A stretch of 46,491 nucleotides of DNA from Opitutales bacterium. GTDB taxonomy: Bacteria; Verrucomicrobiota; Verrucomicrobiia; Opitutales; Opitutaceae. The notes under the pieces were generated by a model. That model saw only the letters and a program-made list of their open reading frames with translations, did no database searches and had not been told where the DNA came from. Below, piece by piece: positions 1 through 46,491 of this stretch. Numbering within the stretch: the stretch's first letter is position 1; each line of letters starts with the position of its first letter. The DNA is taken from assembly GCA_900299415.1 (NCBI GenBank), contig OMJT01000072.1, forward strand, positions 1 through 46,491, read 5' to 3'. Both the position numbers and the translations under genes were made by a program.

Positions 1-1290
1 CTCCCCGGCCTCGCCGGCATCGTGCTCACCATCGGTATGGCGGTGGACGCGAACATCCTGATCTTTGAGCGCATGCGCGAGGAAATCGCTGCGGGCAAGA
101 CGCTCGGCGTCGCCAACCAGAGCGGTTTCGTCAAGGCGCTGATGACCATCCTCGACGCCCACATCGTCCAGCTGATCATCTGCGGCATCATGATCTGGAA
201 GGGCGTCGGCCCGATCAAGGGATTCGGCGTCACCCTTGCGATCGGCGTCGTTTCCACCCTGATCTCCGTGTTGATCACGGCCCACATGTTGATGGAGATG
301 CTGATCGAGGCCGGCTGGCTGAAGAAGCTGACCATGCGCCATCTGCTGAAGCACATCAACGTGGACTTCATCAAGTACGGCAAACCCGCCTTCATCGGCT
401 CCTGGCTGGTCGTGTTGATCGGTGTCGGCGTCGTGTTTTCCAAGGGCTCCGCGATCTACGGCATCGACTTCGCCGGCGGCGACGTCGTCACGCTGACCTA
501 CAAGCAGCGCCTCGACCCGGGCCAGATCCGATCGGTGGCCAACGCCGAGAAGATTGGCGAGATCAACCCCACCTACACCAGCGCGCTCGGTGGCGGCGCT
601 GAGCAGCTCCGCATCGAGACCGAATCCGACAAGTCTGCGGCCCTCGTGACTGCCCTGCAGAAGCAATTCCCGCAGGCAGGTCTCGAGCGCGTCGGCGTCA
701 GCCACATCGGCGCCTCGATCGGCGCCGAGATCGAAAAGAACGCCCTCCTCGCCGTCGGACTCTCGATGCTCGCGATCCTCGTCTACATCGCCTTCCGCTT
801 CGAGTTCGGTTTCGGCGTCGGCGCCATGTTCTCGACCCTTCACGACATCCTGATGACCATCGGCATCTTCGTCATCTTCGGTCACCAGTTCTCGGCGCCC
901 ATGGTGGCGGCGATCCTCTGTATCGCCGGCTATTCCATCAACGAGACCGTCGTTGTCTTTGACCGCATCCGGGAGGAGCTGAAGCTCAATCCGACTGGTT
1001 CGCTGCGCGACGTCGTCAACAGCGCCATCAACAAGGTGTTCGCCCGCACGATCATGACCGCGTCGACGACGTTCCTCGCCGCCCTCGCGCTCTTCCTCTT
1101 CGGCGGCGGCATCCTCGAGGACATCTCCTTCACCTTCATCGTCGGCATCATCACCTCGACGTTCTCCGCCATCTTCATCGCCGCCCAGGTCTTCTACTGG
1201 TGGCACAAGGGTGACCGGAAGCACGTGGAGGCCCACGCCGACGTCGCCCCGCGCTACGAGTGGCAGGGCGCCAGCAAGGCCTCGGAGTAA
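1..1290 (+). CDS. secDF: Protein translocase SecDF, fused, 5'-truncated by window edge
   Basis: This is the 3' part of a fused SecD-SecF membrane protein that uses the proton gradient to help Sec-exported proteins leave the translocon. The reading frame is open from base 1, and the GTG at 22 lies inside the SecD helix preceding MAVDANILIFERMREE, so it is not a start. That motif is the conserved SecD fourth-helix region. About 110 residues of SecD remain. SecF begins near the segment LLKHINVDFIKYGKPAF, followed by a first membrane helix, a periplasmic domain with GIDFAGGDVV, and the later helices containing GYSINETVVVFDRIREEL, a SecF signature. Fused SecDF is common in Verrucomicrobiota and Bacteroidota. 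A recJ gene follows after about 95 bp. The missing N-terminus cannot be judged. Confidence 0.95.
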   Translation, partial: LPGLAGIVLTIGMAVDANILIFERMREEIAAGKTLGVANQSGFVKALMTILDAHIVQLIICGIMIWKGVGPIKGFGVTLAIGVVSTLISVLITAHMLMEMLIEAGWLKKLTMRHLLKHINVDFIKYGKPAFIGSWLVVLIGVGVVFSKGSAIYGIDFAGGDVVTLTYKQRLDPGQIRSVANAEKIGEINPTYTSALGGGAEQLRIETESDKSAALVTALQKQFPQAGLERVGVSHIGASIGAEIEKNALLAVGLSMLAILVYIAFRFEFGFGVGAMFSTLHDILMTIGIFVIFGHQFSAPMVAAILCIAGYSINETVVVFDRIREELKLNPTGSLRDVVNSAINKVFARTIMTASTTFLAALALFLFGGGILEDISFTFIVGIITSTFSAIFIAAQVFYWWHKGDRKHVEAHADVAPRYEWQGASKASE

Positions 1291-1385
1291 TCGACCAGCA
1301 GGGCGCGTGGTTGCCCGTGCGCCGCGATCCAGGCCGACCGGCCTGACTCGTGGCGTCCCCGGCCCGCCGCCCTGCGTCCACGCCC

Positions 1386-3107
1386 ATGCGTTGGCTCCAT
1401 CATCCGCAACCGCCGGCTGAGGTGGCCGGGTTGAGCGATGCCGCGGGCATCAGCCCGGTGCTCGCCGAGTTGCTGCTGCGCGTTGGCGTCGCCCGGGCGG
1501 CGGATGCGGCGGTCTTCCTCGAGCCGAAGCTAGCCGATGTGGCCGATCCCTTCCTCATCCCTGGCATGGAGGCCGCCGCCGCCCGCCTTGCCGCCGCCCT
1601 CGAGCGCCGCGAGGAGATCGTGGTGCTCGGCGACTATGACGTCGACGGCGTCACCAGCACCACGCTGCTCGTCAGCGTGCTGCGCCGCCTCGGTGCCAGT
1701 CCGCGCTTCGTGGTGCCGCGGCGCGCGGAGGACGGCTACGGCCTCTCGCGGAGTGCTATCGATCGCGCCCTGGAGCAGGGACGGCCCGCGCTTTTCGTCG
1801 CGCTCGACTGCGGCACGAATTCCCGCGAAGAGACTGCCTACCTGTTAGCGCAGGGCGTCGACGTGCTGGTAGTGGACCATCACCGCGCCAAGGAGAACCT
1901 GACCGCCGGCCTGCTCGTCAATCCGCACGTCGCCGCCGACGACGAGGAAGGCGAGGGCTCTCGTGATCTCTGCACCGTCGGGCTCGTCTTCAAGCTGGTT
2001 CACGCGTTGCTCAAGCTGCTCCGCGCCCGGCAGCATCCGGTCGCGGCGACGATCCGCCTGCGGGACTACCTTGACCTCGTGGCCCTGGGCACGGTCGCCG
2101 ACCTCGTGCCGCTCCGCGGCGAGAACCGCATCCTCGCCCGCCACGGCCTGCGCATCCTGCAGGAGAACCCGCGGCCCGGCATCCGCGCCTTGATGGAGGT
2201 GGCGGGCGTGCACAGCGGGCAGGATATTCGTCCGGTCGACATTTCCTACCGGCTCGGGCCGCGGATCAATGCCTCCGGGCGCCTCGGCGATGCCGCGGTC
2301 TCGGTCGAGTTGCTGCTCAGCGAGCACGCCGGTTTCTGCGCGGAAGTGTCGCTCCAGTTGGATTCCTTCAATCGGGAGCGCCAGGACATCGAGCGCCTGA
2401 TCACCGAGCAGGCTGAGCGCCTCGTCGAGGACCATTACGCCGACGCTCCGGGCATCGTGCTCTATGGTGACGACTGGCATCCGGGTGTGGTCGGCATCGT
2501 GGCCGGTCGCGTTTCCCGCAAATACCAGCGCCCCTGCGTCGTCCTCGGCAACGAGGGCGTGCTGGCCAAGGGCTCGGGCCGCAGCATCGAGGGCGTGAAC
2601 CTCGTCGAGGTGCTCGGCACCTGCAGCCAGCTGCTCGCCAGCTGGGGCGGCCACCCGATGGCCGTGGGCATCGCGGTGCCGAAGGAGAACCTCGCGGCCT
2701 TTCGCGCCGCCTTCGCCGAGGCCGTGTACCGCCACACCGTCGGCGGCCGGGCCGAGCCGCCGCTCAACCTCGCGGTCTGGCTGTGCCCGGAGCAGGTCAC
2801 CGAAGAACTCCTAAGCGAGATCGAAGCCCTGCATCCCTTTGGCCAGGGCAATGCCGAGCCTATCTTTGGCGTTCGCGGGGTCGTCCTGCGGCAGCGCCCG
2901 GAAGTCTTCAAGGGCGAGCACTTCCGCTTTTCCTTCGAGACCAGCGACGGTCGCCGCCTCTTTGGCGTGGCGTGGAAGATGTCCGACCGCCTGCCGCCGA
3001 CCGGCACCCCCCTCGACCTCGCCGTGGAGCTCCGCTGGAATTTTTTCCAGGGCCGCAAGCTGATGCAGCTCGGCCTCGTGGACTGGCGGATGGCGGCGAG
3101 AGACTAG
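1386..3107 (+). CDS. recJ: Single-stranded-DNA exonuclease RecJ
   Basis: RecJ degrades single-stranded DNA 5' to 3' in recombination and mismatch or base-excision repair, in the cytoplasm. The 573-residue product has the DHH-phosphoesterase core: DYDVDG near residues 83-88 (metal-binding motif I), ALDCGTNS and VDHH near 163-166 (motif III), then the GRINASGRLGDA-like region and a DHHA1 segment with GGHPMAVGIAV near the C-terminal half, ending in an OB-like domain. Length matches the family (about 560-580). I chose the ATG at 1386, giving MRWLHHPQ, because earlier in-frame codons add only low-quality proline/arginine-rich residues. It follows secDF on the same strand and precedes tRNA-Arg. No unusual residues were seen. 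Confidence 0.95.
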   Translation: MRWLHHPQPPAEVAGLSDAAGISPVLAELLLRVGVARAADAAVFLEPKLADVADPFLIPGMEAAAARLAAALERREEIVVLGDYDVDGVTSTTLLVSVLRRLGASPRFVVPRRAEDGYGLSRSAIDRALEQGRPALFVALDCGTNSREETAYLLAQGVDVLVVDHHRAKENLTAGLLVNPHVAADDEEGEGSRDLCTVGLVFKLVHALLKLLRARQHPVAATIRLRDYLDLVALGTVADLVPLRGENRILARHGLRILQENPRPGIRALMEVAGVHSGQDIRPVDISYRLGPRINASGRLGDAAVSVELLLSEHAGFCAEVSLQLDSFNRERQDIERLITEQAERLVEDHYADAPGIVLYGDDWHPGVVGIVAGRVSRKYQRPCVVLGNEGVLAKGSGRSIEGVNLVEVLGTCSQLLASWGGHPMAVGIAVPKENLAAFRAAFAEAVYRHTVGGRAEPPLNLAVWLCPEQVTEELLSEIEALHPFGQGNAEPIFGVRGVVLRQRPEVFKGEHFRFSFETSDGRRLFGVAWKMSDRLPPTGTPLDLAVELRWNFFQGRKLMQLGLVDWRMAARD

Positions 3108-3174
3108 TTTTCGGCGCCCAAAATTATCGCTTGCGCTGCGACGCCATTGCTTGCTTCGTTTTTCCCTCTGCCAC

Positions 3175-3251
3175 GCACCCGTAGCTCAATTGGATAGAGC
3201 ATCTGACTACGGATCAGAAGGTTTGGGGTTCGACTCCCTACGGGTGCGCCA
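3175..3251 (+). tRNA. tRNA-Arg (anticodon ACG)
   Basis: A complete 77-nt cloverleaf is visible, including an encoded CCA. The acceptor arms are GCACCCG at 3175 and CGGGTGC ending at 3247, with discriminator G3248 and CCA at 3249-3251. The anticodon stem is TCTGA/TCAGA with loop CTACGGA, so the anticodon is ACG, read as ICG after deamination and decoding CGU/CGC/CGA arginine codons. The D-loop (AGCTCAATTGGATAGAGC) and T-arm (GGTTCGACTCC) are canonical. Its 3' end lies 29 bp from the end of the convergent LuxR-type gene. Confidence 0.97.
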
Positions 3252-3280
3252 CTTTCCCTGCGGCCTCGGATGAGGTCTGG

Positions 3281-4426
3281 TCACCGCAGGCCCGCCAGCA
3301 AGCGGGAGCGGCCCGGGACACCGACCTTGCGATAAATTGAGGTCAGTTGCGCGGCAACCGTCTTGGGACTTTTGCCGAGGCGCCCGGCGACCTCCTTGTT
3401 GCTGCAGCCTTGGGTAAGCAGGTTCACCACCTCGCGTTCGGCCACGGTCAGGCGGTCGAGGCCGGGTAGCGCCGCGGTGCGATCGAGCGCGGGGCGGGAC
3501 CCCTCCGCGGTGGCAAAGCCTACTGTGAACTTCGGCAGCGTGCTGCCGTCGGCTTCGCCGGACTGGAGCGTGACGGTCGCCGTGAGCGCGGGTTCGTCGG
3601 GATGAGCCAGACGGACCGTCAGCCTGCCCTCCGCCTGGGGATGGCGGGCCACGTTGAGCAGCCAGCTTTGCTTCAGTTCGCGGCAGGCGCTAACGATCGG
3701 CTCGGGCAGGCGGAAAACGGTGCGGGGGTTGCTGGGCGCGGCCTTGCGCGGGCCGAAGTTCCACGTGCAGCACTGCCGCATCGCCTCGTGGTTGGCGTAC
3801 GTCGGATGGAGGTCCCAGTCCAGCTGCAGCAGCACGAACGGCAGGTGATCGCTAAATCGCTCCAGCCAGCCCAATCTCGCCCGGTCTTCGCTCGCGTCCA
3901 GGATTCGACCGATCACTGACTCGAAGTGCGGGTGCAGGGTGCGGAGAACGCGCATTTCCTCGGGCTGGTATTCCCCGCGGTGGGCGGGCCGCCGCAGCGA
4001 GATAACCGAGTTTACCGACCGACCGCGCCGGTACACGAGCCCAACCGAGTCGACCCAGCCGTGCGGCCGCATGAAGTCCCGGTAGAGCGGGGACCGGCGG
4101 AATTCGCCCGGATTCGGAAAGATCCGCGAGAGGCGGTAGAGCCGCACGTCCGCGTGCTCCTGCAAGAACGGAGTGGTCACTTCCACTTTGCGCCGCTGCT
4201 CATGCCAGCTCGCGGGCTTGGCCATTTCCGGGGTCGAGAGTACTGCCGATGCCTTCCACGACTGGGAGAAATCGAAGTAGTTCAGGTAGATCGACAGCGC
4301 GTCATCGGGCGCGATCTCCTGGAAAATCCCGCGGGTCGCCTCCCACAACTCCGTGAGCGTCCGGGCATCGTGCAGCTGCAGCACACGGGAGTGTACGCGG
4401 GGTCGGTCGAGGGACAGCGTCGGCAT
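3281..4426 (-). CDS. LuxR-family transcriptional regulator
   Basis: This 381-residue cytoplasmic protein has a C-terminal LuxR/GerE helix-turn-helix at about 320-381. It reads LTVAEREVVNLLTQGCSNKE followed by VAGRLGKSPKTVAAQLTSIY, with the conserved Glu, the recognition-helix TVAAQ and the K-V-G-V turn. The N-terminal 300 residues resemble the GAF/PAS-like sensor region of stand-alone LuxR activators but match no ligand-binding class I can name, and there is no receiver domain. It is transcribed away from the hydrolase/CitMHS/AtuA cluster across a 132-bp gap, so it is the best candidate regulator of that cluster. This is inference from position only; the ligand is unknown. Confidence 0.85.
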   Translation of the reverse strand: MPTLSLDRPRVHSRVLQLHDARTLTELWEATRGIFQEIAPDDALSIYLNYFDFSQSWKASAVLSTPEMAKPASWHEQRRKVEVTTPFLQEHADVRLYRLSRIFPNPGEFRRSPLYRDFMRPHGWVDSVGLVYRRGRSVNSVISLRRPAHRGEYQPEEMRVLRTLHPHFESVIGRILDASEDRARLGWLERFSDHLPFVLLQLDWDLHPTYANHEAMRQCCTWNFGPRKAAPSNPRTVFRLPEPIVSACRELKQSWLLNVARHPQAEGRLTVRLAHPDEPALTATVTLQSGEADGSTLPKFTVGFATAEGSRPALDRTAALPGLDRLTVAEREVVNLLTQGCSNKEVAGRLGKSPKTVAAQLTSIYRKVGVPGRSRLLAGLR

Positions 4427-4558
4427 AACGCGGGGTGGGGTGACCCAGCCAAGTCCCCGCTGGCGACCAAGTCAACGCGGCCCGCACGTTCGGCCGGACC
4501 TAGGACAAAGTTCCCATAGCCCGAAGGTCCGCTGAGGAGTAGAGTCGACTGCGCCACC
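4427..4558. promoter_or_regulatory. Divergent intergenic region
   Basis: These 132 bp separate the LuxR-type regulator (minus) from the PF20091 hydrolase cluster (plus) and must hold promoters for one or both. I see no convincing -35/-10 pair. The 21-bp-spaced tandem site found at three promoters further along the window is absent here, which argues that this cluster is controlled separately. Confidence 0.4.
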
Positions 4559-6532
4559 ATGAAAACCCCGCTGCGCTTCTGCCTCGCGTTGTTCATTGCC
4601 GTGACCGCTGGTTCCCGAGGGGAGGCCGGCATCGTCCGGATCGAGATCACGTCACGCGAGGCGCTCCCGGGGAATGGCACAGTGGCGATCGCCTACGAAA
4701 CCCTCCGCGGACGCGCCTACGGCGAGGTGGATCCCAAGGATCCGCTGGACGCCGTGGTGCAGGACCTCGCACTGGCCCCGACCAATGCCCGCGGCCGGGT
4801 AGAGTACGCCACCGACTTTGTCCTGACCAAGCCGGTCGACATGACCCGGACCAACGGGCTGCTCTTCTACGGCGTGCCGAACCGCGGCGCCGTTCCGGCT
4901 TTCGACCCGGCGTTCCAGACCCGCGGCTACGTCTTCCTCGCCAGCGGCTGGCAGGGCGACGTGCTCGCGGGCGGGCGGCGCGTGCTGCTGAGCGTGCCGG
5001 TGGCGACACAGGGTGGCCAGACGATCACGGGTGACGTGCGCACCGAGTATGTCGTCGCTCGTCCCACGATCACCCTCGGGCTCGAGGAGGGTCCCTACAC
5101 GGGTGGCGGCTCTCACGCGCCGTACGAGGCGGTCGTGGAGCAGAAGGGTAAGGCTGTCCTCACGCGCCGCGCGCGGGCGGAGGACCCAAAAGAACGCGTG
5201 CCCGACGCCGACTGGGCCTTCAGCGACGCCCGCAACCGCGCCTTCCCCGGCCAGCCGAGTGCGCGACACCTCTCGCTGCGCGGCGGTTTCGAACCGGGCG
5301 TGATCTACGAGCTCGTCTACACCGCCCGAAATCCGCTCGTGCTGGGCCTCGGTTTCTCTGCGACGCGTGACCTCGTCACGTTTTTCCGCCACGAGGCGAA
5401 GGACTCCTCCGGCTTCGCCAACCCACTCGCCTTGGCGAACGGCGCGGTCCCGCTGCGCGCCGCGGTGATGGTCGGCGTTTCGCAGAGCGGTAACTTCATC
5501 CGCTCGTTTCTCCAGCTTGGCTTCAACGTCGATGCGCAGCATGGGATGGTGTTTGAGGGAGCCAACCCCGATGTCGCCGGTAAGCGCACCATCCTCAATG
5601 TGCGCTTCGCCGCACCCGGCGCTGGGACGTCGCAGCACGAGGGCCATCTCGCGCCGGGACATGAGGCGCCGTTCAGCTGGGCGCCGGAGCTGGATGAAGT
5701 CACGGGACAAAGGCTGGGACTGCTCGAGCGCTATCCGGTCGGGCAGCAGCCGAAGATCATGCAAACGTTCAGTTCGACGGAGTACTGGCAGTACTTCGCC
5801 TCGTTGAGCACTACCGACAGCCTCGGCCGGCGGGACCTTGCCCTGCCGGAGAATGTCCGGATCTACCACTTTGCCGGCACTCAGCACAGCGGCGCGGGGG
5901 CAAATCCCTCCACCGACCTGCGCCGCGCACTGCTCATCGCTCTCGAGCGCTGGGTCCTGGAGAACCAGTCGCCGCCGCCGAGCCGTTACCCGACGATCCG
6001 CGAGGGCACACTGGTCTCGCCCAATCCCGCGACTTTCGGCTGGCCGGCAATCCCGGGAGCAAACTACACGGGGCTCTTCAATCCCGGCCTGCTGGTGGAC
6101 TTCGGCCCGCAGTTCAACCGCCGCGACGAGAGTGGTGTTATGGCCGAGCCGACCAAGCCCGTCCCGGGCCGCGCCTACACCGTGCTGGTGCCGAAGGTGA
6201 ACACCGACGGCAACGAGGTCGGTGGCATCCAGACCGTCGCCCAACAGGCGCCGCTTGGCACCTACACCGGTTGGTCGCTGCGCGGCCCCGGCGCCGGGGA
6301 GGGCGACCTCGGCGGGCTCAACGGCGCGTTCTTTCCCTTCAAGCGGACCAAGGCCGAGCGCGAGGCGGTGAACGACCCGCGGCCCTCGCTCGAGGAACGG
6401 TACCGCGACCACGACGGCTATGTCGCGGCGGTGAAGACGGCGACCGAGCGTCTCGTGGCCGCGGGCTACCTGCTCCCCGAGGACGCGGCCCGGACGTTGC
6501 AGGCGGCGGCAAACGGGAATGTGCTGAAGTAA
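4559..6532 (+). CDS. Exported alpha/beta hydrolase-domain protein (PF20091-like), copy 1
   Basis: The 657-residue protein starts with a Sec signal peptide (MKTPLRFCLALFIAVTAGSRGEA). It belongs to the large 'alpha/beta hydrolase domain' family (PF20091 type), whose substrates are largely unknown. The nucleophile elbow is GVSQSGN at 307-312, with Ser310 the likely nucleophile. This is the family's SQSG form rather than GxSxG. A histidine candidate lies in HFAGTQHSGAGANPS. The C-terminus (PRPSLEERYRDHDGYV, then NGNVLK) is shared with the paralogue at 12052-14127. Only 3 bp separate its stop from the CitMHS transporter start, so it heads an operon. I infer that it releases an organic acid from an ester outside the cytoplasm for the transporter. 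Its real substrate cannot be read from sequence. Confidence 0.85.
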   Translation: MKTPLRFCLALFIAVTAGSRGEAGIVRIEITSREALPGNGTVAIAYETLRGRAYGEVDPKDPLDAVVQDLALAPTNARGRVEYATDFVLTKPVDMTRTNGLLFYGVPNRGAVPAFDPAFQTRGYVFLASGWQGDVLAGGRRVLLSVPVATQGGQTITGDVRTEYVVARPTITLGLEEGPYTGGGSHAPYEAVVEQKGKAVLTRRARAEDPKERVPDADWAFSDARNRAFPGQPSARHLSLRGGFEPGVIYELVYTARNPLVLGLGFSATRDLVTFFRHEAKDSSGFANPLALANGAVPLRAAVMVGVSQSGNFIRSFLQLGFNVDAQHGMVFEGANPDVAGKRTILNVRFAAPGAGTSQHEGHLAPGHEAPFSWAPELDEVTGQRLGLLERYPVGQQPKIMQTFSSTEYWQYFASLSTTDSLGRRDLALPENVRIYHFAGTQHSGAGANPSTDLRRALLIALERWVLENQSPPPSRYPTIREGTLVSPNPATFGWPAIPGANYTGLFNPGLLVDFGPQFNRRDESGVMAEPTKPVPGRAYTVLVPKVNTDGNEVGGIQTVAQQAPLGTYTGWSLRGPGAGEGDLGGLNGAFFPFKRTKAEREAVNDPRPSLEERYRDHDGYVAAVKTATERLVAAGYLLPEDAARTLQAAANGNVLK

Positions 6533-6535
6533 TCG

Positions 6536-7837
6536 ATGCTTTCGCTCCTCGGATTCACGACCGTCCTGCTGCTCGCCGCCGCCGTCCTGAGCCGGCGGGT
6601 TTCGCCGCTGGTCGCGATGATCGTGATTCCGATCGCAGCGGCGCTGGCGGGCGGCTTCGGCTGGGTCACGGGCCAGCACATCGTCACGGGCATCAAGGAC
6701 GTCGCTCCCGTGGTCGGCATGTTTGTCTTCGCGATCCTGTACTTCGGGATCGTCTCCGACGCGGGCATGCTCGACCCGATCATCGACGGCATCCTCCGCG
6801 CGATCGGCAGCCGGCCCTCGCGGATCGTGCCGGGGACGGCGCTGCTGGCGCTCCTGGTCCACCTCGACGGATCGGGAGCGGTGACCTTCCTCGTTGTGAT
6901 ACCGGCGGTGCTGCCGCTGTACGAGCGGCTGCAGATCGACCGCCGCATCCTGGCCTGCGTGGCCTCGCTGGCGGCGGGCGTGAATTTCCTGCCCTGGACC
7001 GGTCCCTTTATCCGCGCCTCGGCCGCGCTGCATGTTCCGGCCACCGACCTGTTCAACCCGCTGCTCGGCGTTCAGGGCGTCGGGCTGGTCTTTGTCTTCG
7101 GCACGGCCTGGTATCTCGGACTTCGCGAGGAAAAGCGGCTCGGGCTCACCGCCGCCGCAGGCCCTGCGCCGGTGGCCCTGCGACGGGAGCTGAGCCCGGA
7201 GGAGCTGGCGGCCCGCCGCCCGGGCCGGTTCTGGATCAACCTCGTGCTCACGGGGCTGGTCCTCGGCACGATGATCAGTGGCAAGGCGGATCCGGTTGTG
7301 GTCTTCATGCTAGGCACCGCGGTAGCGCTGCTGGTGAACTATCCTCGACTTGAGGACCAGAAACGCCGCATCGACGCGCACGCCAAGGTGGCCCTGATGA
7401 TGGCAGGCGTGATCCTCGCGGCGGGAGTTTTCACCGGGATCATGAAGGGCACGGGAATGCTGACTGCCATGACCAAGACGGCGGTGGCGCACGTGCCGCA
7501 CGAGCATGCCACGCACTTGCCGTTCCTGCTGGGGCTGGCGGCCATGCCGCTGAGCCTGTTCTTTGATCCGGACTCGTTCTACTTTGGCATCCTGCCGGTC
7601 TTGGCCGAGACGGCCAACGCCCTGGGCGTGCCGCCGCTCCAGATCGGTCAGGCGGCCCTGCTCGGGCAGATGACGACCGGTTTCCCCGTCAGCCCGCTGA
7701 CGCCCGCCGCCTTCCTCGCCGCCGGTCTCGCACGGATCGAGTTCGGCGAGCACCAGAAGTACACCGCGCCGTTCCTTTTCGCAGCCTCGGTCGTGATGAC
7801 CCTCGCGACGGCGCTGCTCGGCGTGTTTCCATTCTGA
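6536..7837 (+). CDS. CitMHS-family organic-acid transporter
   Basis: This 433-residue inner-membrane carrier has about 11-12 hydrophobic segments along its whole length. It matches the CitMHS family (citrate-Mg2+/Ca2+:H+ symporters and relatives) in its opening [20 protein letters not shown], the [20 protein letters not shown] segment and the late [17 protein letters not shown] and [15 protein letters not shown] motifs. Members move citrate or other carboxylates by proton symport. It sits between an exported hydrolase and the AtuA/thiolase/CoA-transferase genes. That context favours a carboxylate feeding acetoacetyl-CoA over citrate itself, but this is inference. The ATG follows the upstream stop by 3 bp, and the next gene starts 2 bp after its stop. 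Confidence 0.88.
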
Positions 7838-7839
7838 TT

Positions 7840-9186
7840 ATGGGCGCCGCACGCAAGAAGATCAGGCTCGGCGCTGGCGCCGGCTATTCCGGTGACCGCA
7901 TCGAGCCCGCCGTGGAACTCGCCGAGAAGGGCGACCTCGATTACCTCATCTTCGAATGCCTGGCCGAGCGCACGATCGCCCTGGCCCAGCAGTGTCGGCT
8001 GAACGACCCGGCGAAAGGCTACGACCCGCTCCTCGAGGACAGAATGGTTGCCGTGCTGCCGGGGTGCCGCCGGAACGGAGTCCGGATCATTACCAATATG
8101 GGTGCGGCCAATCCGGCGGCCGCTGCGGCGAAGGTCCGGGCGGTGGCCGCGCGGATCGGCTGGCCGGACATCAAGGTTGGGTACATCACGGGCGATGAGG
8201 TACTGAAACTCGCCGCGACCTCGCGGGGCCGTGTGTTGGAGACCGAGACCCCGGTGGCCCGGCTCGCGGGCCTGGTCTCGGCGCATGCCTACCTGGGTGC
8301 GGAACCCCTGGTCGTCGCACTGGCCGGCGGCGCCGATGTGGTGATCACCGGCCGGACGGCCGATCCCTCGTTGTTCCTCGCGCCCCTGATCCATGAGTTC
8401 GGCTGGGCGCTCGATGACTGGAACCGGTTGGGGCAGGGGACCGTGGTCGGTCACCTGCTGGAATGCGCCGGCCAGGTGACGGGTGGGTATTTTGCGGATC
8501 CCGGCCACAAGGATGTGCCGGGCCTCGCGCGACTTGGCTTTCCGATCGCCGAGGTCTCCGCCAACGGTAGGGCAGTCATCACCAAGGTCCCGGGTTCGGG
8601 CGGCGCGGTCACCGTGCGCAATTGCCGCGAGCAATTGCTCTACGAAATCCACAACCCGGCCTGCTACCTCACGCCGGATGTGACCGCGGATTTCACCCGG
8701 GTCCGGATCACTGAGGTGGCACCCGACCGCGTGGCGGTGACGGGCGGCACGGGTCGGCGGCGGCCCGACACGCTGAAGGTTTCGCTCGGGTACCGCGACG
8801 GCTTCATCGGCGAGGGCCAGATCTCCTACGCCGGCCCCGGCGCGCTGGCCCGGGCGCGCCTGGCGACGGAAATCGTGCGGGAACGACTGAAGCTGACCGG
8901 ACTGCAGCCGGCCGAGTTGCGCTGCGATCTGGTCGGCGTAAACGCCATCTTCCCCGCCGTGCACGTGCGGCGGAAGCACGAGCCGGCCGAGGTGAGGGTG
9001 CGCATCGCCGGCCGCACGCCGACGCTCGCCGACGCCGTGCGGCTCGGCAACGAGGTGGAGACGCTTTACACCAACGGCCCCGCGGGCGGCGGCGGAGTGA
9101 CGAAGTCCGCCCGAGAGGTGATCGCCATCGCCTCCACCCTAATTCCACGGGACGCGGTCCGCACCGGGTTTGTGTCCACGTCATGA
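7840..9186 (+). CDS. AtuA-family protein (DUF1446)
   Basis: The 448-residue cytoplasmic protein is a DUF1446/AtuA family member. It has the N-terminal RLGAGAGYSGDRIEPAVELA, LIFECLAERT, the NMGAANP loop and GGADVVITGRTADPSLFLAP. The name comes from the acyclic terpene utilisation cluster of Pseudomonas, but the biochemical activity of AtuA is not established as far as I know. No geranyl-CoA carboxylase genes are in this window, so a terpene role should not be assumed. Here it lies between a CitMHS transporter and a small AtuA-associated protein, with thiolase and CoA-transferase downstream. That suggests processing of a branched or hydroxylated carboxylate or its CoA ester. It overlaps the next gene by an ATGA junction (9183-9186), implying translational coupling. 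Confidence 0.88.
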   Translation: MGAARKKIRLGAGAGYSGDRIEPAVELAEKGDLDYLIFECLAERTIALAQQCRLNDPAKGYDPLLEDRMVAVLPGCRRNGVRIITNMGAANPAAAAAKVRAVAARIGWPDIKVGYITGDEVLKLAATSRGRVLETETPVARLAGLVSAHAYLGAEPLVVALAGGADVVITGRTADPSLFLAPLIHEFGWALDDWNRLGQGTVVGHLLECAGQVTGGYFADPGHKDVPGLARLGFPIAEVSANGRAVITKVPGSGGAVTVRNCREQLLYEIHNPACYLTPDVTADFTRVRITEVAPDRVAVTGGTGRRRPDTLKVSLGYRDGFIGEGQISYAGPGALARARLATEIVRERLKLTGLQPAELRCDLVGVNAIFPAVHVRRKHEPAEVRVRIAGRTPTLADAVRLGNEVETLYTNGPAGGGGVTKSAREVIAIASTLIPRDAVRTGFVSTS

Positions 9187-9521
9187 AACTCCACGAGATT
9201 GCCCATGCCCGGGCCGGCGACAAGGGGAACACCTCCGACCTCACGGTGTTCGCCTACGACCCAGCGCATTTCGCCCGGCTCGAGCGGGAGCTTACTCCGC
9301 AGCGCGTCAAGTCCCACCTCGGACGCATGGTGGAGGGCGAGGTGGTGCGCTACGTCCTCCCCGGCCTGTCCGCTCTCAAGTTCGTGCTCACCGGTGCCCT
9401 AGGAGGTGGCGTGACCCGGACGCTCGCGCTCGACGCCCACGGCAAGTGCCTCTCGTCCGTGCTTCTCGGCCTGGAACTTCGGGACGAGGGAAAAAAAACC
9501 CGCCGCTCCCGCCGCCCATGA
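9183..9521 (+). CDS. Small AtuA-associated ferredoxin-fold-like protein
   Basis: This 112-residue protein corresponds to the small domain often found next to or fused to AtuA/DUF1446 proteins (the 'AtuA-like ferredoxin-fold' family). Diagnostic segments are IAHARAGDKGNTSDLTVFAY and the LTGALGGGVTRTLALDAHGK stretch. It has only one cysteine, so it is not an iron-sulfur ferredoxin; the name refers to the fold. It probably forms a complex with the preceding AtuA protein. Both ends are coupled: its ATG overlaps the AtuA stop, and its TGA (9519-9521) overlaps the thiolase ATG at 9518. The C-terminal tail KKTRRSRRP is basic and probably not conserved. Confidence 0.85.
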   Translation: MKLHEIAHARAGDKGNTSDLTVFAYDPAHFARLERELTPQRVKSHLGRMVEGEVVRYVLPGLSALKFVLTGALGGGVTRTLALDAHGKCLSSVLLGLELRDEGKKTRRSRRP

Positions 9522-10693
9522 AATCCATCGCTATCCTTTCCGCGGTCCGCACGCCCCTCGGGGCCTTCCAGGGCGGCCTCGCTAGTCTCACTGCGCCGCA
9601 GCTCGGCGCCGCCGTGGTCCGCGAGGCCGTGGCCCGAGCGGGAGGCACGGCAGAGGAGGTGAGCGACGTTTTCTTGGGCCAGGTCCTGGCAGCCGGGGCC
9701 GGACAGGCGCCAGCGCGGCAGGCGGCCATCGATGCGGGGCTCCCGGCCGCGGCGCGCTGCGTCACGCTCAACAAGGTCTGCGGCAGCGGCCTCGAGGCGG
9801 TGCTCGCGGGCGCGCGATCTCTCGCCCTCGGCGACGCCACAATCGTGGTGGCCGGGGGCATGGAGAGCATGTCGAACGCCCCCTTTTTGCTGCCCAAGGC
9901 GCGCACGGGCTATCGGCTCGGACACCAGCAGGCCGTGGACTCGATTCTCTCGGACGGCCTCTGGGATCCCTACAACAACCTGCACATGGGAAGCTGTGCC
10001 GAGGCGTGTGCCCGGAAGTACGGCTTCACGCGGGAGGAGCAGGACGCGTACGCGATCGAGTCCTTCCGCCGCGCCAACGCTGCGCAGCAGGGAGGTAAAT
10101 TCCAAGGTGAGCTCGTGCCAGTGGCGGCTGCGGACGGGAAAGGCACGCCGCTGCTCGCCCAGGATGAAGGTCCTGCAAAGGTGAAGTACGACAAAATCCC
10201 GACGCTGCGGCCCGCGTTCGAAAAGGACGGCAGCATCACGGCGGCCAATGCCTCGACCCTTAACGACGGCGCGGCGGCCTTGGTGCTCGCCGCCCCGGAG
10301 ACGGCCCGGCAGCGCGGGCTGCCCGTGCTGGGGCGTCTTGTGGCATCCGCGGCGCACGCACAGGAGCCGCTCTGGTTCACCACCGCGCCAGTCATCGCCG
10401 CGCAGCAGGCCCTGGCCCGGGCCGGATGGAAAGTGGACGACGTCGATTTGTGGGAGGTCAACGAGGCCTTCGCCGTCGTGCCACTCGCCTTTCGGCGGGA
10501 GTTGCGCGTGCCGGCCGAAAAACTGAATGTCCATGGCGGCGCGATTGCCCTTGGGCACCCAATCGGAGCGAGCGGCGCGCGGATCCTGGTGACCCTGTTG
10601 GCCGCGCTACGGGACCGGGGGCTGCGCCGCGGCGTGGCCGCGATCTGCATCGGCGGGGGCGAGGCGCTGGCGTCCTGCGTGGAGGTGACATGA
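9518..10693 (+). CDS. Acetyl-CoA C-acetyltransferase (thiolase)
   Basis: This 391-residue cytoplasmic thiolase cleaves acetoacetyl-CoA to two acetyl-CoA, or runs in reverse. The acylated cysteine is Cys88 in [11 protein letters not shown], the His is in [14 protein letters not shown] (His347), and the second catalytic Cys is Cys377 in CIGGGEAL. The NEAF motif is also present. The ATG at 9518 gives the family start [13 protein letters not shown] and overlaps the upstream TGA, so the longer in-frame extension upstream is not used. The gene is followed at another ATGA overlap by a fused CoA-transferase. Together the pair is the standard ketone-body route from acetoacetate to acetyl-CoA. Confidence 0.94.
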
Positions 10694-12045
10694 ACAAGGT
10701 TTTCTCCACCGCCGAGGCTGCGCTGGCCGGATTACTTCGTGACGATCTCACCATTGCCGCGGGCGGATTCGGGCTGTGCGGCATCCCTGAGAACCTGATC
10801 GCGGCCCTGCGTGACAGCGGCGTGCGCGGGCTCACTATCGTCGGCAACAATGCCGGCGTGGACGACTTTGGCATGGGGCTGCTGCTCAAGACCCGGCAGG
10901 TGCAGAAGGTCCTGGCCTCCTACGTGGGTGAGAACAAGGAGTTTGAGCGCCAGGTGCTCAGCGGCGAGCTCGAGCTCGAGCTGGTCCCGCAGGGCACGCT
11001 CGCTGAGCGGCTGCGCGCGGGCGGGGCGGGCATCCCGGGGTTCTACACGCGGACCGGTTTTGGTACGCGCCTAGCCGAGGGACGGGAGACCAAGGTCTTC
11101 GACGGTCGGTCGTACATGCTCGAGCCCGCGATCCGGGCGGATGTCTCGCTCGTGAAGGCATGGAAGGGCGACACCAACGGGAATCTCGTCTATCGGAAGA
11201 CGGCGCGGAATTTCAATCCGATGATCGCGACCTGTGGCCGGGTCTGTGTCGCCGAGGTCGAGGAACTCGTCGAGCCCGGCGGGCTCGATCCCGACCACAT
11301 CCACACGCCGGGAATCTATGTCGATCGCATCGTGCGCGGGGCGCGTTACGAGAAGCGCATCGAGTTCCGCACGCTGAGCGGCCAGCCGGCGCTCAAGGGC
11401 GAGGCCCCGATCCGCGAGCTCATGGCCCGCCGTGCGGCGCAGGAGTTGCGCGACGGGTACTGTGTTAATCTGGGGATCGGCATTCCGACGCTGGTCGCGA
11501 ACTACATTCCGGCGGGCATGAATGTCACCCTGCAGTCGGAGAACGGCCTGCTCGGGATCGGGCCGTTTCCCGCGGAGGACGCGGTCGACGCCGACCTGAT
11601 CAACGCCGGCAAGCAGACAATCACGGCGCTCCCGGGCTCGGCGTTTTTCTCCAGCGCCGACTCCTTCGGGATGATCCGCGGCGGGCATATCGACCTGTCG
11701 ATTCTCGGCGCCTTCGAGGTCTCGGCCGGGGGCGACCTCGCCAACTGGATGGTGCCGGGCCGCATGGTGAAGGGCCCGGGCGGCGCGATGGACCTCGTGG
11801 CCGGCGTACGGCGCGTGGTGGTCGTGATGGAGCACAACGCCAAGGATGGCGCCCCGAAGATCCTGCCCGAGTGCACGCTGCCCGTGACGGGCCGCGGCGT
11901 GGTCAACCTCATCATCACCGACCTTTGTGTCTTCGCCGTGGAGCCGGGGCGCGGCTTGGTCCTGCGCGAGCTGCATCCAGGCGTCACGCTCGAGACCGTG
12001 CGGGCCCGGACGGGCGTCCCCTTTGCGATCGAAACCGCTTCCTGA
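10690..12045 (+). CDS. 3-oxoacid CoA-transferase, subunits A and B fused
   Basis: The 451-residue protein joins both halves of succinyl-CoA:3-ketoacid CoA-transferase (SCOT-like), which transfers CoA from succinyl-CoA to acetoacetate. Residues 1 to about 225 form the A half ([48 protein letters not shown]). Residues from about 240 form the B half ([19 protein letters not shown]), with the catalytic Glu284 in [12 protein letters not shown]. Bacteria usually encode two separate subunits; the single-chain form resembles eukaryotic SCOT. The ATG at 10690 overlaps the thiolase stop. With the thiolase it would convert acetoacetate, or a related 3-keto acid produced upstream, to acetyl-CoA. Exact substrate preference is not determinable. 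Confidence 0.92.
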
Positions 12046-12051
12046 ATCCCC

Positions 12052-14127
12052 ATGAAAACCACCCCGACATTCGCGGCGTATCTTTCCACCGGCTGCCTAC
12101 TGGCCTGCGCCCTGGCCTGGCCGGCGGCCGCCCGGGCGGGCGTCACCGGTCTCATCATCGAGTCTCGCCAGTCCCCCGTGTACAATGGTCAGGTTTTCGG
12201 CGCCGTCGGCGCCTACGAGCGGATCTCGGGCCGCTTCACCGGCGAGCTCGATCCACAGGACGCGCACAACACCATCATCAACGATCTTGCCCTCGCGCCA
12301 CGCAACACCCGCGGGAAGGTCGAGTACGAGGCGACGTTCTGGATGCTTAAGCCGGTGGATATGGGCAAAGCGAGTGGCGTGCTCATCTATAACGTGCCCA
12401 ACCGCGGCCGGGCGACGCTGCTCGGCACCTTCGGCCAGGGAGGCGAGCCCGGCGACGGCCTGTTTTTCAAGCGCGGCGACGTGATCGTCTCCAGTGGCTG
12501 GCAGGGCGATCTCGCTCCCGGCACCGAACGCGTGGTCGTGCCCGTGGCCCGGAATCCGGACGGCAGTAGCATCACCGGCCCGGTGCTCCAACGTTTCAGT
12601 GGCGTGACGGCGGGCACAGCTTCGCTCAGTCTCGCCGCCGGTCGCATGCCCGCGAGCCTTGAGACCGCCAAGGCCACCCTGACCAAGCGCCGCGCGGAGA
12701 ATAGCGCGGTGATCACGATCGCGTCGGCGGACTGGGCGTTCTCGGACAGCCGTACGGCGCCATTTCCCGGCACACTCGATGAGACGCGGATCAGCCTGAG
12801 GGGCGGCTTCGAGCCGGGCTGGCTCTACGAACTCAGCTACCTTGCCAAGGACCCGCCGGTCCTCGGCATCGGGCTCGCGGCGACGCGTGACCTCGTTTCG
12901 TTCCTCCGGCGCGACGCGAAGGACCCGGCCGGCACCGACAACCCCGTGGCGGCCCGTATCACGCACGTGGTCGCGCAGGGTGATTCCCAATCGGGCAACG
13001 TGGTGAAGACCTTCATCCACCTCGGCTTCAATGCCGACGAGAAGGGCCGCATCGTTTGGGACGGCGCGAACGACCACATCGCCGCGCGCCAGACCCCGCT
13101 GAACTTCCGCTTCGCCATCCCGGGCGGAGCGACGGCGCTCTATGAGCCCGGCAGCGAGCCGGTGCTCTGGTGGACGCCCACCGAGGACAAGGTCCGTGGC
13201 CGCCCCACGGCCAGCCTGCTCGACCGCGCCCGCGCCTCAAACACCGTGCCGAAAATCGTGGAGACCTTTGGTGCCGCGGAATTCTGGGGCCTGCGGATGT
13301 CACCCGGTCTCATCGGCACCGCAGCTGACCACGACATCCCGCTGCCGCCCGAGGTGCGCCGCTATTATTTCCCCGGCACGACGCACGGCGGCGGTCGCGG
13401 CGGGTTCGCCGTGCCCGACACCACGACCGCAGCGGCCGGGCGGGCAGGGCGGGGCGGCGCGAGCACCAACGAGTATGGCTTGGTGAACAACAACCCGAAT
13501 CCCCAGAAGGAGACCCACCGGGCGCTATTCCTCGCGCTGATTGACTGGGTCACGAAGGGCACCGAGCCCCCGCCCAGCCAATACCCGCGGCTCGATCGTG
13601 GCGACCTCGTGCCGCCGGAGGCCGCGGCGATGGGCTTCCCGCGCATCCCGGGTGCCGCACTGCCGGACCATTTGGCCAACCCAATCTACGACTACGATTT
13701 CGGCCCGGGCTTCGTCGGCAACGACATGTCGGGGGCGATCTCGCTGCAGCCGCCGATCATCCGCACGATCATCCCCAGCCGAGTGCCCCGCGTGAATGCC
13801 GATGGTAACGAGACCAGTGGTGTGCCCTCAGTGCTGCATCAGGTTCCCCTCGGCAGCTACCTGGGATGGAGTGTCACGACCAATGGCTTCTACGCCGGCC
13901 TGCAGTCCGGGTTTGCCGGTTCCTACATTCCCTTCGCCAAGACGAAGGCCGAGCGAGAGGCCGCCGGCGACCCGCGGCCCTCGATCGAGGAGCGCTATGG
14001 CACGCATGAAAAATACGTCGAACTCGTTCGCGCCGCCGCCGCCCGGGCGGTAGCCCAGCGTTTCTTATTGCCGGAGGACGCGGATCGGCTCATCGCCCAG
14101 GCCCAGGAGGGAAATGTCCTGAAATAG
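12052..14127 (+). CDS. Exported alpha/beta hydrolase-domain protein (PF20091-like), copy 2
   Basis: This 691-residue paralogue of the protein at 4559-6532 shares its architecture: a signal peptide ending near AAARAG, GVLIYNVPNRGRA, SSGWQGDL, FEPGWLYELSYLAKDPPVLG, the nucleophile elbow GDSQSGN (311-316, Ser314 likely nucleophile), and the C-terminus PSIEERYGTHEKYV...EGNVLK. It differs by an added low-complexity stretch near residues 442-475 (GRGGFAVPDTTTAAAGRAG, then GRGGAST), close to the HGGG histidine region. It starts 6 bp after the CoA-transferase and ends the cluster. Two copies bracketing one operon suggest two related ester substrates or successive cleavages. Function is inferred only at the hydrolase level. 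Confidence 0.85.
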   Translation: MKTTPTFAAYLSTGCLLACALAWPAAARAGVTGLIIESRQSPVYNGQVFGAVGAYERISGRFTGELDPQDAHNTIINDLALAPRNTRGKVEYEATFWMLKPVDMGKASGVLIYNVPNRGRATLLGTFGQGGEPGDGLFFKRGDVIVSSGWQGDLAPGTERVVVPVARNPDGSSITGPVLQRFSGVTAGTASLSLAAGRMPASLETAKATLTKRRAENSAVITIASADWAFSDSRTAPFPGTLDETRISLRGGFEPGWLYELSYLAKDPPVLGIGLAATRDLVSFLRRDAKDPAGTDNPVAARITHVVAQGDSQSGNVVKTFIHLGFNADEKGRIVWDGANDHIAARQTPLNFRFAIPGGATALYEPGSEPVLWWTPTEDKVRGRPTASLLDRARASNTVPKIVETFGAAEFWGLRMSPGLIGTAADHDIPLPPEVRRYYFPGTTHGGGRGGFAVPDTTTAAAGRAGRGGASTNEYGLVNNNPNPQKETHRALFLALIDWVTKGTEPPPSQYPRLDRGDLVPPEAAAMGFPRIPGAALPDHLANPIYDYDFGPGFVGNDMSGAISLQPPIIRTIIPSRVPRVNADGNETSGVPSVLHQVPLGSYLGWSVTTNGFYAGLQSGFAGSYIPFAKTKAEREAAGDPRPSIEERYGTHEKYVELVRAAAARAVAQRFLLPEDADRLIAQAQEGNVLK

Positions 14128-14144
14128 CCTGCATGGCCGCGTCG

Positions 14145-14172
14145 TTTCCCCTGCGGGCTTGCGCCCGGGAAA
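14145..14172 (+). terminator. Imperfect stem-loop after the PF20091 cluster
   Basis: TTTCCC (14145-14150) can pair with GGGAAA (14167-14172) around an inner GGGC/GCCC stem. There is no following T-run, so it may be a weak terminator or an RNA 3'-end structure rather than a classical rho-independent terminator. Confidence 0.3.
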
Positions 14173-14176
14173 TGGG

Positions 14177-14217
14177 CTGGCACCGTTTGACCAAGGACGG
14201 ACACCGAGGTGCAAGAC
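14177..14217 (+). promoter_or_regulatory. Tandem 21-bp-spaced operator, copy 1
   Basis: CACCG occurs at 14181 and again at 14202, exactly 21 bp apart, and the second half continues to GTGCAAGAC (14209-14217). By eye, 37 of these 41 bases are identical to 40020-40060, and the half-site spacing also matches 26382/26403. Direct half-sites two helical turns apart are typical of AraC-family regulators. A possible -10 hexamer, TGTAAC (14234-14239), lies 32 bp after the second CACC. It heads the ThuA/PVC-dehydrogenase/sugar-acid operon, 156 bp before the first start codon. Confidence 0.7.
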
Positions 14218-14372
14218 GCAGATTTCCGGTTCTTGTAACCTCGTAACGCTCTTTAAGCTTTAGAATTACCCCAGCCCAAAGGATGGCCTGTCAGGACTGG
14301 CCAGACTTTTGTTAGTTTATCCCCATCACCCCCTACTGAATTGCGCTGTGCCTTCAGCGCTTTCCCATTCCT
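14218..14372 (+). promoter_or_regulatory. Untranslated leader with blocks shared with 40061-40194
   Basis: Beyond the operator, the leader keeps ordered blocks in common with the leader of the esterase gene: TTGTAAC (14233 and 40076), CTTTAG/CTTTTAG (14258 and 40099) and AAAGGAT (14278 and 40118). The final stretch before the coding region carries a C-rich block, CCCATCACCCCC, resembling CCCAGCATCCCCC near 40162 and CCAACCATCCCCC near 26511. No open reading frame is evident. A conserved promoter and leader is the simplest reading; an RNA element is possible. Confidence 0.45.
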
Positions 14373-15305
14373 ATGAAAATCCCCTCCCCATTTCATCGCG
14401 GTGCGCTCATTCGTCCGCTGCTTACGTTCGCCGGATTAACCTTGGTCTCGGTTTTGCTCCATGCCCAAGCGCCGGCACCGGCCCAAGCGCCGGCCGCCCC
14501 TGGGCAGGGACGAGGCGGTGGCCGAGCTGGTGGCGGCGGCGGCGCCCCCCAGGTGGCGAATCCGAATGGCATCCGGGTTTTTATTCACGCGGGCCTGAAG
14601 TCGCATGCCGAGGGCCAGCATGATTACCCGCAGTTCCTGGCGGACTGGAGCAAGATCTTCACCGAACGCGGCGCGAGGGTGGATGGTGCGCTCCATTTCC
14701 CGACGGCCAAACAGCTGGCCGAGACCGACGTGCTCGTGTTTTACAAGGGTGACGCCGGCTACTTGACCGACGAACAAAAAGCGGACTTGGACGCCTATGT
14801 GAAGCGGGGCGGCGGTGTCGTGAGCTTGCACGATTCCCTGTGTGGCCCCGATCCCGTTTACTTCGCCTCCATCTTCGGCGGCGCGAAGAAGCACGGTGAA
14901 CAGAACTTTTCCCAGGGCGACATGAATTACGTCATCACCGACAAGACCGATCCCATCATGCAGGGGATGTCGGACTTTGTTCTGCCGAAGGATGAGGCTT
15001 TCAAGCTGATGACCTGGGCGCCTTCCGGAATGAAGGTGCTGGCCACGGTGGCCATGCCGACCGGCACTCCTGAGGTGATCCCCCAGATCTGGACCTACGA
15101 GCACACGGTAGCCGGCGGCCAACCCGCGCGGTCGTTTGTCTGGATGCAGGGCCATACCTATGTCAACTTTGCCAACCCGGTGATCAAGGAGATGCTCCTT
15201 CGCGGCATCTCGTGGGCGGCCAAGAAGCCGGTCGACTCGCTGGCCAAGGCCGTGGCGCGCACGGGCGGCCGGGGCGTCGGCGGCTCCGACATCGTCGTGC
15301 CCTGA
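14373..15305 (+). CDS. Exported ThuA-domain protein, copy 1
   Basis: This 310-residue protein has a signal peptide (about 1-31) followed by a short GRGG-type linker (about 45-62) and then a ThuA domain. ThuA folds resemble class I glutamine amidotransferases. They are common in PVC bacteria near sugar dehydrogenases, and their reaction is not settled ('trehalose utilisation' is a historical name). Visible family features are the opening RVFIHAGLKSHAEG, the DVLVFYKGDAGYLTDEQKADL segment, the GGGVVSLHDSLCGPDPVYFA loop and the late HTYVNFANPVIKEMLLRGISWA. It is the first gene after the 14.2-kb operator and is followed by the EF-hand/PVC dehydrogenase after 61 bp. It lacks the inserted helical module found in the second ThuA at 36989-38233. 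Confidence 0.85.
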   Translation: MKIPSPFHRGALIRPLLTFAGLTLVSVLLHAQAPAPAQAPAAPGQGRGGGRAGGGGGAPQVANPNGIRVFIHAGLKSHAEGQHDYPQFLADWSKIFTERGARVDGALHFPTAKQLAETDVLVFYKGDAGYLTDEQKADLDAYVKRGGGVVSLHDSLCGPDPVYFASIFGGAKKHGEQNFSQGDMNYVITDKTDPIMQGMSDFVLPKDEAFKLMTWAPSGMKVLATVAMPTGTPEVIPQIWTYEHTVAGGQPARSFVWMQGHTYVNFANPVIKEMLLRGISWAAKKPVDSLAKAVARTGGRGVGGSDIVVP

Positions 15306-15366
15306 ACATTTCCTCCCCGAAACCTGAACGGCTGAAGCGAGCAGACTCTAACCGCACGGAGGATTT

Positions 15367-18300
15367 ATGAAGTTCCTGACTCCCCTGGCCGTGTCCCTGG
15401 GGGCCGGCCTTGCTCTTGTCTCGTTGGCGCAGGTCCCGGCCAGTGACGGTGGCGCAGCGACGCCACCGGCTGCCGCTCCCGCAGGCGGTGGCGCCCGTGG
15501 CGGTGGCGCGGGCGGCCGAGGCGGAGCCGGTGGCGGACGTGGTGGTGGAGGCGGTGGCGCGGCTGCCACACCCGAAGCCACCCTTGCAGGATTGCTTTTG
15601 GCGCAAGGCGACAAGGATGCCGACCAACGAGTGACTAGCGCCGAACTCGGCGCGGTGGCCGATGCCTGGTTTGATCGCTTCGATCCGGAGAAGACGGGAC
15701 GTGTCCGTCAGGACGAGTTTTTGCTGCTGTTCGACAGCGCAACCAACCCCCAGACCGCGGCCAACGCCGGTCGGGGCGGTCGGGGCGGCGGCGGAGGCGG
15801 TACCGGTGGCACTCCGCTCGCATTTTTTACTGCTTCGGACCTTAATCGTGATGGTGCGATTACCACGGGGGAACTGAAAGAAGGTTTCACCCGGCGCTTT
15901 CCCACTTGGGACACGGACAAGGACGGAAAACTGACGTTGGCCGAGTTGACCGCCGGCTTGGGGGCCGTGCTCCCACGCGATAACATGAGCGGCACCGCTG
16001 GCTTGGCGATGGAGCGAATCCCAAACCTGCCACCGGTCCCGCCTTCGCCGGTCCTTTCCGCCGTCGATTCCGCCAAGACGGTCCAGCTCGAGCCCGGTTT
16101 CCGGGTGGAACTCGCGGCGGTCGAGCCGATGATCGAGGACCCCATCATGCTTTCGTTCGACGAGGATGGCCGCGCCTACGTCCTCGAGATGCGCACCTTC
16201 ATGCTCGATATCGACCGCGCGAACGAGCGCGATCCGATTTGCCGCATCTCGCGGCTCGAGGACACGAACGGCGACGGCAAGTTCGACAAGGCGACGGTTT
16301 ATGTGGACGGCCTGATCCTGCCGCGCGCGATCGCGGCGACCGCGGGCGGCGTGATGTACGTCTCCGACTACAAGCTCTACTTCGCCCGCGACACCGATGG
16401 CGACGGCAAGGCAGACAAGATTGAGCTGATCGACGACCAATACGGCGGAGGCAACGTGGAGCATGCGCCCAATACGATGTTCCGCGCGATGGATAATTGG
16501 TATTACAATGGCGAATCGCCCACGCGCTATCGGTTGATCAACGGCACGCTCGTGCGGCAGGCCACGGAGCGGCGCGGCCAGTGGGGCATGACGCAGGACA
16601 ACTACGGGAAGCTGCTCTACAACGTAAACAACAGCCAGCTCCTGGGCGATTACACTCCGGCCAACTACATGAGCCGGAATTCCCACTATCCGACCACGGC
16701 GGGGGTCAATCTCTTCGTCTCGAACGACCAGCGTGTCTGGCCGGCCCGGATGAATACTGCGACCAATCGCGGCTATTCGCCCGAAGTGCTCGACCCCAAG
16801 ACGGGTCGCGCCTTTGTGTTCGCCTCGTCCTGCAGTCCGCTGGTCTACCGCGGCGATAATTTCCCTGCCGATTACGTTGGGAACGTCTTCGTCGCCGACG
16901 AGGCGCTGAACATGGTGAAGCGTAATCTCCTTTCCGACAAGGATCTCACTTTGTCGGCCAAGTTCCCTTATGAGGATCGTGAGTTCTTGGCCTCGACCGA
17001 TGAACGATTCCGTCCGGTCAATCTCTACAATGGCCCCGACGGGGCGCTCTGGTTCGTCGACCTTTATCGAGGCATCGCGCAGTACGGGCAGTTCATGACG
17101 GCTTACCTGCGGACAGAGACCCTTTCGCGCAGTCTGCAGGAGGGCATTCACTACGGCCGGCTTTACCGTGTGGTCTCCACCGCGAAGCAGCCGGTCGCCT
17201 TTGCACGCCTCTCGACGGAAACCCCAGCGGCTCTCGTCCGCCGGCTTAGTGACGCCAATGGTTGGGTGCGGGACACCGCCCAGCGCCTGCTCGTCGAGCG
17301 GGGTGACCGCTCCGTCGTGCCCGCCCTCGTGCAGGTTGTACAGGCTGGCTCCAACCCACTGGCGAGGATCCATGCTCTTTGGACGCTCGAGGGGTTGCTG
17401 GCCGAGCTTCCCGCTCAGGCAACGCCGACCGCGGAAACCTCCGGCAACATGATTAAGCTTTACCGGGCCGACGCGAAGTTCTCCGCCGGCCCTGCCTCGC
17501 TGCCCCCGGGCGTGCTCGACGCTCTGCTGAAGGCCGTCGCCGATGCCGATCCCAAGGTCCAGGTTGCCGCGCTGCGTGTCGCCGAATCCCTGACGGGCGC
17601 CAGCGCTGCTGGGCAGCGTGCCCTGGTGCAGGCGATCGCGGCACTTCCCGCCCGGACCGCGGAAGAGACGCTTTTTCAGGCGGCCCTCACGGCCGGAAAC
17701 CTCCCGAAATCGGAAGCCCTTGCGGTGCTTGTGCGCATTGCCACGCAGGCGTCAGGCACCGTTCTCCAGCGCGACGCCGTCATTAGCGGCCTCCAGGATT
17801 TCGAATTGCCGTTCCTTCAGGCTCTGCTCGCGGACCCGCAGTGGGCCACGAGCCAGGCCGGCCGGCCCGCGATGCTGCAGGCCTTGGCGGGCGCCATCGT
17901 GCGGGAGCGCGTACCGGAAAAAGTCGCCGCGCTGCAGGCGCTCGCGGCCGCCCAGCCGGCCGACTCTTGGCGGGCCCGGGCCCTCGTTGCCGGGATTGGA
18001 CCGGGCGCAGCGGCGGCCGGACCCACCGCGGCAGTAGCCCGGATTCTGACGCCTGCCGAAACTGCCCGCGTCACCGCGGGCGCCGCCGTCTACCAGCAGA
18101 TCTGTGTGGGCTGTCACGGCGCAAATGGCGAGGGAGTTGTTCCATCTGCGCCCCCGCTGGTAAACTCGGAGTGGGTCACCGGCCCTGAAAGCCGACTCAT
18201 CCGTATCGCGCTCCAGGGCGTGTCGGGTCCGATTTCGGTCAACGGCACCGTCCGCCAGCCGCCGGCGATTCTGCCCGAGATGCCCGGCTTGGCCGCTGGT

Positions 18301-18459
18301 CTGAACGACGACCAGATTGCTTCGGTTCTGACTTATATTCGGCAGTCGTGGGGCCATAACGCCACGCCGCTGACACCTCCCCAGGTTGCGACCGTGCGGG
18401 GCGAGACTGCTACATTGACCCGGCCGTGGACGCCGGCGTCACTGCTCGAAATCCGATAA
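15367..18459 (+). CDS. EF-hand / PVC-type dehydrogenase / HEAT / cytochrome c protein
   Basis: The 1030-residue exported protein combines several parts. There is a signal peptide, a Gly/Arg-rich linker (about 36-62) and four EF-hand-like loops: GDKDADQR near 80, FDPEKTGR near 103, DLNRDGAI near 158 and DTDKDGKL near 182. These are followed by a PVC-type beta-propeller dehydrogenase region (about 235-600, with DTNGDGKFDKATVYVDG and DTDGDGKADKIELIDD), HEAT-like repeats (about 610-870) and a C-terminal cytochrome c with CVGCH (Cys913, Cys916, His917). Such proteins are thought to oxidise sugars in the periplasm and pass electrons to cytochrome c. An axial Met candidate lies in LPEMPGLAAGL. It precedes the sugar-acid genes, which fits the first oxidation step of the pathway. 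The EF-hand plus low-complexity N-terminus is unusual for this family. Confidence 0.88.
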   Translation: MKFLTPLAVSLGAGLALVSLAQVPASDGGAATPPAAAPAGGGARGGGAGGRGGAGGGRGGGGGGAAATPEATLAGLLLAQGDKDADQRVTSAELGAVADAWFDRFDPEKTGRVRQDEFLLLFDSATNPQTAANAGRGGRGGGGGGTGGTPLAFFTASDLNRDGAITTGELKEGFTRRFPTWDTDKDGKLTLAELTAGLGAVLPRDNMSGTAGLAMERIPNLPPVPPSPVLSAVDSAKTVQLEPGFRVELAAVEPMIEDPIMLSFDEDGRAYVLEMRTFMLDIDRANERDPICRISRLEDTNGDGKFDKATVYVDGLILPRAIAATAGGVMYVSDYKLYFARDTDGDGKADKIELIDDQYGGGNVEHAPNTMFRAMDNWYYNGESPTRYRLINGTLVRQATERRGQWGMTQDNYGKLLYNVNNSQLLGDYTPANYMSRNSHYPTTAGVNLFVSNDQRVWPARMNTATNRGYSPEVLDPKTGRAFVFASSCSPLVYRGDNFPADYVGNVFVADEALNMVKRNLLSDKDLTLSAKFPYEDREFLASTDERFRPVNLYNGPDGALWFVDLYRGIAQYGQFMTAYLRTETLSRSLQEGIHYGRLYRVVSTAKQPVAFARLSTETPAALVRRLSDANGWVRDTAQRLLVERGDRSVVPALVQVVQAGSNPLARIHALWTLEGLLAELPAQATPTAETSGNMIKLYRADAKFSAGPASLPPGVLDALLKAVADADPKVQVAALRVAESLTGASAAGQRALVQAIAALPARTAEETLFQAALTAGNLPKSEALAVLVRIATQASGTVLQRDAVISGLQDFELPFLQALLADPQWATSQAGRPAMLQALAGAIVRERVPEKVAALQALAAAQPADSWRARALVAGIGPGAAAAGPTAAVARILTPAETARVTAGAAVYQQICVGCHGANGEGVVPSAPPLVNSEWVTGPESRLIRIALQGVSGPISVNGTVRQPPAILPEMPGLAAGLNDDQIASVLTYIRQSWGHNATPLTPPQVATVRGETATLTRPWTPASLLEIR

Positions 18460-18492
18460 TTGCTGGGACAAACTTCCCGGTCCCTTTAGACT

Positions 18493-19227
18493 ATGGATAC
18501 CCTGAAGAACAAGGTTGTGCTCGTCGTCGGCGGAGGTTCCGGCATCGGGCTTGGCATCGGTGTGGCCTTCGCCCGCGAAGGCTGCCGCGTCGTGCTCTCC
18601 GCACGCACCGCGTCCTCGCTCGAGGCGGCCAAAAAGCTGCCGGAGGTCGGCGCGAGGTTGCTGACCAAGACCTGCGATGCGGCAAACCGCGGCCAATTGG
18701 CCGAACTGGTCACCTGGGTTGAGGCCAATGCCGGTCCGATTGACGTCCTGGTTTACGCGGCGGGCGTGAACATTCCAAAACGGACCTTTGCCGAGATCGA
18801 TCCGGCGGAGTTCGACCGGGTCATGGCGACCAATGCGACGGGTGCATTCAACAGCATCCATGCCGTTCTTCCCGGCATGCGGTCGCGCAAGGCGGGCCGA
18901 ATCTTCAATGTGGTCTCCCTTGGCGGGGTGCGCGTCCTGCAGCTGGCGGGCCTGCCCTATACCGCTTCGAAATTCGGTCAGGCTGCGATCGGTACGTTCG
19001 CCAACTTGGAGACGTTGGCCGATGGCGTTTCGGTGACCAATGTTCATCCCGGCGAGACGGAAACGCCCCTGGTTGACAAGCGGCCGGTACCGCCCTCCGC
19101 CGAGCAGCGGGCCCGCATGTTGAAGCCCGAGGACATCGCCGCTCTTGTCGTCGCCGTGGCCAAGTTGCCCCCGCGCGCCACCGTGCCCGAGATTGTGATC
19201 ACCCCGCGGCACATGCCGTTGAACTGA
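18493..19227 (+). CDS. Short-chain dehydrogenase/reductase (SDR)
   Basis: This 244-residue classical SDR has the NAD(P)-binding GGGSGIGLGIG near residues 13-23, a YAAGVN segment in place of NNAG, and the catalytic YTASK with an upstream Ser. The unusual Gly-Gly-Gly in motif I and the poorly conserved NNAG motif set it apart from the three other SDRs here. It lies between the PVC dehydrogenase and the FAH-family hydrolase, 33 bp after the former and 10 bp before the latter. It is probably an oxidoreductase of a sugar-acid intermediate. Which intermediate it uses is not evident. Confidence 0.85.
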   Translation: MDTLKNKVVLVVGGGSGIGLGIGVAFAREGCRVVLSARTASSLEAAKKLPEVGARLLTKTCDAANRGQLAELVTWVEANAGPIDVLVYAAGVNIPKRTFAEIDPAEFDRVMATNATGAFNSIHAVLPGMRSRKAGRIFNVVSLGGVRVLQLAGLPYTASKFGQAAIGTFANLETLADGVSVTNVHPGETETPLVDKRPVPPSAEQRARMLKPEDIAALVVAVAKLPPRATVPEIVITPRHMPLN

Positions 19228-19237
19228 GCCCACCGAA

Positions 19238-20092
19238 ATGAAGCTCATTCGCTTTGGTCCGCCGGGCCGGGAGAAGCCCGGCGTCATCCTTCCCGACGGC
19301 ACCTGGCGCGACGTCAGCGCCTTCACGCCGGACTACAACGAGGCCTTTTTCGGCTCCGATGGCCCGACCCGACTCGCACGCTGGGTGGCCGAGAAGGGTT
19401 CGACCTTGCCGGCCGTTCCGCTAGCGACCCGACTCGGCCCGGTGATCGCTCGGCCCAGCAAGATCGTTTGCATCGGGCTGAACTTCACCGATCACGCCCG
19501 CGAGTCCGCAATGGAGATTCCGAAGGAGCCCATCCTGTTCTTCAAGTCGACGTCAGCCATCACCGGTCCCAACGACGGACTTGAGATTCCTCGCCGTAGC
19601 GAGAAGACCGACTGGGAGATCGAGTTGGCCGTCATCGTCGGCCGCCGGGCGAAATACGTTTCCGAGGCGGAGGCGCTTGCCCATGTCGCCGGCTACTGCC
19701 TGCACAACGACTATTCCGAGCGGGCATTCCAGCTCGAACGCGGAGGACAGTGGGTCAAGGGCAAGAGCTGCGACACATTCGCCCCGCTCGGGCCCTTCCT
19801 CGCGACACCCGATGAGATCGCCAATGTGAATTCCCTCCGGATGTGGCTGAGTGTGAATGGCCAGACAAAGCAAAACGGGACGACCGCCAACCTCGCCTTC
19901 AAGGTTCCGCATCTCATCAGCTATATCAGTCAGTTCATGACTCTTGAGCCGGGCGACGTCATCTCGACCGGCACCCCTGCCGGCGTGGGACTCGGCTTTA
20001 AGCCGCCGCAATACCTGAGGGCGGGCGATGTGGTGGAACTTGGCATCGACGGCCTTGGTGAGCAGCGGCAGGTTGTCCGTGCGGCTAGTTAG
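19238..20092 (+). CDS. FAH-family hydrolase (2,4-diketo-3-deoxy sugar-acid hydrolase-like)
   Basis: This 284-residue cytoplasmic protein belongs to the fumarylacetoacetate hydrolase family. Metal ligands are visible as DWEIEL (Glu127, Glu129) and HNDYSER (Asp158), with the catalytic-pocket segments GLNFTDHARES, FFKSTSAITGPND, WVKGKSCDTFAPLGP and STGTPAGVGLG. The whole pattern is closest to the subgroup that cleaves 2,4-diketo-3-deoxy-L-fuconate, -L-rhamnonate or related acids to pyruvate plus lactate or glycolate. Ureidoglycolate lyase-like annotation is the main alternative. Its neighbours (sugar-acid MFS carrier, YjhG-type dehydratase, SDRs) support the sugar-acid role. The substrate chain length is not certain. 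Confidence 0.87.
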   Translation: MKLIRFGPPGREKPGVILPDGTWRDVSAFTPDYNEAFFGSDGPTRLARWVAEKGSTLPAVPLATRLGPVIARPSKIVCIGLNFTDHARESAMEIPKEPILFFKSTSAITGPNDGLEIPRRSEKTDWEIELAVIVGRRAKYVSEAEALAHVAGYCLHNDYSERAFQLERGGQWVKGKSCDTFAPLGPFLATPDEIANVNSLRMWLSVNGQTKQNGTTANLAFKVPHLISYISQFMTLEPGDVISTGTPAGVGLGFKPPQYLRAGDVVELGIDGLGEQRQVVRAAS

Positions 20093-20112
20093 CGAGTTTG
20101 GCGTTACCCCTC

Positions 20113-21387
20113 ATGGAATCCAATACCCCGACAGGAACCCCGACCAACGCTCGTTATTGGGTGATCGTTTTCGCCGTCGCGCTCGCCATCATCCAGTACA
20201 TCGATCGAGTCGCGATCTCCCAGGCCGGCCCGCTTATTGCCAAGGACCTGTCGCTTAACATGGACCAGATGAGCTGGATCTACTCGGCATTCACGCTGGC
20301 CTACGCCCTCTTTGAGATTCCGACCGGGTACTGGGGCGACCGCATCGGGGCCAAGAAGGTGCTGATCCGCGTGGTCCTCTGGTGGTCGGCCTTCACGGCG
20401 TTCACGGGCATGGCCTGGAACTTTGTTTCGCTGTATCTGATTCGTTTCCTGTTTGGCGCCGGCGAGGCGGGCTGTTTCCCAAACCTGGCCCATGCCTTCA
20501 AACGCTGGCTGCCGGGCGAGCATCGGGCGCGGGCCAAGGGCATCCTCTGGATGAGCGCCCGGTGGGGCGGGGCGGCAGGCCCGGTGCTGTTTGTGACCCT
20601 GCAGCAGTACATGCCATGGCGGACCACCTTCTTTGCCTTTTCCGCGCTCGGGCTGGTGTGGGCGGTAGCGTTCTACCTCTGGTATCGCGACAACCCGCGG
20701 GAGCACCCATCAGTCAATGCGGCGGAAGCGGCCCTGCTTCCGGCCGAGGCGGCGGCCGGTGAGCACGCACCCATGCCGTGGGGTAAGCTGCTCCGCTCCC
20801 GCACGGCGTGGTGCCTTTGCGGCCAATATGCCGCGATCGCCTATGGCTGGTATTTCTACGTGACCTGGCTCCCGACCTACCTGCAGCAAGAGCTCAAGTT
20901 CACCCTCGTGAAGGGCTCCTTGCTGGCCGGCACACCGTTGCTGCTCGGCGGTTGCGGCTGCTTTATCGCGGGTTGGATCACGCCGGCCCTCAATAGTCGG
21001 CTGGGGGCCAGCAACACCCGGCGCTTTCTGGGAGCAACCGGACTGTTTACCGGCGCCCTGCTGCTCATGGGATCGACCTACGTCTCCAATCCCTACCTGG
21101 CGGTTGCCGGCATTGCCCTCACGAGTTTCTGCAACGACCTCGCGATGCCCGGAGCCTGGACGGCCTGCATGGAATTTGGGGGCCGTCACGTCGGCACCTT
21201 GGGCGGGGCAATGAACATGATGGGTAATCTCGGCGGATTCCTTTCGCCCATCATCCTCGCCAAAGTGGTGTCGCCGGGCCACTGGGCGCCGTCCTTCTAC
21301 ATCACCTCGGCCGTGGCGGTCCTCGGAGCGGTCTGCTGGCTGCTGGTTGACACCTCCTCCACGCTTGAGGAACAAGTGAAAAACTGA
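20113..21387 (+). CDS. MFS transporter, anion:cation symporter type
   Basis: This 424-residue inner-membrane protein has 12 predicted helices and the look of the ACS family (hexuronate, glucarate and tartrate carriers). It shows [20 protein letters not shown] in the first helix, the signature [12 protein letters not shown] in the loop between helices 2 and 3, and [16 protein letters not shown] in helix 4. The C-half keeps the [21 protein letters not shown] motif. I chose ATG 20113 over the upstream TTG at 20098 because it gives a normal short cytoplasmic N-terminus. Lying between the FAH hydrolase and the dehydratase, it most likely imports an aldonic or uronic acid made outside the inner membrane. 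Confidence 0.9.
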
Positions 21388-21397
21388 ACGTTTGGGA

Positions 21398-23425
21398 ATG
21401 CCCTCCCCCGCCGACCGCAAACCGCAGTGCACCCTGGCCCAGACCGCCGACAGCCTCGACGGCCCGAGCGAGATCTACGAGATCAAGACCCACGCCAGCG
21501 GAGCGGCCGGCAGCCTGCCGCTGACTGCCGAGATGCTCCGCGACAGCCCGAGCGGTGACATTTTCGGCCTCTCGCAAAATGCCGGGATGGGCTGGAACCC
21601 GTCCGAGGTCGGCCGGCGACAGTTTCTGATCCTCTCTACTCAGGGCGGACTGCGCGCGCCGGACGGTCGTCCGATCGCCCTTGGCTACCATACCGGTCAT
21701 TGGGAGATCGGCCTACTCGTGCAGGCGGCCGCGGAGGAATTCCGACGGCTCCAGGCCTTGCCATTTGCGGCGTTTTGCTCCGATCCCTGTGACGGACGAA
21801 CCCAGGGCACGACGGGAATGTTCGACAGCCTCCCGTACCGAAACGACGCCGCGATTGTCTTTCGCCGGCTCGCGCGGTCGCTGCCCCAGCGGGTGGGCGT
21901 GCTAGGGGTTGCGACCTGTGACAAAGGCCTGCCCGCGATGCTGATTGCACTCGCCGGTCTCCGCGATTTGCCCGGCGTGATTGTGCCTGGTGGCGTGACC
22001 CTGCCGCCCACGGTCGGGGAGGACGCCGGCACGGTGCAGACCCTCGGTACGCGTTTCGCCCAAGGCACGGTCACGTTGTCGGAGGCAGCCGATCTGGGGT
22101 GCCGCGCGTGTGCCACGCCCGGCGGGGGATGCCAGTTTCTCGGCACCGCAGCGACCTCTCAGGTGGTCGGCGAGGCGCTCGGTGTTTCTTTGCCGCACTC
22201 CGCGCTGGCGCCTTCCGGTCAGCCGGTGTGGCTCGACCTGGCCCGGCGCTCGGCTCGCGCGCTGCACTTGCTGGCCGAACGTCGGATTCCGATGCGGGAC
22301 ATTGTGACCCCGGCCGCTATTCGGAACGCGATGGTCGTGCATGCGGCGTTCGGCGGCTCGACCAATCTTCTCATCCATATCCCGGCGATCGCGCACGCGG
22401 CCGGGATTCCGCGACCGACGGTGGAGGACTGGATCGGGATCAACCGCAAGGTTCCCCGCCTGGTGAGCGTGCTCCCCAACGGACCGGTGCATCACCCCAC
22501 GGTGCGGGTGTTCCTGGCCGGCGGTGTCCCGGAGGTCATGCTGCATCTGCGGCGCCTCGGGCTGCTCGATCCCTCTGCGCTGACCGTCACCGGCCGCACA
22601 CTCGGCGAGAACCTCGACGCGTGGGAGTCCGCAGAACGCCGCCAGCGCTTCCGGGAGCTGCTTCGGACGCTCGATGGGGTAGAGGCGAACGATGTGATTC
22701 TGCCCCCGGAACGGGCGAAGGAGCGGGGACTGACGAGCACCCTGATTTTTCCCCAGGGTAACCTGGCGCCGGAAGGTTCGGTGGTGAAGGCGACTGCGAT
22801 CGACCCCTCGGTCGTGGATGCGGAGGGCGTGTACCGCAAGGAAGGGCCGGCCCGCGTGTTCGTGAGTGAGGCGGCGGCGATGGCCGCGATCAAGCGGGGG
22901 GAGATCCGCGCGGGCGATGTGCTGGTCCTTGCGGGCGTGGGCCCGCTCGGCACGGGGATGGAGGAGACCTACCAGGTCACAAGTGCATTGAAGAACATCC
23001 CGCACGGGAAACACGTGGCCTTGCTAACGGATGCACGCTTCTCCGGCGTGTCGACGGGCGCGTGCATCGGACACGTCGGGCCTGAAGGACTGGCCGGTGG
23101 TCCGATCGGCAAGCTGGTTGACGGCGACATCATCCGGATCGAACTGGACCGGGTGGCGATGCGCGGGACGATCGATCTCATTGGCGGAGGCGGCCGGCGC
23201 TTCTCGGCGGAGGAAGGTGCGCAGCTGCTGGAGCGGCGGCCGGTCCGTGGCGATCTCGCTCCGCACACGGCGCTGCCGGAGGACACGCGGTTGTGGGCGG
23301 TCCTGCAGGATGCCAGCGGTGGCACCTGGGGCGGGTGTGTCTACGATCCGGATCAGATCACCGCGACACTCCGGGCGGGCCAAGCGGCGTTAGCGGCGCG
23401 AAAGACCCGGGGCTCCGTTTCATAA
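21398..23425 (+). CDS. YjhG/YagF-family sugar-acid dehydratase
   Basis: This 675-residue IlvD/Edd-superfamily enzyme is the length of the YjhG/YagF subfamily (D-xylonate dehydratases of E. coli, about 655). Iron-sulfur and active-site cysteines are in [15 protein letters not shown] (127, 131), [11 protein letters not shown] (174) and [13 protein letters not shown] (245), and the C-terminal domain has [20 protein letters not shown]. It converts an aldonate to a 2-keto-3-deoxy acid. The ATG at 21398 is preferred to the TTG at 21392. It sits downstream of an acid transporter and upstream of two SDRs, matching a non-phosphorylative pentose or deoxyhexose pathway. Xylonate is the most likely substrate from the subfamily, but stereochemistry cannot be read from sequence. 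Confidence 0.92.
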
Positions 23426-23464
23426 ATCTCGCCTGCTTCATGTCGCCGCATCCATCCTCATCCC

Positions 23465-24223
23465 ATGTTCTCTCTCACTGGCAAAACTGCAATGGTCACT
23501 GGTGCCGGCTCCGGGATCGGGGCGGCCATCGCCGAGGCATTTGCCGCGGCCGGTGCGCACGTTTTTGTGGCCGACCGGGACGAGAACGGCACCCAGAAGG
23601 TCACGGCCAACGTCGTGGCGGCCGGCGGCAAGGCGACGGCGCTGCGACTGGACATCACGAATGAGGCGGACATCGCGGCGGCGCGGGCGGCAATTGCCCA
23701 GCCGCTGGATATCCTGGTGAACAACGCTGGTGTCGGCGCCGTGGGGACGATCCTGACGACGCCGACCGCTGACCTGCAGCGGTTGCTGGACGTCAACGTC
23801 ACGGGTACATTTCTCGTCACCAAGGCGTTCCTGCCGGCGATGCTCGAGCGGAAAAAAGGCAGCGTCATCAACCTGGCATCAATCGGCGGGCTTGTCGGGA
23901 TTCGCGACCGCTTTGCCTACACGACGTCAAAATTCGCGGTCGTAGGAATGACGAAGGCCTTGGCGCTCGATCATTCCGCCTCCGGAGTGCGGTTCAATGC
24001 AATCTGCCCCTGCCGGGTTGAAACGCCATTTGTGGCGAAGCGACTGGCGGAGTACCCCGATCCCGTGGCTGCCCGGCGAGAGATGGAAGGCACCCAGCTG
24101 GCCGGGCGGATGGCGCGGCCCGGGGAGATCGCGGCGGCCGCCCTATATCTGGCGAGCGACGAAGCGGCGATGGTGACCGGCAGTTCGCTGGTGATCGACA
24201 GTGGCTGGAGTGCGGGAAGGTAA
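23465..24223 (+). CDS. SDR, 2-keto-3-deoxy-sugar-acid dehydrogenase-like
   Basis: This 252-residue classical SDR has [11 protein letters not shown] near residues 12-22, NNAGVGAVG, a catalytic Ser in NLASIGG and YTTSK. The segment NAICPCRVETPFVAKRL resembles that of 2-keto-3-deoxy-L-fuconate 4-dehydrogenase and related enzymes, which oxidise the dehydratase product to the 2,4-diketo acid. That is the substrate expected by the FAH hydrolase encoded at 19238-20092. It lies between the dehydratase and a gluconate 5-dehydrogenase-like SDR, only 4 bp from the latter. The resemblance is from memory of family motifs; the exact substrate is inference. Confidence 0.87.
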   Translation: MFSLTGKTAMVTGAGSGIGAAIAEAFAAAGAHVFVADRDENGTQKVTANVVAAGGKATALRLDITNEADIAAARAAIAQPLDILVNNAGVGAVGTILTTPTADLQRLLDVNVTGTFLVTKAFLPAMLERKKGSVINLASIGGLVGIRDRFAYTTSKFAVVGMTKALALDHSASGVRFNAICPCRVETPFVAKRLAEYPDPVAARREMEGTQLAGRMARPGEIAAAALYLASDEAAMVTGSSLVIDSGWSAGR

Positions 24224-24227
24224 TCCC

Positions 24228-24998
24228 ATGGCCGCTCGATCCCTTTTCGACCTCAGCGGGCAGATCGCGCTCATCACGGGATCGAGCCAGGGTCTGGGCT
24301 TGGCGCTGGCTCGCGGGCTCGGCCAGGCCGGGGCGTCGCTAGTGCTCAATGGCCGCTGCGAAGCGAAGCTTGCCGCGGCGGCCGAACTTTTGCGCAGCGA
24401 GGGCCTGCGTGTCACTACCGCGGCCTTCGATGTCACCCAAGGTGGGGCGGTGGAGCAGGCGGTGGCCAAGGTGGAGGCGGAGTTCGGCCCGATCTCCGTG
24501 CTCGTGAACAATGCCGGCATCCACCGGCGTGCGCCGCTGGAGGAAATGTCTGAGACCCAATGGCGGGAGGTGATCGATACCAACCTGACGAGTGCGTTTC
24601 TCGTCGCCCGCCATGTCGCACCGCGGATGATTGCGCGCCGGGCCGGGAAAATCATCAACACCTGCTCAGTGATGAGCGAGGTGGGCCGCCCAACGACCGG
24701 GAATTACGCGGCGGCGAAAGGCGGCCTGAAGATGTTGACGCGCGCGATGGCGACGGAATGGGCGCGTCACAATGTGCAGATCAACGCCATTGGCCCCGGG
24801 TATTTTGCCACCGAGTTGACGGCCCCGCTCGTGCAGAATCCGAAGTTTAACGATTGGATCTGCGCGCGGACCCCGGCCGCACGGTGGGGCAAACCCGAGG
24901 AACTCGTCGGGGCGGCCATTTTTCTTGCGTCGGCCGCCTCCGACTTTGTCAACGGGCAGATCCTCTACGTCGATGGCGGCCTGCTGGCCGCCATCTGA
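24228..24998 (+). CDS. SDR, gluconate 5-dehydrogenase-like
   Basis: The 256-residue protein opens LFDLSGQIALITGSSQGLGL, typical of the gluconate 5-dehydrogenase/IdnO group. It has NNAGIHRRAPLEEM, a catalytic Ser in INTCSVMSE, YAAAK, the conserved NAIGPGYFATELT and a C-terminal VDGG. These enzymes interconvert a sugar acid and its keto acid with NAD(P)H. The ATG at 24228 lies 4 bp after the preceding stop; the in-frame codon at 24201 is inside the upstream gene. It closes the plus-strand operon, and its stop lies 4 bp from the convergent NIPSNAP gene. A role with 2-keto-3-deoxy acids is equally possible. Confidence 0.89.
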   Translation: MAARSLFDLSGQIALITGSSQGLGLALARGLGQAGASLVLNGRCEAKLAAAAELLRSEGLRVTTAAFDVTQGGAVEQAVAKVEAEFGPISVLVNNAGIHRRAPLEEMSETQWREVIDTNLTSAFLVARHVAPRMIARRAGKIINTCSVMSEVGRPTTGNYAAAKGGLKMLTRAMATEWARHNVQINAIGPGYFATELTAPLVQNPKFNDWICARTPAARWGKPEELVGAAIFLASAASDFVNGQILYVDGGLLAAI

Positions 24999-25002
24999 CC
25001 GT

Positions 25003-25443
25003 TCACTTGATCGGCGACCACGGCAGCGAGGTCATGAAGATCGATTCGACCTTCTGGTTGATCGGTCCGTCCTTCTCGGTCTCGGCCCACACCTTGATCT
25101 TCTCCGGGTCATCCTTGAAGGCCTGCCAGTTCTTGTCGGCGGCCGCGCGGCTGGCATGGGCGAGGATGTAGACGAGCTTGTTGGCCGAGTCCGGCGCGTC
25201 GGTCGGTGCCCAGAAGCCGACGACCTCCAGGTTGTGCTTCTTGAAGAGCGCGAGAATCGAATTCTGGAAACGCGCCTTCATCGCGTCGAGCTTGCCCGGG
25301 TTGGCGGTGTAGATGCGGAGTTCGAAGACACGTCCGGCCGTGGCGGCTGGCGCCGCCGCGGCGGCGTAGCTGCTCGAATACTGAAGCCCAATCGCCGTGA
25401 GGACGATGCAGGCGATGCCGATGCCGATGAGGTTTCTTTTCAT
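25003..25443 (-). CDS. Exported NIPSNAP-family protein
   Basis: This 146-residue protein starts with a hydrophobic leader (MKRNLIGIGIACIVLTAIGL) and an Ala-rich stretch, followed by one NIPSNAP domain of the ferredoxin-like dimeric alpha-beta barrel type. Signature segments are RVFELRIYTANPGKLDAMKA, HNLEVVGFWAP and LVYILAHASRAAADKNWQAF. The family function is unknown; related folds include monooxygenases and stress-response barrels. Most NIPSNAP proteins are not exported, but exported single-domain forms occur in PVC bacteria. The start is the ATG complementary to 25441-25443; the longer open frame upstream is non-coding. It is co-directional with the SDR at 25491-26249, 47 bp away. Confidence 0.85.
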   Translation of the reverse strand: MKRNLIGIGIACIVLTAIGLQYSSSYAAAAAPAATAGRVFELRIYTANPGKLDAMKARFQNSILALFKKHNLEVVGFWAPTDAPDSANKLVYILAHASRAAADKNWQAFKDDPEKIKVWAETEKDGPINQKVESIFMTSLPWSPIK

Positions 25444-25490
25444 GGGGTTTTGGGGTGTGGGTTGATGGAGTAGGGAAATGACGGGCGCGG

Positions 25491-26249
25491 TCAGCCGCGC
25501 CCGATGTAAGGCATTTTGTTGGCCATCACGGTGACAAACGGGACGTTCACATCCAGGGGCAGGGTTGCCATGTATACCACGGCGCGGGCCACATGTTCCG
25601 GATCGATGGTCGGCTCCACCGCGAGCGATCCATCGGCCTGCGGCACTCCCTGCGCCATCTTGGAGGTGAGGATGGTCGCGGCGTTGCCAATGTCGATCTG
25701 GCCACAGGCGATGTCGTGTTTGCGGCCGTCCAACGAGGTGCTCTTTGTGAGCCCGGTGATCGCGTGCTTGGCCGCCGTGTAGGGTGCCGTGTTCGGCCGG
25801 GGGACGTGGGCCGAGATCGAGCCATTGTTGATAATTCGTCCTCCCCGGGGTTGCTGGCGCTTCATGATCCGGATCGCTTCCTGTGTGCAGAGGAAAGCAC
25901 CCGTCAGGATCGTATCCACGACGGCCTTCCATTGCTCGAGGGTCAGATCCTCCAGCGGAACACCCGGCGCGCCCGTCCCGGCATTGTTGAAGAGCAGGTC
26001 GACGCGACCAAATTTTTCCACGGTCTTAGCAAACAGATTTCGCACGGAGTCCGGCTGTGCCACGTCAGTTGCCACGACCAGCGTCCGTTCCGGCGCCGCG
26101 CCGGCCTCGGCAGCGGCGGCCGCCAAGGCATCGGTCCGGCGGCCGGCGAAGGCCACGGAGTAACCTTCTCGCAGCAGGGCGAGGGCGACGCTTTTTCCAA
26201 TACCGGAACCGGCGCCGGTGATTACCGCGACGCGTGAATGGGGTTTCAT
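25491..26249 (-). CDS. Short-chain dehydrogenase/reductase (SDR)
   Basis: This 252-residue classical SDR has [12 protein letters not shown] near residues 11-22, [20 protein letters not shown] and YTAAK. The C-terminal part ([20 protein letters not shown]) is typical of a group of uncharacterised SDRs found next to NIPSNAP or sugar-oxidation genes. The start at 26249 ([12 protein letters not shown]) fits the fold better than the codon 18 bp upstream. It diverges from the sorbosone dehydrogenase operon and shares the 26250-26546 control region, so both may answer to the same operator. Substrate unknown. Confidence 0.85.
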
Positions 26250-26546
26250 GAGAAAAAAGTGCAGCACTCGTCAGGGGGGAGTCACCATTTTTTCTCGGTC
26301 AGTCGAATATTTGATGACCAAGACGGGCCTGCTGGCACTGGTGCGTTCGTCGTCTTTCGGTGACGGTTTGCCGGACCTTGGCACGGGTCGCAAACCCAAT
26401 GGCACCCTCGTGCAAGATCCAATCCAGACCCTCTGCTATCCTGCTAGTCGCCTTCTGTCCTCTCCCTTGGGTGCCCCGCCTAAGGCACTCGTCCTTGCCG
26501 TGCAGTTAACCCAACCATCCCCCTGGTTATTGCAGAATTTTCCTAG
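26250..26546. promoter_or_regulatory. Divergent promoter region with extra half-site-like words
   Basis: This 297-bp gap separates the minus SDR/NIPSNAP pair from the plus sorbosone-dehydrogenase operon. Besides the tandem operator (26380-26418), it holds TGACCAAGACGG at 26315-26326, nearly the TGACCAAGGACGG found inside the operators at 14.2 and 40.0 kb, and TGGCACTGGTGCG at 26333. A near-inverted repeat, GGGTGCC (26468)/GGCACTC, lies in the plus-strand leader. No coding sequence is supported. Confidence 0.45.
26380..26418 (+). promoter_or_regulatory. Tandem 21-bp-spaced operator, copy 2
   Basis: Half-sites start with GGCAC, with CAC at 26382 and 26403, exactly 21 bp apart, and end in GTGCAAGAT (26410-26418). 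The pattern CACC-N3-GTGCAAGA is identical in the fixed positions to the sites at 14202 and 40045. A possible -10, TATCCT (26436-26441), lies 33 bp from the second CACC, against 32 bp in the other two. It stands 129 bp before the sorbosone dehydrogenase start. Confidence 0.65.
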
Positions 26547-28355
26547 ATGAAATCCTACCTGTCTCTTGGAGCATTTCTGATCACCTCGACACTGCTGGTT
26601 GGTGTCGCCGCCGTTTCGGCTCAGCCGGCCCCGGGTGGGGCGGCAGCCCCCGCCGCCGCCGGCCGTGCGGGTGGCCGCGGCGCTGCCGGTCCTCTCGGTG
26701 GACCCGTGGGCACCATCAACGCCGCCACGGCGACGCTCTTTGCGTCGAGTTGCGCAGGTTGCCACGGTACCGGCTTGGAGGGTGGGCGCGCGAAGAGCCT
26801 TTTCAACAAGGAGTGGCTTGGGACGGTCGACGATGCCCGGCTCACCAACGCCATCAAGAACGGCGTGCCGAATACCGAGATGGTGTCGTGGTCGGCAAAT
26901 CTCACCGACGACCAGATCTGGCAGATGGTGACCTATATCCGGCAGGCGACAGCCACGGCCAATCCGCGGCCGCCCTACAATGATGCGCCGGATGGGTTGG
27001 TGATCAAATCGGAGAAGCAGACGTTCAAGGTGGAGGTCCTGACGTCAGATCTCTACACGCCCTGGGGTTTAGCCTTTCTGCCGGATGGGCGGTTGCTGGT
27101 CACGGAGCGCAAGGGCGCGATCCGGATCCTCGACAAGAACAACGTGCTGTCTGCCCCGGTGAAGAACACCCCGGTGCCGCATGTGCAGCAGGACGGCGGT
27201 TTTCTCGACATCGAGGTCCACCCGAACTACGCGCAAAACGGCTGGATCTATCTGTCCTATTCCGAGCCCCAACCGGGCTACGCGGCCCAAATGGCCGCCG
27301 TTGCGACGCTGCAGGGCAAGGTCGGGTCGCAGGTGACCGCCAGCACGAGCGCTCGGACCGCCCTGTTGGCCGCGACGTTCGCCGAGACCCGCAACGATGC
27401 GGCGATCCGGCAGAGCGTTGATGCGCTCGCTGCGGCGGACCTCACCCTTGCCTTGGCCCGCGCCGATGCCTTTGCGGCGATCCAAGCCGGAACCGCCAAG
27501 CTGAGTGCAGCGCAGTTGCCTGGGTTCATCACGGCGGCGACCGCCACCGGCGCGGCGGGTCAGCCGCCTTCGATGACGGTGTGGGTCCGCGGCAAGATCA
27601 ACGCCAACAACGAGTGGACCAATCAGGAGACGATCAAGCGCTTTGCGGAGAACCTCTACACAACGTCGGGCACGCACTTTGGTTCGCGGTTCCTCTTCGA
27701 CACCACGGGACACCTCTATTTCACGATTGGCGAACGCGGCCAGATGACCAACGCGCAGGACCTCTCTATCCCGCTCGGGAAGGTACACCGCATTAATGAC
27801 GATGGCTCGATCCCCAGCGACAACCCGTTTGTAAACACACCCGGCGCGGTCCCCTCGATCTGGACCTACGGACACCGCAACCCCGAAGGACTAGCCTGGG
27901 AGCCGGGAACGGGAGCACTCTGGGAATCCGAGCACGGCCCAACGAACGGCGATGAGGTGAATCTTCTCATCAAGGGCCACAACTATGGCTGGGGTGTGGT
28001 GAGCAAAGGGTCCCAAGGCGGCATCACCCTTACTTCGGCGCCGGGTATGGATGATCCGATCGTTTATTATACTCCGACGCTGGCGCCGGCTGGCATGACC
28101 TTCTACACCGGCGACCGTTATCCCGCTTGGCGCAATACGAGCCTGTTTGTCGGCGGGCTGGCGGGCCAACGCCTCATGCGTCTCGAAGTGGCCAACGGGA
28201 AAGTCACCCACCAGGAAGAGGTCTTCAACACGTTCGGCCGCGTGCGGGACATCATCCAGGGCCCGGACGGGCTGCTCTACATCGCAGTGGCGGCCCCTGG
28301 GGCGTCGCTGCCCGCCGACACTCCGGGAAAAATCATCCGACTGCTGCCCCAGTAA
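26547..28355 (+). CDS. Exported cytochrome c - sorbosone/glucose dehydrogenase fusion
   Basis: The 602-residue protein has a signal peptide, an Ala/Gly/Arg-rich linker (26-53) and a cytochrome c domain (about 55-135) with CAGCH at 69-73 and a Met candidate in NTEMVSW. A PQQ-type glucose/sorbosone dehydrogenase propeller (about 155-602) follows, with TPWGLAFLPDGRLLVTERKG, GGFLDIEVHPNYAQNGWIYL, GTHFGSRFLF, TYGHRNPEGLAWEPGTGALW and SEHGPTNGDEVN. It should oxidise an aldose at the periplasmic face and hand electrons to its own haem. Residues 245-340 are an inserted helical module after YLSYSEPQPG that the normal enzyme lacks; see the repeat entry. It heads the second catabolic operon. No PQQ synthesis genes are in the window. 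Confidence 0.9.
   Translation: MKSYLSLGAFLITSTLLVGVAAVSAQPAPGGAAAPAAAGRAGGRGAAGPLGGPVGTINAATATLFASSCAGCHGTGLEGGRAKSLFNKEWLGTVDDARLTNAIKNGVPNTEMVSWSANLTDDQIWQMVTYIRQATATANPRPPYNDAPDGLVIKSEKQTFKVEVLTSDLYTPWGLAFLPDGRLLVTERKGAIRILDKNNVLSAPVKNTPVPHVQQDGGFLDIEVHPNYAQNGWIYLSYSEPQPGYAAQMAAVATLQGKVGSQVTASTSARTALLAATFAETRNDAAIRQSVDALAAADLTLALARADAFAAIQAGTAKLSAAQLPGFITAATATGAAGQPPSMTVWVRGKINANNEWTNQETIKRFAENLYTTSGTHFGSRFLFDTTGHLYFTIGERGQMTNAQDLSIPLGKVHRINDDGSIPSDNPFVNTPGAVPSIWTYGHRNPEGLAWEPGTGALWESEHGPTNGDEVNLLIKGHNYGWGVVSKGSQGGITLTSAPGMDDPIVYYTPTLAPAGMTFYTGDRYPAWRNTSLFVGGLAGQRLMRLEVANGKVTHQEEVFNTFGRVRDIIQGPDGLLYIAVAAPGASLPADTPGKIIRLLPQ
27279..27566 (+). repeat. Helical-hairpin module, copy A (in sorbosone dehydrogenase)
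   Basis: Residues 245-340 of the host align with three other exported proteins here. Shared positions include ART-LLAA-F near the first helix end, the second-helix pattern ALAAADLTLALARADAFA, then LQ/IQ-A-G and a KLSAAQLPGF-like end. It lies in a propeller loop and is absent from ordinary family members. Confidence 0.75.
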
Positions 28356-28359
28356 CCCA

Positions 28360-29634
28360 GTGCGGATTTCCAAAGTTCAAATCTCAAGGCTGCCAGGGTT
28401 TGTCCTTGCCGCCTTCCTTCTGGCGGCGTCCACCCGGGCGTCAGCCCAGCCTTATACAGCCGTTAGGACCGGGAATGTCATTGAACTGAAGGACGCTCGG
28501 GCGGAGATGGTCGTGCCGGTGGTTCTTAGCGTCGGACGCCCCTGGCGAATCCAAGTTAAAGGGAAGGATCTGGTCCGGCCCGGCGCTTCCGCCGAGGCAT
28601 TCGAAAATGCCCCGGGCCTGAACGGCATGCCCTTGCTCGCCCCGTACGCAAACCGTCTCGACCAGACCGCGTTCTACGCCAACGGCAAGAAGTACAATTT
28701 CGACGTGGAGCTCGGCAATGTGCGCGGCCCGATCCCGAGCACCGGCTTTGTTGGCGGGTACAAGGGCTGGGAGCTCGTGGAGTCGAAGGCCGACGCCACT
28801 GGCGCGTGGGCCACGTGCAGGCTGGATTTCTACAGGAATCCGGCATTCATGAAGCAGTTTCCCTTCGCGCACACCATCACCATCACCTATCGGGTTGCGA
28901 ATGGCACGCTCGAGGTGAAGACGCGCCTGGATAACCTGAGCACGGATCCCATGCCGGTGGTGATTGGCTACCATCCCATCTACGAATTGCCCGACGGCAA
29001 TCGCGACGACTGGACGGTTTCGCTCGATGCGAGGACGCACTGGATTGAGATCCCGCAACGTTTGCCGACCGGTGAAACCCAGCCGATCGAGAATTTCTTC
29101 GGCTCCGATCGCACTGCGATCCAACTCAAGAAGTACGGCCTGATCGACGACGTGTTCACGGACCTCGTCCGCGATGAGAACGGGCGCGCCACGATGAAGC
29201 TCATGTACAACGGCAAGGAGCTGCATGCGATCCTCGGACCGAAGTACAAGACCGTCCTGGCCTGGTCCACGGCACTGCCCGCGGGCGGTGGCGGTGGTGG
29301 CCGCGGAGGTAGCCAAGGCGGCGGTGGTGGCGGTGCCCGAGGTGGCGGTCAGGGTGCGGCGGCAGGTGCCGGCCGCGGGGCTGGTGCGGCGCCTGCGGCT
29401 TCCGGTCCGTTTCCGGTTGATCCGGCCGAGGGCGTGAAGATCGCGCCCCCGGCGGTCGCGCGCGCCGAAGGCGCACCGGCCCCGACGACGAAGGGTTTCA
29501 TCGCCTTTGAACCGATGGTGGCCATCACCAATGCCCTCAACCTTGCCGAGAAGGGCGTCTATAAGGATTTGCAAAGCATTCCCCCGGGTGGCTCGTGGGA
29601 AGAGAGTTTCTGGATCACCACCAAAGGATACTGA
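28360..29634 (+). CDS. Exported aldose 1-epimerase-like protein
   Basis: This 424-residue protein begins at GTG 28360, giving a clear signal peptide (VRISKVQISRLPGFVLAAFL, then LAASTRASAQ). The body matches GalM-type mutarotases: LNGMPLLAPYANRL, the strand pattern GFVGGYKGWELVESKAD, PFAHTITITYRVANGTLEVK and IGYHPIYELPDG with the conserved His. These enzymes equilibrate sugar anomers, here supplying the right anomer to the dehydrogenase encoded just upstream. An insertion of about 40 Gly/Arg/Ala residues (308-348) interrupts the domain before the last conserved strands (FEPMVAITNALNLAEKG and the C-terminal SWEESFWI). The active-site Glu was not confidently placed. It lies 4 bp after the dehydrogenase stop. 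Confidence 0.85.
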   Translation: MRISKVQISRLPGFVLAAFLLAASTRASAQPYTAVRTGNVIELKDARAEMVVPVVLSVGRPWRIQVKGKDLVRPGASAEAFENAPGLNGMPLLAPYANRLDQTAFYANGKKYNFDVELGNVRGPIPSTGFVGGYKGWELVESKADATGAWATCRLDFYRNPAFMKQFPFAHTITITYRVANGTLEVKTRLDNLSTDPMPVVIGYHPIYELPDGNRDDWTVSLDARTHWIEIPQRLPTGETQPIENFFGSDRTAIQLKKYGLIDDVFTDLVRDENGRATMKLMYNGKELHAILGPKYKTVLAWSTALPAGGGGGGRGGSQGGGGGGARGGGQGAAAGAGRGAGAAPAASGPFPVDPAEGVKIAPPAVARAEGAPAPTTKGFIAFEPMVAITNALNLAEKGVYKDLQSIPPGGSWEESFWITTKGY

Positions 29635-29643
29635 CCTTTTTCT

Positions 29644-31023
29644 ATGAAAACCCCCCGCAATCTTGCCCTTGGCCTGCTCATCGCCTCCGGATGGGCGGTC
29701 ACCTCATTTGCCCAGCCGGCCGCTGCGCCCGCCCCGGCGGCGCCGCTGGTCCCCCTGAACGCTCCGCAGTTTGCGGCGGTCTCGGCGATGAACGCCGCGC
29801 TCGCGCCGCTCAACCAGGCACTGACCGTCGCCCGCGACGCCCTGACGGCGGCCTCCCTCACGTTGCCGACCAATGCGCAGGACATCAGCGCCAAGGCGGA
29901 TGCCGTCGCGCGGGCGGACCTCGCCGTCGCCAACGCTCGCGCCGCCGCGATTGCAACGCTCCAATCGAGTGCCAATCGTTTGAACGCGGGGCAGGTTCAG
30001 AACCTGATCACGCCCGCTGGCCGCGGCGGCCGCGGCGGGGCCCCCGCGCCGCTGCCTCCGACTGTCGCCCCCGGCGCCGTCGTCGAGAAACTCGCGACGC
30101 TCCCGCGCGAGAGCTACACGGTCGGCATGCCCTTCACCGAGGGCGCCACCAGCGCGCCCAACGGCGACGTGTACTTCGTGGAGCAGAACAGCAGCAAGAT
30201 CATGAAGTGGAGCGTGGCCGACAAGACCCTGTCGGTTTTCATGCACCCTGCCGGCTACGCCAACGGCATGTCGTTCGACTACAAGGGCAACCTCATCGTC
30301 TGCGCCGATGAGCGGAATGAGCTTTGGTCCGTTTCGCTGACCGAAAAGGAAACCATCCCGTACCCGGCGCCGCTTAACCCGGCGGTGGGTGACCCGGATC
30401 GTCCCGCGACCCTCACCCGGCCGAAAGTCACGGTGCTGATGGATGGAAAATACAATGGCAAGCTGCTCGGCGGCCCGAACGACGTCTGGTGCGCGCCGAA
30501 CGGTGACCTCTATTTCTCCGATCCGTATTATGCGCGGAGTTGGTGGAACCCGTCCAACCGCCCCTCGGAGCAGGATCAGCGCACCATCTATTTTCTCTCC
30601 GCCGACCGGAAGACCTTCAGGCGCGCGGTTGCCGACTTCAACAACGTCGCCGGTGTGGCCGGCACGCCGAACGGCATCATCGGTACGCGGGACGGCAAAA
30701 CCCTCTACGTCGCGAACATCACCGGCGGCGAAACCTACGGCTACGATATCCAGCCCGATGGGTCCCTCACGAACAAGCGGGTGGTTTGTCATTCCGGTTC
30801 CGACGGCATGACCCTCGACAACCAAGGCAACCTCTACATGAGCAGCGGCGGCGTTTCCGTGTATAGCACGAAGACCGGCCAGCTGATCGGCGTCATCCCG
30901 GTGCCCGAGGGTCCGGCGAACGTGGCCTTCGGTGGCCCGGACCACTCGATGCTCTACATCACCGCCCGCACCGGCTTCTACGCCATCCAGACGAACGTCA
31001 AAGGCGAGAACCCCGGGAAATAA
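29644..31023 (+). CDS. Exported SMP-30/gluconolactonase-family protein
   Basis: This 459-residue protein has a signal peptide (1-23), the helical module at about 38-124, a short GRGGRGG linker and then an SMP-30/gluconolactonase six-blade propeller (about 145-459). Metal-ligand candidates are Glu166 in PFTEGATS, Asn in GGPNDVWCAPNGDLYF and Asp in SGSDGMTLDNQGNLYM, the family's standard trio. Lactonases of this family open sugar lactones made by dehydrogenases such as the one encoded two genes upstream, giving the free acid. It is therefore a good fit for the second step of a periplasmic oxidation route. The inserted module lies before the catalytic domain rather than inside it, unlike the other hosts. 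Confidence 0.88.
   Translation: MKTPRNLALGLLIASGWAVTSFAQPAAAPAPAAPLVPLNAPQFAAVSAMNAALAPLNQALTVARDALTAASLTLPTNAQDISAKADAVARADLAVANARAAAIATLQSSANRLNAGQVQNLITPAGRGGRGGAPAPLPPTVAPGAVVEKLATLPRESYTVGMPFTEGATSAPNGDVYFVEQNSSKIMKWSVADKTLSVFMHPAGYANGMSFDYKGNLIVCADERNELWSVSLTEKETIPYPAPLNPAVGDPDRPATLTRPKVTVLMDGKYNGKLLGGPNDVWCAPNGDLYFSDPYYARSWWNPSNRPSEQDQRTIYFLSADRKTFRRAVADFNNVAGVAGTPNGIIGTRDGKTLYVANITGGETYGYDIQPDGSLTNKRVVCHSGSDGMTLDNQGNLYMSSGGVSVYSTKTGQLIGVIPVPEGPANVAFGGPDHSMLYITARTGFYAIQTNVKGENPGK
29755..30015 (+). repeat. Helical-hairpin module, copy B (in SMP-30 protein)
   Basis: Residues 38-124 show the module's two-helix pattern: LNAPQFAAVSAMNAAL in the first helix, DALTAAS, then a second helix ADAVARADLAVANARAAAI with LQSSANRLNAGQVQNLI at its end. 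That end is close to SPHRVTPAQVQNLA of copy C. Confidence 0.75.
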
Positions 31024-31032
31024 GGCCACCAG

Positions 31033-31051
31033 GATTCCGGTCATCGGAATC
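31033..31051. other. Intercistronic hairpin between SMP-30 and TonB genes
   Basis: GATTCCG (31033-31039), loop GTCAT, and CGGAATC (31045-31051) form a perfect 7-bp stem. No T-run follows, so it is more likely an RNA-stability or attenuation element than a full terminator. The TonB receptor gene starts 12 bp later, immediately after a GAGGAG. Confidence 0.5.
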
Positions 31052-31062
31052 TTACCGAGGAG

Positions 31063-33099
31063 ATGAAGCTTTGCCTTCGGCTGGGCGCCGGCTTGGGCGC
31101 TTTGCTTCCGTCGTGCGCCCTGGCCGCGGCCTCGGGTCCGACTACGGTGCTGGAGCCGTATGTGGTCACCGCGGCCCGGGCGCCGCAGACGACGGAGCAG
31201 CTCCCGGTCGCCGTGGATGTCTTCGGTGGGGACGAACTGCAGGCCTCTCCGGCGTCGACGGTCGACGAAGCCTTGCGCGCGTCCGCCGCGTTTTCGCTGT
31301 TCCGGCGGAGCGGCTCGCTGATCGCCAACCCCACGGCCCAGGGGGTCTCCCTGCGCAATATCGGCCCCAGCGGAGCCAGCCGCTCCTTGGTCCTGCTCGA
31401 CGGGGTGCCGCTGAACGATCCCTTTGGCGGCTGGGTGGCCTGGAGCTCCGTTCCGGTCGGCTCATTGGATCGTGTGGAAATTTTGCGGGGAGGAGGCTCG
31501 GGCGCCTGGGGCAACGCCGCCCTGAGCGGCACGGTGCAGCTCTTCAGCGCCGCGCCGGACCAGAATGCGGGGCAGGCGACGGCCACGTTCGGCGATTTCG
31601 GCTGGAAGAGCGGGGAGGCCGGGGTGAGCCAGCGTCTCGGTGCCTCGACCTTGGGCCTGAGCCTGCGATCTTTTTCCTTCGGTGGTTTTCAGGTCGTCGG
31701 CCCGGCCCAGCGGGGCCCGGTGGACCAGCGGCTTTCCTCGCGCCATCAGTCGGGCCGGCTGAGCTGGCGCACAAACCTCGGCGGGCAGACGGCCCTGCAG
31801 CTGAGCGGTCGGTATTTCCACGAGAAGCGGGGGAATGGCACCCCGTTGCAGAACAACGAGAGCGAGGCGGGCCAGGTGGCGGCCTCCCTTTCCGGGACTG
31901 GTTCGGCGCAGCTCACCTGGAATGCGACGGCGTACTATCAGGAGCAGAGCTTCGCCAGTTTCTTCTCTTCCGTGAATGCCACCCGCACGGTTGATACTCC
32001 GGCCAATTACCAGTTCGACGTGCCGGCCACCGCCGGCGGGGCGTCGGTGGCGGTGGCATGGCAGAAGGCGCGGTCGACGACGAGCGCCGGGGTCGATCTC
32101 CGCCGCGTCAAAGGTGAAACCCGCGAACGATTCCTCTTCGCGAGCGGCCAGTTCACCCGGGTGCGCCGGGCCGGGGGTGAGCAGACGTTCGCCGGCATCT
32201 TTCTCAATCACGACCGGGCCCTGGCGGAAACGTGGCGGGGCTCCATCGGGGCCCGCCTGGATTCCTGGGACAATGCGGAGGGGCACCGCCGGGAAACAGA
32301 CAGTGCGACCGGCGCCATCGTGCGGGACGACCGCTATGCGGCGCAGCGGGGCTTCGAGTTCAGTCCCCAGCTCGGACTGGTCTGGACACCGGCCACCGGA
32401 CTCAAGCTGCGCAGCTCGGCCTACCGCGCCTTTCGCGTTCCCACGCTGAATGAATATTTCCGGCCCTTTCGGGTGGGGGCGTTGACAACCGAGGCGAACC
32501 CGGCCCTGCAACGCGAATCCCTCACCGGCGGCGAACTGGGCATCGATTTCAACCGGGGACATTTTCGCGTGTCCGGAACGGCATTTGTGAACGACCTGTG
32601 GAACGCGGTCGCCAATGTGACGCAGACCCCCACCGCCCGCACACGGATGAACCTCGATCGAGCGAGGATCGAAGGGCTGGAGCTCACCGGTGATTGGCGT
32701 CCGGTTCCAACCCTGCGGCTGCATGCGGACGGCTTGTTCAGCAATGCCCGGGTTCGCCAGGCGGTGGTGCGGCCGGCCTTGCAGGGCAAACGCCTCGCCC
32801 AGACCCCCCGCTTGGCGTTCTCCACAGGATTCGATTGGCAGCTCGCCAAGAATTGGAAACTGAATTCAATGCTGCGGCATGCGAGCAGTCAGTTCGAGGA
32901 CGACGAAAACAGCCTGGTGCTCAAGTCGGCCACAACGTTGGACCTGGGCCTCAGCAAACGCTGGTCATCCGGCCTGGAGCTTTATTTTGCCGTGGAAAAT
33001 CTGCTGGACCGGCGCAGTGAGACGGGGCTCGGAGCCGACGGGATCGTCACGCTCGGGCCGCCCCGGCTGGGCCGGGCCGGCGTGAGGCTGCACTGGTGA
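31063..33099 (+). CDS. TonB-dependent outer-membrane receptor
   Basis: This 678-residue outer-membrane protein has a signal peptide, a TonB-box-like [11 protein letters not shown] near residue 28, a plug domain ([15 protein letters not shown]-type start, [57 protein letters not shown]) and a 22-strand barrel ending in an aromatic residue (VRLHW), as required for BAM insertion. The plug resembles BtuB/FepA-type receptors, not SusC. It lies inside the sugar-oxidation operon, so it may import a sugar, sugar acid or the PQQ cofactor; metal or cobalamin uptake cannot be excluded. Its TGA overlaps the GTG start of glcD (33096-33099), an unexpected coupling of an outer-membrane receptor to a cytoplasmic oxidase. 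Confidence 0.92.
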
Positions 33100-34544
33100 C
33101 CACGCTCCTCCAACGCCTGATTGCCCTGCTGCCCCCGGGGCGCACGCTGCTCGACCCGGCACAGTTGGCGGCCTATGAAAGCGACGGCCTGACGGCATTC
33201 CGGAGCACGCCCCTGGGCGTGGTCGTGCCGGAATCCCAGGAAGAGGTGATCGCCTTGGTGCGGTTCTGCCACGCGGAGAAGCTACCGTTCGTGGCCCGCG
33301 GGAGCGGGACCGGACTCTCGGGCGGTTCGCTGCCGATTGCGGGTGGCATCGTGATTGCGCTCAACCGGCTCAATCGGATCCTGCAAGTGGATCCCGCGCA
33401 ACGTATCGCGGTGGTCGAGCCTGGCGTGGTCAATCTCGCGGTCACGGCGGCCGCGCGACCATACGGCCTGCATTTTGCCCCGGACCCCTCGAGCCAGTCG
33501 ATCTGCACCATCGGTGGCAACGTGGCGTTCAACTCCGGCGGGGCGCACTGCCTGAAGTACGGGATGACCTCGAACCACGTGCTCGGCCTCAAGGCGGTGC
33601 TGGCGACCGGCGAGATCGTTGAATTCGGTGGAGCCAGCCGCGAACAGGTTGGGCCTGACTGGACGGGCTTGTTCGTCGGGCATGAGGGACTGTTCGGCGT
33701 GGTGCTGGAGGTGACGCTGCAGCTGCTGCCGGCCGCCGAGACCTTCCACACCGTGCTCGCCGGCTACCGTTCGCTTGAGGCGGCCGGCGATGCCGTCGCC
33801 GCCGTGATCGCGAGCGGACTGCTCCCGGGGGCGATCGAGATCATGGACGCACTCGCCCTGGAGGCCGCGGTGGCGGCCGTGCACGCGGACTATCCGCCGG
33901 GTTCGGCGGCCGTGCTGATCGTCGAGTTGGAGGGGCCGCGCGAAGTGGTCGCGGCGGACCTGCTCCGGCTGGATGAGATCCTCGCGGCGAGCGGCGCGGC
34001 CGAAGTGCGCGTGGCCCGCGATGCCGCGGAGCGTCTGGCGATCTGGAAGGGTCGGAAGAGCGCGTTCAGCGCGGTGGGGCGCCTGTCGCCGGACTTCATC
34101 GTGCAGGACGGCGTGGTGCCGCGGCGTAGGCTGGGGGAGGCCCTGCGGCGCATCGGCGAAATGGCCGCCGGTTCGGGGGTGCGGGTGGCGAACGTGTTTC
34201 ACGCGGGCGACGGAAACCTGCATCCGCTGATCATGTACGATGGCCGGATCCCCGATGCATTCACGCGGGCGGAAGCCCTCGCTGGAAAGATTCTGCGCAT
34301 GTGCGTCGAAATGGGCGGATCGATCACCGGCGAGCATGGTGTCGGAGCCGAGAAGCGCGACTACATGCCGGAGATGTTCACCGCAGACGAACTCGACTGT
34401 TTGGGGCGCATCCGGGCGGCGTTTGACCCGCTGGGCATTGCCAACCCGGGCAAGATGTTTCCGTCAGGTGAACCGCCGGTGATGAGCTTGGGGCAACGCG
34501 GCCTGCATCCTTTGGAGCAGGCGGGGACCATTTCACGAGAATGA
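33096..34544 (+). CDS. glcD: Glycolate/D-lactate oxidase FAD subunit
   Basis: This 482-residue protein matches GlcD: FAD-binding PCMH domain with [39 protein letters not shown] and [12 protein letters not shown], and a C-terminal FAD-oxidase domain with [16 protein letters not shown] and [13 protein letters not shown]. It oxidises glycolate to glyoxylate, or D-lactate to pyruvate, together with GlcE and GlcF at the inner membrane, feeding electrons to the respiratory chain. It starts at GTG 33096, overlapping the receptor stop, and its own TGA overlaps the glcE ATG. Glycolate is the expected by-product of pentose breakdown by the FAH-type pathway, which explains its place here. D-lactate as substrate is the alternative. 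Confidence 0.93.
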
Positions 34545-35629
34545 ATCCTGGAGAGGTGGCGAAGATTTCCTCCTGGGACCCGAGTTCGACTGCCGAGCTC
34601 GTCGAGGCCGTGCGTGCCGCTAAGCGGGTCATTGCCGTGGGCGCGCAGACCAAACCACGGCTGTCCTCCGTGGGCTCAGACGTGGCGAGGATCTCAACCG
34701 CGAAGCTGCGCGGAATTTCCGAATACGAGCCGAGCGAGTTTACCTTTACTGCCTGGGCGGGAACGCCGGTGAAGGAGATCGCCACGGTCCTGGCCGAACG
34801 CGGACAGTACCTGCCCTTCGATCCGCCCCTGGCGGAGACCGGAGCGACGCTCGCGGGCACCGTGGCGGCGGGCTTGAGCGGGCCGGGTCGTTTTCGTTTC
34901 GGCGGCCTGCGCGATTTTATCCTCGGCGTCACGTTGGTCGACGGCACCGGCCGATCGCTGCGGCTGGGTGGCAAGGTGGTGAAGAATGCGGCGGGCTTTG
35001 ATGTACCGAAGTTCCTGGTCGGAAGCATTGGCCGATTCGGCATAATCGCTGGTCTGACGCTCAAGGTGTTTCCGCGTGCGCGACAGACCCGCACGCTTTC
35101 CCTCGAGGCGGAGGACTCGGACGCGCTGACGGCCATCCTGACCGAGGCCGCGCGGACGCGTTGGGAGCTCGATGCCCTGGAGTTGGTGCCCGGGGAAGGC
35201 CGCGTCATGGCGCGACTGGCGGGGCCGGAGTCCGCGCTCGACGCGCTCGCGGCCGAGGTGCTCACGCGCTGGCCGGGCCGGGTGTTGGAGCAATCCGCCG
35301 CGCACGCGCTTTGGTCGGCGCTGGGTGAATTTCGCTGGGCCCATCCGGCGGGCACCCTTGTGAAAGTCGTGCTGGCCCCGGCGCAGGTGAAGCAATTTGT
35401 GGTCTGGGCCGAGGCCCGGAGCAACGTGCGTTCGCAGGTGGGTTCAGGCGGAAATGTCGGCTACCTCTCGTTTCCTGCCGGGACCGCGTCCGAAAAGCTG
35501 CCTTGGCCCGCCCTCACCCTGCGTGGTGTTGGCCCACTGTGGCCCGGCGAAAAGCGGGCCTTTGCCGTGATGCGAGCCGTGAAGGCGGCGCTCGATCCGA
35601 ATGGTCGGTTCCCAGATCTCGACGAATAG
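34541..35629 (+). CDS. glcE: Glycolate oxidase subunit GlcE
   Basis: This 362-residue second FAD-binding subunit is smaller than GlcD. The PCMH region is visible as [59 protein letters not shown] and [20 protein letters not shown]. It lacks GlcD's C-terminal HAGDGN region, as expected for the family. It pairs with GlcD and GlcF in the membrane-associated oxidase. The ATG at 34541 overlaps the glcD TGA, and the glcF start follows its stop by one base, so all three are translated as a set. Nothing unusual was seen. Confidence 0.92.
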
Positions 35630-35630
35630 T

Positions 35631-36905
35631 ATGCAGCACTCGATCAAGCGGGAAGAACATGGCGCGCTCGGCCGACCGATGGCCGAAGCGGTACAAACCT
35701 GTGTGCATTGCGGATTCTGTCTCGCCGCCTGTCCCACCTACCAGGAATTCGGGCAGGAAATGGATTCACCGCGCGGGCGGATCCTCCTGATGAAGCAGGT
35801 GCTCGAGGGAACCCTAGCTCCGGCCGCCGCGCAGCCGCATGTTGATCGCTGTCTTGGATGCCTGGCTTGCGAGCCGGCCTGTCCCAGCGGGGTGCAGTAT
35901 CGCGACCTGATCAGCCCGTTCCGGGCGATGGCCGAACGACGGGGCGTCACTCGATCGCCCGGCGACAGGCTGCGGCGATGGGTGGCTGGGGCCACCATTC
36001 CTTTCCCGGGCCGGTTTCGCCTCGCCCTGACCGGCGCGAAACTCGGGCGGGCGTTGGGACCGCTCGTGCCGGCGGTCTTGCGACCCATGCTAGAATTGGC
36101 TCCCGAACACGTCCCGCACGCGGTGGCGCTGCCACCGGTGACGCCCGCGAAAGGCCGGCGTCGGGCGCGGGTGGCCTTGCTGGCCGGGTGCGCCCAGCAG
36201 GTGCTGGATCCGGACATCAATGTCGCGACCATCGAGGTGCTCGCGCGCAATGGTGTCGAGGTGGTCGTGCCGGAGCAACAGGGCTGCTGCGGTGGACTCG
36301 CCTGGCATACCGGCGACCTGCCCGCCGCACAGGGATTTGCCCGGCGAAACCTTGACGCCTTCCCCGCGAATCTCGACGCGATCCTTACGAACGCCGCCGG
36401 TTGCGGCTCGGCGTTGCACGAATATGATCTCATCTTGGCCGGGACGGCCGACGAATCCCGGGCGGCTGCTTTCCGCAAACGAACGAAGGATGTGAGTGCC
36501 TTTCTCGCCGGGTTGGGGTTGTCAGAAATACCATCCGGCAATGGCGGTGCACGGCGGATCGCCTACCACGACGCATGCCATCTCGCCAACGCCCAAGGCG
36601 TCCGCGAGCAACCGCGGACCCTGCTCAAGATGATCCCGGGAGTGACGTTATGCGAACTGGCCGACCCGCACCTGTGCTGTGGCAGCGCCGGCACGTACAA
36701 TCTCGATCAGCCGGAAACGGCGGCATCACTCGGTGCCCAGAAGGCCCGGGCCGTTGTCTCCACCGGTGCGGATGTGGTGGCGAGCGGAAACATCGGCTGT
36801 CTCACGCAACTCCGCGCCCACCTGCAAAAGATTGGTTCCCCGGTGCGGGTTCGCCACACGATGCAGGTGATGCGGGATGCCTATCGCCAAGGCGAGCGGC
36901 CATGA
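35631..36905 (+). CDS. glcF: Glycolate oxidase iron-sulfur subunit GlcF
   Basis: This 424-residue protein has two 4Fe-4S clusters near the N-terminus (CVHCGFCLAACP, Cys24/27/30/34, and CLGCLACEPACP, Cys74/77/80/84) and two CCG domains (QQGCCGGLAWHTGD and DPHLCCGSAGTY), which is the GlcF layout. It relays electrons from GlcDE to the quinone pool or another acceptor. I prefer the ATG at 35631, one base after the glcE stop, over the in-frame ATG at 35601 inside glcE. It is the last gene of the run and is followed by a terminator-like stem serving the convergent strand. Confidence 0.93.
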   Translation: MQHSIKREEHGALGRPMAEAVQTCVHCGFCLAACPTYQEFGQEMDSPRGRILLMKQVLEGTLAPAAAQPHVDRCLGCLACEPACPSGVQYRDLISPFRAMAERRGVTRSPGDRLRRWVAGATIPFPGRFRLALTGAKLGRALGPLVPAVLRPMLELAPEHVPHAVALPPVTPAKGRRRARVALLAGCAQQVLDPDINVATIEVLARNGVEVVVPEQQGCCGGLAWHTGDLPAAQGFARRNLDAFPANLDAILTNAAGCGSALHEYDLILAGTADESRAAAFRKRTKDVSAFLAGLGLSEIPSGNGGARRIAYHDACHLANAQGVREQPRTLLKMIPGVTLCELADPHLCCGSAGTYNLDQPETAASLGAQKARAVVSTGADVVASGNIGCLTQLRAHLQKIGSPVRVRHTMQVMRDAYRQGERP

Positions 36906-36931
36906 TTCGCCCTTGGTGACTCCCTAGGGCT

Positions 36932-36960
36932 AAAAAAAGTCCCGAGCCGAGGCCCGGGAC
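36932..36960 (-). terminator. Rho-independent terminator for the second ThuA gene
   Basis: GTCCCG (36939-36944) pairs with CGGGAC (36955-36960), extended by GCC/GGC across one mismatch. A run of seven A at 36932-36938 becomes a U-run on the minus strand, giving a standard terminator 29 bp past the ThuA stop. On the plus strand the stem may also help stop glcF transcription. Confidence 0.85.
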
Positions 36961-36988
36961 GTTGGGTGGAGGAGGAGTGCTTGTCCGC

Positions 36989-38233
36989 TTATTTTGCCGG
37001 GTGATTGCCCAGAGTGGTGTCGGCCTCGGTGTAGCCGAGTGCCCAGCGGATGCCCTCAAGCAGATGCTTCTGGTATGCGAGCGCGATCCAGTTGCCGTTT
37101 TCCCGCTCGTAGCCGTAGTCGAGGTTGTTCACGTAAGGCAGGACTACGTCGTCGCGGTGGCCCAGCGACGTATAAAAGACACGGCCTTTGCCGTACATTT
37201 TTGTCCACGCCACTGGCATTCGCGTGCCTTCGAAGTCCATGTCGAGCAGCGAGTGGACCTTGCTCCAGTCGACCCCGGCGATGCGCCCACTCGGCCCCAT
37301 ATGGTAAAACTGGTAGTACTCATCGACGATGGCGACGCCGTCGGGCCAGTCCTTCGTCGCCGGGTGCTTGGCGTCGACCGTATAGATCTTGCGGGCGAGA
37401 TTGCCGTTGCCCGGATGACCCGCAAAACGGGCACCCCCGCTGAGCATCTCCATCTGCTCATCCGACGTGGCGCCGCGGTCTAGGGACGCGTGCAGGGCAA
37501 TCACGGGATGACCGGCGGCCACCCAGTCGAGGAAGGCCTTCTCGTCTGGGATTGGGAGCAGGCCGGTGGTGCTGACAAAGGCGATGGCATCGTAGTTCTT
37601 GAGCGCGGCGGGGCTCATGAAGGTCTGGAAAAGCCTGGACATGACGTCGGCACTGCCGCGGACCGTGGCCATGTTCGGAAAATTACCGGCCAGGTTCTGG
37701 ACTTGCGCGGGTGTGACGCGATGGGGAGACGCTTGGAGGCGGGCGAGGGCATCAGCCCGGCCCAAGGCTAGGTTGCCTTCAGCGGTGCCCAGGGCGGAAG
37801 CCAGGACGGTGAGCTGCGCCGGATTGTCAAACGAGGCGGCGAGGAGAGCGGTCCGAGCCGCGGCCGCGGCCGTACTCAGGCCGGGCAGAAGGGGGCCGGC
37901 GGCGTCCATGACGGCCGCCTGCAGTTCGGCATTCGCTCCTGGGATCGTGCCGGGAAACCCGGTGGGTGCGCCAAGCCCGCCGTTGGTGCCGGTGGTCGGC
38001 AGCGGGGGCTGGATGTGTGGAAACGGATAGTCGGGGTCGTCCGACATCATCGTCACGGTAAACTCGCCATGGGACTTGGCGGCGAGGTCGCGGAGCAGTT
38101 TCTCCGTGTTGGGGATGGAGCCGTGGCGGAAACCGACGGATGCGCCGACAACCAGAATGCGCTTAGGCTCTGCGGCCAGGACAAGGGCCGGGAGGGCCGC
38201 AAGGACCGCGAGGACAAAGGTGGGCTTTTTCAT
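36989..38233 (-). CDS. Exported ThuA-domain protein with inserted helical module
   Basis: The 414-residue protein has a signal peptide (1-20) and a ThuA domain opening KRILVVGASVGFRHGSIPNT, with FVSTTGLLPIPDEKAFLDWV, AGHPVIALHASLDRGA, YYQFYHMGPSGRIAGVDW and a GRVFYTSLGHRDDVV ending. It is related to, but clearly distinct from, the ThuA at 14373-15305. Residues 101-194 are the helical module, placed inside the ThuA fold after the first conserved block. ThuA proteins near sugar dehydrogenases in PVC bacteria are presumed to act on sugars, with no proven reaction that I can cite. It follows the DUF1080-SGNH gene by 24 bp on the same strand. Confidence 0.87.
   Translation of the reverse strand: MKKPTFVLAVLAALPALVLAAEPKRILVVGASVGFRHGSIPNTEKLLRDLAAKSHGEFTVTMMSDDPDYPFPHIQPPLPTTGTNGGLGAPTGFPGTIPGANAELQAAVMDAAGPLLPGLSTAAAAARTALLAASFDNPAQLTVLASALGTAEGNLALGRADALARLQASPHRVTPAQVQNLAGNFPNMATVRGSADVMSRLFQTFMSPAALKNYDAIAFVSTTGLLPIPDEKAFLDWVAAGHPVIALHASLDRGATSDEQMEMLSGGARFAGHPGNGNLARKIYTVDAKHPATKDWPDGVAIVDEYYQFYHMGPSGRIAGVDWSKVHSLLDMDFEGTRMPVAWTKMYGKGRVFYTSLGHRDDVVLPYVNNLDYGYERENGNWIALAYQKHLLEGIRWALGYTEADTTLGNHPAK
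37652..37933 (-). repeat. Helical-hairpin module, copy C (in second ThuA protein)
   Basis: Residues 101-194 carry LQAAVMDAAGPLLPGLS, AARTALLAASF, ALGTAEGNLALGRADALARL and QASPHRVTPAQVQNLA. This aligns over its full length with copies A, B and D and interrupts the ThuA domain. Confidence 0.75.
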
Positions 38234-38257
38234 GGATAGAACAGGACGGGGACGGGC

Positions 38258-39913
38258 TCAACGCCCGCCGGCCAGCGGGCTCAAGGCCGCCTGTACACGA
38301 GCCGCGATTCGGGCGGAACCCTCGGCGTCGGGATGGACGCCATCAAGGGTGAGGTTGGCTGCGTCCTTCATGGCATCGTGGAGATCGATGACCGTGGCGC
38401 TCATGGTACGCGCGAGTGCGTCGAGCCGTGCCGGGATGTCCCCCGCGATCAGCTTGGCGTCCACGCCGCCCGCTCCCGTGAATGCCGGCGGCGGCTTCGC
38501 AAAGAAGAGCCTCGGCCGCGCGGCGCCGGCGGCGAACGTCGTCGCCAGCGCGCGATAGTCGGCCTCGAACGCGGCGGCATTGCGCCAGTTCTCCGGCTTG
38601 CTGTCGTTGGTGCCAAACACAAACACGACGATGTCGGCGTCAAAATCGAGCGCGGCGGTGAGCGCAGGCTGGATCCAAACGGAGGAGTCGCCGCCCTTCT
38701 GGACGGTGGCGCCAGGGAAGGCGAAATTGCGAACATCCCAGCGCGGTCCAAGTTGACGGGTGAGATTGCTGGCCAGATCGAACCGGGGCGGCAGGTCGTC
38801 CGGTGGCCCGAACTGCGCCGGACCGCTGGGCGCTCCGCCGCGTCCGGGAGGCAGGGCGGCCCCATTGACACTGGTACTGCCGCGGCCCGAGAGGGGAGCG
38901 AGGTTGGCTTGCGGCAGAAACGCCGCCACCGCAGCCGGATTCAACTTGTAAGACGAGGCCTGGAGCCAGGCCCACTGGGCCGCCCGCTGGTTGGCGAGGA
39001 CGAGTTCCGCCTCGCCGAGCGCCGCGACCTTGGCGGCGATCTCCGTCGGCGCCGCGAGACTGGCCGTCGCAACCGCAGCGCGAGCCGCGTTCACGTCAGC
39101 CAGGGCCTTTGCCGGGGCCGCGACCATGGCCCGCACGGCCGCCAACTGCCGGGCGGTGACGTCCGCCAGTTGGACTCCCCCTCGCGGCGTGGTCCCGTTG
39201 ACGGCTCCCGGAAACGGTTGCGCAATCTCGTCGCCCAGGATGGCGACGCGGATGGGCCGGTTGAGGGTGGCGAGGTTGGGTCGCGTGGTCGCCGCGGGCA
39301 TGGCGGCCGGCAACGCGGGGCCTCCCGCGGGCAGTTCCTTCACGCGAATCCGCCGGAATTCCATCACGCCGAGATCAGCCTCGAAGCCAACGCCCCCGGT
39401 GAGGGCCACGCGATAGGAAGGCTCCAGTACTTCCCCGTTGGAGGAGGCAAAGACCCAGGGGCCCTGCACGTATATCTCCAGGGTATTCCACTCCTGCGTA
39501 CGGTGCTTCAGCAGGTCGTAGTAGGGCCCGACCGTGAGAAAATCCCGGACCTGAAGCTGGGTGCCACGGACAAAGACGCCGCCATCGGTCCATTGCATCG
39601 GCCGGAACTCCATCCGCACCACTGCATTCGCCGGCAGTGACTCTCGCGTCGCCATCTGCTGTTGGAGGCGCGGCAAGCGATCATTCACCCGGATCATCCC
39701 GTCCTTGGCCTCGTAGCGTCCGTCGGGACTACTGGTCAGACCGTCGAAGCTCTGTGATTGACCACCGGTGTAGTAGCCCCAGCCCGTCAGGTCACGGCCA
39801 TTGAAGAGCAGGGTGAAGCCTGGTTCGGGTTGAAAGTTGTCAGCCTCCGCCGCGATGGCAGTAGCCGGGGGGAGTAGACATAGCGATGCAGCAAAACACA
39901 GAAGCGATTTCAT
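38258..39913 (-). CDS. Exported DUF1080 - SGNH-like fusion with inserted helical module
   Basis: This 551-residue protein has a signal peptide (1-22), a DUF1080/3-keto-disaccharide hydrolase-type jelly roll (about 30-194; GFTLLFNGRDLTGWGYYTG, NAVVRMEFRPMQWTDGGVFV), then an SGNH-like domain (about 218-551). Block I reads AILGDEIAQ (227-229) instead of GDS, so the usual nucleophile Ser is replaced by Glu. Block III GTND (434-437) and block V DGVHPD (524-529) remain. The helical module (251-342) and a GRGS-GRGG linker are inserted between blocks I and II. DUF1080 proteins bind or hydrolyse sugars, including 3-keto-disaccharides. It diverges from the esterase gene and may share the 40.0-kb operator. 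Whether the second domain is active is doubtful. Confidence 0.85.
   Translation of the reverse strand: MKSLLCFAASLCLLPPATAIAAEADNFQPEPGFTLLFNGRDLTGWGYYTGGQSQSFDGLTSSPDGRYEAKDGMIRVNDRLPRLQQQMATRESLPANAVVRMEFRPMQWTDGGVFVRGTQLQVRDFLTVGPYYDLLKHRTQEWNTLEIYVQGPWVFASSNGEVLEPSYRVALTGGVGFEADLGVMEFRRIRVKELPAGGPALPAAMPAATTRPNLATLNRPIRVAILGDEIAQPFPGAVNGTTPRGGVQLADVTARQLAAVRAMVAAPAKALADVNAARAAVATASLAAPTEIAAKVAALGEAELVLANQRAAQWAWLQASSYKLNPAAVAAFLPQANLAPLSGRGSTSVNGAALPPGRGGAPSGPAQFGPPDDLPPRFDLASNLTRQLGPRWDVRNFAFPGATVQKGGDSSVWIQPALTAALDFDADIVVFVFGTNDSKPENWRNAAAFEADYRALATTFAAGAARPRLFFAKPPPAFTGAGGVDAKLIAGDIPARLDALARTMSATVIDLHDAMKDAANLTLDGVHPDAEGSARIAARVQAALSPLAGGR
38888..39163 (-). repeat. Helical-hairpin module, copy D (in DUF1080-SGNH protein)
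   Basis: Residues 251-342 contain ARQLAAVRAMVAAPAKALAD, AARAAVATAS, AALGEAELVLANQRAAQWAW and LQASSYKLNPAAVAAFL. Placement is between SGNH blocks I and II. Alignment with the other copies is at protein level; the DNA has diverged. Confidence 0.75.
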
Positions 39914-40019
39914 GGAGTTTGAACAAAAACCAACCTACGAACGGCCGTGGGGTAAAGGGATGGGAACATAAACGCCGGCACGCGCAAAGCCGTAACCGGC
40001 GGCGGCTTTCGAAATTTTT

Positions 40020-40060
40020 CTGGCACCGCCTGACCAAGGACGGACACCGTTGTGCAAGAC
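40020..40060 (+). promoter_or_regulatory. Tandem 21-bp-spaced operator, copy 3
   Basis: CACCG at 40024 and 40045 are exactly 21 bp apart, ending in GTGCAAGAC (40052-40060). It is nearly identical to 14177-14217. A possible -10, TGTAAC (40077-40082), stands 32 bp from the second CACC. It lies between the divergent DUF1080-SGNH gene and the esterase gene, 135 bp before the latter's ATG. The flanking 39914-40194 contains no coding sequence. Confidence 0.7.
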
Positions 40061-40065
40061 CTTAA

Positions 40066-41604
<1,539 letters not shown>

Positions 41605-41613
41605 CGGGAGACT

Positions 41614-41640
41614 GGCAGCGGCTCGTACCTAGCCGCTGCC
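41614..41640. other. Perfect stem-loop after the esterase gene
   Basis: GGCAGCGGCT (41614-41623) and AGCCGCTGCC (41631-41640) form a perfect 10-bp stem with a 7-nt loop, 10 bp past the stop. There is no T-run. It may protect the mRNA 3' end or act together with the terminator at 41662. Confidence 0.6.
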
Positions 41641-41661
41641 GATCCCGTGGGATTAGACTAG

Positions 41662-41692
41662 CCCTCGGCCCTCAGCGGGCCGAGGGTATTTT
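41662..41692 (+). terminator. Rho-independent terminator after the esterase gene
   Basis: CCCTCGGCCC (41662-41671), loop TCAGC, and GGGCCGAGGG (41677-41686) form a perfect 10-bp stem followed by TATTTT. The AraC-type regulator begins only about 8 bp later, so its expression may depend on read-through or on a promoter within this region. Confidence 0.85.
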
Positions 41693-41699
41693 GCACCCC

Positions 41700-42500
41700 G
41701 TGGTAACAATTGCCCCTGCAAATTCCGCTCCGTCCACTGCGACCCGCAAGCGCGTCGCGGTGTCGGATGCGCGCATGCTCGCCGACCTCGAGTCACATGG
41801 CTTCAATGCATTGGGCATAATCGAACTGTTCGACCGCTTTGAAACGGCCGGCTTTTGGATCAAGGACCGCAAGGGGCGCTTTGTGTGGGTGAACACCATG
41901 TTCTTGCTCCACTTCGGTCTGCACCACCGCACCGATGTGCTTGGCCGGACGGACTTCGAATTGTGTGAACCGTCGCTTGCTGCGCAGTACCAACTCGACG
42001 ACGAGATGGTATTGAAGGGCAAACGCATCATATCACGCATCGAGATGGTGGGTCGGTTTGATCACAGCATGCGATGGGTGATCACGACCAAGATCCCGGT
42101 TTATAGTCGCCGTGGCCAGATCGTGGGCACGGCCGGAGTGAGCCAGCCGTATGAAAAGGACGAGCCGGGCATGGTCAGTGGCTCACCTTTGGCTGAGGCA
42201 ATGAAGTTCCTGGCCGAGAATTTTAACGAGCCGTTTGATCGTCGAAAGCTCGCGAAACAGAGCGGCATGTCCCTGCGCGATTTTCACCGCAAGTTCCGCG
42301 AAGCCTACCACGTGACTCCGCACGATTACGTCCGGCAACTACGTGTCCGGGCTAGTTGTAATGCCTTGGTGTTCTCGGACAAGACCCTCGCGCGGATCGC
42401 GAGTGAGTACGGCTTCTCTGACCAAAGTCACTTCACGCGGGAATTTCACCGGGCAATCGGTGAACCGCCCGGGGTTTACCGGGCGCGGCACCAGCGCTGA
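41700..42500 (+). CDS. PAS-domain AraC-family transcriptional regulator
   Basis: The protein has about 266 residues if it begins at GTG 41700; alternatives are TTG 41691, inside the terminator tail, and ATG 41775. An N-terminal PAS-like domain (about 35-145; AGFWIKDRKGRFVWVNTMFL, LGRTDFELCEPSLAAQY, VITTKIPVYSRRGQIVGTAG) is followed by a C-terminal AraC double helix-turn-helix (about 160-264; FDRRKLAKQSGMSLRDFHRK, LARIASEYGFSDQSHFTREF). The PAS sensor differs from the cupin-type sugar pocket of classic AraC. It lies directly downstream of the esterase. AraC proteins bind direct half-sites 21 bp apart, exactly the spacing seen at three promoters here, so it is the leading candidate for their regulator. 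That link is inference. Confidence 0.9.
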   Translation: MVTIAPANSAPSTATRKRVAVSDARMLADLESHGFNALGIIELFDRFETAGFWIKDRKGRFVWVNTMFLLHFGLHHRTDVLGRTDFELCEPSLAAQYQLDDEMVLKGKRIISRIEMVGRFDHSMRWVITTKIPVYSRRGQIVGTAGVSQPYEKDEPGMVSGSPLAEAMKFLAENFNEPFDRRKLAKQSGMSLRDFHRKFREAYHVTPHDYVRQLRVRASCNALVFSDKTLARIASEYGFSDQSHFTREFHRAIGEPPGVYRARHQR

Positions 42501-42506
42501 GGTAAT

Positions 42507-42533
42507 AAAAAACCCCGCTCGGTGGGAGCGGGG
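42507..42533 (-). terminator. Rho-independent terminator for the 42.6-kb exported protein
   Basis: CCCCGCTC (42513-42520), loop GGTGG, and GAGCGGGG (42526-42533) form a perfect 8-bp stem. The A-run at 42507-42512 is a U-run on the minus strand. The AraC-type gene ends 6 bp before it, so the stem may act in both directions. Confidence 0.85.
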
Positions 42534-42554
42534 TGAGATTGAGGCGGAGGCTCG

Positions 42555-43061
42555 TTATTTGATCGGGACTGAGATGCTGGATTTGAACTCGGTTCCGCTG
42601 AGCACGTCTTTTACCGTGACGTCAAACTTGTAGGTACCGGCCGGGTCCTGGTCGCTGAGGCGGACCTGAATCTTTTGGTTGGCCACGATCCAAGACTTCT
42701 GGACGGCATCGGACATTGGGCCGTCGCCACCCTTGAGCCCTTGAGGCCCGGAGACCTTCTTACCATCGGGGTAGGTCATCGTGAACGTCCAGGTCACGCG
42801 GGCGATGCCGGTGGCATCCTTGCTCGGATTCGCGAACATGACTGCGAGGTAAAGCGGATCGCCACGCTTGCCGTCCGTGACTGACTCAATGCTCATCTTG
42901 GGGTCGGCCTTCACCTTGTCGAAATAATCGGAGCCGCGAACCAGGTAGGCTTGGCAAAGGAGGGCACCCGCGGGCATATCCTCCAGATTGGGGGAGCTGG
43001 CGGCTCGCGAAAGTGCGGGCACGCAGAGCAGCGCGGCGAGAGCAAAAAGGAGGTGTTTCAT
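42555..43061 (-). CDS. Small exported protein of unknown function
   Basis: This 168-residue protein has a clear signal peptide (MKHLLFALAALLCVPALSRA). The mature part has a predicted beta-rich, Ig-like pattern: YLAVMFANPSKDATGIARVT, WTFTMTYPDGKKVSGPQGLK, SWIVANQKIQVRLSDQDPAG and TYKFDVTVKDVLSGTEFKSS. These are typical of periplasmic beta-sandwich proteins. I do not recognise a named family. It has one cysteine near residue 36 and no lipobox. It is monocistronic, with its own terminator, and divergent from pyroglutamyl peptidase. No functional link to the sugar genes is evident. Confidence 0.8.
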   Translation of the reverse strand: MKHLLFALAALLCVPALSRAASSPNLEDMPAGALLCQAYLVRGSDYFDKVKADPKMSIESVTDGKRGDPLYLAVMFANPSKDATGIARVTWTFTMTYPDGKKVSGPQGLKGGDGPMSDAVQKSWIVANQKIQVRLSDQDPAGTYKFDVTVKDVLSGTEFKSSISVPIK

Positions 43062-43124
43062 AGGGAGTCTTGTGGGTAAGATTGCGTTGGGAATAGACGC
43101 GCATAAGCTGAGAAAGTGTCACGG

Positions 43125-43778
43125 ATGTCGAGAGAATCTTCAGGTCGGCCGAGGACGAATCGGAACGATTCATTCAGCATCCGCAACGGCGTGCTTGTGA
43201 CCGGCTTCGAGCCGTTTGGCGGCGCGCGCAGCAATCCGTCGGAACAGGCGGCCCGGGCCTTGGCTGGAATCGTCGTGGCGGGGCGGCCTGTCCGTGCCGT
43301 CGTGCTGCCTTGCCGCTTCGGAGCGGCGGCCGAGGCGCTCCGGCGGGCCCTGCGCCGCTACCGCCCTGGCGTGGTGATCTGCCTCGGCCTGGCGGAGACA
43401 CGCCGGGAGATTACGCCCGAACGGCTCGCCCGGAACCGGGTCGACGCGCGCATCCCGGACAACGCGGGCCGGCAGCCGCGCCGGCAAATGCTCAGCGAAC
43501 GCGGCGCGGCGGCCCTCCGCTCGGGCCTGCCGGTCGTCCGGATCGCGGGCGCGCTGCGAACGGCAGGATTCCCGGCCCGGGTTTCCCGCTCCGCCGGGCG
43601 TTTTGTCTGCAACGAGGTCTTCTACCGACTGATGGAGGCATGCCCGCAGGCTTCCGGCGTGCGGGCCGGTTTCATCCATCTACCCCGGCTGCGGAAGGAG
43701 GGCCAGGGGCTTACCTTGGCGCAGTTGGTGCGGGCGGTGCGGATCGCGATCGAGGTGACGATCGCGGACAACGCCTGA
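43125..43778 (+). CDS. pcp: Pyroglutamyl-peptidase I
   Basis: This is a cysteine peptidase of family C15 that removes N-terminal pyroglutamate from peptides in the cytoplasm. From ATG 43125 it is 217 residues, with the family opening VLVTGFEPFGGARSNPSE, the catalytic Glu in GLAETRREITPE (Glu91), Cys in AGRFVCNEVFY (Cys162) and His in AGFIHLP (His185). All three catalytic residues are therefore present at spacings close to those of characterised Pcp. The start is uncertain: GTG 43116 is upstream, and GTG 43191 would begin right at the conserved VLVTGFEP. The GAGAAAG about 9 bp before 43125 favours that ATG. It appears unrelated to the flanking sugar genes. Confidence 0.88.
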   Translation: MSRESSGRPRTNRNDSFSIRNGVLVTGFEPFGGARSNPSEQAARALAGIVVAGRPVRAVVLPCRFGAAAEALRRALRRYRPGVVICLGLAETRREITPERLARNRVDARIPDNAGRQPRRQMLSERGAAALRSGLPVVRIAGALRTAGFPARVSRSAGRFVCNEVFYRLMEACPQASGVRAGFIHLPRLRKEGQGLTLAQLVRAVRIAIEVTIADNA

Positions 43779-43788
43779 GCCGCTTGCT

Positions 43789-45480
43789 TCAGGGTGCGGG
43801 GAATGCCGTCAGCGTCTCCCCTGCGTCACGGCGGGTGTCGGGGATGCCGGCCGAGTTGCGGATGGCGAGGCCCGTGACGTCACGCAGCATGAAAAGCGGG
43901 GCGCTGGCGGACTTCTGGGAGCTGAGGTGATCGAACTCGATACCGGCGACGTCCCAGAGGACGACTGCCGGTCGGCCGTCTTCCTTCATGAAACCGATCT
44001 CCACGTCGCGCACGGTGATGTTCTTCGCGTGGCGGATGAACAGGCCGTACGACGGCAAGACGCCGAACATGCTGGGCTCGGGGTAGAGTTTCTCCCCATC
44101 CGGGACATCGTAGGGGTCGCGGTTGGTGGTGTCGGGTGTCGCCGCGCCGCGTCCGCCCGCGAAGAAGTTGTTCGCCAGGGCCTGGGTGCGGACATCGGTC
44201 ATCGTCAGGCCGCCGCGGTAGAGGATGCGGATGTTGCTGAGGTGGACATCCTCGACCGGGTGGCCGGGCAGGCCGGCGATGATCGAGGCGTAGCGCGGGT
44301 CGGCGTCGTAGGCCGTGACGTTGCTGATGGTGATGCGCCGCATCGTGCTCACGGGCATCCCGGCGGGGCCGCGGGCGCGGTTGCCGATGCGGAGGAAGAG
44401 CGGGGAGTTCGAGACGTCGCGCATCGTGATGTTGGTGATGACGACATCCTCGACGGGGCCGCCGTCGACGGTCTCGATCGCGATGCCGCGGCTGCGATCA
44501 AACACGCAGTTGGAAATGCTGATGTTCCGGAAACCACCGTTGGACTCGGTGCCGAACTTGATCCGGCCGGTGGGGCCGTCGCGGTCCGGGGCACGCTCGA
44601 GGGTGCGCTTGAAGGTGCCGTCAAGGAACGTGCCAGGATCGTAGCCGCTGAGCTGGCAGTTGGTGATGGTCACGTTCTCCGTGGGCCGGGCGAAGCCGAG
44701 GGCATAGGAGCTCTTGAGTACGATGCCGTCGTCCTGCGGCGAGTTCACGCTGCAGTTCGAGATCCGGACATTGCGGCAGAGGTCGATGTCGAAGCCGTCG
44801 CGGTTGGTGTCGACCTTGACGTTGTCGATCGTGAGGTTGTCGACGCCCGTGGCGAGGAGGGCGAAGTGTCCGCCCATGTAGAGGGTGATGTCTTTGATCA
44901 CGACGTTGCGGCACAGCTTGAGGGCAATGGCCTTGTTGCCGACGACGACGGGCGGGACCGCTGTGGCGGCCGCCGCGGCCGCAGCGCCGGGGGCGACCGT
45001 GCCGTTGGGGCCGGCAAGCTCACTGATCGGGCCGGCGTTGCGGACGAGGCCCTTGCTGCCGTCGATCTTCCCGGCGCCGGTGATGGTGATATTCTCGAGG
45101 TTCTCGCCCCACATGAGGCTGTTGTGCCAGTGGCTGTGGCCGAAGTCCTGGTACTGGAGGCGGTCGCCCCAGTCGTTGGGCTCGTAGGGGTCGTAGCTGC
45201 CAAACCCCGCCGCCGCCGTGGCGGCGAGGATCGTGGCGCCTTGGTCCAACTGGAGCGTGAGGTTGCTCTTCAGGTGGATCGAGAAGCTCAGGTAAGTGCC
45301 GGCGGGGAACCGGACCGTGCCGCCGCCGGCCGCCGCGGCCGCGTCGATCGCCTTGTTGATGGCGGCGGTGTCGAGGGTCTTGCCGTCGCCCGTGGCGCCG
45401 AACGCGCGGACATCGAAGTCCGAGGCGCGCAGCACCGGGGCGAGGAGGGCGAGGAGCAGAGCAGTGAGGACGCGGATCAT
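43789..45480 (-). CDS. Exported glycoside hydrolase family 28-like protein
   Basis: The 563-residue protein begins at 45480 (MIRVLTALLLALLAPVLRAS signal). A pectate lyase-3-like opening (FDVRAFGATGDGKTLDTAAI) leads into a right-handed parallel beta-helix of GH28 type. Motifs are NRDGFDID, SPQDDGIVLKS (the paired Asp), RIKFGTESNGGFRNI (RIK with GTES where classical polygalacturonases have GHG) and RGIAIETVDGG. The GTES form is usual for bacterial GH28 subfamilies acting on pectin side chains or rhamnogalacturonan. Two low-complexity insertions, APGAAAAAAATAVPP and AGGRGAATPD, are in loops. Its ATG overlaps the TGA of the upstream esterase gene, so the two enzymes are made together, probably against pectin. 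Confidence 0.87.
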   Translation of the reverse strand: MIRVLTALLLALLAPVLRASDFDVRAFGATGDGKTLDTAAINKAIDAAAAAGGGTVRFPAGTYLSFSIHLKSNLTLQLDQGATILAATAAAGFGSYDPYEPNDWGDRLQYQDFGHSHWHNSLMWGENLENITITGAGKIDGSKGLVRNAGPISELAGPNGTVAPGAAAAAAATAVPPVVVGNKAIALKLCRNVVIKDITLYMGGHFALLATGVDNLTIDNVKVDTNRDGFDIDLCRNVRISNCSVNSPQDDGIVLKSSYALGFARPTENVTITNCQLSGYDPGTFLDGTFKRTLERAPDRDGPTGRIKFGTESNGGFRNISISNCVFDRSRGIAIETVDGGPVEDVVITNITMRDVSNSPLFLRIGNRARGPAGMPVSTMRRITISNVTAYDADPRYASIIAGLPGHPVEDVHLSNIRILYRGGLTMTDVRTQALANNFFAGGRGAATPDTTNRDPYDVPDGEKLYPEPSMFGVLPSYGLFIRHAKNITVRDVEIGFMKEDGRPAVVLWDVAGIEFDHLSSQKSASAPLFMLRDVTGLAIRNSAGIPDTRRDAGETLTAFPAP

Positions 45481-46491
45481 GGCGCGGCGGGGGTGAAGGG
45501 CGCCGGCGCGGGGTGATGGATGGCGTTCATCCACCGGATGGCGCGGTCCTGCGTCGCGGTCGTGAGCCGGAGGTAGTCCACGGGCTCGTCGAGGGCGAGT
45601 TTGTCGCCGGCATTGTAGAGCGCATAGGCCTTGCGGGCGTTCGTCACGCCCTGGCGCACCTCGGCGGGGGCCGCGGCGCGGTCCATCGAGGGCTCCACCA
45701 CCAGCACGGAGCGCGGGGCGATGGCCGCGATCAGCTCCGGAAAGTCGTAGGGCAGGCGGTTCTCGTTCCCGATGAAGAAGCCGAGCTTCGGGAGTAGCGG
45801 GTGCACGTCGCTGTAGCGGGCGAGGCCGCCCAGGCCGCGGCTGGCGGTGTCGGTGCGCATCGGGGTGAAGCCGCCGACGGACACGACACTCTTGATGCGC
45901 GAATCGAGGGCCGCGGCGTAGAGTCCAACAGTGCCGCCGATCGAGTAGCCGAAAACGGAGATGCGCTCTGGATCGAGCGCGGCATCCGCGGACAGGGTGT
46001 CGACGGCCTTACGGACATCCTCGACCATCTGGCCCATCATCGACCATTTCGGTTGGCGGTCATAGAATTGCGCGAAGTCCGGCATGCGGCTGCCAAACCC
46101 GAACTGGTCATACGCCAGCACGGCATAACCGGCCTGCACGAGGGCGAGCACCGGGTGGAGATCGGTGCGATAGACCCACATGTAGCCGAGCGGGTAACTA
46201 TAGCCGTGGAGCCAGATGGCCACGGGCAGCTTGGTGCCGGCGGGTGTGTTGTTGGGATAGTAGAGCGTGCCCGACACATTATAGCCGAAGGTGACATTGC
46301 GCTGGGCGGCGAGGCTCTTGGCGGGCTTGTCCGGGGCCGGATCGAACCATCCGAAGGAGGTGCCGTTGCGGGCGATCACCCAGGCAGGAACATCAGGCTT
46401 CAATTGGCCGGGGTTGGGTCCCGCGGGGGCGGCACCGCGTCCGGCGGCAGCGGCTCCAGCCACCGGGGCGGCGCCGCGCCCGGCAGCGGCC
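45477..46491 (-). CDS. Exported alpha/beta hydrolase (acetylxylan-esterase-like), 5' end beyond window
   Basis: The frame stays open to the window edge, so the N-terminus and presumed signal peptide are missing; the GTG at 46463 is not a credible start because in-frame low-complexity residues continue upstream (GRGAAP twice). The visible 337 residues hold an alpha/beta hydrolase with VAIWLHGYSYPLGYMWVYRT, LAYDQFGFGSRMPDF and the nucleophile elbow FGYSIGGTVGLYAA. An acid-histidine region lies near the end (LALDEPVDYL...AIRWMNAIHH). It resembles acetyl-xylan esterase/dienelactone-hydrolase-type proteins of polysaccharide loci. It is upstream of, and ATGA-coupled to, the GH28 gene, suggesting deacetylation or demethylation of pectin before cleavage. 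The substrate is not provable here. Confidence 0.82.
   Translation of the reverse strand, partial: AAAGRGAAPVAGAAAAGRGAAPAGPNPGQLKPDVPAWVIARNGTSFGWFDPAPDKPAKSLAAQRNVTFGYNVSGTLYYPNNTPAGTKLPVAIWLHGYSYPLGYMWVYRTDLHPVLALVQAGYAVLAYDQFGFGSRMPDFAQFYDRQPKWSMMGQMVEDVRKAVDTLSADAALDPERISVFGYSIGGTVGLYAAALDSRIKSVVSVGGFTPMRTDTASRGLGGLARYSDVHPLLPKLGFFIGNENRLPYDFPELIAAIAPRSVLVVEPSMDRAAAPAEVRQGVTNARKAYALYNAGDKLALDEPVDYLRLTTATQDRAIRWMNAIHHPAPAPFTPAAP

Follow-up and report, generated by a model that had tools for sequence, protein, structure and literature searches.

A Spy/CpxP-like helical domain recurring in exported proteins of one Opitutaceae-related genus suggests a common docking or self-folding device

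Spy, CpxP, CnrX and ZraP are exported helical-hairpin proteins that all self-associate via these helices. Cellulosome dockerins offer a second precedent, a small helical module common to many exported enzymes and joined to them by flexible linkers. Rickettsia palindromic elements (RPEs) and PARCELs are DNA with dyad symmetry, and PARCELs consist of tandem 25-residue repeats (PMC2996958). Here we describe a helical module found in four unrelated proteins of a 46,491-nucleotide Opitutales contig, the whole of which is referred to below as the window. The literature searched, which comprised open-licence full texts, yielded no account of a module of this kind. Our results suggest that, in one genus, each genome has at least 24 to 37 exported proteins into which a Spy/CpxP-related helical domain was copied, often mid-enzyme, where it would act as a common docking or self-folding device.

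Distribution of the module in the window and in the family

The first host in the window is an exported cytochrome c–glucose/sorbosone dehydrogenase of the non-repeat PQQ type (GSDH; 26547..28355, plus strand), which matches Pfam GSDH in two separate stretches (E 2e-109), Cytochrome_CBB3 and TIGR03606. Its module (27282..27533, plus strand; genome profile E 5e-30) lies in the GSDH propeller, between '...YLSYSEPQPGY' and '...PPSMTVWVRGK'. In the second host, an exported SMP-30/gluconolactonase-like protein (29644..31023, plus strand; Pfam SGL E 7e-28, residues 164-441), a signal peptide is followed by the module (29761..30012, plus strand; E 4e-31), a GRGGRGG linker and the propeller. The third, an exported ThuA protein (36989..38233, minus strand; Pfam ThuA E 5e-29), carries its copy (37685..37930, minus strand; E 3e-32) within the ThuA domain, directly past '...DDPDYP', and the Pfam match begins at profile position 38, downstream of the module. 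The fourth is an exported 3-keto-disaccharide-hydrolase-like (DUF1080) and SGNH/GDSL protein (38258..39913, minus strand; Pfam 3keto-disac_hyd and Lipase_GDSL_2), in which the module (38912..39157, minus strand; E 8e-32) splits the SGNH domain just past its first strand, after 'RPIRVAILGDEIAQPFPG', and leaves DUF1080 intact; its orthologs in genomes G001 and G002 carry the module at the identical place. All four copies can be aligned over their full length; identity to the first is 33-39%, and 13 columns are invariant. A preliminary description of this DNA had proposed one helical hairpin shared by four unrelated exported enzymes, interrupting the conserved domain in three of them and preceding it in SMP-30. 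The translations and the Pfam assignments bear this out, and the limits of the module have been refined by profile.

The same description treated the module as a property of this locus, which is contradicted by the presence of 20 or more additional copies outside it in the same incomplete genome. The profile search that it proposed matched 24 times in the 2.09-Mb draft genome to which the window belongs, and 25 and 37 times in the two remaining members of the genus. Among the 252 genomes of the family, three more copies were found in two genomes outside the genus, and 247 showed no match at E ≤ 1e-4. The module is thus confined to one Opitutaceae-related genus and two other genomes of the family. 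Its 88 copies fall in roughly 40 orthologous groups and span about 14 unrelated enzyme families; profile E-values in dozens of hosts are 1e-15 to 1e-28. Each host in the genus has a single copy, and one protein of another genus has two. GH28, FGE, dienelactone-hydrolase-like and esterase proteins are also among the hosts, and a restriction to sugar-oxidation enzymes is not supported. Judged from their N-termini, nearly all hosts appear to be exported: a crude test detected a signal peptide in 77 of 84, the remainder being truncated or having a visible leader, and no cytoplasmic host was seen among those checked for export.

Relation to the Spy/CpxP superfamily and predicted fold

Sequence comparison identifies the module as a divergent Spy/CpxP/CnrX (LTxxQ, "Metal_resist") domain along its full length. 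The profile of 88 copies aligned with relatives of PF13801 in hhalign at E 9e-6 over 81 columns, covering both LTxxQ motifs, which bound the helical core. The score of 34.1 exceeded those of the reversed profile (11.9), of 50 column shuffles (maximum 13.9) and of 50 heptad-block shuffles (maximum 27.2), as expected if the likeness goes beyond Ala-rich helices. The N-terminal Gln is present in 69 of the 88 copies and that of the C-terminal L-[NST]-x-x-Q in 66, and the two motifs align with LTEEQ and LSPEQ of stand-alone proteins. The acidic residue 54 and R61 are conserved in at least 85 of the 88. Conservation lies mainly on one broad helical face, which may be the hairpin core alone. A bridge is provided by stand-alone proteins of other Verrucomicrobiota, which share the pattern LTxxQ...ARxxL...I...E(x6)RA...LxxxQ with the module. 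A PDB search with the modules alone returned nothing useful, and a joint profile of modules and bridging proteins had CpxP (3qzc; E 0.0019) and Spy (E 0.016) as its best solved matches and also matched ZraP. Only 6 of 46 single modules matched PF13801 (best E 1.2e-4), most falling below the curated Pfam threshold, which is a criterion of detection and not a biological one; that cut-off is clearly passed by the bridging stand-alone proteins of other genera alone. We therefore place the module in the superfamily, on a divergent branch that lies outside PF13801 as curated.

The AlphaFold model of the SMP-30 copy (29761..30012; pLDDT 94.6) has helices at residues 2-34, 40-69 and 77-84, so that the predicted fold is two long antiparallel helices with a short third, in keeping with the hairpin first proposed. 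Foldseek ranked CnrX first and ZraP third against this model, with no E-value below 0.001. The structural alignment with ZraP reached Z 9.2 over 74 residues, but it is not discriminating by itself because unrelated hairpins (F-BAR, efflux-adaptor and hantavirus) score as high. The full-length ThuA host model (pLDDT 59.6) is too weak for detail and places the hairpin between disordered linkers.

Insertion, origin and possible roles of the module

Module copies follow the signal peptide, interrupt catalytic domains or lie C-terminally, and most are flanked by Gly-Arg-Gly linkers, which occur within 40 residues of the module in 75 of 88 copies versus 3.7% of host windows. Homologs with empty sites were found for four host families (GSDH, ThuA, sugar isomerase and GH28). 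GSDH homologs from Acidobacteria and Caulobacterales have a short Ala/Pro/Gly loop alone at the module site, and the sequence reads straight through in two module-less ThuA homologs (G002:C9 and G024:C122). In the GH28 protein of G001:C313, the module takes the place of a loop past 'SNIRILYxGG'; its empty-site homolog, an exported GH28-like beta-helix protein with 52% identity, lies in the window itself (43792..46008, minus strand). Presence/absence polymorphism of a single insertion was not shown among members of the genus, where apparent absences fall together with contig ends or missing genes.

Several stand-alone module proteins adjoin one dehydrogenase family, in G000, G001, G002 and G024, and this family elsewhere carries the module fused to it (G002:C42 and G001:C68). 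The stand-alone and fused modules linked to this dehydrogenase form one clade (support 0.92). No recognisable module-like neighbour was found beside the relatives of this dehydrogenase in other genera. The module probably originated as a stand-alone protein beside a haem-binding PVC-type dehydrogenase. A linker-domain-linker cassette, with Gly-Arg-Gly-rich sequence on either side, would then have spread by copying, in the ancestor of the genus, to several dozen proteins destined for export, landing in tolerant loops or termini. Since Spy, CpxP, CnrX and ZraP self-associate, the module copies probably bind one another or a partner common to them. The domain may thus serve as a common periplasmic protein-protein interaction module, by which host enzymes would be gathered around haem-binding PVC-type dehydrogenases. 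We consider this reading as a whole, an autonomous Spy/CpxP/CnrX domain copied by cassette for interaction around these dehydrogenases, to be evenly poised. Docking or self-association would be the most likely role and a built-in chaperone the second, although the hosts are broader than one pathway, which speaks against docking, and no receptor protein for the module was found. In a wider version, possible but doubtful, a Spy-like self-associating tag on about 40 enzyme groups would build a genus-wide, cellulosome-like metabolon, in which stand-alone proteins and those with two modules would be the adaptors around the haem-binding dehydrogenases.

Alternatively, the module could have retained a Spy/CpxP-like holdase activity and aid the folding or solubility of its own host chain after export. 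Such a role would suit a module from a chaperone superfamily that is held by flexible linkers, once per host in the genus, in exported proteins only and of very different folds. However, the mean net charge of the module is +0.5, whereas the client-binding face of Spy is strongly basic (PMC8144458), the host families fold without the module in other genera, and the pairing of stand-alone proteins with one dehydrogenase family better suits a partner role. We regard the chaperone explanation as somewhat unlikely.

It is improbable that the module is a neutral or selfish in-frame coding cassette similar to RPEs, spread because it was harmless in tolerated linkers. The many insertion sites in unrelated genes, the low-complexity linkers that could recombine, the restriction to one genus and two other genomes of the family, and the somewhat faster evolution of modules than of their hosts would all fit it. 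Yet all orthologous pairs have a dN lower than dS, the ratio being typically 0.2-0.4; orthologous copies are under purifying selection, as the preliminary description supposed for the protein level. The retention of acidic residue 54 and R61 and the exported nature of nearly all hosts also argue against this alternative. At the DNA level, no palindrome and almost no similarity was found between copies. The identical-codon fraction between copies is 0.49 and 0.465 versus 0.45 expected, and the fold energy of the DNA relative to synonymous shuffles has a mean z of -0.35, below -2 in 3 of 61. Copies group by orthologous host, indicating vertical inheritance. Given old paralogs, no palindrome and few shared synonymous codons, the module is not an active selfish element. 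Of the earlier suggestion of a mobile in-frame coding element, the spread as an in-frame coding unit therefore stands, given the empty sites in homologs, and current DNA mobility does not. An RPE- or PARCEL-like DNA element was rejected on account of the missing palindrome and DNA-level similarity, and a plasmid, phage or viral source was rejected as searches of plasmids, phages and viral contigs gave no match. An intein was rejected (no module column has a conserved Cys, His or terminal Asn), as was metal sensing like that of CnrX (the module lacks a conserved His).

Separate origins of convergent Ala-rich amphipathic helices, to which the composition and the weak Pfam matches of single copies might point, are scarcely credible, being refuted by strong profile matches that occur in dozens of hosts but are absent from 247 of the 252 related genomes, by invariant E/R and Gln positions, and by the lower shuffled and reversed controls.

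Comparison with known systems

If docking is correct, one lineage has a modular way of gathering dozens of unrelated periplasmic enzymes, with a tag usable for building synthetic assemblies; if the chaperone explanation is correct, chaperones would here form part of the very proteins that they serve, a situation rarely met in nature. On either reading, one folded domain has been copied mid-domain into many unrelated catalytic domains that are still conserved. This clear example of domain insertion comes with empty-site paralogs, and the evolution of domain insertion is therefore directly testable.

The module resembles RPEs and PARCELs in that one coding sequence is repeated in-frame in many unrelated genes per genome (PMC2996958), but its unit is a folded, roughly 85-residue domain, present once per protein in the genus, with old copies and no palindrome. 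Like dockerins, it is one small helical module placed on many exported enzymes via flexible linkers; it differs in having no Ca-binding repeat, no cohesin receptor that could be found, and positions also inside catalytic domains. With Spy, CpxP, ZraP and CnrX (PF13801 Metal_resist, PF07813 LTXXQ) it shares export, both LTxxQ motifs and the helical hairpin, and with the stand-alone members of other Verrucomicrobiota the E(x6)RA pattern. Its consensus differs from the former by the lack of His ligands, a near-neutral charge and three extra residues ahead of the second motif. Whereas the known Spy/CpxP members considered here stand alone, as small proteins of the periplasm or tethered to the membrane, the module is embedded in dozens of enzymes.

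Distribution and hosts of the module

All four segments of the preliminary description are present in the window, in a cytochrome c–glucose/sorbosone dehydrogenase, an SMP-30-like lactonase, a ThuA protein and a DUF1080-SGNH protein. End-to-end alignment of the segments gives 33-39% identity, with 13 columns invariant; in a first Pfam scan, no family covered them. The module is not confined to this locus: a four-copy profile retrieves 24 copies from the window's own genome (G000), a 2.09-Mb draft of 202 contigs that is 76% complete. Profile search of the remaining two genomes of the genus (G001 and G002) found 25 and 37 copies; all these numbers are lower bounds, the three genomes being fragmented. 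Among all 252 genomes of the family, only two further genomes, outside the genus, have the module: G024, with two modules in a single 370-residue protein, and G842, where a DUF1080 protein carries one at its N-terminus. Samples of the order (372 genomes) and phylum (387 genomes) gave few weak, distant matches among the at most 14 candidates scored per genome, including four small stand-alone proteins taken up again below. No match was found in plasmids, phages and viral contigs searched with one module copy.

Three of the G000 copies form small exported stand-alone proteins, as do their orthologs; all other copies are fused. The host families, tallied by us from the tree and family scans, are GSDH, SGL, ThuA, GDSL/SGNH, 3-keto-disaccharide hydrolase, xylose-isomerase-like TIM barrel (with a Tat signal), YncE-like propeller, PVC-type haem-binding CxxCH protein (TIGR02604, DUF7133), DUF6797, FGE-sulfatase, dienelactone-hydrolase-like, esterase, PETase-like and GH28. 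A crude test by simple script was positive for signal peptides in 77 of the 84 hosts, the others being truncated by contig ends or having a leader. Within the genus, each host carries one module without exception, located behind the signal peptide, within a domain or at the C-terminus. ThuA proteins show three different insertion sites and DUF1080 proteins two, so module insertion happened repeatedly. The analysis as a whole shows that a folded, exported and conserved domain was copied again and again into permissive loops and termini.

Relationship to Spy, CpxP and Metal_resist

In a profile-profile comparison, the 88-copy profile matches 21 Metal_resist (PF13801) relatives in 81 aligned columns that span both LTxxQ motifs (E = 9e-6). 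The score is 34.1; the reversed profile reaches 11.9, and the highest values among 50 column shuffles and 50 heptad-block shuffles are 13.9 and 27.2. The modules share the motif LTxxQ...ARxxL...I...E(x6)RA...LxxxQ with bona fide stand-alone relatives in four other genomes (G340, G368, G701 and G626). The best PDB matches of a joint profile of stand-alones and six modules are CpxP (E = 0.0019), a VirG-like protein and Spy (E = 0.016), with ZraP lower in the list. When 46 modules were scanned singly, six matched PF13801 (best E = 1.2e-4), and other families recurred in no more than two members. The AlphaFold model is a hairpin with a short third helix (mean pLDDT 94.6), for which Foldseek places CnrX at rank 1 and ZraP at rank 3 with E-values that are not significant, and VIA-align gives ZraP a Z of 9.2, equal to that of unrelated hairpins. 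The fold alone is therefore generic, and it is the sequence evidence that places the module among the relatives of Spy, CpxP and Metal_resist.

Empty sites, linkers and history of the spread

In GSDH homologs from Acidobacteria and Caulobacterales, a short Ala/Pro/Gly loop occupies the module position, and ThuA homologs without the module (same genus and G024) are continuous across the insertion site. In all three genus genomes, a sugar isomerase with the module adjoins a paralog without it, at 60-70% identity (contigs and stretches G000:C105, L027; G001:C26, L050; G002:C94, L092). The loop 'VAGGGTFDPRAMT' of the latter corresponds to linker-module-linker in the former. These tandem paralogs are a ready-made natural test pair. 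The GH28-like protein of the window (43792-46008) is without the module, which its G001 homolog (52% identity) carries. No presence/absence polymorphism is demonstrable among the three fragmented genus genomes. The orthology of the insertions across separate assemblies makes an assembly artefact very unlikely.

Of 88 copies, 75 have a Gly-Arg-Gly-type linker no more than 40 residues away, compared with 3.7% of other host windows. A recurrent preamble like GGRGG-x-x-I-P-G-x-T-x-x-Q precedes the module, and one stand-alone family (G002:C35 and G001:C341) has it too. Two exported proteins of the window without the module, an aldose-epimerase-like protein (28147-29634, +) and an esterase (40150-41604, +), also contain long Gly-Arg-Gly or Ala/Pro/Gly linkers within the domain, so the growth of linkers extends beyond the module.

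Orthologous modules typically show dN/dS of 0.2-0.4, with dN well below dS; in most pairs, though not all, their rate of evolution is somewhat higher than that of the hosts. Paralogous modules share a mean identity of 36% and cluster in the tree by orthologous host; synonymous-codon agreement between copies is little above the codon-usage expectation, and no palindromic signal was found in module DNA. The spread is therefore older than the split of the three species, and inheritance of the copies has been vertical since. The N-terminal module of the G842 DUF1080 protein, from another genus (G842:C105, L276/L294), is more Spy-like (LPPDQRTRL start) and could be either an old fusion or a lateral transfer.

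Dehydrogenase neighbours and possible role

Stand-alone modules adjoin members of one dehydrogenase family whose similarity to TIGR02604 is weak to moderate. The two genes have the same direction at G000:C167, G001:C250, G002:C10 and G024:C193 and diverge at G000:C38. At G002:C42 and G001:C68, members of this dehydrogenase family carry a fused module at their C-terminus, and these fused copies and the stand-alones form one clade (support 0.92). Neighbours of the dehydrogenase relatives in other genera include no recognisable module protein. The 370-residue exported G024 protein (G024:C193, L094:1882-2991), consisting of two modules and linkers, lies immediately before a haem-binding dehydrogenase gene. 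Three window genes that, judged from the sequence alone, resemble the glycolate oxidase set GlcD, GlcE and GlcF (33096-36905, +) lie between module-bearing hosts.

CpxP, CnrX and ZraP self-associate. Spy also does so (PMC8144458). Judged from relatives, hosts and gene neighbourhood, the module would most likely act in interaction or docking between proteins, because these relatives self-associate, because its hosts have nothing else in common, and because stand-alone and double-module proteins adjoin a dehydrogenase. The main rival to docking is a built-in chaperone; a neutral cassette comes third. Among known mobile coding repeats, PARCELs consist of 25-residue amphipathic units in tandem, encoded by DNA with dyad symmetry (PMC2996958), whereas the module forms one folded domain of about 85 residues, and its DNA lacks such symmetry.
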